Below, piece after piece: positions 1-48,442 of a DNA stretch of 48,442 nucleotides. The stretch is from assembly GCA_014762505.1 (NCBI GenBank), contig JABURS010000036.1, positions 1 through 48,442 on the forward strand, read 5' to 3'. The translations under genes were made by a program, and so were the position numbers. The stretch comes from Chromatiales bacterium. GTDB taxonomy: Bacteria; Pseudomonadota; Gammaproteobacteria; SpSt-1174. Numbering within the stretch: position 1 is the stretch's first letter; every line of letters begins with the position of its first letter. The notes under the pieces are model-generated. The model saw only the letters and a program-made list of their open reading frames with translations, had not been told where the DNA came from and searched no databases.

Positions 1-123
1 ATGAGATGCCGGTCTGTCTCACTCTCATGCAAAGGTAAGATCAACCATTTAATCCGCTTACCCTGATTTTGGACCCCGTTCTCTCGCCGAGCATCGCAGT
101 GGAAGCCGGAAAGACCCGAAGGG

Positions 124-279
124 TTGCGCGCAGGACGCGCGCAATTCTGCAGTCGGGCCATGGACGGCCCGTCTGCAGAACCCCGGCTGGAACGAGAAGC
201 ACAGGGCACCCGTAGGGCGAGAGAGTCGGGGTGCCCTTTCTTTTGGTTACTTTGCTTTGGGCAAGCAAAGAAAAGTAAC
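124..279. repeat. chain of four hairpins (probable interspersed intergenic repeat)
   Basis: Positions 1-354 contain no gene that I believe; what they hold is this array. Hairpin 1: 124-131 pairs with 137-144 (TTGCGCGC / GCGCGCAA) around loop AGGAC. Hairpin 2: 145-159 pairs with 166-180, with one T-T mismatch, around loop ATGGAC. Hairpin 3: 203-211 pairs with 229-237 (AGGGCACCC / GGGTGCCCT), followed by TTCTTTT, so it resembles a plus-strand terminator. Hairpin 4: 246-259 pairs with 266-279 (GTTACTTT...AAAGTAAC). From memory, the segment around 238-280 is a recurrent intergenic sequence in several gammaproteobacterial genomes and is often mis-annotated as short proteins. It lies 3' of the DnaJ-related gene. 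An RNA role is possible but unproven. Confidence 0.75.
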
Positions 280-354
280 TCGTCCGCGCGCCAAGGAAGC
301 AGAGAAGAAAATCGACACTACCGCGGACGAAACACTCCGTACCCAAATACCCCT

Positions 355-939
355 CTAGGGTATGAGTACCCGCAACGCCCGGTTGATCGCCTGAAACCTG
401 GCCGTGGAGCCGCCGCGGTCCGGGTGGTGGCGGCTGGCGAGTTCGCGGTAGCGGTGACGGATGGCGGCCTCGTCGACGGGGTCTTCGAGCTCGAACTCGG
501 CCAGGGCGGCGGCACGGCGGTCGTCGCGCAGCATACGCGCGTAGAAGTCGGTGAGCAGGGCCTCGACGTCGCCGGGGCCGGTGGTCTCGAGCTGGTCGAG
601 GTCGAGGTAGTAGGCGCGCAGCGGATCGGGGATGGCCAGGGCGTCGTCGCCCTCGCGGTAGGGATGCAGGCGGATGGCGAGCGGGTCGATGGCGAGGTGT
701 CCGCTGCGGGTGGCCCAGAGTTCGTCGCGCAGCCGATAGAGCGCGTGGAACAGCACGAAGTGCGCACGAAACAGGGCGTGGGTGCCGTCGCGCTTCTCGG
801 GCAGGCCGAACTCGCGCGGGGCGTCGTCCAGCAGACGCAGCAGCTCGTACTCGCGCAGCGGGCCGTCCTGCATCTGAAGCAGGACGTAGACACAGTCGCC
901 CAGGCGCTCGAGATCCTCGGGATCGGGGCGGGTGTTCAA
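355..939 (-). CDS. DnaJ-related protein with C-terminal J domain
   Basis: 194 residues. The N-terminal ~130 residues look like the DNAJ-related N domain (many Leu and Arg, acidic segments). The last ~45 residues form a J domain with the HPD tripeptide (RELASRHHPDRGGS), which stimulates DnaK ATPase activity. There is no Gly/Phe region or zinc finger, so this is a specialised co-chaperone rather than DnaJ itself. The reading frame has no ATG near its beginning. The best start is TTG at 939, which overlaps the stop of the upstream gene as TTGA and has AAGGAG about 11 bases before it, implying translational coupling. The client is unknown. Confidence 0.8.
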   Translation of the reverse strand: MNTRPDPEDLERLGDCVYVLLQMQDGPLREYELLRLLDDAPREFGLPEKRDGTHALFRAHFVLFHALYRLRDELWATRSGHLAIDPLAIRLHPYREGDDALAIPDPLRAYYLDLDQLETTGPGDVEALLTDFYARMLRDDRRAAALAEFELEDPVDEAAIRHRYRELASRHHPDRGGSTARFQAINRALRVLIP

Positions 940-1472
940 GACGCCTGCGGCTCCTTCACGGCCAGCCCGCTGATGTCGATATCCGGCTCCGGCACCTCGC
1001 GCGGCTGCGTGAGCGTGACCCCCGGCTCGGCCATGGTCAGCCCGCTGGTGTCGATGTCGGGTTCGGGCACCGGCTCGTGCTCGACCAGCAGGCTGCCGGG
1101 CGCGGCCACGGACAGGTCCGGGGCCTCGGGCACGGTGTAGCTCTCCAGCGGGACCTCCGGGCGCTGCATGAGCCCGGTGTCCAGCGGCAGCGTGCCGGTG
1201 GACTCGGCAGGGGGTGTCTCGCGCGGCGGGGTGAGCGGCTGCTCGGGCACGATGTGGGCGACGGCCCCGGCCTTCTGCATGGCGAGCTGGTACTTCTTCG
1301 CCGTGGCCTCGTCCAGGCGGCGCTTGATGGGCACGCCCTTGGGATTGAACAGCGCGGCGGCGCGCGCGGCGTCCACCTTGAACATCTGCGCCAGCCGGGC
1401 CTTGACCGTCTCCGTATCCTGGCCCTCGGCGACCTCGCCCCGGAAAACGACGGAATACAGCGCGTCGCTCAT
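936..1472 (-). CDS. conserved hypothetical protein with repeated C-terminal motif
   Basis: 178 residues, soluble, no signal peptide or membrane segment. The N-terminal ~75 residues (MSDALYSVVFRGEVAEG...) form a compact mixed alpha/beta unit with many Ala and Lys. I recall similar short units at the N-termini of proteobacterial membrane proteins, but I cannot name the family. The C-terminal half is Pro/Glu-rich and contains a degenerate internal repeat: EPDIDTSGLTM and, about 25 residues later, EPDIDISGLAV. The ATG at 1472 was chosen over upstream in-frame codons because the conserved-looking domain starts there. It is translationally coupled to the DnaJ-related gene, suggesting a joint function. 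Confidence 0.75.
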   Translation of the reverse strand: MSDALYSVVFRGEVAEGQDTETVKARLAQMFKVDAARAAALFNPKGVPIKRRLDEATAKKYQLAMQKAGAVAHIVPEQPLTPPRETPPAESTGTLPLDTGLMQRPEVPLESYTVPEAPDLSVAAPGSLLVEHEPVPEPDIDTSGLTMAEPGVTLTQPREVPEPDIDISGLAVKEPQAS

Positions 1473-1614
1473 GTTCGCATCCTGTGCAGTGGTTACCCGA
1501 CCTGTTGTTGTACCGAAGCGCAGGCGGGACTGCAAACGGCAATGCCGCAGAATGCGAGGGATGACGCGGGGCGGGGCCGAACCGGGCCGGCCCCGCCGCT
1601 CGATTCCTACGGCC

Positions 1615-2073
1615 TCAGCCGTGCTGCCAGAAGCGGCTGATCCAGGAGCGCTTTTCCCAGGTGGGACGGGCGCCGCGTTCGAGGAAGAAGGGACTGTAGA
1701 GCTGGTCCTCCTCCATGATGTGGCGGGTGAGCCACTTCTTGAGGAAGTGCATGAGCTCGAAACTGGCCGAGGAGCCGGTGCGCTCTACCTTGTCGCACAT
1801 GGCCTCGAGCTCCGCGATCAGCTTCTCGTGATGGGCCTTGTGCTCCTCGTAATCCGGGTAGCCGAGGATGCGCATCAGGCTCTCCTCGACGGTGAAGTGG
1901 GTCTTGGTGTATTCGCGCAGCCGCGACAGGATGCCCAGGGTCACCTCGCCTGCGTGGCGGTTGACGATGGCTTCGTGCAGCTGGTTCAGCAGGTCGATCA
2001 GGATCTTGTGCTGTTCGTCGATTTCCTGGATGCCGACGCTGAGGTTGTCCGACCAGACGATCAATTCCGACAT
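1615..2073 (-). CDS. bacteriohemerythrin
   Basis: 152 residues. All seven di-iron ligands of the family are present and correctly spaced: H22, H59 and E63 (HxxxE), H78 and H82 (HxxxH), H118 and D123 (HxxxxD). Bacteriohemerythrins bind O2 reversibly in the cytoplasm; single-domain forms are implicated in oxygen delivery to respiratory enzymes or in O2/NO sensing and protection. Length and the single domain fit the stand-alone class. The ATG at 2073 is preceded by AAAGGGAT. The gene stands alone, convergent with nothing, and has an FNR-type box and a well-placed -10 upstream, so micro-oxic or anaerobic induction is likely. Confidence 0.93.
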   Translation of the reverse strand: MSELIVWSDNLSVGIQEIDEQHKILIDLLNQLHEAIVNRHAGEVTLGILSRLREYTKTHFTVEESLMRILGYPDYEEHKAHHEKLIAELEAMCDKVERTGSSASFELMHFLKKWLTRHIMEEDQLYSPFFLERGARPTWEKRSWISRFWQHG

Positions 2074-2113
2074 AATCGTTATATCCCTTTGTCTTGCGAT
2101 GTGTGGGGCCACG

Positions 2114-2155
2114 ATTATTAGCAAACGCTAATGTTCGGTTCTTGACCTGGATCAA
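2114..2155 (-). promoter_or_regulatory. FNR-type class II promoter of the hemerythrin gene
   Basis: On the minus strand an FNR/Anr-like box TTGATCCAGGTCAA lies at 2155-2142 (9 of 10 consensus bases of TTGAT-N4-ATCAA). A -10 hexamer AATAAT lies at 2119-2114. If the box is centred at -41.5, transcription would start near 2107 and the -10 falls exactly in register. A perfect palindrome, ATTAGC-AAAC-GCTAAT (2117-2132), overlaps the -10 and could be a second operator. The box overlaps the last codons of tmcA. Confidence 0.65.
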
Positions 2156-4275
2156 TCCGACCCGGCATCCCCCTCGAGCAACACCGCCAGCGCCTGGCGC
2201 AGGGCGGCGATGGCCTCGCCCCGGCCCGACAGACCGAGGCGTGCCACGATCTCGGCCCAGTCGGCGCCCTCCAGCACCCGGGCCTGCAGCAGCTCGCGCT
2301 GCGCCCGCCCCAGCCGCGCGGCCCACTGTGGGTCCGCCAGGGCCCGCCGGAGAAAGGGATACAGCACCCCCAGGGCATCGTCGATGCCAAAGCCTGCCCG
2401 GGCCACGGCCTCGAGCAGGCGCCGCTCCTGCGCCGCGTCTCCGGCATACGTCACTTCCGCCGTGTCCGCGCGCAGGACCCCGGCCAGGACAGGGTCGATG
2501 TCGCGCAGCGGCCCGGCGAGCAGCCGCGGCAGCAGGCGGGCGTAGTGGCCTCGCGCCCGGGCCAGCAGCTGCCCGCCGGCCGGCGACAGGGCCGCGAGCA
2601 GCAGGGCCGAATGGCTGCCGCTGGCCGCCTCGCGGCTGAGCCCCAGGCGCACCGGCGCCAGTCCCGCCCGCCCCCAGAAATGCAGCAGCCCGGTCGTGGC
2701 GCCAAAGCTCGTGCCGAACCAGTCGAGCCCAGCCTCGCGGGCGGCGGCCAGCAGCTGCCCGATCAGCCGGCTGCCGATGCCCCGCCCCTGCACGGCCGGG
2801 TGCACGGCGATGCGCAGCACCCGCTCGCCGACGAGCGCCGCACCCTCCGGCAGGCCGAGGTGGGCGGCCAGCGACTGGGGGATGAGATGTCCCCGCGGCC
2901 GGCGCTCGCCGCGAAACACGGCCCCGGCCAGCCCCGGTGCCAGCCCGCCCTCGCGGGCGCCGAGGGCGCAGGCGACCACGTGCCCCCGGTGGCGCGCCAC
3001 CCACACCGAGACGTTCGGCCCGTCCAACAGGTGGCGGAGGTCGTAGGGGCGGGTGCGGTAATGGGCCAGCACCAGCAGGCCGAAGAGTTCGTCGAGCAGG
3101 GCATCGTCGTCGGCCAGCCGGTCGCGGTCCAGGCGCTCGATGGCGAGCGCCGCCGGGTCGAGACCGGCCAGGGCCCCGGCCGGGGCCGGCTCGGCATCCA
3201 GGGCGAGCACGCGGCCCACCCAGGCCTCCATCGGGTCACCGGCCGCCCAGCGCACCGGCTCGGCGAGTGTCATCTCGCGCCAGTCCGGCGTCTCGCGCTC
3301 CAGTACCTGGCGAAAGCGCACGGCAAAGCCCCGCCCCGTGCCCTCGTAGCCGTGCACCGTGGTGGCGAAGACGATGCGCGGGAAACGCGCGAGCAGGGCG
3401 GTGAGCAGGGGCACGGGGATGGCGGCGGCCTCGTCCACCAGCAGCAGGTCGGCGCCCAGGCCGGGGGCCGCGAGCAGGGCATCGGGGGCGAGGAAGCGCA
3501 GCTCCGCGCCGCCGGCCGCCAGGGGGCTGCGTGCGGCCGCATCGATACCCAGCCCGGCGGCGGCCCGGGCGAAGACGTTGGCCGCCGCCTCGGCGCGCGG
3601 CGCGGTGACGAGGATCGTCACCGGTCCCCGGCGCATACAGGCGGCCGCCGCCAGGCCCAGGGCGCTGGACTTGCCCCGGCCGCGGTCGGAGACCAGCACC
3701 AGCGGGCGGCGCGGCGGGCCGTCCACGACCCCGACTATGGCCGCCACGGCGCGGTGCTGGTCGTCGGTACGGGGGCCTGTCCGGGGTGGCAGGGGCGGGG
3801 GGACGCCGAGCACCGGGAGCGCCTCGCCCCGCTCGGGGTTGATCGTGGTCACGGCCGGGTCGGCGGCGGTGAGGCGGGCGGCGCGGCGCAGGAAGCGGCC
3901 GGCCAGATCGGCCATCGTCCAGGGCGCGACCAGCACGCGTTCGGCGTCGGGATCGGCATAGCCCGGCCAGTCGGACAGCGGCGGGGCAAGCAGCAGCAGG
4001 TGGCCGCCGCCGCGCACGGTGCCGGCCGTGGCGCCCAGGGCGTCCGGGTCGAGGCCGGACCAGGCATCGAAGACCAGGGCGTCGAACTCGCCGCCCAGCA
4101 CGGTCCCGGCGCGCGTGGCATCGATGCGGTTCGTGCCGGCGGGGGCGGCATCGCCCACCCAGAGCTGGCGGTGGGCGGGGATGGCGGCGAGCATGCGTTC
4201 GGCCGCGGCGCGGGCAACCGCGCCATCACCCGCGAGCAGCCAGACGCGGCGATGCAGCGGGTGCGCTGGCATCAT
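2152..4275 (-). CDS. tmcA: tRNA(Met) cytidine acetyltransferase
   Basis: 707 residues, the usual TmcA size (E. coli ~670). It makes N4-acetylcytidine at the wobble base of elongator tRNA-Met using acetyl-CoA and ATP. Domains in order: an N-terminal domain, a RecA-like helicase module with Walker A in SDRGRGKSSAL (around residue 195) and a DEAA Walker B (LLLVDEAAAIPVPLL), a GNAT acetyltransferase region (RIAVHPAVQGRGIGSRL, acetyl-CoA loop), and a C-terminal tRNA-binding tail. The ATG at 4275 overlaps the rlmM stop as ATGA, so it is co-translated with rlmM in an RNA-modification operon. Confidence 0.95.
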   Translation of the reverse strand: MMPAHPLHRRVWLLAGDGAVARAAAERMLAAIPAHRQLWVGDAAPAGTNRIDATRAGTVLGGEFDALVFDAWSGLDPDALGATAGTVRGGGHLLLLAPPLSDWPGYADPDAERVLVAPWTMADLAGRFLRRAARLTAADPAVTTINPERGEALPVLGVPPPLPPRTGPRTDDQHRAVAAIVGVVDGPPRRPLVLVSDRGRGKSSALGLAAAACMRRGPVTILVTAPRAEAAANVFARAAAGLGIDAAARSPLAAGGAELRFLAPDALLAAPGLGADLLLVDEAAAIPVPLLTALLARFPRIVFATTVHGYEGTGRGFAVRFRQVLERETPDWREMTLAEPVRWAAGDPMEAWVGRVLALDAEPAPAGALAGLDPAALAIERLDRDRLADDDALLDELFGLLVLAHYRTRPYDLRHLLDGPNVSVWVARHRGHVVACALGAREGGLAPGLAGAVFRGERRPRGHLIPQSLAAHLGLPEGAALVGERVLRIAVHPAVQGRGIGSRLIGQLLAAAREAGLDWFGTSFGATTGLLHFWGRAGLAPVRLGLSREAASGSHSALLLAALSPAGGQLLARARGHYARLLPRLLAGPLRDIDPVLAGVLRADTAEVTYAGDAAQERRLLEAVARAGFGIDDALGVLYPFLRRALADPQWAARLGRAQRELLQARVLEGADWAEIVARLGLSGRGEAIAALRQALAVLLEGDAGSD

Positions 4276-5330
4276 GCCCCGGGGCCGGGCCGCGCGAAGA
4301 CGGTGACCTCCTCGCGGTCGTGGTAGAGCTGCCGGCAGGCCAGCCGGTAACCCGGGCCCAGCGTCGCCAGCCCGCCTTCCACCCGGGCGAGGCAGGCCTT
4401 GAGCTCGGGGTAGCGCTTCTTCATCGGCAGCTTGAGGTTGAACAGGGCCTGGCGGGCCATGCCGCCGGCCAGCCAGTCGGCCATGAGCGCGGCCACCCGC
4501 GCGGGCTTTTCCACCATGTCGCAGACCACCCAGTCCACCGGGCGCTCGGGGCGGAAGCGAAAGCCGTCCTCGCGCCGGTGTTCGACCAGCCCCGAGTCCA
4601 TCAGGGTGGCGTCCATGGGGCCGTTGTCCACGGCGATCACCTTCAGGTGCCGGCGCACCAGCTGCCAGGTCCAGCCACCCGGCGCGGCACCCAGGTCCAC
4701 GGCGGTCATGCCCGGGGCCAGCAGCCGGTCACGCTCGGCCTCGCTGAGGAAGTGCAGCAGCGCCTCCTCCAGCTTGAGCGTGGAGCGGCTGGGGGCCTCG
4801 CGCGGGAAGCGCAGGCGCGGGATGCCCATGGGCCAGGGCGAGGCGTTGCCGGCCGGGGCGTAGCCCGCCACGGCGTGGGTGGAGCCGAGGAAGGCGACAT
4901 GCAGCTGCAGCTCGCCGGTGCGCGTCAGCAGGCCGCGTTTCTTCAGTGCCGATTCCAGCGGCGGCTGGAGCTTGCGGCACAGGCGCTGCAGCTCCTTGGC
5001 CTCGTTGGTGTCCGGGGTCTCGAGCAGCAGCGTGCCGCCGGCGGCCGGCGATCCGGCCAGGGCCGTGATGATCGGGGTGATGCGGTCGTGGGCCGGGAGG
5101 TCGTCGTGCGCGGCCAGTACCTCGAACCACTGGCGGGTGAAGATCAGGTCATCGAGGCGCAGGCGGTCGATGAGCCGCTGGTCCTCGGCGTAGTATTCGA
5201 AGATCGCGAAGGCCGTATCCGGCCGTGCCCTGCAGTATCCGGCGAAACCGAGGGCCGCGGCCCGCTCCTGGATCTCCGCCGCGCACTCGCCCTCGAAGCC
5301 GGGCCGGCAATGCAGGAACAGGGCCGGCAT
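4272..5330 (-). CDS. rlmM: 23S rRNA 2'-O-ribose methyltransferase RlmM (C2498)
   Basis: 352 residues, matching RlmM (~366). It methylates the 2'-OH of C2498 in 23S rRNA with SAM. An N-terminal THUMP-like region (MPALFLHCRPGFEGECAAEIQ...) precedes a Rossmann-fold RrmJ-type domain. SAM motif I is MTAVDLGAAPGGWTWQL; the motif around WVVCDMVEKPARVAALM and the late FNLKLPMKKRYPEL carry the acidic and Lys residues of the K-D-K-E type catalytic set. It lies 6 bases downstream of a small conserved gene and overlaps tmcA, forming a three-gene operon. Confidence 0.95.
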   Translation of the reverse strand: MPALFLHCRPGFEGECAAEIQERAAALGFAGYCRARPDTAFAIFEYYAEDQRLIDRLRLDDLIFTRQWFEVLAAHDDLPAHDRITPIITALAGSPAAGGTLLLETPDTNEAKELQRLCRKLQPPLESALKKRGLLTRTGELQLHVAFLGSTHAVAGYAPAGNASPWPMGIPRLRFPREAPSRSTLKLEEALLHFLSEAERDRLLAPGMTAVDLGAAPGGWTWQLVRRHLKVIAVDNGPMDATLMDSGLVEHRREDGFRFRPERPVDWVVCDMVEKPARVAALMADWLAGGMARQALFNLKLPMKKRYPELKACLARVEGGLATLGPGYRLACRQLYHDREEVTVFARPGPGA

Positions 5331-5336
5331 CGACCG

Positions 5337-5636
5337 TCAGGCGCGGCCGACGTTGGCGTCCGTAGGGGCGTGGTAGTACTCGCTGTCCTCGGCGAACTGC
5401 CGCACCCAGCGCTGCAGCTCCACCATGCGGTGCTCGGCGGTGCTCACGGGCTCGCAGTCCTCACAGCGCGGATCGCCGCAGGGCTGGCGGGAGAACAGCC
5501 AGTAGTGGATGGCGCCCGCCAGCAGGCCGTCGGCCACGTCCCAGGGATCGGCCTCGGGATCGGCCTCGGTGATGCGGTTGGCCAGGTCGACGACGTCCTG
5601 TGCGGCGAGGTTGAAGGGGTCGGTGGGCTGGTTCAT
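5337..5636 (-). CDS. conserved small protein with Cys motif
   Basis: 99 residues, acidic, no signal peptide. It starts MNQPTDPFNLAAQDVVDLANRI. A central cluster CGDPRCEDCE (CxxxxCxxC) may bind a metal. The hydrophobic stretch DGLLAGAIHYWLF is too short to be a clear membrane segment. I do not recognise a named family. It is the first gene of the rlmM-tmcA operon, 6 bases before rlmM. A function in RNA modification is suggested only by location. Confidence 0.75.
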   Translation of the reverse strand: MNQPTDPFNLAAQDVVDLANRITEADPEADPWDVADGLLAGAIHYWLFSRQPCGDPRCEDCEPVSTAEHRMVELQRWVRQFAEDSEYYHAPTDANVGRA

Positions 5637-5752
5637 GGTCGGTACACAGGGTGGCGGGGAGGGATCCGGGTCTCATTGTACCAGAGCCGCGCCGGGACAG
5701 GCGCGCGGCGCAGGTGTAGCATGTTGCGCCGAGACCACCGCCAACCGCCGCC

Positions 5753-6445
5753 ATGACCCCCGACCGCGTCCGCAAGCTCCGCGAGACCCTGGCCCGCCGC
5801 CAGCCCGATCTCACCGTGCTCATGGCCGGTGTGCACAAGCCCCACAACCTCGCGGCCGTGCTGCGCACCTGCGATGCGGTGGGCGTGCTCGACGCACATG
5901 CCGTCACCGAGCCCGAGGTGCTCTCGCGCAACCCCAACGCCGGCGCCGGCTCCCGGCGCTGGGTGAAGGTGCGTCGCCATGACGACACCGCCGGTGCCCT
6001 CACCGCCCTGCGTGCCCAGGGCCTTCGCCTGGTCGCCGCCCATCCCGACCCGGCGGCCAGGGACTTCCGCGCCATCGACTACACCCGCCCCACCGCCCTG
6101 GTGCTGGGGGCCGAGCTCGAGGGCCTGGACGCCGCCACCCTGGCCGCCTGCGACGAGACCATCGTCATCCCCATGCTCGGCATGGTGCAGTCGCTCAACG
6201 TCTCCGTTTCCGCCGCCCTGGTGCTCTACGAGGCCCAGCGCCAGCGCCTGGCCGCCGGTCTCTACGACCGCTGCCGCATCGATGACGCGACCTTCAACAC
6301 CCGGCTGCTCGAATGGGCCCATCCCCAGGTGGCCCATCGCTGCCGCATGAAGCAGATCCCCTACCCGCACATCGACCCCGAGACGCTGGATATCGTGGTG
6401 GAGAAGGGCACGGCCTTCGCCGAGCTGCTGGTGGACAGGGAATAG
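5753..6445 (+). CDS. trmH: tRNA (guanosine(18)-2'-O)-methyltransferase TrmH
   Basis: 230 residues, the size of E. coli TrmH. A SPOUT-class (deep trefoil knot) enzyme that methylates Gm18 in the tRNA D-loop. The three SpoU motifs are visible: HNLAAVLRTCDAVGV (motif 1 with the catalytic Arg), ALVLGAELEGLD (motif 2), and IPMLGMVQSLNVSVSAALVLYE (motif 3, knot and SAM site). The C-terminal tail carries the basic TrmH-specific extension. The ATG at 5753 follows a short region containing TAGCAT and is divergent from the rlmM operon. Confidence 0.95.
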   Translation: MTPDRVRKLRETLARRQPDLTVLMAGVHKPHNLAAVLRTCDAVGVLDAHAVTEPEVLSRNPNAGAGSRRWVKVRRHDDTAGALTALRAQGLRLVAAHPDPAARDFRAIDYTRPTALVLGAELEGLDAATLAACDETIVIPMLGMVQSLNVSVSAALVLYEAQRQRLAAGLYDRCRIDDATFNTRLLEWAHPQVAHRCRMKQIPYPHIDPETLDIVVEKGTAFAELLVDRE

Positions 6446-6554
6446 GAGGCGCAAGTCGTCATGCCCATGCCCCCGGCAGGCGGCCAGCCCTCTGGCCGAT
6501 GGGCGTTCGTCAGGCAGGGCCGTTATCGCCGGGAGGGCTCGGCTCCCACCACGC

Positions 6555-6585
6555 AAAAGGCCCGGGGCAATGGCCCGGGCCTTTT
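6555..6585. terminator. bidirectional intrinsic terminator
   Basis: AAAAGGCCCGGG (6555-6566) pairs perfectly with CCCGGGCCTTTT (6574-6585) around a 7-base loop. A-tract on one side and T-tract on the other make it functional in both directions, between the convergent trmH and ompW-like genes. Confidence 0.85.
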
Positions 6586-6648
6586 GTCACAGGTACCTCT
6601 CTATACCCTCGGTGTGCCCTGCGGCACGACCAACCGGGGATTCGGCCC

Positions 6649-6685
6649 GGCGTGAGGCAATAGGCCCCTCACGCCTGAGGCCTCA
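6649..6685. repeat. TGAGG-type hairpin near gene ends (copy A)
   Basis: GGCGTGAGG (6649-6657) pairs with CCTCACGCC (6667-6675), immediately followed by the palindrome TGAGGCCTCA (6676-6685). Related hairpins built on GTGAGG occur at 7488-7517 and 32037-32074, each just 3' of a gene. Confidence 0.6.
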
Positions 6686-6698
6686 CCCCCACGTCCCC

Positions 6699-7355
6699 TC
6701 AGAAGCGCACACCGCCGCCGAGCATGACCACCCAGGGGTTGATGTCCACGTCCACCTCGTAGGTATCGGCACCGGCCTCGATGGTGGCGGTGGTGTCGAT
6801 GGCCATGTAGTAGAGGCTGCCGCCGAGGAACCACTGGTTATTCAGGTCGTAGTCCATGCCGGCCTGCACGGCCCAGCCCCAGGAGTCGTCGAGGCTGACG
6901 TTGGCCCCGTTGAAAGCGCCCTGGCCTTCCTCGTCGAAGAAGGTGGTGTAGTTGATGCCGGCGCCGACATAGGGGCGCAGTGCGCCCTGGCTGGCGAAGT
7001 GGTACTGCAGCGAGACGGTGGGCGGCAGATGCTTCACCTCGGCGATCTTGCCCGCCGCCGACAGGCTGCCGTCGCCTTCCACGTCGTGCGAGAAGGGGGT
7101 GGCGGCCAGCACCTCGACGCCGAGGTTCGAATCGAGCATGTAGGTGAAGCTCGCGCCCAGGGCCAGACCGTCTTCCACTGTCACGCCGCTGTTGGCAATG
7201 GCGGTGCCGTTCAGGCTCACCGCACTGCTGTCGTCGTTGGGCAGGACCCAGGTCGGCCCGAAGCGGACCAGGATGTCACCGGCCTCCAGGGCCAGGGCGG
7301 GGGTGGTGGCCAGCGCCACGGCACCGGCAAGGGCAAGCTTGTTCCAGACGTTCAT
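6699..7355 (-). CDS. ompW: OmpW-family outer membrane protein
   Basis: 218 residues with a signal peptide (MNVWNKLALAGAVALATTPALAL). The mature part has the alternating pattern of an eight-stranded barrel and ends in a C-terminal aromatic (GGGVRF), the BAM recognition signal. Family hallmarks: the early GDILVRFGPTWVLPNDDS segment, SFTYMLDSNLGVEVLAATPFSHD, LPPTVSLQYHF and RPYVGAGINYTTFF. OmpW forms a narrow hydrophobic channel for small hydrophobic molecules and is FNR-controlled in E. coli; an FNR-like box lies ~95 bases upstream here. The ATG at 7355 was chosen because the signal peptide begins there. Confidence 0.93.
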   Translation of the reverse strand: MNVWNKLALAGAVALATTPALALEAGDILVRFGPTWVLPNDDSSAVSLNGTAIANSGVTVEDGLALGASFTYMLDSNLGVEVLAATPFSHDVEGDGSLSAAGKIAEVKHLPPTVSLQYHFASQGALRPYVGAGINYTTFFDEEGQGAFNGANVSLDDSWGWAVQAGMDYDLNNQWFLGGSLYYMAIDTTATIEAGADTYEVDVDINPWVVMLGGGVRF

Positions 7356-7447
7356 CGTATCTCTCCCCTGTAATGGGATGGCTGGTAGTCGATGGCCCAC
7401 GGCTGGCGGCCATGGGGCGACCTTAAGCCCTACGATTCTTCTGGATA

Positions 7448-7461
7448 TTGACGCGGATCAA
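7448..7461 (-). promoter_or_regulatory. FNR/Anr-type box upstream of ompW-like gene
   Basis: TTGAC-GCGG-ATCAA matches 9 of 10 conserved bases of the FNR box. Centred at 7454.5, it would place a class II start near 7413, about 58 bases before the ATG. The -10 region (TTAAGG on the minus strand) is poor, as is usual for activator-dependent promoters. Confidence 0.55.
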
Positions 7462-7487
7462 GAAATATTAGGGTTTGCTGAAATAGT

Positions 7488-7517
7488 GAGGAGTGAGGCG
7501 AGCGTGCCTCACTCCTC
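7488..7517. repeat. TGAGG-type hairpin near gene end (copy B)
   Basis: GAGGAGTGAGGC (7488-7499) pairs perfectly with GCCTCACTCCTC (7506-7517) around loop GAGCGT. It lies 10 bases after the stop of the minus-strand GlcG/HbpS gene and has no T-tract, so it may stabilise the mRNA 3' end or act as an imperfect terminator. Confidence 0.65.
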
Positions 7518-7527
7518 TCGTCGATGC

Positions 7528-8028
7528 CTACTCGATGAAGGCCAGGCGGTCGGCCACGGCGTCGATGCCGGCCTGGGCGCAGGCGGCATCGATGTCGCCA
7601 CCCGGGGCGCCGCTCACGCCGACGGCGCCGAGCATGTAGCCACCGCCCTGGATGGGCAGGCCGCCGTCGAGCATGATGATGCCCTCGACGTGGTTCATCT
7701 CCATGCGGATGTCGCCGCGGTTCTTGACGAAGTCACCGGAGGACACGCCGGACATGATGACGGCGTTGGCCTTCTCCTCGGCGATGCTGATGGTGTGGCG
7801 TGCGGCCAGGGTGTCGCGCATCACGGCCATGGTGTTGGCGGCGCGGTCGACCACCACGGCGCTGGCCTGGTAGCCCTTCTCGCGGCAGGCGAGCATGGCC
7901 TCGCGGGCGATATCGCCGGCCAGCTCCGCCGTCATCTGGCGCACGGTGATGACGTCGTCGGCCAGCACCGGCTGGGCGGCCACGGCCAGCAGACCGGCGG
8001 CGGCGAGGGACTTCAGCATGTTCTTCAT
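7528..8028 (-). CDS. secreted GlcG/HbpS-family protein
   Basis: 166 residues. A signal peptide (MKNMLKSLAAAGLLAVAAQPVLA) is followed by one GlcG/HbpS domain (heme-degrading/binding family, DUF336). Typical segments are SAVVVDRAANTMAVMRDT, HTISIAEEKANAVIMSG, EGIIMLDGGLPIQGGGYMLGAVGVSGAPGGDIDAACAQAGIDA. Relatives bind haem or cobalamin-like ligands; several accompany catabolic or redox-stress genes. The substrate here is unknown. It is transcribed alone towards ompW and divergent from the ABC exporter genes; a short palindrome, TGTGC-ATGC-GCACA at about 8104-8117, lies in the shared upstream region. Confidence 0.88.
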   Translation of the reverse strand: MKNMLKSLAAAGLLAVAAQPVLADDVITVRQMTAELAGDIAREAMLACREKGYQASAVVVDRAANTMAVMRDTLAARHTISIAEEKANAVIMSGVSSGDFVKNRGDIRMEMNHVEGIIMLDGGLPIQGGGYMLGAVGVSGAPGGDIDAACAQAGIDAVADRLAFIE

Positions 8029-8187
8029 GGGACTCTCCTCGGTGTGTCTTGCAGGGGGATGAAACACCGTGAGAGTCTAGCGGGCCCGGCGGCCGGCGTT
8101 TATGTGCATGCGCACAGTCGTGGACCGCGCGCATGACCCCGGAGGGGCATGACGCGGCCGCGTGCAGCGGGTGTAGAATCGGTGGCC

Positions 8188-9101
<914 letters not shown>

Positions 9102-9102
<1 letters not shown>

Positions 9103-9881
9103 TGACGAACTGGCGACTGCCCACCGTCCGACGCGGCGCGCTGGCCGTATGGCGCCGCAACCTGCTGGTCTGGCGCAAGCTGATCGGCCCGGCCATCGTG
9201 ATGAACTTCGGCGAGCCGGCGCTCTACCTGCTGGGGCTGGGCTTCGGGCTGGGGCACTTCGTCGGCGAGATGTCGGGCATGCCGTATCTCGCCTTCCTCG
9301 CCTCCGGCATCATCGCCTCCTCGGCCATGACCACCGCCACCTTCGAGGGCATGTACTCGGTGTTCACGCGCATGGTGCCGCAGCGCACCTACGAGGCCAT
9401 CCTCGCCAGCCCGCTGGAGATCGATGACATCCTCGCCGGCGAGATGCTGTGGTGCGGCACCAAGGCCGCCATGAGCGGCATCGCCATCCTCATCGTCGCC
9501 GCCCTGCTCGGCGTGGCCGAGGGCTGGCAGTCGCTGCTGGCCATCCCTGTGGTGTTCCTCGTCGGCCTCACCTTCGCCGGGCCGGCCATGATCATGAGCG
9601 CGCTGGCGAAGAACTACGACTTCTTCAGCTACTACTTCGTGCTGGTGATCACGCCCATGTTCATCGTCTGCGGCGTGTTCTACCCCATCGACACCCTGCC
9701 CGGGATCGTGCAGGGCGCCGTCTACCTGCTGCCGCTCACCCACGCGGTGGAGCTCGCCCGCCCGCTGGTGGCCGGCGGCGAGCTCGCCCGGCCGGTGACC
9801 AACCTGGCCGTGCTGCTGGGTTATGCCGTGGTGAGCTATTACCTCGCCGTGGTGCTGGTGCGGCGGCGGCTGATGGTGTGA
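9102..9881 (+). CDS. ABC-2 type exporter permease (NodJ type)
   Basis: 259 residues with six predicted membrane helices in the ABC-2 arrangement. The N-terminal WRRNLLVWRKLIGPAIVMNFGEPALYLLGLGFGLG and the central TFEGMYSVFTRMVPQRTYEAILASPLEIDDILAGE are close to NodJ family signatures, as is the VCGVFYPIDTLP segment before the last helices. It pairs with the preceding ATPase, with which it is translationally coupled. The 3' end is 6 bases from the end of the convergent nsrR gene, with no obvious terminator between them. Confidence 0.92.
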
Positions 9882-9887
9882 GGCGGC

Positions 9888-10322
9888 CTAGCGGGTCTCC
9901 ATGCGCAGCAGGCTCGCCAGCTGGGCACGGTTGTGGATGAGGTCGGCCAGGGTATAGCGGTCGAGCACCGCGAGGAAGGCGTCGCGCGCCTCGTTGAGCA
10001 CGCCCTTGAGACGACAGGCAGGCGCCACGGGGCAGTAGGGGTCGGTGCAATTGATGACATCAAGGGTGGCCTCGGTGTCGCGCACCACCGCCCCGAGGTT
10101 GATCTCTCCAGGCTCGGCGCCGATGCACAGCCCGCCCCCCTTGCCGCGGATGGTACGCACGTAGCCGAGCTGGCCCAGCCGGTGCACGATCTTCACCAGG
10201 TGGTTGCGCGAGATCTCGAAGCGCTCGGCGATCTCGTTAATGGTGCTGCGCCGCTCCGGCGGCTGGATGGCGAGAAAGATCAGTACACGCAACGAATAGT
10301 CGGTATAGCGGGTCAGCTGCAT
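9888..10322 (-). CDS. nsrR: Rrf2-family NO-sensing repressor NsrR
   Basis: 144 residues. The winged-helix N-terminus (MQLTRYTDYSLRVLIFLA; EIAERFEISRNHLVKIVHRLGQLGYV; RGKGGG) and three cluster cysteines C92, C97 and C103 (NCTDPYCPVAPAC) closely match E. coli NsrR, where the equivalents are C91, C96 and C102. NsrR carries an NO-reactive Fe-S cluster and derepresses NO-detoxification genes. It is the last gene of a trHb-reductase-nsrR operon (gap of 12 bases), so it probably controls its own synthesis. An additional Cys at 66 is not part of the standard set. Confidence 0.92.
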   Translation of the reverse strand: MQLTRYTDYSLRVLIFLAIQPPERRSTINEIAERFEISRNHLVKIVHRLGQLGYVRTIRGKGGGLCIGAEPGEINLGAVVRDTEATLDVINCTDPYCPVAPACRLKGVLNEARDAFLAVLDRYTLADLIHNRAQLASLLRMETR

Positions 10323-10334
10323 TGAGATCCGGCA

Positions 10335-11315
10335 TCAGGTCTTGGCCGGCGCGGTCGGCAGGAACACATCCGCGCAGATCGCATCCATGCGCGCTCCTGC
10401 CAGAAATATACGCCTTCTCAGCTGATTGACCAATTCCGGCGCGCCGCAGAGGTAGCTGTGCCAGCCGCTGAAGTCGCCGATGGTCTCCACCACCAGTTCG
10501 GCCAGGGGGCGCGTGTCCACCGCCGTGCAGCCCTTGGGGCGCAGCACGCTGGCGTGGTAATGCAGGTTGTCGTGCGCCTCGGCCAACTCCGCCAGCGCCT
10601 GATGCAGGTACAGTCCCTCGCAGCCCACGGCCCCGTGCATGACGCGGATCTCGCCCTGGTGCCCCTGGCGCAGGGCCTCGCGCACGATGCCCCACAGCGG
10701 CGCCAGTCCGGTGCCGGTGGCGACCAGCAGCAGATTGGCCTCGCGCAGCGCCGGCGTGTAGTAGCAGCTGCCGGCCGCCTCCTGTACGTCCAGACGATCG
10801 CCCGGCCGCGCCTCCCCAGCCAGCCAGCCGCTGAACTGCCCGTCCGCGATCACGCGGATATGAAACTCCAGCGACTGGCCCTCGCCCGGCAGGCTCGCCA
10901 GCGAATAGCTGCGCCCGAGCTGCGCGTCGCGCCATAGCGTGACGTACTGGCCGGGGCGGTAGTCCAGCGGCGTGTCGGGCGTGAGCCGCAGGCGGATGAC
11001 GTCGCCGCCCAGCGGCTCGATGGCAGAGATGGTCGCCGGTGTGCGCAGGCTGCCGGCCGCCGGCAGCTCCAGCACCATGTCGGCCTCGGGCACGCAGCGA
11101 CAGGCCAGCAGGTAGTCCTGCTCGGCCAGTGCGGGCTTGAGGCCCGCCTGCGCCGTGGCCGGAATGACGCCCTCGCGCGCCCGCATCAGACAGCTCTGGC
11201 ACACGCCGGAACGGCAGCCATGGGGCACGGCGAGGTCTTGCCGGAGGAGGGCCTCCAGCACGGTCTCGCCGTCCTGCGTGGTGACGGCCTGGCCGTCGAA
11301 GCGCAGCGTCGCCAT
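10335..11315 (-). CDS. ferredoxin-type NAD(P)H:flavin reductase, probable trHb partner
   Basis: 326 residues. An N-terminal plant-type [2Fe-2S] domain carries C34, C39 and C42 (CRSGVCQSC) and C72. Next comes an FAD-binding barrel (GRSYSLAS) and an NAD(P)-binding lobe (LLVATGTGLAPLWGIV ... YLCGAPELV). This is the layout of phenol hydroxylase P5-type and CDP-4-dehydro-6-deoxyglucose reductase-type proteins. The stop is 12 bases before nsrR and the start 6 bases after the globin stop. Operon context suggests that it re-reduces the globin haem during NO dioxygenation, but that role is inferred. Confidence 0.88.
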   Translation of the reverse strand: MATLRFDGQAVTTQDGETVLEALLRQDLAVPHGCRSGVCQSCLMRAREGVIPATAQAGLKPALAEQDYLLACRCVPEADMVLELPAAGSLRTPATISAIEPLGGDVIRLRLTPDTPLDYRPGQYVTLWRDAQLGRSYSLASLPGEGQSLEFHIRVIADGQFSGWLAGEARPGDRLDVQEAAGSCYYTPALREANLLLVATGTGLAPLWGIVREALRQGHQGEIRVMHGAVGCEGLYLHQALAELAEAHDNLHYHASVLRPKGCTAVDTRPLAELVVETIGDFSGWHSYLCGAPELVNQLRRRIFLAGARMDAICADVFLPTAPAKT

Positions 11316-11321
11316 GCAGGC

Positions 11322-11687
11322 CTACCGGTTCAGCACGTCGTCGCGCGCGCCGTTGGCGATCGCGGCCACCTGCTCGATGTCGGCCGGATCGGCGCCCAGC
11401 TCGGCCAGGGTGGAACCCAGGTGCTCGATGACGGCGTCCACGTGGCTGTCGTTCAGGCCGCGCGCGACCAGGTGCCTGTGGCCCTCGCGCATGTCCTGGC
11501 CGGTGTACTGGTTCGGGCCGCCGAAGACCATGGTGAGAAAGGCCTTCTGCTTGTTGGCCTGGCGCTCCATGTCCACGTCGTCGAAGAAGCCGTTGATGCG
11601 CTCGTCGGTCAGCACCTTGCGGTAGAAGATGTCCACGGCCTGGTCGATGGCGGCGGCGCCGCCGAGACGTTCGTAGAGGGTCGTCAT
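11322..11687 (-). CDS. group 1 truncated haemoglobin (trHbN)
   Basis: 121 residues, the normal trHb1 length. It shows TLYERLGGAAAIDQAVDIFYRKVL with Tyr22 at the B10 position, the FFDDVDMERQANKQKAFLTMVFGGP E-helix region, and proximal His70 (F8) in MREGHRHLV. Such globins bind O2 and NO; trHbN turns NO into nitrate when a reductase keeps the haem ferrous. It is the first gene of an operon with a ferredoxin-type reductase and NsrR. A 20-bp palindrome lies 44-63 bases upstream of its ATG. Confidence 0.92.
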   Translation of the reverse strand: MTTLYERLGGAAAIDQAVDIFYRKVLTDERINGFFDDVDMERQANKQKAFLTMVFGGPNQYTGQDMREGHRHLVARGLNDSHVDAVIEHLGSTLAELGADPADIEQVAAIANGARDDVLNR

Positions 11688-11730
11688 GGGGATTCCTCGA
11701 AGGTATATATGAAATGGAGCTAATAATCTA

Positions 11731-11750
11731 ATATAAGCTGCTTCTTATAT
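11731..11750 (-). promoter_or_regulatory. candidate NsrR operator within trHb promoter
   Basis: ATATAAG (11731-11737) and CTTATAT (11744-11750) form a perfect inverted repeat with a 6-base spacer. On the minus strand it falls between a possible -35 TTGCAT (about 11754-11749) and a -10 TAGATT 18 bases on. Placement fits a repressor site for the operon-encoded NsrR. It is not a close match to the enterobacterial NsrR consensus, so the assignment is inferred from position and symmetry. Confidence 0.45.
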
Positions 11751-11896
11751 GCAAGTTATTATGAGTGGAATAGACAACACTCTATAAGTCGCTGAATTTC
11801 CATTGATTTCACTTGACACACCCCGGCATGCACAGCAAAGATGCACGTATTCGCACCATTTCGGTGCAGTATTCCGCCACCCAGGACGGTCTGCCC

Positions 11897-12826
11897 ATGC
11901 AACGACTCCTACGCCTGTTCGCCGGTGATTTTCTCGACACCACCAACCACTTCGACAAGCTCGTCGCCCTGGTCGGTGGCGTGATCGGGCTGTATCTCTC
12001 GCTGGAGGTGGCCGCCTCGGTGCTCGAGGGCGGCGCGCTCGCGGGCCTGGTCCTGGCCTCGCTGGGGGCGACGGCGGTACTGGTCTTCGCCGTGCCGCAC
12101 GGGGCGCTCTCCCAGCCCTGGAACGTGCTGGGCGGACACGGCATCTCGGCCCTGGTCGGCGTGACCCTGCAGCTGCTGGTGCCCCATCCCCTGCTGGCCG
12201 CGGCGCTGGCCGTGGGCCTGGCCATCTGGGCCATGCACTACCTGCGCTGCATCCACCCGCCCGGCGGGGCCACGGCGCTGTTCGCCGTGCTCGGCGGGGC
12301 ACAGGTGGAGGCGCTGGGCTATGGCTACGTGCTGCACCCCGTGCTCTCCAGCGTGGCGGTGATGACCCTGGTGGCCGTGGCGGTGAACTACCCCTTCGTC
12401 TGGCGCCGCTACCCGGCCACGCTGGCACCGCCCCCGCCGGCCACGCACCAGGCCGTGGGCAAGGCCCTGGAGCGCGGCGGCCTGAGCTTCGAGGACCTGG
12501 AGTACGCCATGCGCGAGCTCAATCTCTACCTCGACATGACCGAGGACGACATGGCCCGCCTCTACCTGCTGGCCCGCCGTCACCACGAGGAGGCCGACCA
12601 CGTCGCCGCAGCAGACATCCGCGTCGGCGAGTGCTACAGCAACGGACCGGTGGGGTCCGACTGGGTGGTACGCAAGGTGATCGGCCTGGGCGAGGACGAC
12701 CGCGTGGTCTACCGCGAGATCTGCGGTCCGGGCACGCCGGAGAACGGCGGCACCGCCAGCCGCGAGGACTTCGCGCGCTGGGCGCACCATCGCGTGGACC
12801 CGGGCCAGATCCGCAACGGCAAATAA
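11897..12826 (+). CDS. HPP-family integral membrane protein with C-terminal extension
   Basis: 309 residues. The first ~175 residues hold about four to five hydrophobic helices and the family signature IHPPGGATAL. Plant and cyanobacterial HPP proteins have been linked to nitrite transport. The C-terminal ~130 residues are soluble; they contain LSFEDLEYAMRELNLYLDMTEDDMARLYLLA and a small beta-rich end (IRVGECYSNGPVGSDWVVRKVI). The ATG at 11897 was chosen because the first helix follows shortly after. It diverges from the trHb-reductase-nsrR operon, so a link to nitrogen-oxide metabolism is plausible. Confidence 0.85.
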   Translation: MQRLLRLFAGDFLDTTNHFDKLVALVGGVIGLYLSLEVAASVLEGGALAGLVLASLGATAVLVFAVPHGALSQPWNVLGGHGISALVGVTLQLLVPHPLLAAALAVGLAIWAMHYLRCIHPPGGATALFAVLGGAQVEALGYGYVLHPVLSSVAVMTLVAVAVNYPFVWRRYPATLAPPPPATHQAVGKALERGGLSFEDLEYAMRELNLYLDMTEDDMARLYLLARRHHEEADHVAAADIRVGECYSNGPVGSDWVVRKVIGLGEDDRVVYREICGPGTPENGGTASREDFARWAHHRVDPGQIRNGK

Positions 12827-12919
12827 CCCGCTCCGGCCCGCCGGCCGGGGCGAAGCCCAAGGGCCATCTGGGGTAGAATCCGGGCACGCCACCCTGCCCG
12901 ACCATCAGGACCCTGCCCC

Positions 12920-15079
12920 ATGTCCAGCCTGCGCTTCTTCGCCAATGCCCCCCGCCACATGGAACCCCTGCTGGCCGAGGAGCTGCGCGCCCTGGGGGTG
13001 GCGAACGTCAGCGAGACCCGCGGCGGCGTGCACTTCGAGGACACGCTGGCCACCGCCTATCGCGTCTGCCTGTGGTCACGCATCGCCAATCGCGTGCTGC
13101 TGGAGCTGGCCCGCTTCCCCGCCGAGACCCCGGAGGCCCTGTATGCCGGGGTGCAGGCCATCGACTGGTCGGCGCACTTCGACGTCGCCCAGACCTTCGC
13201 GGTCAACGCCATCACCGCCCGCTCGCAGATCGACCACAGCCAGTTCGCCGCCCTCAAGGCCAAGGACGCCGTGGTCGACCAGTTCCGCGACCGCTGCGGC
13301 GAACGCCCCTCGGTGGACACCCTCCGGCCGCAGATCGGCATCAGTGTGTATCTCTACCGCGACCAGGCCACCGTCGGCCTGGACCTGGCCGGCGATTCGC
13401 TGCACCGGCGCGGCTACCGCGAGGAAGGGGCGAGCGCGCCACTGAAGGAGAACCTGGCCGCCGCCATCCTGCTGCGCGCCGGCTGGCCCGCGATCGCCGC
13501 GAACGGCGGCACGCTCATCGATCCCATGTGTGGCTCGGGCACCCTGCCCATCGAGGCCGCGCTGATGGCGGCCGACTGCGCCCCGGGGCTGACCCGCCCG
13601 CACTGGGGCTTCAGCGCCTGGAAGCAGCACGACCCCGCCGCCTGGGCGGACCTGGTCGAGGAGGCGCAGCGCCGCCGCGCGGCGGGTCTCGAGAGACTCC
13701 CGTCCATCCGCGGCTACGACCGGGACCCGCGGGCCCTAGAGGCCGCCCGGCACAACCTGGAGCGCGCGGGGCTGACCGGCCGCATCATTTTCGAGCGTGC
13801 CGAGCTGGCCGACTGCGCCCCGCTGCCCGCCGACCGGCCGGGGCTGTTCGTGGTCAATCCCCCCTACGGCGAACGCCTGGGCGAGGACTCGGAACTGCCC
13901 GGTCTCTACGCCGACATCGGTCGGGTGCTGCGCGAACGCTTCAGCGGCTGGCAGGCGGCCGTGTTCACCGGCAACCCGGACCTGGCCGGCAACATAGGCA
14001 TCCGCTTCAGGAAGACCAACACCTTCTTCAACGGCCCCATCGAGTGCCGGCTTTACAGCTACGAGGTGAGCGAGGCCAACCTGTCCCGGCGCCTGCCGCG
14101 CGCCGTCCCGCCCGAGGAACGCAGCGAGAACGCGCAGGCGCTGGCCAACCGCCTGGTGAAGAACGCGAAGCACCTCGCCCGCTGGCTGAAGCGCGAGGAC
14201 GTCCACTGCTATCGGCTCTACGACGCGGACATCCCGGAGTACGCCCTGGCCATCGACGTGTACGAGGGAGAGAAACGCTGGGTGCACGCGCAGGAATACC
14301 AGGCGCCGAAGACGGTGGACGAACAGAAGGCGCGCCTGCGTCTGCGCGAGGCCATCGGCGTGATCCTGGAGGTGCTGGCGATCCCGGAGGAACAGCTCTT
14401 CCTCAAGCTGCGCCAGCGGCAGAAGGGCCGTGCCCAGTACGAGAAGCTGGCCGAGAACCGGCACTTTCACGAGGTGCAGGAGGGCCCCTGCCGGCTGCTG
14501 GTGAACTTCGAGGACTACCTCGACACCGGGCTGTTCCTGGACCACCGCATCACGCGGCAGCGCATCGGCGAGCTGGCTGCGGGCAAGCGCTTCCTCAATC
14601 TCTTCGCCTACACCGGTGCGGCCACGGTGCACGCCGCCCGCGGCGGGGCGGCGGCCACCACCACGGTGGACATGTCAAAGACCTACCTGGCCTGGGCCGA
14701 ACGCAACCTGCGCCTGAACGGCTTCAGCGGCCCGGCGCACGAGTTCGTGCAGGCCAACTGCCTGGAGTGGATACGCCACAACCCCTACCGGCGCGAGTTC
14801 GATCTCATCTTCCTGGATCCGCCGAGCTTCTCCACCTCCAAGCGCATGGAGGGCACCTTCGACGTGCAGCGCGACCACGTGGCGCTCATCACCGACACCA
14901 TGAAGCTGCTGGTCGAGGACGGCACGCTGGTCTTCTCCAACAACCTGCGCCGCTTCCGCCTGGATCAGGCGGCCCTCGCCGACTTCGTCATCGAGGACAT
15001 CACCCGCGCCACCCTGCCACCGGACTTCGCGCGCAACCCGAAGATCCATCACTGCTGGACGATACGCTGGCAGGCCTAG
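12920..15079 (+). CDS. rlmL: bifunctional 23S rRNA methyltransferase RlmKL (G2069 m7G / G2445 m2G)
   Basis: 719 residues, close to E. coli RlmKL (702). The N-terminal THUMP domain (~1-160) and RlmL catalytic domain carry the NPPY motif in VVNPPYGERLGE and SAM motif LIDPMCGSGTLPIEA, for m2G2445. The C-terminal RlmK half has KRFLNLFAYTGAATVHAARGG (SAM motif I) and DLIFLDPPSFSTSKRM, for m7G2069. Both active sites appear intact, so both modifications should be made. A -10-like TAGAAT lies at about 12873-12878. The last four bases overlap the stop of a convergent small gene. Confidence 0.96.
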   Translation: MSSLRFFANAPRHMEPLLAEELRALGVANVSETRGGVHFEDTLATAYRVCLWSRIANRVLLELARFPAETPEALYAGVQAIDWSAHFDVAQTFAVNAITARSQIDHSQFAALKAKDAVVDQFRDRCGERPSVDTLRPQIGISVYLYRDQATVGLDLAGDSLHRRGYREEGASAPLKENLAAAILLRAGWPAIAANGGTLIDPMCGSGTLPIEAALMAADCAPGLTRPHWGFSAWKQHDPAAWADLVEEAQRRRAAGLERLPSIRGYDRDPRALEAARHNLERAGLTGRIIFERAELADCAPLPADRPGLFVVNPPYGERLGEDSELPGLYADIGRVLRERFSGWQAAVFTGNPDLAGNIGIRFRKTNTFFNGPIECRLYSYEVSEANLSRRLPRAVPPEERSENAQALANRLVKNAKHLARWLKREDVHCYRLYDADIPEYALAIDVYEGEKRWVHAQEYQAPKTVDEQKARLRLREAIGVILEVLAIPEEQLFLKLRQRQKGRAQYEKLAENRHFHEVQEGPCRLLVNFEDYLDTGLFLDHRITRQRIGELAAGKRFLNLFAYTGAATVHAARGGAAATTTVDMSKTYLAWAERNLRLNGFSGPAHEFVQANCLEWIRHNPYRREFDLIFLDPPSFSTSKRMEGTFDVQRDHVALITDTMKLLVEDGTLVFSNNLRRFRLDQAALADFVIEDITRATLPPDFARNPKIHHCWTIRWQA

Positions 15080-15315
15080 CGGATCGCCGGGCGGGACCAG
15101 GAACGCCAGGGGCGCCGACAGGACGGGCACACGCGGCGCACTGCCACCGCGGCCCAGACGGTGAGGGCGATGGCCGGCAGGATGAGGAAGGGATAGAACC
15201 CCTGCGAGAGAAAGGCCAGCGGCACCACCCACAGCAACCCGGCGAGCACGGCGATATGGGTGTTCGTCCAGCGCGGCGCCCCCGCGTAACCACAGTGCGG
15301 GCAGTGGCCTCGCAT
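15076..15315 (-). CDS. small two-helix membrane protein with zinc-ribbon cysteines
   Basis: 79 residues. CPHCGYAG near the N-terminus and CPSC near the C-terminus make a CxxC...CxxC zinc ribbon flanking two hydrophobic helices (IAVLAGLLWVVPLAFL; FLILPAIALTVWAAVAV). No named function is known to me. It ends by a four-base overlap with the convergent rlmKL and directly precedes another small membrane protein, with which it probably forms an operon. Confidence 0.7.
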   Translation of the reverse strand: MRGHCPHCGYAGAPRWTNTHIAVLAGLLWVVPLAFLSQGFYPFLILPAIALTVWAAVAVRRVCPSCRRPWRSWSRPAIR

Positions 15316-15316
15316 G

Positions 15317-15520
15317 CTATTTCGGCCTCACCCGTTTCATGAATTCCCACACCGGCAGGGCCGCCATGCCGCCCACCAGCCCCGCGAGGTAATCGGGCAG
15401 CGCGGCATTGAACAGTCCCTGCCAGACCAGGCCGGCCAGAAAGCTCAGCACCAGCATGGCCACGACGGTGACGAGCAGGCGTTGCCACAGGGGCAGGCGG
15501 GGATGACGTGTCGTGCTCAT
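15317..15520 (-). CDS. small membrane protein
   Basis: 67 residues with two hydrophobic segments (LLVTVVAMLVLSFLAGLVW; LPDYLAGLVGGMAALPVW) and a basic C-terminus (EFMKRVRPK). The ATG at 15520 (MSTTRHPRLPLWQRL) is preferred to a long low-complexity extension. The stop is one base before the next minus-strand gene and the start lies 7 bases after the aldo/keto reductase stop, so the three genes look co-transcribed. The product is unrecognised. Confidence 0.65.
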   Translation of the reverse strand: MSTTRHPRLPLWQRLLVTVVAMLVLSFLAGLVWQGLFNAALPDYLAGLVGGMAALPVWEFMKRVRPK

Positions 15521-15527
15521 GACAACC

Positions 15528-16439
15528 TCACAGTGATTGCAGATAGGCCAGCATGCGGCGGCGCATGTCCGCGTCGGGCAGGCGGCCGCGCCCCGCGCCC
15601 ATGTTCTCCTCGAGATGGGCCACCCGGGTGGTGGCCGGGATCGCACAGGTCACCGCCGGGTGGGAGACGATGAACTTGAGGAAGAACTGCGCCCAGTTCG
15701 CGCAGTCGATCTCGCCCGCCCAGGGCGGCAGCGGCCGGCCCTGAATCCCGTTGAACAGGCTGCCGCCGCGAAACGGGCGGTTGACGATCACCGCGATGCC
15801 GCGCTCGGCGGCCAGCGGCAGCAGCCGGCGCTCGGCCTCGCGATCGATGACGTTGTAGGTGAACTGCACGAAGTCCAGCGGCTGGCTGAGCATGATCTGC
15901 TCTAGCTCGTCGTGCCGCCGGCCGTGCGAGGTGGTCACGCCCAGATAGCGGATACGCCCCTCGGCCTTCCAGGCCTTGAGCGTCTCCAGGTGCTCGCGCC
16001 ACTGCACGAGGTTGTGCACCTGCTGCAGGTCCAGCCGCTCCAGCCCCCACAGGCGCAGGGAATCGGCCATCTGCCCCGCGGCCGTCGCCACACCGGGCGT
16101 CCAGACCTTGGTGGCGGAGAACAGGCCCTGGGGATGGCCCAGGCGCTGCAGGCACCAGCCCACCACGGCCTCGGCCTCGCCGTACATGGGCGAGGAATCG
16201 ATCAGCCCGCCACCCGCCGCGAAGAAGGCCTGCATCACCGGCAGACGCTGCGCCGGCTGCTGGACATCGAAGGTGAGCCAGGTCCCCAGGCCGATCACCG
16301 GCAGGCGCTCGCCGGTGGCGGGGATGGGCCGCGTGATCACGGCGGCGGCCGCCGCCGGCAGCCGCGGCAGCACGCCGGCCAGCCCCATGCCCGCCAGGAC
16401 GGCGAGCAGGCGGCGGCGACGCGGATCGAACGGGCTCAT
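15528..16439 (-). CDS. Tat-exported aldo/keto reductase
   Basis: 303 residues. The N-terminus MSPFDPRRRRLLAVLAGMGL followed by an alanine-rich cleavage region looks like a twin-arginine signal. The rest is an (alpha/beta)8 aldo/keto reductase with the full catalytic tetrad D81, Y86 (DSSPMYG), K111 (SATKV) and H142 (QQVHNLVQW). The late IPATTRVAHLEENM segment is the usual cofactor-binding end, although it has ATTR where NADPH-dependent enzymes often have basic residues. Substrate unknown. It heads a small operon with two membrane-protein genes. Confidence 0.88.
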   Translation of the reverse strand: MSPFDPRRRRLLAVLAGMGLAGVLPRLPAAAAAVITRPIPATGERLPVIGLGTWLTFDVQQPAQRLPVMQAFFAAGGGLIDSSPMYGEAEAVVGWCLQRLGHPQGLFSATKVWTPGVATAAGQMADSLRLWGLERLDLQQVHNLVQWREHLETLKAWKAEGRIRYLGVTTSHGRRHDELEQIMLSQPLDFVQFTYNVIDREAERRLLPLAAERGIAVIVNRPFRGGSLFNGIQGRPLPPWAGEIDCANWAQFFLKFIVSHPAVTCAIPATTRVAHLEENMGAGRGRLPDADMRRRMLAYLQSL

Positions 16440-16492
16440 GCAACCTCCGTGGCCGCGCCACTGGCGCGGGCGGCATGGACGATGCGATCAGC

Positions 16493-17728
16493 CTACAGCG
16501 ACAGCGTGGCCAGGTCGACGGGGACGTCTTCGGGATTGACCCCGCCCTGGATGCGCCAGGCGTTGCCCCCCTCGCGCTCCACCATGCTGGCCAGGTTCAC
16601 CAGCGGGCGGCGCTGATAGGCATTGCCCTCGGCGTCCAGCAGCAGCATCACCACGGGCAGCAGGCGGTGCTTGGCATTGTTGGAGGCGACGATGGCGATC
16701 TGCCCGGAGTGCAGGCGCACCAGCGTGCCCACGGGATAGATGCCGATGCACTTGATGAAGTCCTCCATGAGGCCTGCACCGAAGTGGGTGGGCGCCTCCT
16801 TGAGCATCAGTGCCAGGGCATCGTTGGGCGGCATGCGGAAATCGTAGGCCGTGTCATGCGTGAGGGTGTCGTACATCTCGGCGATGGCGACGATGCGCGC
16901 GGGCTGCTTGAGCTCCTCGCCCTCCAGGCCGTCGGGATAGCCCATGCCGTCCACCCGCTCGTGATGGTGGCGGATGATGTCCAGCGCCTCGGCCGGCATG
17001 CCCGGCACCAGGCGCATCACGTTATAGCCCTCGACGGTGTGCAGCTTGACCTTGTCGTACTCCTCGTCGGTCAACGGCCCTTCCTTGTTGAGGATCGCGG
17101 GATCGATACGCACCTTGCCGATGTCGTGGAACAGCCCGCCGATGCCGGTCGCGTGCACCAGCTCGTCGGGCAGCCCCAGATAACGGGCGAACAGGGTGGA
17201 GATCACGCAGGCGTTCACCGAGTGGGCGGCGGCGGAGGCATCGGCACGCTTCAGCTGGCAGAGCCAGAGCGAGGCATCCGCGCTCACCGCGATGGAATCG
17301 ATGATCGTCTCCACCAGCACCCTGGCCTCTTCCAGGCCCACGTTGCTGCCCAGGCGCGCATCCTCCATCACCTTGTCGATGTAGGCATGCAGGTCCTCGC
17401 GCGCCCGTTCGGCGCGGGTGATCTCGCGGGTGAAGTCCACCACGATGGGATCGTCCGCCTTCTCGCCTGCGCCGCGGCCCCTCTCGTTGACCTCGCGCAG
17501 CCGGGCAATGCCCTTGAGCTGTCGCTCGCGGCTGCCCTCATCGGTGGAGCGCATCACGTCGATGAAGACATGCCGGCAATGCCGGGCAATCTCCCGGATG
17601 TCGTCCTCGGACTCGATGCTGATGCCCTCGAGCAGGAACGGGGTCTCCAGCCAGGGTCGATCCAGATCGCAGACATACATACCCACTGCAAGCTCGTCGA
17701 CGCTCAGGCGCTGCTTCATCACCTTCAT
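16493..17728 (-). CDS. HD-GYP domain cyclic-di-GMP phosphodiesterase
   Basis: 411 residues. The N-terminal ~140 residues are a DUF3391-like domain (VDELAVGMYVCDLDRPWLETPF). The HD-GYP domain follows: GLFHDIGKVRIDP (HD near residue 200), HTVEGYNVM, and HHERVDGMGYPDGLEGEEL (GYP near residue 263). All metal ligands seem present, so c-di-GMP hydrolysis to pGpG/GMP is expected. The ATG at 17728 is preceded by AGGA; an upstream in-frame ATG lacks one. The C-terminal tail (LVRLHSGQIAIVASNNAKHRLLPVVMLLLD) is the usual beta-rich extension. Confidence 0.92.
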   Translation of the reverse strand: MKVMKQRLSVDELAVGMYVCDLDRPWLETPFLLEGISIESEDDIREIARHCRHVFIDVMRSTDEGSRERQLKGIARLREVNERGRGAGEKADDPIVVDFTREITRAERAREDLHAYIDKVMEDARLGSNVGLEEARVLVETIIDSIAVSADASLWLCQLKRADASAAAHSVNACVISTLFARYLGLPDELVHATGIGGLFHDIGKVRIDPAILNKEGPLTDEEYDKVKLHTVEGYNVMRLVPGMPAEALDIIRHHHERVDGMGYPDGLEGEELKQPARIVAIAEMYDTLTHDTAYDFRMPPNDALALMLKEAPTHFGAGLMEDFIKCIGIYPVGTLVRLHSGQIAIVASNNAKHRLLPVVMLLLDAEGNAYQRRPLVNLASMVEREGGNAWRIQGGVNPEDVPVDLATLSL

Positions 17729-17852
17729 GGACGTCCTGCCCCCGGTAACCATCATTTGTTGTAGATGGGACGATACTTAAGCCCGCCGGGGCGGCAAGTC
17801 AACCACGCGCAGGACGCGCGCGCACAAACCACCGACGAAACCCGGACATGTG

Positions 17853-18539
17853 TCAGGCCTGCCGGCGTTGTGCTTCCTGACCGGGTAAATAGCCGAGCGC
17901 CTGCAGGGAGTCACCCAGCTCGTCATCGAAGACCTGCATCTGCGCCGGGTGCATCTCGCGCAGATAACGGGCACGCGACTGTGTGGTGACGTGCTGGTGT
18001 TCGGTGATCTTGTAGTCTCCGCCATGACGGCGCTTGAAACGGGGGAAGGGGAACAGCGTCTCGTGCGACAGGTCGAGGTGATCCAGGAGCGCCTTCACCG
18101 TGGGCACGGGACGGGAGACCAGGTCCTCGTAGCGCAGCAGATACCAGCGCTGCGGGTGGTCGAAGTAGTGGCGGTAGATACGCTGCCAGCGACGCAACAG
18201 GCCGAGATCGATGCCCTCGCGCCGCTCGCCGCGCCGCCACATCAGGTAGGCATAGCCGGATTCTATGGTGGAGAGGTAGCTGTCACGCGGGTCGCGGGTC
18301 AGCCAGATGAAGCGGTCGAAGTGGCGATAGAAATCCACGCGCCGCTGCAGGTAGAGCACGTCCATCGGCTTGATGCAGATGCTGCGCTGCATCGCACCAC
18401 CCGTGACGCAACGCCACAGGGCGGGGATGGAGCTCAGGTCGCCATAGGCGTCGATGGCGCTGTGTCCGTCCAGGATGTGCTGCAGCAGCGTGCTGCCACT
18501 GCGCATGGAATAGCCGATGAGGATGCGCATATGCCGCAT
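17853..18539 (-). CDS. sulfotransferase family protein
   Basis: 228 residues. The PAPS 5'-phosphosulfate loop is SMRSGSTLLQHIL near the N-terminus and the 3'-phosphate motif is LTRDPRDSYLSTI. The rest (WYLLRYEDLVSRPVPTVKALLDHLDL) is typical of sulfotransferase domains. Bacterial members sulfate glycans, lipids or exported polymers; the acceptor is unknown here. Start is at 18539 (MRHMRIL) or 9 bases later (MRIL). It lies 46 bases downstream of an SLC13-type anion transporter on the same strand. Confidence 0.88.
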   Translation of the reverse strand: MRHMRILIGYSMRSGSTLLQHILDGHSAIDAYGDLSSIPALWRCVTGGAMQRSICIKPMDVLYLQRRVDFYRHFDRFIWLTRDPRDSYLSTIESGYAYLMWRRGERREGIDLGLLRRWQRIYRHYFDHPQRWYLLRYEDLVSRPVPTVKALLDHLDLSHETLFPFPRFKRRHGGDYKITEHQHVTTQSRARYLREMHPAQMQVFDDELGDSLQALGYLPGQEAQRRQA

Positions 18540-18585
18540 GACCGTGTGATCTCACACGGCATTGTGCCGCCGGGATGTTACGCGC

Positions 18586-20076
18586 CTATTTCACCAGCGG
18601 CGTCACCGTGTCCATCACCAGCGGCAGGAACAGCACCACGGCAATGGTGACCACCACGATGGCGAGCAGGTTCAGCCACAGGCCCGCCCGCGCCATCTGC
18701 GGAATGGTGACCTGGCGGCTGCTGAAGACGATGGCATTGGGTGGCGTGGCCACCGGCAGCATGAAGGCGAAGGAGGCCGACAGTGCGACGGCCGCCATCA
18801 GGAACAGCGGATGCGTATCCGTGGCCATGGCAAACCCCGTCATCACGGGGAGCAGCAGCGAGGCGGTGGCCGTGTTGGAGGTCACCTCGGTGAGGAACTT
18901 CACCAGCGTGGCCACGGCCAGCACGGTGAGCAGCAGCCCGGTGCCCTGCAACACCGTCAGGCGCGTGCCGATCCACGCGGTCAGCCCACTCTCGGCGAAG
19001 GCGCTGGCCAGGGCAAAGCCACCGCCGAACAGGATGATGATGTCCCAGGGGATGCGCACGGCGCTCTGCCAGTCGAGCAGCATCCTGCCCCGTTTCCAGT
19101 CGGCCGGGATCACGAACAGGGCCAGTGCCCCCAGCATGGCGATGCTCGAATCCGCCAGCAGGGCGAGGCCCGGCAGGTCGAACAGGCCACGACCGATCCA
19201 GGCCAGCACCACCAGCAGGAACACGACAAGTACGCGCCGCTCCTGCGCTGTCATCGGCCCGAGCGCCGCGATCTGCCGGTAAATCGCGGCATCGCTGCCG
19301 CCGGGGCTTTGCATGTGCTGGCGAAAGGCGATCCGCGTGAGATACAGCCAGGTGAGCAGCAGCATCAGCAGGGACACGGGCAGGCCGAACAGCATCCACT
19401 CGGCGAAGCCGATCTGGTAGCCATAGTGCTTCTCCAGCACACCGGCGAGTATGGCGTTCGGCGGGGTTCCGATGAGCGTGGCCACGCCGCCGATGGAGGC
19501 CGCATAGGCAATGCCCAGCATCAGTGCCGTGCCGAAATCGGTACGGGCCCGCTCCTGTTCGTTGCGCGCGGGATTCACGCCGCTCATCTGTGTAAGCACG
19601 GCCATGCCGATGGTCACCATCATCATCGCCGTGGCGGTATTGCTCACCCAGGACGACAGAAAGGCCGTGGCGAACATGAAACCGAAGATCACCCGGCGCG
19701 GACTGGTGCCGACCAGGCGGATGGTATGCAGGGCGATGCGCTGATGCAGGCCCCACTTCTCGATGGCCACGGCGATGAGAAACCCGCCCAGGAAGAGATA
19801 GATGATGTGATCCGCATAGGCCAGCGTGACCTGCCCGGTGGGCATGACGCCGAGCAACGGGAACAGGGCGATCGGCAGCAGGGCCGTGGCCGCCACGGGC
19901 AGGGACTCCATCAACCACCAGGTCGCCATCAGTGCCGTCACCGCCGCCACCCGCATCGCCAGCGGCGGCATGCCCTCCGGCAACGGCATGAGCAGCAGCA
20001 GCAGAAACAGGGCGGGGCCCAGGAAGAGGCCGATGCGCTGGTGCGGGGTCATGCGGACGAATGACTCATGGAACAC
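18586..20076 (-). CDS. SLC13/DASS family sodium:anion symporter
   Basis: 496 residues with 11-12 hydrophobic helices. The SNT motifs of the DASS family are seen twice: SSWVSNTATAMMMVTIG in the first half and LTEVTSNTATASLLLPVM in the second. These two repeats coordinate Na+ and the carboxylate or sulfate substrate. The family carries di- and tricarboxylates or sulfate; neighbours (sulfotransferase, TauE/SafE) favour a sulfur oxyanion, but this is inference. It is co-directional with TauE/SafE, 29 bases upstream. Confidence 0.92.
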   Translation of the reverse strand: MFHESFVRMTPHQRIGLFLGPALFLLLLLMPLPEGMPPLAMRVAAVTALMATWWLMESLPVAATALLPIALFPLLGVMPTGQVTLAYADHIIYLFLGGFLIAVAIEKWGLHQRIALHTIRLVGTSPRRVIFGFMFATAFLSSWVSNTATAMMMVTIGMAVLTQMSGVNPARNEQERARTDFGTALMLGIAYAASIGGVATLIGTPPNAILAGVLEKHYGYQIGFAEWMLFGLPVSLLMLLLTWLYLTRIAFRQHMQSPGGSDAAIYRQIAALGPMTAQERRVLVVFLLVVLAWIGRGLFDLPGLALLADSSIAMLGALALFVIPADWKRGRMLLDWQSAVRIPWDIIILFGGGFALASAFAESGLTAWIGTRLTVLQGTGLLLTVLAVATLVKFLTEVTSNTATASLLLPVMTGFAMATDTHPLFLMAAVALSASFAFMLPVATPPNAIVFSSRQVTIPQMARAGLWLNLLAIVVVTIAVVLFLPLVMDTVTPLVK

Positions 20077-20105
20077 CCGGGGACCTGCGGACCGATTGCA
20101 TGCCG

Positions 20106-20840
20106 CTAACGCAGCAGCAGCGCGATCCCCGAACCCAGCAGGATCACGGCAATGCCACGACGGAACTGCTCCGGCGTGATGCGCGTGTGGATGTGACCAC
20201 CGACATACATCGCCACCATCATGATGGGCAGCGCCATGACGACCAGCAGCAGCATCTCGAAGTTGTAGAAGCCCGAGGCCAGATAGCCGATCTGGCGGCT
20301 GCCACCGTCGATCAGGAAGACCACCGCGATGCTGGCACGGAAGGCCGCCTTGTCCAGGCCGCGTGCATGCAGGTACATGACGTAGAACGGCCCCCCGGTA
20401 CCGAACAGCGTGCCGACGAACCCGCCCATGCTGCCGGCCGGCACGGCCCAGAACCGGGTGCGGCCCGCATGCGGCTCGCGTCCGAAGAGACTGTAGACGG
20501 CATAGGCGAGGATGAAGGCGCCGAGCACCTTGAGCAGCAGCTGCGCATCGACGGTCTTGAAGATATACAGCGCGAGCAGCACGCCGGCGAAGGTGAAAGG
20601 CAGCAACGGCAGGATCTCGCGCCAGCGGATCTGCCGCCGGTTGCTCACGCCGTGTCCCAGAGAGGCCAGGTAGTCGAGCAGGCCGATCATGGGCACCACG
20701 ACCTGCAGCGGCAGAAACAGGGCCAGCAGCGGGATGGAGATGAGACCGGAACCGAAACCGGTGATGCCACGCACCGTGTAGGCCAGCACCAGAATGGCGG
20801 CTGCCAGCACGAGATCCAGTGCGTCGAGTGTGTCGATCAT
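20106..20840 (-). CDS. TauE/SafE family sulfite/organosulfonate exporter-like protein
   Basis: 244 residues, about eight helices in the two-half TauE/SafE pattern. The N-terminal AYTVRGITGFGSGLISIPLLALFLPLQVVVPMIGLLDY is typical of the first repeat, and GSMGGFVGTLFGTGGPFYVMYL of the second. The family moves sulfite, sulfoacetate, taurine-derived sulfonates or other small anions. It precedes the SLC13 gene in what looks like a minus-strand operon, and follows the histidine kinase gene with a 51-base gap. Confidence 0.9.
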   Translation of the reverse strand: MIDTLDALDLVLAAAILVLAYTVRGITGFGSGLISIPLLALFLPLQVVVPMIGLLDYLASLGHGVSNRRQIRWREILPLLPFTFAGVLLALYIFKTVDAQLLLKVLGAFILAYAVYSLFGREPHAGRTRFWAVPAGSMGGFVGTLFGTGGPFYVMYLHARGLDKAAFRASIAVVFLIDGGSRQIGYLASGFYNFEMLLLVVMALPIMMVAMYVGGHIHTRITPEQFRRGIAVILLGSGIALLLR

Positions 20841-20891
20841 GCGGCGTCCAGGGCAGGGTTCGGGTGAGCGGCCAGTCTAGCAGTGCGCCCG

Positions 20892-21995
20892 TCAGCCCAC
20901 CAAGGGCAGGTCGACATAGAACACGGTGCCAACGGGGCGGTTTGCATGAAACCCGATAGCTCCGCCGTGGTGCTCGACCAGGGCACGCGCAATCGACAGT
21001 CCCAGGCCGGTGCCGCCCAGTTCGTTGTCCACGGCCTGCGTAAAGGGCTCGAAGACATGGGCATGGAATTCCGGGGGGATGCCCGGCCCGCGATCGGCCA
21101 CCGTGACGCGGGCCGGCGACGGATCGGCACGCCTCACCTCGATCGTCACCACGCTGTCGGCCGGGGCGAACTTGGCGGCATTGGAGAGCAGATTGGCCAG
21201 CACCTGCAGGAGACGGTTGGCGTCGCCGCGCACGACCAGCTTCTCTGCCGACAGCCTACAGTCGAACTGCACCCGGTGTCGCGCGGCAAAGGGCTGCTGC
21301 TGTGCCACACCCGCGCGAACGAGTTCGCCGAGGTCGATACGCTCCTCGGCGAACTCGAACTTGCCGGCCACGATCTTCTGCATGTCCAGCAGGTCATCGA
21401 TGAGGGTCTGCAGCCGGTCGCAGTTGCGCGTGGCCAGCGACAGCAGCTCGGACCCGGCATCCGACAGCGGGGAAACCGCACCGGCCTCCAGCAGCCGCAA
21501 GGCGCCACTGATGGAGGTCAACGGCGTGCGCAGCTCGTGGCTGACGGTGGAGACGAACTCGGCCTTGAGCTCCTCGGCACGGCGTTTCTCGGTGAGGTCG
21601 CGCTCGATGGCGGCGAAATGCGTTACCCGGCCATGCGTATCGCGCAGCGGCATGATCTGCATATCGAGCCAGTAGCTGCGGCCGTCGCGGTCGTAGTTGA
21701 GCACCTCTTCCCTCACCGGCTCGGCACGCTCGAGGGCGGCGCGGATACGGTCCAGGGTCGCGCGATCGGTATCGGGCCCCTGCAGGATGCGCGGGGTCTG
21801 ACCGAGGGCCTCTTCGCGCCGGTAACCCGTGAGGCGGGTGAAGGCCGGGTTGACATAGGTGATGACGGGACCGGGCTCGTCCAGGGGCTCGGCCCGCGTC
21901 AGGATGACGATGTCGTTGGCATGTTCGATGATGGCGCCCAGCAGATCGCTGTCGACCATCGACTGCCTGTCGTCACCTGTGCCTGAGCCGCTCAC
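20892..21995 (-). CDS. hybrid-free sensor histidine kinase with degenerate LOV-like PAS
   Basis: 367 residues, no membrane helices, so cytoplasmic. A PAS domain (about 15-135) is of the LOV subtype by its surrounding sequence (VNPAFTRLTGYRREEALGQT, LQGPDTDRATLDRIR, LNYDRDGRSYWLDMQIMPLRD). The flavin-adduct motif GxNCRFLQ reads G65-Q-T-P-R-I-L-Q72: the photoactive Cys is Pro68. Then HisKA with H153 (STVSHELRTPLT) and a HATPase_c domain with N, G1 and G2 boxes (NLLSNAAKF, DRGPGIPPEF, GTGLGLSIA). No response regulator lies next to it. It is 10 bases from the end of the nitrilase gene. Confidence 0.92.
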   Translation of the reverse strand: MSGSGTGDDRQSMVDSDLLGAIIEHANDIVILTRAEPLDEPGPVITYVNPAFTRLTGYRREEALGQTPRILQGPDTDRATLDRIRAALERAEPVREEVLNYDRDGRSYWLDMQIMPLRDTHGRVTHFAAIERDLTEKRRAEELKAEFVSTVSHELRTPLTSISGALRLLEAGAVSPLSDAGSELLSLATRNCDRLQTLIDDLLDMQKIVAGKFEFAEERIDLGELVRAGVAQQQPFAARHRVQFDCRLSAEKLVVRGDANRLLQVLANLLSNAAKFAPADSVVTIEVRRADPSPARVTVADRGPGIPPEFHAHVFEPFTQAVDNELGGTGLGLSIARALVEHHGGAIGFHANRPVGTVFYVDLPLVG

Positions 21996-22005
21996 CCGGC
22001 CTCCG

Positions 22006-23589
<1,584 letters not shown>

Positions 23590-23670
23590 GGATGCGGGCT
23601 CCGTGAGTCTTGCGGGGTGGCGCTATGTAAACACAGCACACCGCCCGGCGCGAGGCCGGGCGATGACGCC

Positions 23671-24237
23671 TCAGCCCAGGATATGGTGCTTGCCGATCAC
23701 CCGCACGGTGGTGGCCTTGGGGCCCTGCTCGCCCTGTTCCTCGTCGAAGCGCACCTCGTCGCCGATCTCCAGCCTCTCGAAGTCGGCATTCAGTACGCTG
23801 TTGCGATGAAAATAGATATCACGGCCGTCCGAGGTGAGGATGCGCCCATAGTCCTCCATCGGCACCAGGCTGGTCACCTGGCCATGCGGCGGGGTCTCGT
23901 GGTGCTTCACCTGCTGCTTGCGTCGGCGCATTGTTTCCTCGAGCTGGCGCTCGAGGGCATCGAACACGTCCCGCACCACCACGTAGGGGTCCTCGTGGGC
24001 CCCATGCTGGTCCGGACTGCGGGTGACGGCGATCTCGTGCCCGGGCAGGGTGACGTCCACACTGATGCGGTAATGCACGCCCTTGTGCTTGTGCTGGTGT
24101 GGCGCGTCGACCACGACACGACAGCTCATGATGTTGGGCGCAAACTGCTCCAGCTTGTCCGCCCGCTCGCGTATGCGCGTATCCAGCGCCTCGGACTTCT
24201 CCATGTGTCGATAGGTGATCTGTAACGGTAGTTGCAT
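23671..24237 (-). CDS. HPF-like domain fused to cold-shock domain
   Basis: 188 residues. The N-terminal ~105 residues are an HPF/RaiA (S30EA) fold: MQLPLQITYRHMEKSEALDTRIRERADKLEQF and the central ISVDVTLPGHEIAVTR. The last ~75 residues resemble an OB-type cold-shock domain, GQVTSLVPMEDYGRILTSDGRDIYFHRNSVL, with the DIYFHR RNA-binding patch. HPF proteins hibernate ribosomes and CSDs bind single-stranded RNA, so a joint ribosome/RNA stress role is likely. It lies 86 bases after the NYN-domain gene. Confidence 0.85.
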   Translation of the reverse strand: MQLPLQITYRHMEKSEALDTRIRERADKLEQFAPNIMSCRVVVDAPHQHKHKGVHYRISVDVTLPGHEIAVTRSPDQHGAHEDPYVVVRDVFDALERQLEETMRRRKQQVKHHETPPHGQVTSLVPMEDYGRILTSDGRDIYFHRNSVLNADFERLEIGDEVRFDEEQGEQGPKATTVRVIGKHHILG

Positions 24238-24323
24238 GGCGTTACCTCAAGGACTCGCCCTGTTGCACAGGGCCATTACCCCTGCGCCGTATTGCACAAC
24301 CCGGCGCCCCAAGTGCCGAAACC

Positions 24324-25130
24324 CTAGCGGCCGCTGATCGACTCGACGATATAACCGCCGGACTTCTCGTCGCGCCTCAACGTGAGCAGCTTGCGCGTCT
24401 GCGCCTCTTCCAGCATGTCGCTGAAACTGCGGAATCCATGGTAGCTCTCGTTGAATCCCGGCTTGCGTCGCTTGATGAGCTGCTTGACCATCGACCCCCA
24501 GACCTTCTCTTCCTCGCCCCGCTCCTCGATCAGGTCCTCCACCGTGGCGACGATGAGCTCCAGCCCCTCCTGGCGGCGCTGCTCCTCCTCGTTCACGGGC
24601 TTTGCAGCACTGCTCTTGCCCGCAACCTTCTTCTTCGCCCGCTTCGGCCGTTTCTCGTCGCGCACCAGGTCATCGTAGTAGATGAACTCGTCGCAGTTGG
24701 CGGTCAGCAGGTCGGAGGTGGAATTCTTGACCCCCACGCCGATCACGGTCTTGTTGTTCTCGCGCAGCTTGCTCACCAGGGGCGAGAAGTCCGAGTCGCC
24801 GGAGATGATGACGAAGGTGTCCACGTGTGACTTGGTGTAGCAGAGGTCCAGGGCATCCACCACCATGCGGATGTCGGCCGAGTTCTTGCCCGACTGGCGC
24901 ACGTGCGGGATCTCGATCAGCTCGAAGGCGGCCTCGTGCATCGCGGCCTTGAATTCCTTGTAGCGGTCCCAGTCGCAATAGGCCTTCTTCACCACGATGT
25001 TGCCTTTCAGCAACAGCCGCTCCAGCACCTTCTGGATACTGAAGGCCGAGTAGTTGGCGTCACGCACGCCGAGGGCCACGTTCTCGAAATCGCAGAACAG
25101 GGCCATGTTGCTGGTTCGATTCTTGTCCAT
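24324..25130 (-). CDS. NYN-domain (LabA-like PIN) putative ribonuclease
   Basis: 268 residues. The NYN fold occupies ~10-150 with its acidic site: ALFCDFENVA, KNSADIRMVVDALD, TFVIISGDSDFSPLVSKLRE. These Asp residues hold metal in PIN-like nucleases. A Lys-rich linker (~163-185) leads to a C-terminal OST-HTH/LOTUS-like region (~195-268; LIEERGEEEKVWGSMVKQLIKRRKPGFNESYHGFRSFSDMLEEA). RNA degradation or binding is the expected role. ATG at 25130 has AGGA seven bases upstream. It lies 23 bases after the peroxiredoxin gene. Confidence 0.88.
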   Translation of the reverse strand: MDKNRTSNMALFCDFENVALGVRDANYSAFSIQKVLERLLLKGNIVVKKAYCDWDRYKEFKAAMHEAAFELIEIPHVRQSGKNSADIRMVVDALDLCYTKSHVDTFVIISGDSDFSPLVSKLRENNKTVIGVGVKNSTSDLLTANCDEFIYYDDLVRDEKRPKRAKKKVAGKSSAAKPVNEEEQRRQEGLELIVATVEDLIEERGEEEKVWGSMVKQLIKRRKPGFNESYHGFRSFSDMLEEAQTRKLLTLRRDEKSGGYIVESISGR

Positions 25131-25153
25131 GCACGCTTCCTGTGGGGGCCGGC

Positions 25154-25687
25154 TCAGTGGGAGGGTCGCGACTGCAGCGCATCCAGGTCGGCGATGACCT
25201 CACGGCTGTGGGTCTTTGCATTCACCCTGGGATAAATCTGCGCGATACGACCCTGCGGGTCGATGATGTAGGTCACGCGACGCGCCATGCGCAGCGGCCA
25301 GATGCCACCCAATGCGCCATAGGCCGTGGTCACCTGGTGCTCGGTGTCGGCCAGCAGGGGGAATGGCAGGCCGTACTTCCCGGCAAAGGCGGCGTGGCTC
25401 TCGGCCGAGTCCACGCTCACACCCAGCACCCGCGCACCGCGCTCGCGCAGGGCGAAGTAGTCGTCGCGGAAGTTGCAGGCCTCGGTGGTGCAACCCGGGG
25501 TGTCGTCCTTGGGGTAGAAATACAGCACCACCCACTCGCCACGGTAATCGGCCAGGCGCCGCTCGGTGCCGTGCTGGTCGGCGAGTGTGAAACCGGGGGC
25601 GGGATCACCGATGGCCAAGCCGGTCTCCGCGGCCAGGGCCGTCAGCGGCAGGAACAGGGCGAGGACGGACAACAGCTGCCTGGTCAT
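25154..25687 (-). CDS. periplasmic peroxiredoxin (Bcp/PrxQ type)
   Basis: 177 residues. The N-terminus MTRQLLSVLALFLPLTALAAE is a signal peptide, unlike cytosolic Bcp. The thioredoxin fold carries peroxidatic C66 in DDTPGCTTEAC with the resolving C71 five residues later, the PrxQ pattern. It reduces peroxides with thiol donors; in the periplasm a donor of the thioredoxin/DsbD type would be required. First gene of a probable Prx-NYN-HPF set. The later region (AYGALGGIWPLRMARRVTYIIDPQGRI) is standard. Confidence 0.92.
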   Translation of the reverse strand: MTRQLLSVLALFLPLTALAAETGLAIGDPAPGFTLADQHGTERRLADYRGEWVVLYFYPKDDTPGCTTEACNFRDDYFALRERGARVLGVSVDSAESHAAFAGKYGLPFPLLADTEHQVTTAYGALGGIWPLRMARRVTYIIDPQGRIAQIYPRVNAKTHSREVIADLDALQSRPSH

Positions 25688-25781
25688 GATTCGTCATCCG
25701 GGGGTTACGGGTCATGTCCCGAGCGTGACACAGGCGCTGCGCCCGCGCCAGTATCGATGCCATTCGGCCCCGGATAAGCCC

Positions 25782-25810
25782 CTGAAATAAAAGGCCAACT
25801 CGTGTATAAT
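25782..25810 (+). promoter_or_regulatory. sigma-70 promoter of infA with long leader
   Basis: -35 CTGAAA (25782-25787), 17-base spacer, perfect -10 TATAAT (25805-25810). Transcription would start near 25817, leaving an untranslated leader of about 185 bases before infA. The leader contains the short inverted repeat CTGCTG-G-CAGCAG and no convincing reading frame. The gap 25688-26003 holds nothing else that I can identify. Confidence 0.7.
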
Positions 25811-26003
25811 GCGAAAGCTGATACATGGCTCACTGCTGGCAGCAGTCCTTCAACACCCTCTTTACCCGCCTCGTCGGCCCGGTCTCGCCCCGGCCACTCA
25901 CCACATCGGCGCGGTCCTGCCAGCGCAATACACTCACTCACGACATCAGGCATCGTGCGAGTGGCAGGGGTCTGGCCACCATGATGCACAGGAGATTTTT
26001 TGC

Positions 26004-26225
26004 ATGGCGAAAGAAGAACTCATCGAGATGGAAGGCGTCGTCACCGACGTGATGCCCGACCAGCGTTTCCGCGTGGAGCTGGAAAACGGCATGGAAGTGC
26101 AGGCCTATGCGGCCGGCAAGATGCGCAAGTTCCGCATCCGCGTGGTCACCGGCGACAAGGTGAAGCTGGAGATGTCACCCTACGACCTCACCAAGGGTCG
26201 CATCAGCTACCGCTACAAGAACTGA
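26004..26225 (+). CDS. infA: translation initiation factor IF-1
   Basis: 73 residues, a single S1/OB fold that binds the ribosomal A site with IF-2 and IF-3. The core [49 protein letters not shown] is clear. Compared with the usual gammaproteobacterial IF-1 it has [16 protein letters not shown] in place of TAHISGKMRKNYIRIL, which is a noticeable drift, and it is not flanked by aat or clpA. It may be a second IF-1 paralogue. ATG at 26004 is preceded by AGGAGA. A GC hairpin at 26244-26261 (CCCCGGC / GCCGGGG) follows, without a T-tract. Confidence 0.93.
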
Positions 26226-26304
26226 TCCCCTTCAGCGTGCAGGCCCCGGCGCATGCCGGGGTGCCGGCGCTTGCAATACCCCGCCTGGGGTCGACAATGG
26301 GCCC

Positions 26305-27138
26305 ATGTCCCGTCGATCCGCCACCACGCTCCACCTTCTGCTCGTCTTCCTGCCCCTGGTCGCCACGGCGCAGCCGCTGTTCGACGCCCACCTGCACTAC
26401 AACGCCGAGGACGCCCGGCAGTACCGCCCCGGGCAGATCATCGAGATCCTCCAGCGAGCGGAGGTGCCGGCGGCGGTGGTGACGAGTCGTCCCCCCACGC
26501 AGGTGCTGGCGCTGCATGCGCTGGCCCCGGAACGCATCGTGCCGTTGCTGGGGGTGTATCGCCAGCCGGCCGACAAGGAGACCTGGCACCAGGACGCCAC
26601 CCTGCCGGCGCGGGTGGCAGGGGCCCTGACCGACCCGCGCTGGGCCGGCGTGGGCGAGCTGCACCTCTTCGCCCCGCAGCGCCAGAGCCCGGTGTTCCGC
26701 CGTATCGTGGAACTGGCCACCGCACGCGGCCTGCCCCTGCAGCTGCATACCGACCCCGCCACCCTGGACAGCCTGTTCGACCACGCCCCCGGGGCCGTGG
26801 TGCTCTGGGCCCACGCCGGGGCCTATCCCTATCCGCCGCTGCTGCGCGACTACCTGGCGCGTTACCCGAATCTGCACATCGACCTCTCGGTACGCGACGG
26901 GCGCATCGCCCCCGACGGCAGGCTCGATCCCGCCTGGGAGCAGCTGTTCCTCGAGTATCCGGCGCGTTTCCTGGTCGGCGTGGACACCTTCAGCACGGGG
27001 CGCTGGGGCGACTACGGCGACGTCGCCGCGACCATCCGCCGCTGGCTGGCCGAGCTCCCGCCCGAGGTGGCCGCGGCACTGGCCTGCGGCAACGCCGCCC
27101 GGCTCTTCGACCGCCCGGTCTGCTCGCCTCAGCCGTAG
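26305..27138 (+). CDS. exported amidohydrolase-family (TIM-barrel) protein
   Basis: 277 residues. Signal peptide MSRRSATTLHLLLVFLPLVATAQ, then an amidohydrolase_2-like metal site: FDAHLHYN (HxH), a second His in LPLQLHTDP and another in VLWAHAGAYPYP, and an Asp in LVGVDTFSTG. These enzymes hydrolyse or decarboxylate cyclic amides, lactones or carboxylates; the substrate is not predictable. The periplasmic location is unusual for the family. Its 3' end overlaps the convergent nnrS gene by 10 bases. Confidence 0.85.
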   Translation: MSRRSATTLHLLLVFLPLVATAQPLFDAHLHYNAEDARQYRPGQIIEILQRAEVPAAVVTSRPPTQVLALHALAPERIVPLLGVYRQPADKETWHQDATLPARVAGALTDPRWAGVGELHLFAPQRQSPVFRRIVELATARGLPLQLHTDPATLDSLFDHAPGAVVLWAHAGAYPYPPLLRDYLARYPNLHIDLSVRDGRIAPDGRLDPAWEQLFLEYPARFLVGVDTFSTGRWGDYGDVAATIRRWLAELPPEVAAALACGNAARLFDRPVCSPQP

Positions 27139-28316
27139 CGCCCGTCGATGCGCGGGCGCACCAGCATGGGGGCGTAGACCACGACGAAGAGCCCGAACCC
27201 CGCCAGCCACAGCCCCTGCGAGATCCCGATCCAATGGACATGCCACGCTGACAGCAGCAGGGGGCCCAGCACCCGGACCATCGCACCCAGCACCACCAGC
27301 GCCAGCATCCAGGTCACCGGGCGGGGCGGGGCGAAGACGTTGCGCCCGGTATGCCCCAGACTCACCCGGCACATCATGCCCAGGGTCACGAGCCCGATCC
27401 CGCCGTAGGCAAAGGCATGCAGGGCGGCAAAGCCGTCCAGCGGGGTGTACTGCCCCAGGGCATACAGGGCAAAGCCCAGGGCCAGCCAGGCCAGGGCGAG
27501 GTACAGGCTCCACAGCAGCGGCTTGCGCCAGATATCCGGGTGGTGCCAGTCGTAGAGGCGCACCGCCTGCAGCAGCGCGAGCAGCAGGGCGATTCCCCCC
27601 GCGAGCTGCGGCCAGGACGGCAGGAGCTGCAGGACCACGAAGACCACGGCCAGCACCACCGTCCCCACATCCACCCACAGCCGGTTGCGGATCGCGGCCG
27701 GCCCGTCCACTCCCTTCTCGATGAAGAAGGGGATCACCCGCCGCCCCATCACCAGGATCAGCAGCACCACCAGGTACAGCCCGGCATGGATACCGAGGCG
27801 TTCGCCACCCGCCAGCCCACCGAACAGGCCGGCGTAGAAGACGAGGTGGGCGAGGGTGAGCACCAGCGGCAGGGCCATGACCGGCAGCTGCTTCCACTGC
27901 CGCGCCTTCAGCACCGGATGCAGTACCGCGATGAGCAGGGCCAGGTTGAAGGCCAGGTCCAGCACGGCCATGAGCGCCACGGCACCGGGCACCCAGGCCA
28001 GCACCCGGGCCGCCACCCAGAACAGGGCCAGCAAAAGCAGCGGCATGCCATGGGCGGTCTGCACCCCGGTCCAGTTGCGCACGGCCGTGAGCAGGAAACC
28101 GGCGATCACCGCCAGGGCATAGCCGAAGACCATCTCGTGGGCATGCCAGAGGGCGGGCGGCAGGCCCATGGGCAGGATCGTTACCGCACCGTGATACAGC
28201 CAGGCCCACAGCCCCATGGACACCAGGGCGTAGACGCCGGCCAGCAGGAAGAAGGGCCTGAAGCCCAGGTGCAGCAGCGAGACACGGTAGTTGCCCGACT
28301 GTTCGATGTTGAGCAT
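27129..28316 (-). CDS. nnrS: NnrS haem-copper membrane protein
   Basis: 395 residues, about 12 membrane helices, length typical of NnrS. The family N-terminus HLGFRPFFLLAGVYALVSMGLWAW and WHAHEMVFGYALAVIAGFLLTAV (conserved His residues) are present, as are HAFAYGGIGLVTLGMMCRVSLGHTGR and WHVHWIGISQGLW. NnrS is associated with denitrification and protects against NO. A degenerate FNR-like box (28375-28388) and the palindrome GGTTAGCCTAACC (28342-28354) lie upstream. Its 3' end overlaps the amidohydrolase gene. Confidence 0.94.
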   Translation of the reverse strand: MLNIEQSGNYRVSLLHLGFRPFFLLAGVYALVSMGLWAWLYHGAVTILPMGLPPALWHAHEMVFGYALAVIAGFLLTAVRNWTGVQTAHGMPLLLLALFWVAARVLAWVPGAVALMAVLDLAFNLALLIAVLHPVLKARQWKQLPVMALPLVLTLAHLVFYAGLFGGLAGGERLGIHAGLYLVVLLILVMGRRVIPFFIEKGVDGPAAIRNRLWVDVGTVVLAVVFVVLQLLPSWPQLAGGIALLLALLQAVRLYDWHHPDIWRKPLLWSLYLALAWLALGFALYALGQYTPLDGFAALHAFAYGGIGLVTLGMMCRVSLGHTGRNVFAPPRPVTWMLALVVLGAMVRVLGPLLLSAWHVHWIGISQGLWLAGFGLFVVVYAPMLVRPRIDGRYG

Positions 28317-28341
28317 GACGTCCCCCCGTCGCAGGCGATGA

Positions 28342-28388
28342 GGTTAGCCTAACCAAAACAACTATCTGAATTACATGTTCTGGATCAA
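28342..28388 (-). promoter_or_regulatory. palindrome and degenerate FNR-like box upstream of nnrS
   Basis: GGTTAG-C-CTAACC is a perfect 13-base palindrome at 28342-28354. On the minus strand TTGATCCAGAACAT (28388-28375) matches 8 of 10 FNR-box positions; centred at 28381.5 it would give a start near 28340, 24 bases before the ATG. No good -10 is seen. Confidence 0.35.
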
Positions 28389-28399
28389 GGCCTGACGCC

Positions 28400-28792
28400 T
28401 CAGGCCGCCCGCGTGACGTCCGGGCGATGCTCGGTCGGCGGTCCCAGGGGCGGCAGCCCGTGCCGGGCACGGGCGCGATTGCAGGCCTCGTTGGGCTCGC
28501 CGTCCTCCCAGGCCACGCGGAACTCGCGGCAGGTACTGGAACGCTGCGGGTAGATGCGACAGGCGACGTTGCGCCCGATCTCGCCCTCCAGGGCGCAGCA
28601 GCGCGGTTCGGGCTGGGCGGTGCCCTGCATCACACGCCGGTGGGCATTGAGGCGCGCTGTCAGCTCGGCCGGCACGGTCCCGCCCGGGGCGTCGTCTGCC
28701 TCGGCCCAGTAGAAGGACACACGGAAGGTGGCGCAGCAGGCGCCGCATTCCACGCAGGGATTGATGGCAGTCACGGTGTCGTCGGACGACAT
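28400..28792 (-). CDS. YkgJ-type cysteine-cluster protein
   Basis: 130 residues, soluble. The N-terminal [15 protein letters not shown] (CxxCxxCC) and later [14 protein letters not shown] and ACNRAR give the YkgJ/UPF0153 set of conserved Cys, expected to bind Zn or an Fe-S cluster. ATG at 28792 is preferred to an upstream GTG. Function unknown. It runs in the same direction as nnrS, with a gap of 83 bases, and a second YkgJ-type gene follows upstream at 28908. Confidence 0.82.
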
Positions 28793-28907
28793 GACCACGG
28801 TCTCGAGTCGTGAGGATAAGGTTGCTACGCCGATCGCGGACGCGGCGGCGGTTACGCGGATTCTGCGGCCATCGCCGGCCCGCCCGCAAGGAGATTTTGC
28901 ATGCGCC

Positions 28908-29174
28908 TCAGGCCGTCAGGCGTTCCAGCTCGGCCAGGTATTGCAGGGCCTGTTCGCGCGACACCCCGCACATCACCGGCTCGGGCCGCAGCCCGCTGCA
29001 GACGGCAGGGCGCGAAGGCTGATTGAACAGCCGGCAACGTCCTTCGGCATCGAGCTGCACACAGGGTACGCCGGCGGGCTTGCCCTGCGGCATGCCGGGG
29101 ATGGGCGAACTGATGGAGGGCGCGATGCAGCAGGCACCGCAACCGCTGCGGCAGGACAGGGAAGGGGCATCCAT
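28908..29174 (-). CDS. YkgJ-family cysteine-cluster protein (YeiW-like)
   Basis: 88 residues from the start chosen. [35 protein letters not shown] is the family signature; later [23 protein letters not shown] supplies more Cys. It resembles E. coli YeiW over its entire length. In-frame ATGs at 29213 and 29285 would add 13 or 37 residues; none has a clear ribosome-binding site, and 29174 was chosen by family length. Metal or Fe-S binding is expected; function unknown. Confidence 0.8.
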
Positions 29175-29264
29175 AAAGGGCGCTGTGTCAGCAATGTCAG
29201 CTAAGTCGCGCATAAGACGCTGAATAACATCCGGAAGTTGCGCATCATGGATAGTGGTAACGCG

Positions 29265-29270
29265 TATAAT
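29265..29270 (+). promoter_or_regulatory. -10 element of the GGDEF gene
   Basis: A perfect TATAAT in front of the diguanylate-cyclase-type gene; no good -35 at 16-18 bases (CATCAT or GCATCA are the best). Predicted start about 29277. Confidence 0.4.
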
Positions 29271-29313
29271 TTGCCGATCATCCATCTGCCGCGGCGTGAC
29301 ATAGATCCGGGTC

Positions 29314-30834
29314 TTGCCGCAGACATCAGAACAAGAGCCGCACATCTTGCCCCAGGACCGCCCCGACCGCCATCGATACCGCCGCCAGTTGGCGTTCGTC
29401 CCGATACTGGTCACCTGGACCGCGGCGTGGGCGGCACCCGACCCGCACCCCCTGTTCATGGCCGAACATGCCTGGCTCATCGCCCTGCTGGTTCTCACCG
29501 CCCTGGGCCTGATGGCACTGGCCACGGTGGTCGCCTACATCGCCCGACTGAACCGCCGCCTGCGCCAGAACGAGGCGCGCCACCGCGTCATCTACGAACA
29601 CGCACCCGTGGCCTTCATGCTCTGGGACCATCACCTCAACGTCACGGGCTGGAACCGGCATGCCGAGGCGCTCTTCGGCTGGACCCAGCAGGAGATCATC
29701 GGCCGGAAGTTCACCACGCGCCTGATCCCGGACGAGGACATGGACACCTGCAAGCGCGTGATCCAGGATCTGATCCGCACCGGACAGACCATCGAGTGCA
29801 CCATCTGGAACCGCACCCGCGACGGCCAGCGCCTGCTCTGCGAGTGGAAACACACGCCGCTCTACGACAGTCATGGCCTGATCGTCGGCTTCGCCTCGCT
29901 GGCGCTGGACATCACCGACCGCCATCGCGCCGAGGAGGCGCTACGTGCCAGCGAACAGAAATTCCGCCTGCTGGCGGAGAACGCGGTGGACGTGATCTGG
30001 ACCCTGGACATCGAGGGTCGTACCACCTACATCAGCCCTTCGGTGGAGCGCCAGCGCGGCTATCGCCCCGATGAGATCATCGGCCTGCCACTGGAACAGA
30101 CGCTTACCCCCGAGTCGCTCAGACTCGCGCAGCGCCTGCTCACAGAGGTACGCGAGACCGGCGAGCTGCCCGAGAGCCACCTGCACGTGGAGCTGCCCCG
30201 CAAGAACGGCTCCACCGTCTGGGTCGACGTCACCGTCTCCTGCCTGCATGACGATGCCGGCGCGATCACGGGCTTTCTCGGCATCAGCCGCGACATCACC
30301 GAACAGCGGGCCACCGAGGAGCGGCTGACCCACATGGCCCATCACGATCCGCTCACCGACCTGCCCAACCGCGCCCTCTTCTTCGATCGCCTGGGCATGG
30401 CCATGGCCCGCGCCCTGCGCGAGGACAGCTCGCTGGCGCTGCTGTATATCGACCTGGACGGCTTCAAGGAGGTCAACGACCTGCAGGGGCACGAGGTGGG
30501 GGACTATGTGCTGCGCAAGATGGCCAGCCGGCTGCGGCAGAACGTGCGCGAGGTGGACACGGTGGCCCGCATCGGCGGCGACGAGTTCACCGTGATCGTG
30601 ACCGGCGTGCGCACACCACAGGCCGCCTACCCGGTGGCGGAAAAACTCCTGCATGCCCTCGCCGAGCCGCTGCTCCTGAGCAACGGTCGGGAGATCCGTC
30701 TCGGCGCCAGCATCGGTCTGGCACTCTATCCCGCCGACGCCCAGACCAGCGACGAACTGCTACGCCGGGCCGACCAGGCCATGTATCGCGTCAAGCGCGA
30801 CGGCAAGGGCGGCTATCAGCGCGCCGAGTCTTAA
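29314..30834 (+). CDS. membrane-anchored PAS-PAS-GGDEF diguanylate cyclase
   Basis: Up to 506 residues. No ATG lies before the first domain; TTG at 29314 or TTG at 29347 (with AAGAG upstream) are the candidate starts. A hydrophobic helix ([25 protein letters not shown]) anchors it; two PAS domains (about 90-210 and 215-335) follow; then a GGDEF domain with intact active site IGGDEF and the [18 protein letters not shown] region. No EAL domain, so it should make c-di-GMP. The I-site RxxD is not obvious. A GGDEF gene near the EEP/dsbA/c4/engB/polA block also occurs in pseudomonads, as I recall. Confidence 0.9.
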
Positions 30835-30874
30835 GAAGGCCGGGGACAGGACGCCCCCGGCAACAGGAGTAGGA

Positions 30875-31081
30875 TTACAAGCGTTCGCCAGCCGACCCGG
30901 TTGCAGCTGCATCCAGGGCGACGCCGGCAGGGTCGCCACGCCATCCGTGATACTGCGCCCTGCGGAGCAGCGCCAGTCGCTGCACGTAACGTGTCGCATC
31001 GACGGCATCCTCGAAGAACGCATAGCCCTCCCTGGCATCGTGACGACGGGCATCCCCGGTGATACGGAGCGATTGAGACAT
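30875..31081 (-). CDS. small hypothetical protein
   Basis: 68 residues: MSQSLRITGDARRHDAREGYAFFEDAVDATRYVQRLALL..., rich in Arg and Ala, no membrane segment. ATG at 31081 has AGGGA about 11 bases upstream. The 'A-x-F-F-x-D-A-V-x-A-T-R-Y-V-x-R-L' stretch looks protein-like and amphipathic. No family is recognised. A competing frame on the same strand is less convincing. Confidence 0.5.
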   Translation of the reverse strand: MSQSLRITGDARRHDAREGYAFFEDAVDATRYVQRLALLRRAQYHGWRGDPAGVALDAAATGSAGERL

Positions 31082-31171
31082 CGGAGGAGATCCCTGGTCG
31101 GCTGACGGATACAGCCTAGTGCCCGCCGGTTGCAGTCGTATGACAGGCGCATGGCGCAGTAATGACGCCGG

Positions 31172-32008
31172 CTAGAGGGTCTCGGCGGGCACCTCGGCCG
31201 GCAGGGCGCAGGCGAGATCCGGTGGCAGCGTGAGCGACATGCCCACCGGCAGATGATCCGAATAATGCACGGGATAGACCCGGGTCTCCTCCACCTGCAG
31301 GTGGGGCGTCACCAGGATCTGGTCATAGCAGCGGGTCGGCCGCCAGCTCGGGAAGGTGTGGGTGTCGTGGTGCGGGTCGGCCAGATGGGTGGCGTCCACC
31401 AGGCGCCGCACCTCGCTGCTGGTCGGCCGGCAGTTCATGTCGCCGAGGACGATGGCGAACTCGTGGTCCTGCAACACCTCGGCGATGTAGGCGAGCTGCG
31501 CCGCCCGCGTCTTCTGCACCAGCGCCAGGTGCACCTGCACCACCACCAGCGGGTTCTCCCGGGTACCGAAGTGCGCCTCCAGCGCCCCACGCCCGGGCAC
31601 CGCCCCCGGCAGCTTGTGCTCGATGACCGTGTGCGGCGGCATGCGGCTCAAAAGCCCCATGGAATGCTTGGCGAAGCGCCCGAAGTTGCGGTTGGTCTGG
31701 CTGTACCAGTTGGAGAAACCGGCCTGCTCGGCCAGGTACTCGGTCTGGTTGATGAAGGTGCTGCGCAGGCTGCCCGCATCCACCTCCTGCAGACCCACGA
31801 TATCGAAGTCGCTGATGAATTCGGCGATGCGATCCAGGTTGTCCTGCCGCCCCCTGTAGGGCAGCACATGCTTCCAGCTGTTGGTCAGGAAGTGGTGGTA
31901 ACGGCTGGACTGGATGCCCACCTGGATGTTGTAGCTGAGCACCCGCAGCCGCGGCCCCGGGCCGGGCAGGCGCTGGTCGGTGGGGGTGCTGGGGGTCTGA
32001 TCGGTCAC
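31172..32008 (-). CDS. endonuclease/exonuclease/phosphatase family protein
   Basis: 278 residues, no signal peptide. The EEP fold is seen in LRVLSYNIQVGIQ (Asn), IVGLQEVDAGSLR (metal-binding Glu), VVVQVHLALVQ, IVLGDMNCRPTS (Asp-x-Asn) and PVHYSDHLPVGMSL (SDH catalytic dyad). Members cleave phosphodiesters in nucleic acids or lipids; the substrate is not predictable. The neighbourhood (dsbA, c4, engB, polA) is shared with pseudomonads in my recollection. Confidence 0.9.
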   Translation of the reverse strand: MTDQTPSTPTDQRLPGPGPRLRVLSYNIQVGIQSSRYHHFLTNSWKHVLPYRGRQDNLDRIAEFISDFDIVGLQEVDAGSLRSTFINQTEYLAEQAGFSNWYSQTNRNFGRFAKHSMGLLSRMPPHTVIEHKLPGAVPGRGALEAHFGTRENPLVVVQVHLALVQKTRAAQLAYIAEVLQDHEFAIVLGDMNCRPTSSEVRRLVDATHLADPHHDTHTFPSWRPTRCYDQILVTPHLQVEETRVYPVHYSDHLPVGMSLTLPPDLACALPAEVPAETL

Positions 32009-32036
32009 GATGCGATTATACGCGGGGGTGGGGGGA

Positions 32037-32074
32037 GAGGTGTGAGGCGATGGGCGATTTTCATCTCACACCTC
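32037..32074. repeat. TGAGG-type hairpin near gene end (copy C)
   Basis: GAGGTGTGAG (32037-32046) pairs with CTCACACCTC (32065-32074) around an 18-base loop. It lies about 20 bases after the stop of the minus-strand TPP-enzyme gene. Confidence 0.6.
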
Positions 32075-32094
32075 ACGCCTTGCGGTCCCCAGCC

Positions 32095-33726
32095 CTACTC
32101 CAGAGGCACCAGCTCGCCGAGCTTCTGCGTGAGCTTGAGGTTCTCGGAGTAGTCCACCGGGCAGTCGATGACGGTGACGGTGTCCTCGGCCAGGGCCTTT
32201 TGCAGGACCTCGGCCAGGCTGCCGTGTTCGCCGACCCGGTAGCCCTTCGCACCGAAGGCCTCGGCGTATCTGACGAAATCCGGGTTGGTGAAGTCCACGT
32301 GTGCCGGGCGGCCGAAGCGGTTCATCTGCTTCCACTCGATGAGGCCGTAGGCATTGTCGTTCCAGATCAGGATCACCAGCGGCAGCTTGAGGCGCATGGC
32401 GGTCTCGATCTCCTGCGAGTTCATCATGAAGCCGGCATCGCCGGTGACCGCGACCACGTGTCGCTGGGGCGCCACCAGCTTGGCGGCGACGGCGCCGGGC
32501 ACGGCAATGCCCATGCTGGCGAAGCCGTTGGAGATCAGGCAGGTGTTGGGGTATTCGCAGCGGAACATGCGCGCCATCCACATCTTGTGGGCCCCCACGT
32601 CGCAGACGACGATGTCCTCGAGATCCAGGGCGGTACGCAGGTCCCAGATGAGCTTCTGCGGCTTCACCGGCACGCAGTCGTCATCCTTGTGCTCGTTCAT
32701 CTCGTCGATCAGTGCCTGGCGCAGGGGGCGCAGCGGGCTGCCTTCGTGCGGCGTGGCCAGTTCGCCGATGCGCCGCAGGCTCTCGCCGATGTCGCCGACC
32801 AGCCCGGTGCGCACCGTGTAGTGGGCGTCCACCTCGGCCGGCGTCTGCGCGATGTGCACGATGCAGCGGTCACGCCCCGGGTGCCAGAGGTGCGGGTGGT
32901 ACTCCACCAGGTCGTAGCCGATACAGATGATGACGTCGGCCTTGTCGAAGCCCAGCGCGACGTGGTCGCGGGCCTGCAGCCCGGCGCTGCCCAGCGCCAT
33001 GGGATGGCGGAAGGGGATCACGCCCTTGGCCATGAAGGTGTTGGCCACCGGGATGCGCAGCTTCTCGGCGAAGACCGCCAGGGCCTCGCTGGCACCGGCA
33101 CGCACCACGCCGTGCCCGGCCAGGATCATCGGCGCGCGGGCGTTGGAGATCACGTCGGCCACTTCGGCCACACGGGCATCGGAGGCGTAGGGGGCATGCA
33201 TGGTGATGACCGGCAACGGCGCGGCGTCGGTGGTCATCTCCGCGACGTTTTCCGGGAACTCGATGAAGCAGGCACCGGTCTTCTCGCTCTGCGCGAGCTT
33301 GAAGGCCTTGCGTACCACCTCGGGCACGATGCCGGGCTCGAGGATGCGCGAGGCGTACTTGGTGATGGGCTGGAACATCTGCTGCAGGTCCAGCACCTGG
33401 TGGGATTCCTTGTGCAGGCGGTCGGTGGAGGCCTGGCCGGCCACGGCCACCAGCGGGGCGTGGTCGAGGTTGGCATCGGCCACACCGGTGACCAGGTTGG
33501 TGGCCCCCGGCCCCAGGGTGGACAGACAGACCCCGGCGCGGCCGGTGAGCCGGCCGTAGACGTCGGCCATGAAGGCGGCGCCCTGCTCGTGGCGGGTGGT
33601 GACGAAGCGCACCCGGCTGTCGAGCAGGGCGTCCATCACGTCCAGGTTTTCCTCGCCGGGTACGCCGAAGACGTATTCGACGCCCTCGTTCTCCAGGCAG
33701 CGGACGAAGAGTTCGGCCGCCTTCAC
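32095..33726 (-). CDS. acetolactate synthase large-subunit-like TPP enzyme
   Basis: 543 residues. ThDP-dependent three-domain enzyme: PYR domain with catalytic E47 (TTRHEQGAAFMADVYGR), central Rossmann domain, and PP domain with the TPP/Mg motif GDAGFMMNSQEIE...NDNAYG. Its end lacks the anabolic IlvB features and no ilvN (regulatory subunit) lies nearby, so it resembles catabolic AlsS-type or unassigned family members. The GTG start at 33726 overlaps the dsbA stop as GTGA, meaning translational coupling to an unrelated periplasmic protein. Confidence 0.88.
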   Translation of the reverse strand: MKAAELFVRCLENEGVEYVFGVPGEENLDVMDALLDSRVRFVTTRHEQGAAFMADVYGRLTGRAGVCLSTLGPGATNLVTGVADANLDHAPLVAVAGQASTDRLHKESHQVLDLQQMFQPITKYASRILEPGIVPEVVRKAFKLAQSEKTGACFIEFPENVAEMTTDAAPLPVITMHAPYASDARVAEVADVISNARAPMILAGHGVVRAGASEALAVFAEKLRIPVANTFMAKGVIPFRHPMALGSAGLQARDHVALGFDKADVIICIGYDLVEYHPHLWHPGRDRCIVHIAQTPAEVDAHYTVRTGLVGDIGESLRRIGELATPHEGSPLRPLRQALIDEMNEHKDDDCVPVKPQKLIWDLRTALDLEDIVVCDVGAHKMWMARMFRCEYPNTCLISNGFASMGIAVPGAVAAKLVAPQRHVVAVTGDAGFMMNSQEIETAMRLKLPLVILIWNDNAYGLIEWKQMNRFGRPAHVDFTNPDFVRYAEAFGAKGYRVGEHGSLAEVLQKALAEDTVTVIDCPVDYSENLKLTQKLGELVPLE

Positions 33727-34355
33727 CGCTGTCCGGCTTCCTGCCGGATGAGGTAGTCGGCCACGTCCAGCATCTCCGGATAGCCACCGGCCAGCGAGGC
33801 GGTGATGCGGTACTTGCCGGCCACGACCAGGGCCGGCACGCCGCTGGCCTGGCTGGCGCGGCCGATCTCGAAGGACTCCTGCAGGCGCCCACGGATGGCG
33901 GGGTCGTTGAAGGCCTGCGCAAATGCCTCGGTGTCCAGACCCAGGCTGCCGACGAAGCGCACGATCTGGTCGGGCGTGGTCAGGCGACGGCGCTGCACGT
34001 GGATGGCCTGGAACATGGGGCCATGGATGGTCTCCACCTCGCCGATGGCCTCGGCCGCATAGTAGGCCTGGGCATGGGTGGTCCAGTGCGGGTTGAGCAC
34101 CGCCGGCACGCGCAGGAAGCTGACGTTGTCCGGCTTGTCCTTCAGCCAGGCCTCCAGGTGCGGCTCCAGCGAGAAGCAGTGCGGGCAGCCGTACCAGAAG
34201 AGTTCCAGTACCTCCACCTGGCCGTCGGGGCTGCGGGTCTGCATGGGCGGCTCGATACGCTCGTAGTGCGCCCCCTCGATGTATTCCTCGGCCATCGCCA
34301 GCGGCAGTGACAGCATCAGGAGCAGGCCGGCAAGGCCCAGGGTCCAGTTTTTCAT
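33723..34355 (-). CDS. dsbA: thiol:disulfide interchange protein DsbA
   Basis: 210 residues with signal peptide MKNWTLGLAGLLLMLSLPLAMA. The thioredoxin domain contains C57-P-H-C60 (ELFWYGCPHCFSLEP), the standard DsbA active site, and the cis-Pro loop GVPALVV. It oxidises cysteines of exported proteins. Location next to c-type cytochrome assembly genes fits a role in oxidising apocytochrome CxxCH motifs. GAGGA lies ahead of the ATG at 34355. The stop overlaps the TPP-enzyme start. Confidence 0.95.
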   Translation of the reverse strand: MKNWTLGLAGLLLMLSLPLAMAEEYIEGAHYERIEPPMQTRSPDGQVEVLELFWYGCPHCFSLEPHLEAWLKDKPDNVSFLRVPAVLNPHWTTHAQAYYAAEAIGEVETIHGPMFQAIHVQRRRLTTPDQIVRFVGSLGLDTEAFAQAFNDPAIRGRLQESFEIGRASQASGVPALVVAGKYRITASLAGGYPEMLDVADYLIRQEAGQR

Positions 34356-34467
34356 CACGGCATCCTCGGTGTGTTGCGTGGTTTTCCGATGGTGTCACCG
34401 GCGCCGCGTGGCGCCGGTGACAGGGACGTTAGACGGGCAGCGGTGAACCCGGCGTGAACCGCCGGGA

Positions 34468-35838
34468 TCAGAGCTCGCCGTAGGAGTGCAGGCCCGAGAG
34501 GAACATGTTCACGCCGACGAAGGCGAACAGGGTGACGAACAGGCCGACGATCGCCCACCAGGCCATCGGCTCGCCGCGCCAGCCCTTGGTAAAGCGCATG
34601 TGCAGCCAGGCCGCGTAGTTCAGCCAGACGATCAGCGCCCAGGTCTCCTTGGGGTCCCAGGACCAGTAACCGCCCCAGGCCTCGGCCGCCCACATGGCGC
34701 CGAGAATGGTGGCGATGGTGAAGAAGGCGAAGCCCACCGCGATGGCGCGGTACATGACATCGTCCATCAGCTCCAGCGACGGCAGGGCGCGGTAGGCGCG
34801 TTCGCGCAGGCTCAGCCAGCCGATGAGGCTGAGGCCGGCCGCCCAGGCCAGTCCCTTGCCGACCGCGAACAGCAGCAGGCCGGCGCTGAGCTCGGCATCC
34901 TTGAGCCCGGTGGCCAGCGACCAGCCGCCGATCACCAGGAAGATGGCCACGGGCACGATCACCGCCAGCTTGCGGCTGGGATGGTCGTGGTGGTACTTGA
35001 GCAGCCAGGCGGAGCCCACCATCGCCGCCAGGGCGAAGGCGCCATAGCCGACGAAGTTGGCGGGTACGTGGATCTTCATCCAGTAGCTCTTGAGCGCCGG
35101 CACCAGCGGCTCGATGACGTGCGCATCGCGGGTGAAGTGGTACCAGAGCAGGAAGGCCACGGCGGCGCTGATCACCAGCATCACGAAGCCGCCCAGGGCA
35201 CGGCTCCTGTAACGGCCCTCGTAGTAGAGATACATCAGGCCCGTGATCAGGCAGAAGAGGATGAAGACCTCATAGAGGTTGGAGACGGGGATGTGGCCGT
35301 ACTCCGGATTGATCAGGTAGGACTCGTACCAGCGCACCAGCATGCCGACCAGGCCCATGGTCAGCGCGCTCCAGGTGATGGCGGTGGCGACCTTGCCGGT
35401 GAACTCGTTGCTGGTGAACAGGGCGAGGAAGTAGGTGACGGTGGAGAGCACGAACAGGGCGCTCATCCACATGATGGCCGACTGCGAGGAGATCAGGAAC
35501 TTGAGAAAGAAGGAGGATTCCGCCAGCTGGTGGAAGGCGGTGCGTCCCATGCCGAAGTCGTCACCGTAGAGCCACAGGGCAAAAAGGCTGATCAGTGCAC
35601 TGACGATCAGATAGGGACGGGCTGGCTTCCAGAACCAGCCCAGCCAGATCAGCGCCGGGGCGGTGCCGAATAGGATGCCGATCTCGTAGACATCCATGTT
35701 GCTGTGGTATTCGCCATAGGCCCAGACCGTGCCGATGACCACCAGCACCGCCCAGATCCAGTCGAAGGCGCTCAGGCGCTTGATCCAGGACTCGCGTTCC
35801 AGCCCGGAAAGGGCCTCGTTCGGGACGGACATGCTCAC
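34468..35838 (-). CDS. ccsB: System II cytochrome c biogenesis protein CcsB/ResC (CcsA-type)
   Basis: 456 residues, about 8-10 helices. The tryptophan-rich haem-handling WWD motif AEAWGGYWSWDPKETWALIVWLNYAAWLHMRF is diagnostic, flanked by conserved His (for example the HVPANFVGYGAFALAAM region). With ResB it moves haem across the membrane and ligates it to CxxCH. It follows resB on the minus strand with a 37-base gap. System II replaces the Ccm system in this organism if no ccmABCDEFGH occurs elsewhere. Confidence 0.93.
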   Translation of the reverse strand: MSMSVPNEALSGLERESWIKRLSAFDWIWAVLVVIGTVWAYGEYHSNMDVYEIGILFGTAPALIWLGWFWKPARPYLIVSALISLFALWLYGDDFGMGRTAFHQLAESSFFLKFLISSQSAIMWMSALFVLSTVTYFLALFTSNEFTGKVATAITWSALTMGLVGMLVRWYESYLINPEYGHIPVSNLYEVFILFCLITGLMYLYYEGRYRSRALGGFVMLVISAAVAFLLWYHFTRDAHVIEPLVPALKSYWMKIHVPANFVGYGAFALAAMVGSAWLLKYHHDHPSRKLAVIVPVAIFLVIGGWSLATGLKDAELSAGLLLFAVGKGLAWAAGLSLIGWLSLRERAYRALPSLELMDDVMYRAIAVGFAFFTIATILGAMWAAEAWGGYWSWDPKETWALIVWLNYAAWLHMRFTKGWRGEPMAWWAIVGLFVTLFAFVGVNMFLSGLHSYGEL

Positions 35839-35875
35839 TCCCCCATGATGTCTCAGCCACCCCGCGGGGGCCGCC

Positions 35876-37870
35876 TCAGGCCTTGAACAGGCCGAACAGC
35901 GACTCCTTCAGGCGGACGAATTGTTTGTCGAATTCCAGCACATTCCGATTGGAGGTGCCAGCGAAGATCACCCGGCTGCCGCGCTCGGTCGGCTCCACCC
36001 ACACCCACAGGCGGCGGTGCGCCAGGTAGAACAGCAGGAAGATGCCGATGGTGAGCATCACGCTGCCGAAATACACCAGATCCTTGCCGGGTGACTTGGT
36101 GATCTGCAGGCCGGAGGCCTCCACCTGCTCGAAGTCTGACAGCTGGATGTAGTAAGGGTTTCCATAAAACGGCAGGCTGGCGAGCGCGCCCACCGCATCG
36201 TCGAAGAACTGCCAGTCGGCATCCGCCGGCGCCACGCCGCGGTCGGCCAGCACGCGCAGATAGAGCGCCTGCATGGCGGAACGCCACAGGGTCATGAGTG
36301 AATTGGCCGCCTCCTGCTGGGACTCGGACGGGACATTGGTGACGATGTCCTGCTCGATGGCCTCGAAGCCCCCCTCGCCGAACAGCTCCAGCATGCGGGC
36401 CATCAGGCTGGCCAGCTGCTCGCGCAGCTCCGGCGTGACCGGCTCCGGCGAGCGCTGCAGGCTGGCCATGGCCGTGGCCTCGGCGATCTCGCGCACCGCG
36501 CCCGGGTTCTGCAGGTAGGCCAGCATCGCCATGAACAGCTCGGGCGTGCCGTTCTCGTCGGCCGGGATGTGCAGGTAGCGGAAGTCCTCCGCCTGACTCT
36601 CGCGCACACCGCTGATGTAGAAGAGTCGGCCTTCCTGCTCCACCGGGGCCATGTAATTCATGAACTCGCGGGCCACGCCGGTTTCGTCACGCATGCGGAA
36701 GGTGAAGGCCGGCCCCATGTTGCGCTGCTGCGTCTCCCCCTGTTCGTCCACCACCGGGTTGATGTTGAACAGGCGGAAATCGGCCAGCTCCAGGCGCATG
36801 GTGCCGTCGGCCGTCTCGACCGGATAGGTCTCGAATACGCGCCCGGTGAGCGCCACCGGTTCGTTCTTCTGGGTATCCAGCGGCCACAGGCGCAGGCCGA
36901 GCTTCGAGCCGCCGTCGCCGAAATTGGACTGGTAGATGGCATGCCCGCGGTAGACCAGCGGGTGGTTCACGGCGATGGTCTGTTCCAGCGGCTGCTCGAG
37001 CTGGTCGTCGTGGATGACGAGATCGCTCTCGAAGGACTTGGGCTGGCCGTTGTCGTAGTGCTCGACACGGAATTCCTTCACCTCCACGGCGAAGGGCAGT
37101 TCCTGCACGAAATAGCCCTCGCGCATGGGCAGGAAGACGATGTTGGCCCGCGTGCCCTCGGGGATGTCCACGCTGCCGCGGAACGACATGTTGCCCGGGC
37201 CGATGCGGCTCTTGTCCGGCACCTGGGAGGCCGGGATGTCGCGGGTCTCGATCTCGCGGGTACCCATGGTCTCGGAGATCTTGAGCGGCAGCTGCCCGTC
37301 CATCAGCCCGCCGATGCAGATGATCACGATGGCCACATGGGTGAAGAAATAGCCCAGGCGGTTCCATCCGCCTCGCATGCCCGCCAGCACCCGGTGGTCG
37401 CCGTGGTCCTTCTCGCGCATGCGATAGCCCTCGACGGCCAGGAAGCGCGCCGCCAGCTGCGTGACCTCCTCGGGCGAGGCGGACAGCTCGCGCTCTTCCA
37501 CGTGGCGGAAGGTGCGCAGGGACTTGGCCTTGGCACTGAGCCGGAAGCTGCGCATGTCGCGCACCATGCCCGGGGCGTTGCGGTAGATACAGACGCTGGT
37601 CGACAGCACCAGGAAGCCGAGGATCACCACGAACCAGGTGGCCGAATACACATTATAGAGATCCAGCGCCAGGAACATGTCGTGCCAGAAGGGCCCGAAC
37701 TTCAGAATGTAGTCGGCGTAGGGCTGGTTCTGCTGCAGCACCGTGCCGATCACCGAGGCGATGGCCAGGGCCACCAGCAGGGTGATGGCGAGGTTCATGG
37801 AGCCCAGGAACTCGACCAGGATGGAGGCGACGGAACGCGAGGGGCGGGCGGCGGCGGTCTTGGTGCTCAT
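35876..37870 (-). CDS. resB: System II cytochrome c biogenesis protein ResB
   Basis: 664 residues, the long form seen in proteobacteria. N-terminal helices (SILVEFLGSMNLAITLLVALAIASVIGTVLQQNQPYADYI; WFVVILGFLVLSTSVCIY; YFFTHVAIVIICIGGLMDG), a large periplasmic domain (about 250-600), and a final helix (DLVYFGSVMLTIGIFLLFYLAHRRLWVWV). It forms the haem lyase with CcsB. First gene of the resB-ccsB operon; promoter not resolved between here and the cytochrome c4 terminator. Confidence 0.94.
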   Translation of the reverse strand: MSTKTAAARPSRSVASILVEFLGSMNLAITLLVALAIASVIGTVLQQNQPYADYILKFGPFWHDMFLALDLYNVYSATWFVVILGFLVLSTSVCIYRNAPGMVRDMRSFRLSAKAKSLRTFRHVEERELSASPEEVTQLAARFLAVEGYRMREKDHGDHRVLAGMRGGWNRLGYFFTHVAIVIICIGGLMDGQLPLKISETMGTREIETRDIPASQVPDKSRIGPGNMSFRGSVDIPEGTRANIVFLPMREGYFVQELPFAVEVKEFRVEHYDNGQPKSFESDLVIHDDQLEQPLEQTIAVNHPLVYRGHAIYQSNFGDGGSKLGLRLWPLDTQKNEPVALTGRVFETYPVETADGTMRLELADFRLFNINPVVDEQGETQQRNMGPAFTFRMRDETGVAREFMNYMAPVEQEGRLFYISGVRESQAEDFRYLHIPADENGTPELFMAMLAYLQNPGAVREIAEATAMASLQRSPEPVTPELREQLASLMARMLELFGEGGFEAIEQDIVTNVPSESQQEAANSLMTLWRSAMQALYLRVLADRGVAPADADWQFFDDAVGALASLPFYGNPYYIQLSDFEQVEASGLQITKSPGKDLVYFGSVMLTIGIFLLFYLAHRRLWVWVEPTERGSRVIFAGTSNRNVLEFDKQFVRLKESLFGLFKA

Positions 37871-37951
37871 GCAATCAACTAAGGGCGCTGTCTGACGTGT
37901 AGCGCGACATCATACCGCAGAATGAGGGCAAGACACCCCAGGTTTTCTGTG

Positions 37952-37984
37952 GACAAAAGAAAAGGGTGGCCGAGGCCACCCTTT
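37952..37984 (-). terminator. intrinsic terminator of the cytochrome c4 gene
   Basis: Inverted repeat AAAGGGTGGCC (37961-37971) / GGCCACCCTTT (37974-37984); on the minus strand it runs into TTTTCTTTT. It lies 26 bases after the cytochrome c4 stop. Confidence 0.8.
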
Positions 37985-38009
37985 CCGTTTTCTGCCCTGC
38001 GGCTTGCGA

Positions 38010-38618
38010 TCAACGCAGGCCGGCGATGTACTCGGCGACGGCGTCGATTTCCGCGTCGGTCATCTTGGCGGCGACGTTGCGCATCATCTTGCCGGCATCG
38101 TTGGCGCGCTCGCCCGCACGGAAGGCGCGCAGCTGGGCGGCCGTGTACTTGGCGTGCTGGCCGGCCAGGGCCGGGAACTTGGCGTCCGGGTTGCCGGCGC
38201 CGTTCGGACCGTGGCAGGCCATGCAGGCGGCCACGCCGGAGGCGGTATTGCCGCCACGGTAGATGGCCTTGCCCAGCTCGACCTTGGTCTCGTCGGCGGT
38301 GCCACCCTTGATGGTCTGGCTGGCGTAGAAGGCGGCCAGGTCCTGCATGTCCTGGTCGCTCAGGCCGGCAACCTGGCCCGCCATGATGGCGTTGGCGCGC
38401 TCACCGGACTTGAACTGCTTGAGCTGCTTGTAGAGGTATTCCTGGTGCTGGCCGGCCAGCTTGGGAAAATCGGCGCTGGCGCTGTTACCATCCGCACCGT
38501 GGCAGGCGGCGCAGGACTGCGACTTGGCCTTGCCGGCGGCGGCGTTGCCAGCGGCCAGCGCATTACCGGCGACGGAAAGACTCAGGCTCGCGAGAGCGAT
38601 CATCAGCAGCTTTTTCAT
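38010..38618 (-). CDS. di-haem cytochrome c4
   Basis: 202 residues with signal peptide MKKLLMIALASLSLSVAGNALA. Two haem-binding motifs, C36AAC39H40 and C132MAC135H136, sit in two homologous class I halves (SCAACHGADGNSASADFPKLAGQHQEYL; ACMACHGPNGAGNPDAKFPALAGQHAKYT), the c4 hallmark. It carries electrons in the periplasm, usually to cytochrome c oxidase. Maturation would use the adjacent ResB/CcsB. Promoter TTGCGG-N17-TATATA lies upstream; terminator at 37952-37984 follows. Confidence 0.95.
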   Translation of the reverse strand: MKKLLMIALASLSLSVAGNALAAGNAAAGKAKSQSCAACHGADGNSASADFPKLAGQHQEYLYKQLKQFKSGERANAIMAGQVAGLSDQDMQDLAAFYASQTIKGGTADETKVELGKAIYRGGNTASGVAACMACHGPNGAGNPDAKFPALAGQHAKYTAAQLRAFRAGERANDAGKMMRNVAAKMTDAEIDAVAEYIAGLR

Positions 38619-38707
38619 TTGGAAAGGCTCCTCGAGTAACGAATTTGGGATTTTTGCGCTGGTCTTGGGGACCCCCGACAAACGGGGTGCTGCAAAAATG
38701 GCCGAAC

Positions 38708-38736
38708 TATATACCATAGAAGCCCCAAGCCCGCAA
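38708..38736 (-). promoter_or_regulatory. sigma-70 promoter of cytochrome c4
   Basis: Minus strand: -35 TTGCGG (38736-38731), 17-base spacer, -10 TATATA (38713-38708). Predicted start near 38701, giving a leader of about 80 bases. Divergent engB is 38 bases beyond the -35. Confidence 0.65.
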
Positions 38737-38773
38737 AAATTAATGCTTTTCACACCGAGGCACTCAGGATTAC

Positions 38774-39403
38774 ATGCACCCCGTCTACAATCAGGCCCGC
38801 TTCCTCAAAAGCGCCCCCAACGCCCGCGCCCTGCCCCCCGATGAGGGCTTCGAAGTGGCCTTCGCCGGCCGCTCCAACTCGGGCAAGTCGAGTGCCATCA
38901 ACACCCTCTGCAGCCAGCGCGCGCTGGCCCGCACCAGCAAGACGCCGGGGCGCACCCAGCTCATCAACGTCTTCGACCTCCCCGCAGGCCGGCGCCTCAT
39001 CGACCTGCCGGGCTACGGCTATGCCAAGGTGCCGGAGAAGATCCGCAAGGACTGGGGACAGATGATCGGCGGCTACCTGGCCGGCCGCGCCTCGCTGCGC
39101 GGCCTGGTGCTGGTGATGGACATCCGCCACCCGCTCACCGACTACGACTGGCAGATGCTGGACTGGTGTCATCACCGCGCCCTGCCGGTGCACATCCTCC
39201 TGTCCAAGGCCGACAAGCTCAAGTTCGGCGCCGCCCGCAACACCGTGCTCCAGGTGCAGAAGACCCTGCGCGAGCGCGGCCTCGCGGCCACCGCCCAGCC
39301 CTTCTCCTCGCTGAAGAAGACCGGCACGGAAGAGGCCTATGCCGTACTGGATACCTGGCTGGAATGGCCGACAGACGAACAGCCGGCCGATCACGGGGTG
39401 TAG
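38774..39403 (+). CDS. engB: ribosome biogenesis GTPase EngB/YihA
   Basis: 209 residues. P-loop GRSNSGKSSAINTL (G1), T-loop KTPGRTQLI (G2), DLPGYGYAK (G3), LLSKADKL (G4) are all in place. Essential GTPase for 50S subunit assembly, usually ~200 residues. Divergent from cytochrome c4 and convergent with polA, an arrangement shared with enterobacteria (polA-spf-yihA) and pseudomonads (polA-ersA-engB). Confidence 0.95.
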   Translation: MHPVYNQARFLKSAPNARALPPDEGFEVAFAGRSNSGKSSAINTLCSQRALARTSKTPGRTQLINVFDLPAGRRLIDLPGYGYAKVPEKIRKDWGQMIGGYLAGRASLRGLVLVMDIRHPLTDYDWQMLDWCHHRALPVHILLSKADKLKFGAARNTVLQVQKTLRERGLAATAQPFSSLKKTGTEEAYAVLDTWLEWPTDEQPADHGV

Positions 39404-39544
39404 GGCCTGTCACAGAGGAAAATGGCACGCAGCGGGTCCACCGGGATCGAAGATCGGGCGTCGCTGCACCGGGGTCAGGATCACAAGCGCATGGGGGCGC
39501 AGGGCTTTCCACTCTGTGCCCTCTGTGGCGAAAAACAACCAGGC

Positions 39545-39586
39545 AAAAAAATGCCCCGATCTTCTTTGGGGGGCGAAGATCGGGGC
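39545..39586 (-). terminator. strong intrinsic terminator of candidate sRNA / polA
   Basis: On the minus strand GCCCCGATCTTC (39586-39575) pairs perfectly over 12 bp with GAAGATCGGGGC (39564-39553) around a 10-base loop, then A and seven Ts (39551-39545). There is no T-tract on the plus strand, so it serves minus-strand transcripts only. Confidence 0.92.
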
Positions 39587-39669
39587 CAGTCACCGGCTCG
39601 GCTTGGGGAGTCCGAGCCTTTACCCGCTCAGGGAGGGAAGCGGGAGGATAAGCGCCGGGCTAAGCGCTC
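39545..39669 (-). ncRNA. candidate ErsA/Spot 42-position small RNA, ~125 nt
   Basis: Predicted from its signals in the 350-base engB-polA gap. Start near 39669 (7 bases below a sigma-E-like -10), end at the T7 tract at 39545. Read on the minus strand it folds into three hairpins: CCCGCT (39645-39640) / AGCGGG (39629-39624) with loop TCCCTCCCTG; GGCTCGG (39617-39611) / CCGAGCC (39600-39594) with loop ACTCCCCAAG; and the terminator stem with loop GCCCCCCAAA. All three loops are C-rich, and TCCTCCC at 39650-39644 is complementary to a Shine-Dalgarno. The location equals Spot 42 in enterobacteria and ErsA in Pseudomonas. I cannot compare sequences or show expression. Confidence 0.65.
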
Positions 39670-39675
39670 AATTAC

Positions 39676-39702
39676 TCTGACTCTGCCTCGGAGGAAAAGT
39701 TC
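39676..39702 (-). promoter_or_regulatory. sigma-E/AlgU-like promoter for candidate sRNA
   Basis: Minus strand: GAACTT (39702-39697), 16-base spacer, TCAGA (39680-39676). The AlgU/sigma-22 consensus is GAACTT-N16/17-TCtGA. No sigma-70 pair of similar quality is visible here. The -35 overlaps a small hairpin, GTTCTG / CAGAAC, which may be coincidence. Confidence 0.6.
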
Positions 39703-39753
39703 TGTTGGGGCACAGAACGCTTCGGGGACGCTGTCTAGGCTCGGGGCGCAGAG

Positions 39754-42462
39754 TCAGTGCGCTTCATCCCAGTTGTTACCCTCACCCGTATCGACTTCCA
39801 GCGGCACGCGAAGTTCCGCCGCCTCCTTCATCAGGGCCACGATGCGCTCGCGAGCCGCGTCCACGGCGCCCTCGTCCACCTCGAACACCAGCTCATCGTG
39901 CACCTGCATGATCATGGTGACCGGCGGATGCGCCTGCTGGATCCAGCCATCCACCGCGATCATGGCCCGCTTGATGATGTCGGCGGCCGGGCCCTGCATG
40001 GGGGCGTTGATGGCGGTGCGCTCGGCGTACTGCCGGCGCTGGGCGTTGCGGGCGTTGATCTCGGGCAGATACAGGCGCCGGCCGAACACCGTCTCCACAT
40101 AGCCCTGCTCGCGCGCCCGCTCTCGGGTGGCGTCCATGTACTCGCGCACGCCCGGATAGCGGCTGAAATAGAGGTCGATGTATTCCTGCGCCACGCCGCG
40201 CTCCACGCCGAGCTGGCGCGCCAGGCCGAAGGCGGACATGCCGTAGATCAGGCCGAAGTTGATGGCCTTGGCCGCGCGCCGCTGGTCGGCGGAGACGGCC
40301 TCGGGTTTCACGCCGAAGACCTCGCCGGCGGTGGCGCGGTGGATGTCCTGGCCGGCCGCGAAGGCCTTGAGCAGCCCCTCGTCGCCGGACAGGTGCGCCA
40401 TGATGCGCAGCTCGATCTGCGAATAGTCGGCGGCGAGGATGCGCCGGCCCTGCGGTGCGACGAAGGCCTGCCGGATGCGCCGGCCCGCCTCGGTGCGCAC
40501 CGGGATGTTCTGCAGGTTGGGGTCGGAGGAGGAGAGCCGTCCGGTGGAGGCCACCGCCTGGTGATAGGAGGTGTGCACGCGCCCGGTGTCGGGGTCGATC
40601 TGTTCGGGCAGCCTGTCCGTGTAGGTGGACTTGAGCTTGGCCATGGAGCGGTGCTCGAGGATGATGCGCGGCAGCGGATAGTCCAGCGCCAGCTGCTCGA
40701 GCACGTCCTCGGCGGTGGAGGGCACGCCCTTGGGCGTCTTGCGGATGACCGGCAGCCCCAGCTTGTCGAACAGGATCTCCTGGATCTGCTTGGGCGAGCC
40801 CAGGTTGAATTCCTGCCCGGCCTCGTCGAAGGCCTGGCGCTCGATCTCACCCATGCGCTCGGCCAGCTCGTGGCTCTGGGCGAAGAGCTGGTCGGCGTCC
40901 ACCATCACGCCGGTGCGCTCCATGCGCGAGAGCACGGGCACCAGCGGGATCTCGATGGTCTCGTACAGCGCGCGCTGGCGCTCCAGCTGCTCGAGCTCGG
41001 GCCAGAAGCGGCGGTGCAGCTGCAGGGTCATGTCGGCATCCTCGGCCGCGTAGGGCGTGGCCGCCTCGATGCTCACCCGGTCGAAACTCACCTGTTTTGC
41101 GCCCTTGCCGGCCACGTCCTCGTAGGCGATGTTGCGGTGGCCGAGGTGCTTCTCGCAGAGCGTGTCGAGGTCGTGGCGGCTGGCCGTGGAGTTGAGCACG
41201 TAGGACTCGAGCATGGTGTCATGGCGGATGCCGTTGAGCTCGATGCCGTGGTTCGCCAGGACGTTGCGGTCGTACTTGAGGTGATGCCCGACCTTGGCCC
41301 GATCCGGATCCTCGAGCAGGGGTTTCAGCGCCTTCAGCACGGCGTCGCGGTCGAGCTGGGGCGGGGCGCCCGGGTCGTCGTGCCCCAGGGGGACATAGGC
41401 CGCCTCGCCGGGCTCGATGGCGAAGGACAGCCCGACGATGCGCGCGCGCATGTACTCCAGCGCCGTGGTCTCGGTGTCGAAGGCGAAGAGCTCGGCGGCC
41501 TCGAGCCGTTTGAGCCAGATGTCGAAGTCCGCCTGGTCGTGGATGGCCACGTAGCGCGCATCCTGTGGCTTCGGCGTCTCGGCCACCACCTCGCCCTCGC
41601 CGGCGGCCTCCAGCTCGGCCAGCCAGGTCTTGAATTCGTAGCGACTGAACAGCTCGCGCAGTCGCTCCTCGTCGGGCGCGCGCAGGTTCAGCGTCTCCGG
41701 CGTCTCGTCGAGCTCCAGGTCGCAGCGGATGGTGACGAGCTCCTTGGAAAGCGGCAGCTGGTCGACCGCCTCGCGCAGGTACTCGCCGACCTTGCCCCCG
41801 ATCTCGTCGGCGTGCTCGATCACGCCCTCCAGGGTGCCGTACTCTTCCAGCCACTTGAGCGCGGTCTTGGGTCCGCACTTGTGCACCCCCGGGACGTTGT
41901 CGACCTTGTCGCCGATCAGCGCGAGGTAGTCGACGATGCGCTCCGGCGGCACGCCGAACTTCTCCTTCACCCCCGCCACGTCCAGGGTGGTGTCGGTCAT
42001 GGTGTTGACCAGGGTGACGTGCTCGTTGACGAGCTGCGCCATGTCCTTGTCGCCGGTGGAGACCACCACCGGGATGCCCTTTTCCGCGGCCTGGCGCGAC
42101 AGCGTGCCGATGACGTCGTCGGCCTCGACCCCCTCGACCATCAGCAGCGGCAGCCCCAGGGCACGCACGATCTCGTGCAGCGGCTCGACCTGGGCACCGA
42201 GCTCGTCCGGCATGGGCGGTCGGGTGGCCTTGTACTCGGGGTACATCTCGTCGCGGAAGGTCTTGCCCCGGGCGTCGAAGACCACGGCCATGTGCTCGGG
42301 GTCGTAGTCCTTCAGCAGGCGACGCAGCATGTTGGCCACACCATACATGGCGCCGGTCGGCTCGCCCGCGGCGTTGGTCAGTGGCGGCAGGGCGTGAAAG
42401 GCCCGGTAGAGATAGGACGAGCCGTCGACGAGGACGAGGGGTTTGGGGATCTGCTTGGCCAT
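39754..42462 (-). CDS. polA: DNA polymerase I
   Basis: 902 residues, normal length. Three activities look intact: a 5' nuclease (~1-290; LVLVDGSSYLYRAFHA, VVDYLALIGDKVDNVPGV), a 3'-5' exonuclease (~310-490; LFAFDTETTALEYM, NSTASRHDLDTL, YAAEDADMTLQL) and a family A polymerase (~510-902; RRILAADYSQIELRIMAHLSGD, AAKAINFGLIYGMSAFGLA, MQVHDELVFEV). It fills gaps in repair and replaces Okazaki primers. Divergent from the LOG gene. 51 bases separate its stop from the candidate sRNA promoter -35. Confidence 0.97.
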   Translation of the reverse strand: MAKQIPKPLVLVDGSSYLYRAFHALPPLTNAAGEPTGAMYGVANMLRRLLKDYDPEHMAVVFDARGKTFRDEMYPEYKATRPPMPDELGAQVEPLHEIVRALGLPLLMVEGVEADDVIGTLSRQAAEKGIPVVVSTGDKDMAQLVNEHVTLVNTMTDTTLDVAGVKEKFGVPPERIVDYLALIGDKVDNVPGVHKCGPKTALKWLEEYGTLEGVIEHADEIGGKVGEYLREAVDQLPLSKELVTIRCDLELDETPETLNLRAPDEERLRELFSRYEFKTWLAELEAAGEGEVVAETPKPQDARYVAIHDQADFDIWLKRLEAAELFAFDTETTALEYMRARIVGLSFAIEPGEAAYVPLGHDDPGAPPQLDRDAVLKALKPLLEDPDRAKVGHHLKYDRNVLANHGIELNGIRHDTMLESYVLNSTASRHDLDTLCEKHLGHRNIAYEDVAGKGAKQVSFDRVSIEAATPYAAEDADMTLQLHRRFWPELEQLERQRALYETIEIPLVPVLSRMERTGVMVDADQLFAQSHELAERMGEIERQAFDEAGQEFNLGSPKQIQEILFDKLGLPVIRKTPKGVPSTAEDVLEQLALDYPLPRIILEHRSMAKLKSTYTDRLPEQIDPDTGRVHTSYHQAVASTGRLSSSDPNLQNIPVRTEAGRRIRQAFVAPQGRRILAADYSQIELRIMAHLSGDEGLLKAFAAGQDIHRATAGEVFGVKPEAVSADQRRAAKAINFGLIYGMSAFGLARQLGVERGVAQEYIDLYFSRYPGVREYMDATRERAREQGYVETVFGRRLYLPEINARNAQRRQYAERTAINAPMQGPAADIIKRAMIAVDGWIQQAHPPVTMIMQVHDELVFEVDEGAVDAARERIVALMKEAAELRVPLEVDTGEGNNWDEAH

Positions 42463-42615
42463 CGGGACTCTGCGTCTGCGGGAGTGGGCGGTCTATTGCA
42501 CCTCAAAGGCGCACGGTCTACAAGGTGAGAGGCGCCCTCAAGACAGCGCGCCCCGGAATGTGTAAGAATCGCGTCTCCCGTTTCGACCAGCCCGACGACA
42601 CCGGTCCCCGACAGC

Positions 42616-43341
42616 ATGAAATCCAGCGATCGCGCCAGCCACCCGGTACTCCTGCCCATGGACGACTCCGTCCTCACGCGGGAGAGCTGGAAGATCTTCC
42701 AGATCATGGCCGAGTTCGTGGAGGGCTTCGAGCGCCTGGCGCGCATCAAGCCCTCGGTGAGCATCTTCGGCTCGGCCCGCATCCCGCCGGAGAGCCCCAT
42801 CTACAAGCTCACCGAGGAGATCGCCCTGGAGCTGTCCAATTCCGGCTTCGCCGTGGTCAGCGGCGGCGGCCCGGGCATCATGGAGGCGGCCAACAAGGGC
42901 GCCTACGGCGGCAAGTCGCCGAGCATCGGGCTCAACATCCAGCTGCCGCACGAGCAGATCGGCAACCCCTATCAGGACATCTCGCTGGGGTTCCGCCACT
43001 TCTTCTCGCGCAAGGTGATGTTCGTGAAATACGCCTCGGCCTATGTGGTGCTGCCCGGCGGCTTCGGCACGCTGGACGAGCTGGCCGAGATCCTCACCCT
43101 GGTGCAGACGGGCAAGACCCGCCGCATCCCGATCATCCTCGTGCACTCCCCCTTCTGGAAGGGCCTGATCGACTGGTTCCGGCACACGCTGGCCGCCGAG
43201 AAGACCATCGACGAGGCCGACCTCGACCTGTTCATGCTGGTCGACGACCCGAAGGATGTGGTCAACGCCATCTTCGAGTTCTACGAAGGCACGGGCTTCG
43301 AGCCGTCACCCGCCGAGCGCGAAAAACTCATGGAGCTGTGA
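42616..43341 (+). CDS. LOG-family protein (TIGR00730-like nucleotide phosphoribohydrolase)
   Basis: 241 residues. The Rossmann-like core contains SVSIFGSARIP, VVSGGGPGIMEAANKGAYGGKS and the LOG signature PGGFGTLDELAE. LOG proteins cleave ribose 5-phosphate from cytokinin-type or purine nucleotides; bacterial roles include purine nucleotide turnover. Possible promoter TTGCAC-N17-TACAAG begins at 42496. The stop overlaps the next start as TGATG-type overlap (TGA ends at 43341, ATG begins there). Confidence 0.9.
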   Translation: MKSSDRASHPVLLPMDDSVLTRESWKIFQIMAEFVEGFERLARIKPSVSIFGSARIPPESPIYKLTEEIALELSNSGFAVVSGGGPGIMEAANKGAYGGKSPSIGLNIQLPHEQIGNPYQDISLGFRHFFSRKVMFVKYASAYVVLPGGFGTLDELAEILTLVQTGKTRRIPIILVHSPFWKGLIDWFRHTLAAEKTIDEADLDLFMLVDDPKDVVNAIFEFYEGTGFEPSPAEREKLMEL

Positions 43342-43694
43342 TGAACCGCCTGCTGCCCATCCTGCTGCTCTCCCTCATCCCCGCGGCATACATCCCCATG
43401 GCCCTTGCCGCGGACGAGGCCGACACGGCCGAGGTCCCGCCGCCACCCCCGCTGATCGAGGGCGAGTCCGCCACCGAGGCCCTGATGGAGCCCGACATCA
43501 CCATCCGCAAGGAGGCCGATCAGGAGGTGGAGGAATACCGCATCCAGGGCCAGCTCTACATGATCAAGGTGACGCCGAAGCGCGGCGAGCCCTATTACCT
43601 GGTCGACGCCGACGGCGACGGCGAGCTGGAGCACCAGATGTACGAGCTCGATCCCAAGTTCATGATCCCGTCCTGGACCATCTTCCGCTGGTAA
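43341..43694 (+). CDS. DUF2782-type exported protein
   Basis: 117 residues. Signal peptide MNRLLPILLLSLIPAAYIPMALA; the mature part is acidic and Pro-rich (PPPPPLIEGESAT) and ends with the conserved core ITIRKEADQEVEEYRIQGQLYMIKVTPKRGEPYYLVDADGDGELE and W-x-I-F-R-W. DUF2782 genes commonly sit beside polA/thrB in gammaproteobacteria. Function unknown; periplasmic. Confidence 0.85.
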   Translation: MNRLLPILLLSLIPAAYIPMALAADEADTAEVPPPPPLIEGESATEALMEPDITIRKEADQEVEEYRIQGQLYMIKVTPKRGEPYYLVDADGDGELEHQMYELDPKFMIPSWTIFRW

Positions 43695-43716
43695 CGCGCG
43701 CAATCCGAGAACCCGC

Positions 43717-44667
43717 ATGTCCGTATTCACGCCCATCAACGAAGACGAACTGAAGCAGTTCCTGCAACGCTTCGAGGTCGGCAGCCTGGAGGACTTCCAG
43801 GGCATCAGTGCCGGCATCGAGAACACCAACTACTTCGTCACCACCAGCGGCGGCCGCTACGTGCTCACCCTGTTCGAGAAGCACACGGCCGAGGAGATGC
43901 CGTATTTCCTCGGCCTGATGGCCCACCTGGCCGACCGCGGCGTGCCCAGCCCGCACCCGGTGGCCGATCGCGACGGCGACTACCTGCAGACCCTCAAGGG
44001 CAAGCCGGCCGCGCTGGTGATGCGCCTGCACGGCGCGAGTCCCGAGCACCCGGGCACGGCCCAGTGCGTCGCCATGGGCACCGCCCTGGCCCGGCTGCAC
44101 GTGGCGGCGGCCGACTATCCGGCGATCCGCCCCAACGACCGCGGGCCCAAGTGGTGGCGGGTGACGGCCGAAGCCGTGATGCCGAAGCTGGACGCGGACG
44201 ATGCCGCCCTGCTCGAAGAGGAGATCCGCTTCCAGGGGCTGTACCGCTTCACCGACCTGCCGCGCGGCGTGATCCATGCCGACCTGTTCCGCGACAACGC
44301 CATGTTCGAGGGCGACGAGCTCACCGGCATCATCGACTTCTACTACGCCTGCAACGACGCCCTGCTCTACGACCTGGCCGTGACGGTGAACGACTGGTGC
44401 AGCGAGGCCGACGGCAGCCTGGACCTGGAACGCGCCCGGGCCATGATGCGCGCCTATCACGCCGTGCGCCCGCTCAAGCCCATCGAGCGCGGCGCCTGGC
44501 CGGTGATGCTGCGCGCCGCGGCGCTGCGCTTCTGGCTGTCGCGCCTGCACGACCTGCACTTCCCGCGCCCGGGCGAGATCACGCACACCAAGGACCCGAA
44601 CGTGTTCCGCGAGATCCTCAGGCAGCGCATTGCCCACGAGACTGAACTGCAGCTCAACTGGGTCTAG
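43717..44667 (+). CDS. thrB: homoserine kinase (APH-fold type)
   Basis: 316 residues. The kinase belongs to the APH/choline-kinase fold used in Pseudomonas and relatives, not the GHMP fold of E. coli. Features: N-terminal LQRFEVGSLEDFQGISAGIENTNYFVTT, catalytic HADLFRDNAMFE and GIIDFYYACNDALLYDLAVTVNDW. It phosphorylates homoserine for threonine synthesis. It follows DUF2782 by 22 bases and is 5 bases ahead of the TusA-like GTG start. Confidence 0.94.
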   Translation: MSVFTPINEDELKQFLQRFEVGSLEDFQGISAGIENTNYFVTTSGGRYVLTLFEKHTAEEMPYFLGLMAHLADRGVPSPHPVADRDGDYLQTLKGKPAALVMRLHGASPEHPGTAQCVAMGTALARLHVAAADYPAIRPNDRGPKWWRVTAEAVMPKLDADDAALLEEEIRFQGLYRFTDLPRGVIHADLFRDNAMFEGDELTGIIDFYYACNDALLYDLAVTVNDWCSEADGSLDLERARAMMRAYHAVRPLKPIERGAWPVMLRAAALRFWLSRLHDLHFPRPGEITHTKDPNVFREILRQRIAHETELQLNWV

Positions 44668-44671
44668 CACC

Positions 44672-44902
44672 GTGCAGCACCGTCTCGACGCCCGCCGCCT
44701 GCTCTGCCCGATGCCCGTGATCCGCACGCAGGACCGCATCCGCGAACTCGCGCCGGGCGACACCCTGGCGGTGACCTGCACCGATCCGGGCGTCAAGCAG
44801 GACATCCCCGCCTGGTGCCGCATCAACGGCCACCGGGTGCTCGCCATCCACGAGGCCGACGACGAGATCGTGATCGACATCGAGGTCGGCGCGGCCGACT
44901 GA
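44672..44902 (+). CDS. TusA-family sulfur carrier protein
   Basis: 76 residues. RRLLCPMPVIRTQDRI contains the CPxP motif (CPMP) of TusA proteins, whose Cys carries persulfide sulfur. The remainder (ELAPGDTLAVTCTDPGVKQDIPAWCRINGHRV) is the standard two-layer fold. Start is GTG at 44672. It may serve 2-thiouridine synthesis or, in sulfur oxidisers, sulfur trafficking; the neighbourhood does not decide. Confidence 0.88.
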   Translation: MQHRLDARRLLCPMPVIRTQDRIRELAPGDTLAVTCTDPGVKQDIPAWCRINGHRVLAIHEADDEIVIDIEVGAAD

Positions 44903-44920
44903 GCGCGGCCGGAGGACACC

Positions 44921-46111
44921 ATGGCACATCACCACCCTCACCACGCCGAGGCGCCGCCCGAGGGCTTTGCCGACCCGGCCGCGCACCAGCGTTACCGCGA
45001 GACCTTCAAGGTCACCGTCATCGGCTCGGTGGTGGACCTCGCCCTGGGCGTGGCCAAGATCATCGTCGGCGTCATCGCCCACTCCCAGGCGCTGATCGCC
45101 GATGGCATCCACTCCCTGTCGGACCTGGGTACCGACTTCATCGTGCTCTACGCCGCACGCCATGCCCATCGCGAGGCGGATGCCGCCCACCCTTACGGGC
45201 ACCGGCGCATCGAGACGGCGGCCACCGTCATCCTCGGCGCCACCCTGATCGCGGTGGCCATCGGCATCGCCTGGGATGCGACCTACCGCCTGTTCCATCC
45301 GGACCTGCTGCTGCACCCGACCATGCTGGCCATGGTCATCGCCGCCATCTCGGTGGTGAGCAAGGAGGCGATCTACCACTACACCATGCACTACGCGAAG
45401 AAGTTCCGCTCCAAGATGCTGCGCGCCAACGCCTGGCACAGCCGCTCGGACGCGATCTCCTCGGTGGTGGTCATCATCGGCGTGGCCGGCACCATGGCCG
45501 GGCTGCCCTACCTGGACGCCATCGCCGCCATCATCGTCGCGGCCATGGTGGCCAAGATCGGCTGGGACCTGGCCTGGCATGCCGCGCAGGAACTGATCGA
45601 TACCGGCCTGGAGCAGGAGATGGTGGACAAGATCCGCCAGACCATCCTGCACGTGGACGGCGTGAAGAACATGCACATGCTGCGCACCCGGCGCATGGGC
45701 GGGGACGCCCTGGCCGACGTGCACATCCTGGTGAGCCCGCGCATCAGCGTCTCCGAGGGCCACCACATCGGCGAGACGGTACGCAGGACCCTGATCGACA
45801 CCTTCGACGAGGTGGCCGACGTCACGGTGCACATAGACCCCGAGGACGACGAGGCCGCACCGCCCTGCGAGGGCCTGCCGCTGCGCGGCGAGGTGGTGGC
45901 GCGCCTGCGCGAGGCCTGGGCCGGCATCCCGGCGGCCGCGCATCTCGAGAATGTCTCGCTACACTATCTGCATGGCCGTATCCACCTGGAGCTGTTCCTG
46001 CCCCTGCATGCCCTGGACGACCCGGAGGATGCCCAGCAGACGACCCGGGCGCTGATCGCCGCCAGCAAGACCCTGCCGGAGGTCGGCGAGGTCGTGGTGC
46101 ATTACCGTTAG
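44921..46111 (+). CDS. cation diffusion facilitator with extended C-terminus
   Basis: 396 residues versus ~300 for FieF/YiiP. The His-rich N-terminus (MAHHHPHHAEAPPEG) precedes about six helices, with metal-site Asp residues in DGIHSLSDLGTDF and HSRSDAISSVVV. The first cytosolic ZT_dimer domain follows (~215-300). An extra ~95 residues then hold EVVARLREAWAGIPAAAHLENVSLHYLHGRIHLELFLPL...VGEVVVHYR, which looks like a second copy of such a fold. Exports Zn2+, Fe2+ or related divalent metals, inferred from family. Confidence 0.9.
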   Translation: MAHHHPHHAEAPPEGFADPAAHQRYRETFKVTVIGSVVDLALGVAKIIVGVIAHSQALIADGIHSLSDLGTDFIVLYAARHAHREADAAHPYGHRRIETAATVILGATLIAVAIGIAWDATYRLFHPDLLLHPTMLAMVIAAISVVSKEAIYHYTMHYAKKFRSKMLRANAWHSRSDAISSVVVIIGVAGTMAGLPYLDAIAAIIVAAMVAKIGWDLAWHAAQELIDTGLEQEMVDKIRQTILHVDGVKNMHMLRTRRMGGDALADVHILVSPRISVSEGHHIGETVRRTLIDTFDEVADVTVHIDPEDDEAAPPCEGLPLRGEVVARLREAWAGIPAAAHLENVSLHYLHGRIHLELFLPLHALDDPEDAQQTTRALIAASKTLPEVGEVVVHYR

Positions 46112-46112
46112 C

Positions 46113-46158
46113 GCACCATACTGGTGCAGACTTCCGCCACAATGCACTCTTTATGTGC
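46113..46158 (+). promoter_or_regulatory. paired NtrC (NR-I) sites upstream of glnA
   Basis: GCACCA-TAC-TGGTGC (46113-46127) is a perfect match to the NtrC palindrome. A weaker GCAC-N7-GTGC site is at 46144-46158. Their centres are 31 bases apart, three helical turns, as in enhancer pairs of enteric glnA. Confidence 0.82.
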
Positions 46159-46222
46159 GCGTTATGGCGGTTTTGCCCGGGTGATTGCCTGTTCAACCGG
46201 CCTGCGACGCCATTCGGTGGCG

Positions 46223-46238
46223 TGGCACGCTTAATGCA
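46223..46238 (+). promoter_or_regulatory. sigma-54 promoter of glnA
   Basis: TGGCACG-CTTA-ATGCA matches the -24/-12 consensus TGGCACG-N4-TTGCA with one change; the GG (46224-46225) and GC (46236-46237) are correctly 10 bases apart. The start lies about 65 bases before the glnA ATG. A hairpin GCATC-TTTGC-GATGC follows at 46236-46250. Confidence 0.85.
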
Positions 46239-46316
46239 TCTTTGCGATGCACAGTGTTTCGAAATGGTGCCGCCCCCTGGCGGCGAAGCAAACTGCATGC
46301 GTTCGGAGGAGTATCC

Positions 46317-47726
46317 ATGTCCGCAGCTGACGTTATGAAGATGATTGAAGAGAACGGGGTCAAGTTCATCGACTTCCGTTTCACCGACACCAAGGGCAAG
46401 GAGCAGCACGTCTCCGTGCCGGCGCACACCGTCGGAGAATCCGATTTCGAGGACGGAAAGATGTTCGACGGCTCCTCCATCGCGGGCTGGAAGGGCATCA
46501 ACGAGTCCGACATGATCCTGATGCCGGATGCCAGCACCGCCGTCATGGACCCCTTCTTCGCCGACCCGACCCTGATCCTGCGCTGCGACATCATCGAGCC
46601 GGCCACCATGCAGGGCTACAGCCGTGACCCGCGCTCCATCGCCAAGCGCGCCGAGGAATACCTCAAGTCCACCGGCGTCGCCGACACCGCCTTCTTCGGT
46701 CCGGAACCCGAGTTCTTCGTCTTCGACGACGTGCGCTGGGGTGCCGACATGCAGGGCGCCTTCTACTCCATCGACTCCGACGAGTCCGGCTGGAACTCCG
46801 AGAAGGTCTACGAGGGCGGCAACATCGGTCACCGCCCGGGTGTGAAGGGCGGCTACTTCCCGGTCCCGCCGGTCGACTCCATGCAGGACCTGCGTTCGGC
46901 CATGTGCCTGGTGCTGGAAGAGATGGGCGTCGAGGTCGAGGTACACCACCACGAAGTGGCCACCGCCGGCCAGTGTGAGATCGGCACCAAGTTCGACACC
47001 CTGGTCAAGCGCGCCGACTCCACCCAGATCCTGAAGTACGTGATCCACAACGTGGCCCACAACTACGGCAAGACCGCCACCTTCATGCCCAAGCCGCTGG
47101 TCGGCGACAACGGCAGCGGCATGCACGTGCACATGTCCTTGGCGAAGGACGGCAAGAACCTGTTCGCCGGCGACCTGTACGGCGGCCTGTCCGAGACCGC
47201 GCTGTACTACATTGGTGGCATCATCAAGCACGCCCGCGCGCTGAACGCCTTCTGCAACGGCTCCACCAACTCCTACAAGCGCCTGGTGCCGGGCTTCGAG
47301 GCGCCGGTCATGCTGGCCTACTCGGCCCGTAACCGCTCGGCCTCCATCCGCATCCCCTACGTGTCCAACCCGAAGGGTCGTCGCATCGAGGTCCGCTTCC
47401 CGGATCCGTCCGCCAACCCCTACCTGGCCTTCACCGCGCTGATGATGGCCGGCCTGGACGGCATCCAGAACAAGATCCACCCGGGCGATGCCATGGACAA
47501 GAACCTGTACGACCTGCCGCCCGAAGAGGAAAAGCAGATCCCGCAGGTCTGCTACGCCCTGGACCAGGCCCTGGAGGCCCTGGACAAGGACCGCGAGTTC
47601 CTCAAGGCCGGCGGCGTGATGGACGACGACACCATCGACGCCTACATCGCGCTCAAGATGGAAGACGTCACGCGCATCCGCATGACCACCCATCCGGTCG
47701 AGTTCGACATGTACTACAGCGTCTGA
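46317..47726 (+). CDS. glnA: type I glutamine synthetase
   Basis: 469 residues. GSI-beta features: [70 protein letters not shown], and the adenylylation site Tyr398 in NLYDLPPEE. It makes glutamine from glutamate, ammonia and ATP. Controlled by NtrC/sigma-54 (sites upstream) and, through Tyr398, by GlnE. GGAGGA precedes the ATG at 46317. A strong terminator at 47755-47781 follows. Confidence 0.97.
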
Positions 47727-47754
47727 TCGCACCGCGAGAAGCCGCAAACCCCGA

Positions 47755-47781
47755 ACGCCCCGTCTCGACGGGGCGTTTTTT
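47755..47781 (+). terminator. intrinsic terminator of glnA
   Basis: ACGCCCCGT (47755-47763) / ACGGGGCGT (47768-47776) around loop CTCG, followed by six Ts in total (47776-47781). Confidence 0.9.
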
Positions 47782-47862
47782 ATGCCCCGACCCTTGCACC
47801 GGATGCGCCGCGGCGCGAGACTCGTCACTGAGTCCACCCGACCGCGGGGCTATACTGTGCGC

Positions 47863-48442
47863 ATGAAATCACTGCTGATTGCCGTCGTTCTGCTGCTCGT
47901 CACCGCCTCGCTGCAGGCCCAGGTCTACCGCTGGGTGGACGAGGAGGGCAACGTGCAGTTCTCCGACACCCCGCCGCCGGGCGACCAGCCGGCCGAGACG
48001 GTCGACATCCCCAAGCCGTCGTCCATGGACAGCTACAAGCCGCCGGCCGAGACCCCGGACACGACCGACACCGACACGGCCGACGGCGAGAAGCCCGTTT
48101 CCTACCGCCGCTTCAGCATCAGCAGCCCGCCCGACGACGAGGCCCTGCGCGAGAATGCCGGCAACGTCACGATCACCGTGGACATCAGCCCCGAGCTGCA
48201 GCCGGGCCACCGCCTGAATCTCTACCTGGACGGCAACCTGCTCGACAACGGCGGCACCCGCACCACGGTCCAGCTCAACAACGTGCCGCGCGGCACCCAC
48301 CAGGTCCGTGCCGAGATCCTGGATGGCAGCGGCCAGGTCCTGCGCAGCACCTCCAGCAGCTTCCACCTGCTGCGGGCGACGGTGGGGCGGTCACCACCGC
48401 CCGCCGGCCAGCCCCTGACCTACCCGCCAGTCGCCAACACCC
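47863..48442 (+). CDS. DUF4124 domain protein (truncated by window end)
   Basis: 193 residues before the window ends without a stop. Signal peptide MKSLLIAVVLLLVTASLQA, then the DUF4124 unit QVYRWVDEEGNVQFSDTPPPG, an acidic linker, and a beta-rich region (NVTITVDISPELQPGHRLNLYLDG...RAEILDGSGQVLRST). It runs in the direction of, and sits behind, glnA; DUF4124 genes are often found between glnA and ntrBC. Periplasmic role unknown. A TATACT -10 (47851-47856) lies only 6 bases before the ATG. Confidence 0.85.
   Translation, partial: MKSLLIAVVLLLVTASLQAQVYRWVDEEGNVQFSDTPPPGDQPAETVDIPKPSSMDSYKPPAETPDTTDTDTADGEKPVSYRRFSISSPPDDEALRENAGNVTITVDISPELQPGHRLNLYLDGNLLDNGGTRTTVQLNNVPRGTHQVRAEILDGSGQVLRSTSSSFHLLRATVGRSPPPAGQPLTYPPVANT

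Follow-up and report, generated by a model that had tools for sequence, protein, structure and literature searches.

A predicted small RNA with C-rich loops in the engB/polA gap of a Chromatiales bacterium, its probable sigma-E control and its likely kinship with ErsA, sX13 and anti-hemB

What does the gap between the convergent engB and polA genes of a Chromatiales bacterium encode, and how is it related to the small RNAs described from this place in other bacteria? The window (the whole stretch of DNA that was analysed, 48,442 nt) contains the engB (ysxC/yihA) GTPase gene at 38774-39403 on the plus strand (TIGR03598, 231.8 bits), facing the DNA polymerase I gene polA at 39754-42462 on the minus strand (NF004397, 1237 bits). 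The gap very likely encodes a structured small RNA gene of about 128 nt, located at 39545-39672 on the strand of polA; its expression is inferred. The initial annotation, made from the sequence alone, had proposed a minus-strand small RNA between the two genes, with about 125 structured bases and a transcript start near 39669. The location held, based on the gene coordinates, the fold and the conservation at engB, and so did the structured length, whereas the start, now placed at 39672-39669, remains a prediction from the sequence.

Fold of the RNA and conservation at engB

The RNA is composed of four hairpins, and the segment 39672-39540 folds with -63.1 kcal/mol (z -6.2), a value that none of 200 shuffled sequences equalled. 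Hairpin SL0 (39649-39670, minus strand, as are all elements of the RNA) has the form UGAGCGCU-UAGCCC-GGCGCUUA, and its inner six pairs are kept in 93% of the cells of an alignment of 109 sequences (A3). SL1 (39623-39644) is formed by the stem CCCGCUU/GAGCGGG and the loop CCCUCCCU at 39637-39630, with 95% of the cells paired, and SL2 (39595-39618) by the stem GGCUCGG/CCGAGCC and the loop ACUCCCCAAG at 39611-39602, with 98% of the inner pairs formed. The last hairpin, SL3 (39545-39586), is an intrinsic terminator. Its stem and loop, GCCCCGATCTTC-GCCCCCCAAA-GAAGATCGGGGC at 39586-39553 with the loop at 39574-39565, contain 12 perfect pairs, and the basal pairs are kept in 98% of the cells. The perfect 12-bp terminator with T7 of the initial annotation is thereby upheld, except that an A stands between the stem and the T7 tract (AU7 in the RNA).

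Across the 109 sequences, standard pairs occupy 91.5% of the pair cells and two-sided changes occur at all 34 pairs. The covariation score is 0.558, compared with 0.176 for shuffled alignments (0 of 500 as high) and 0.046-0.081 for slid partners. The fitting of A3 to the model biases it towards the structure, but the slid controls were drawn from the same alignment. Unlike the linkers, the loops have abundant C and little G. In the SL1 loop, C makes up 57% and G 6% of the bases, and 102 of the 109 sequences have CCC there; CCCC is found in the SL2 loop of 93 and CCC in the SL3 loop of 85. The RNA described here carries three such C-rich loops, CCCUCCCU, CUCCCC and CCCCCC.

In a genome of the same genus, the RNA is 95% identical. 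The engB-polA gap of more distant genomes, inspected by eye, has the identical order of hairpins, and several of these genomes have GAACTT-N16-TCNNA upstream. Plain MAFFT did not align the stems of the first nine relatives correctly (A1), and six relatives were aligned by hand instead (A2) to build the covariance model R1, without any information on neighbouring genes. A second model, R2, was built from 109 R1 matches, with ErsA left out. The E-values of the model searches are rough. R1 matches 122 of 232 genomes of the class (Gammaproteobacteria), from 104 of 196 genera, and R2 raises the tally to 145 genomes and 123 genera. Above-cut-off Rfam matches for sX13 or anti-hemB exist in 14 of the 122 genomes, so most copies are unannotated.

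EngB was mapped in the same 232 genomes independently of R1, and 82 genomes list both. In 64 of the 82, no more than 3 kb separates the best R1 match from engB; the match is downstream in 63 of these and on the opposite strand in 58, and the median distance from the match to the end of the EngB domain is 56 bp. Among 110 fetched loci (stretches of up to about 1.5 kb on each side), 92 contain polA or engB: 44 have polA on the same strand and engB on the opposite one, 24 engB only and 18 polA only, while 6 are inverted and lie on the engB strand; the remaining 18 have neither gene in the fetched stretch. A second set consists of named genomes found by the exact SL1 motif, and R1 matches 70 of its 80 loci. 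The matches include Ectothiorhodospira mobilis, Thioalkalivibrio, Methylobacillus, Aquitalea, Pseudogulbenkiania, Paludibacterium, Collimonas, Crenobacter, Hydrogenophilus, Competibacteraceae and Steroidobacteraceae. This set is not fully independent, because it overlaps the first in part (loci L201 and L062 score identically). Chance matches to the SL1 motif in Geodermatophilus, Georgenia, Rhodopirellula and Chloroflexi gave no R1 match.

The features that define the R1/R2 family, namely a covarying fold of four hairpins, C-rich loops and an engB or polA neighbour, are all present in the window, where the RNA scores 130.6 bits with R1 and 116.2 bits with R2; the window itself is among the training sequences. 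The small RNA interpretation would have been refuted by a gap that is not conserved and lacks promoter and terminator in relatives. This is not the case, as all three are conserved at engB throughout the class.

Outside the class, the phylum-wide search with R2 yielded weak matches, with a maximum of 37.5 bits. Three genomes of one family in another class (G305, G277 and G247, family f177) have repeated weak matches of 30-37.5 bits, possibly a distant relative or a different C-rich-loop RNA. Within the window, a faint R2 match at 6551-6675 on the minus strand (14.9 bits, E 0.04) is probably due to chance.

Tandem and displaced copies were also observed. Locus L069 (G002 C15:12288-12586) contains two tandem RNA copies inverted to the engB strand, each with a sigma-E-type promoter, and locus L079 (G159 C33:13148-13903) contains four tandem copies adjoining engB, each with a promoter of the GAAC-TCTGA type. 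Tandem pairs are present in G219, G069, G097, G137, G117 and Ectothiorhodospira mobilis (L181). Moreover, R1 matches distant from engB (G023 C49:43665-44045, G117 C1:241269-241394 and G125 C1:911562-911673) may point to paralogous sibling RNAs.

The promoter and sigma-E control

The RNA is preceded by a promoter of the sigma-E/AlgU type on the minus strand. The -35 element GAACTT (39697-39702), conserved in relatives, is separated by a 16-nt spacer from the -10 element TCAGA (39676-39680), which is one base from TCTGA. The 48-kb window contains a single instance of GAACTT-N15-17-TCNGA, against 0.05 expected. Promoters of the relatives were scored against the 11 positions of GAACTT-N15-17-TCTGA, searched from -55 to +5 of the model start. 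Of 121 copies, 76 match at least 9 of the 11 positions, where shuffles predict 2.35 and slid windows 1.24, and 37 match at least 10 (0.13 and 0.26, respectively); the -10 element typically ends 3-5 nt ahead of the model start. In the second, named-genome set, 40 of 72 copies score 9 or more, against 1.3 expected. About a third of the copies lack a strong sigma-E match, and many of those score 8 at the same position. At the sX13-type loci, and also in G011 and L024, the upstream sequence looks sigma-70-like.

A point overlooked by the initial annotation is that GAACTT doubles as the 3' arm of a small terminator-like hairpin (GTTCTG..CAGAAC-TTTT, 39699-39718, minus strand), which is possibly the terminator of polA. 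A hairpin overlies the -35 element at just 2 of 76 related promoters, and is therefore a local feature; on this comparative evidence, the reading of GAACTT as merely a polA-terminator arm was set aside. In addition, the two tandem, inverted copies of G002, a member of the same family, carry GAACTT-N16-TCTGA and GAACTT-N16-TCACA. The rarity of the hairpin, together with promoters that travel with these inverted copies, supports the promoter reading of GAACTT. The earlier claim of a near-consensus AlgU/sigma-E promoter, GAACTT-N16-TCAGA, thus holds, and this class of promoter is conserved in relatives.

The genome encodes RpoE (323.6 bits), followed by RseA (PF03872, 8e-21) and RseB/MucB (PF03888, 6e-56), and also Hfq. 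Sigma-E control of this RNA is likely; the dependence is inferred from the conservation of the promoter and the presence of rpoE-rseA-rseB.

Relation to ErsA, sX13, anti-hemB and Spot 42

The initial annotation had described the locus as that of Spot 42 and ErsA and had suggested an ErsA-like RNA beyond Pseudomonas, agreeing in position, length and promoter class without any use of sequence similarity. No Rfam family matches the window at its own cut-off. At a lax threshold, three families match the same span of the minus strand: anti-hemB with 42.4 bits (E 9.8e-9), sX13 with 25.6 bits and ErsA with 25.5 bits. The claim of agreement without similarity therefore holds only in part, since similarity below the cut-offs exists.

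By score, the closest family is anti-hemB (RF02837; cut-off 49.5 bits, not reached), which is expressed as ncS04 in Burkholderia cenocepacia (PMC5688073). It shares the SL1 hairpin CCUCCCUGAGCGGG, the middle hairpin and the terminator, and many of its copies adjoin engB. It differs in that the Rfam model starts at SL1 and lacks SL0, that SL2 and SL3 are shorter, and that some genomes have tandem pairs away from engB. Anti-hemB is found above the cut-off in 12 class genomes, and all 12 are R1 loci. Two of the tandem pairs of anti-hemB type (L165 and L168) have AAACTT-N17-TCTTA promoters, with polA and engB absent from the fetched stretch.

The sX13 RNA of Xanthomonas (RF02232; cut-off 50 bits, not reached here) is 115 nt long and located 3' of polA. 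Its three stem-loops with apical C-rich loops (PMC3771888) have counterparts in the RNA described here. It represses mRNAs without Hfq, using its C-rich loops on G-rich motifs near start codons (PMC3771888). In contrast to the window, no sigma-E promoter was found at two sX13 loci, and engB does not adjoin there. R1, which had no sX13 sequence in its training, matches both genomes with above-cut-off sX13 at the same coordinates (E 1e-6 and 1e-5). Two sX13 genomes have a second R2 match of 41-45 bits (G014 C22:263769-263877 and G153 C1:926309-926411), possibly a sibling of sX13.

ErsA (Pseudomon-1, RF01719; cut-off 50 bits, not reached here) is situated in the polA-engB gap (PMC8575079), on the strand of polA, and is about 130 nt long. 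Its expression depends strictly on sigma-22 (PMC7565897), and the sigma-22/sigma-E promoter sequence is shared, with GAACTT-N16-TCAGA present at several Pseudomonas-type ersA loci. A difference lies between the first and second hairpins, a part that is an unstructured domain in ErsA and forms the CCUCCC hairpin SL1 in the RNA described here. Of the 17 sub-threshold RF01719 hits, 15 lie on R1/R2 loci or adjoin engB. The true ErsA locus of G151 scores 18.8 bits with R1 and 35.4 bits with R2 (E 3.4e-7), and the phylum-wide R2 search found seven further Pseudomonas-type genomes, in each of which the match is located between polA and engB and identified by Rfam as ErsA (127-139 bits). Homology to ErsA is thus supported by a model untrained on ErsA, and the body of the RNA is nearer to anti-hemB and sX13.

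Spot 42 (spf, RF00021) of E. coli also lies on the polA strand between polA and the convergent yihA (engB). No RF00021 match (cut-off 80 bits) was listed in the gap or the genome. R1 and R2 score spf at 14.0 and 18.1 bits, at the right strand and place and not significant for a genome. In E. coli, spf additionally specifies the small protein SpfP, of which no counterpart was seen here: a search for an SpfP-like protein found no ATG within 39672-39545 on the minus strand. Membership of Spot 42 was dropped for want of a significant match to RF00021, R1 or R2, and kinship is suggested by place alone and remains unproven. The overall interpretation of the initial annotation is therefore supported with two amendments, that the body is nearest to anti-hemB and sX13 and that the link to Spot 42 is one of place only.

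The RNA described here combines the promoter of ErsA with a body like that of sX13 and anti-hemB, and is a new member and a new combination. ErsA, sX13 and anti-hemB are likely to be other members of one engB/polA-locus family spread throughout Gammaproteobacteria including Burkholderiales, a relation that rests on the models. In this view, three Rfam families so far catalogued as unrelated become one, represented at engB/polA in 123 of the 196 sampled genera, and studies of ErsA and sX13 become comparable, with a shared place, similar loops and a different switch. In the open-access literature searched, no earlier unification was found beyond the sX13 discussion; most subscription journals were outside this coverage, and an earlier proposal there cannot be excluded. 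A bolder and merely possible reading is that a sigma-E-driven engB/polA RNA was ancestral to Gammaproteobacteria and gave rise to ErsA, sX13, anti-hemB and even Spot 42. Xanthomonadaceae may then have exchanged the promoter for a sigma-70 one, and enterobacteria may have placed it under CRP control, with the genomic place kept.

Rival readings and proposed mechanism

The first rival accepts a real and conserved RNA but attributes it to a sigma-70 promoter or to read-through from polA, with GAACTT serving only as an arm of the polA terminator. It is favoured by the hairpin at 39718-39699 and by the sigma-70-like sequence upstream of some relatives (G011, L024 and the sX13 loci). However, no sigma-70 promoter was found in 38700-40000, the hairpin is rare among the related promoters, and GAACTT-N16-TCNNA keeps a constant position across divergent genomes and moves with the inverted RNA of G002. 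We consider this reading unlikely. It is also improbable that the likeness to ErsA, sX13 and anti-hemB reflects convergence of unrelated C-rich-loop RNAs in a convenient gap. C-rich-loop RNAs do occur in distant bacteria (Staphylococcus RNAIII and Helicobacter HPnc5490; PMC3771888), weak R2 matches exist outside the class, the sigma-E promoter is missing from sX13 loci and the CCUCCC hairpin from ErsA. Against convergence, neighbour, orientation and hairpin order are all shared, ErsA and anti-hemB-type loci have the same promoter class and distance, and most sub-threshold ErsA hits (15 of 17) fall on R1/R2 loci or beside engB. The weakest rival, that the segment is only a strong terminator region between convergent genes, fits the convergent flanks and the strong terminator at the end, but is very unlikely in view of the four covarying hairpins, the conserved C-rich loops, the upstream promoter, the tandem duplicates and copies distant from engB, and the lack of a T tract after SL3 on the plus strand.

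The likely overall explanation is a trans-acting, sigma-E-controlled small RNA. There are no transcript data, and the expression, sigma-E dependence, loop mechanism and envelope-protein targets are all inferred. RseA would release RpoE (sigma-E/AlgU) and the GAACTT-N16-TCAGA promoter would become active, producing an RNA of roughly 128 nt, closed by its own terminator on the 3' side of engB. This RNA would be almost entirely folded and expose three C-rich loops. By the mechanism established for sX13, these loops may block translation of mRNAs by pairing with their G-rich motifs, either Shine-Dalgarno sequences or sites near the start. Hfq possibly assists, as it does for ErsA. By inference, we lean slightly towards the loop mechanism, and slightly away from envelope proteins as the main targets. 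Most copies of the family, many of them in uncultured lineages, are predicted to respond to envelope stress.

The search for targets was weak, since most G-rich start sites are simply Shine-Dalgarno sequences; no enrichment test was made and no target is claimed. In the genome itself, 44 sites have AGGGAGG near an ATG and 9 have the reversed pattern, an excess that Shine-Dalgarno sequences would be expected to produce. The hits include genes for a FadL-type outer-membrane protein and a NorC-like cytochrome. As an unproven candidate, the start of the FadL-type gene, AGGGAGGAAGACATG (L331; G000 C43, near 176237), could pair with the SL1 loop CCCUCCCU.
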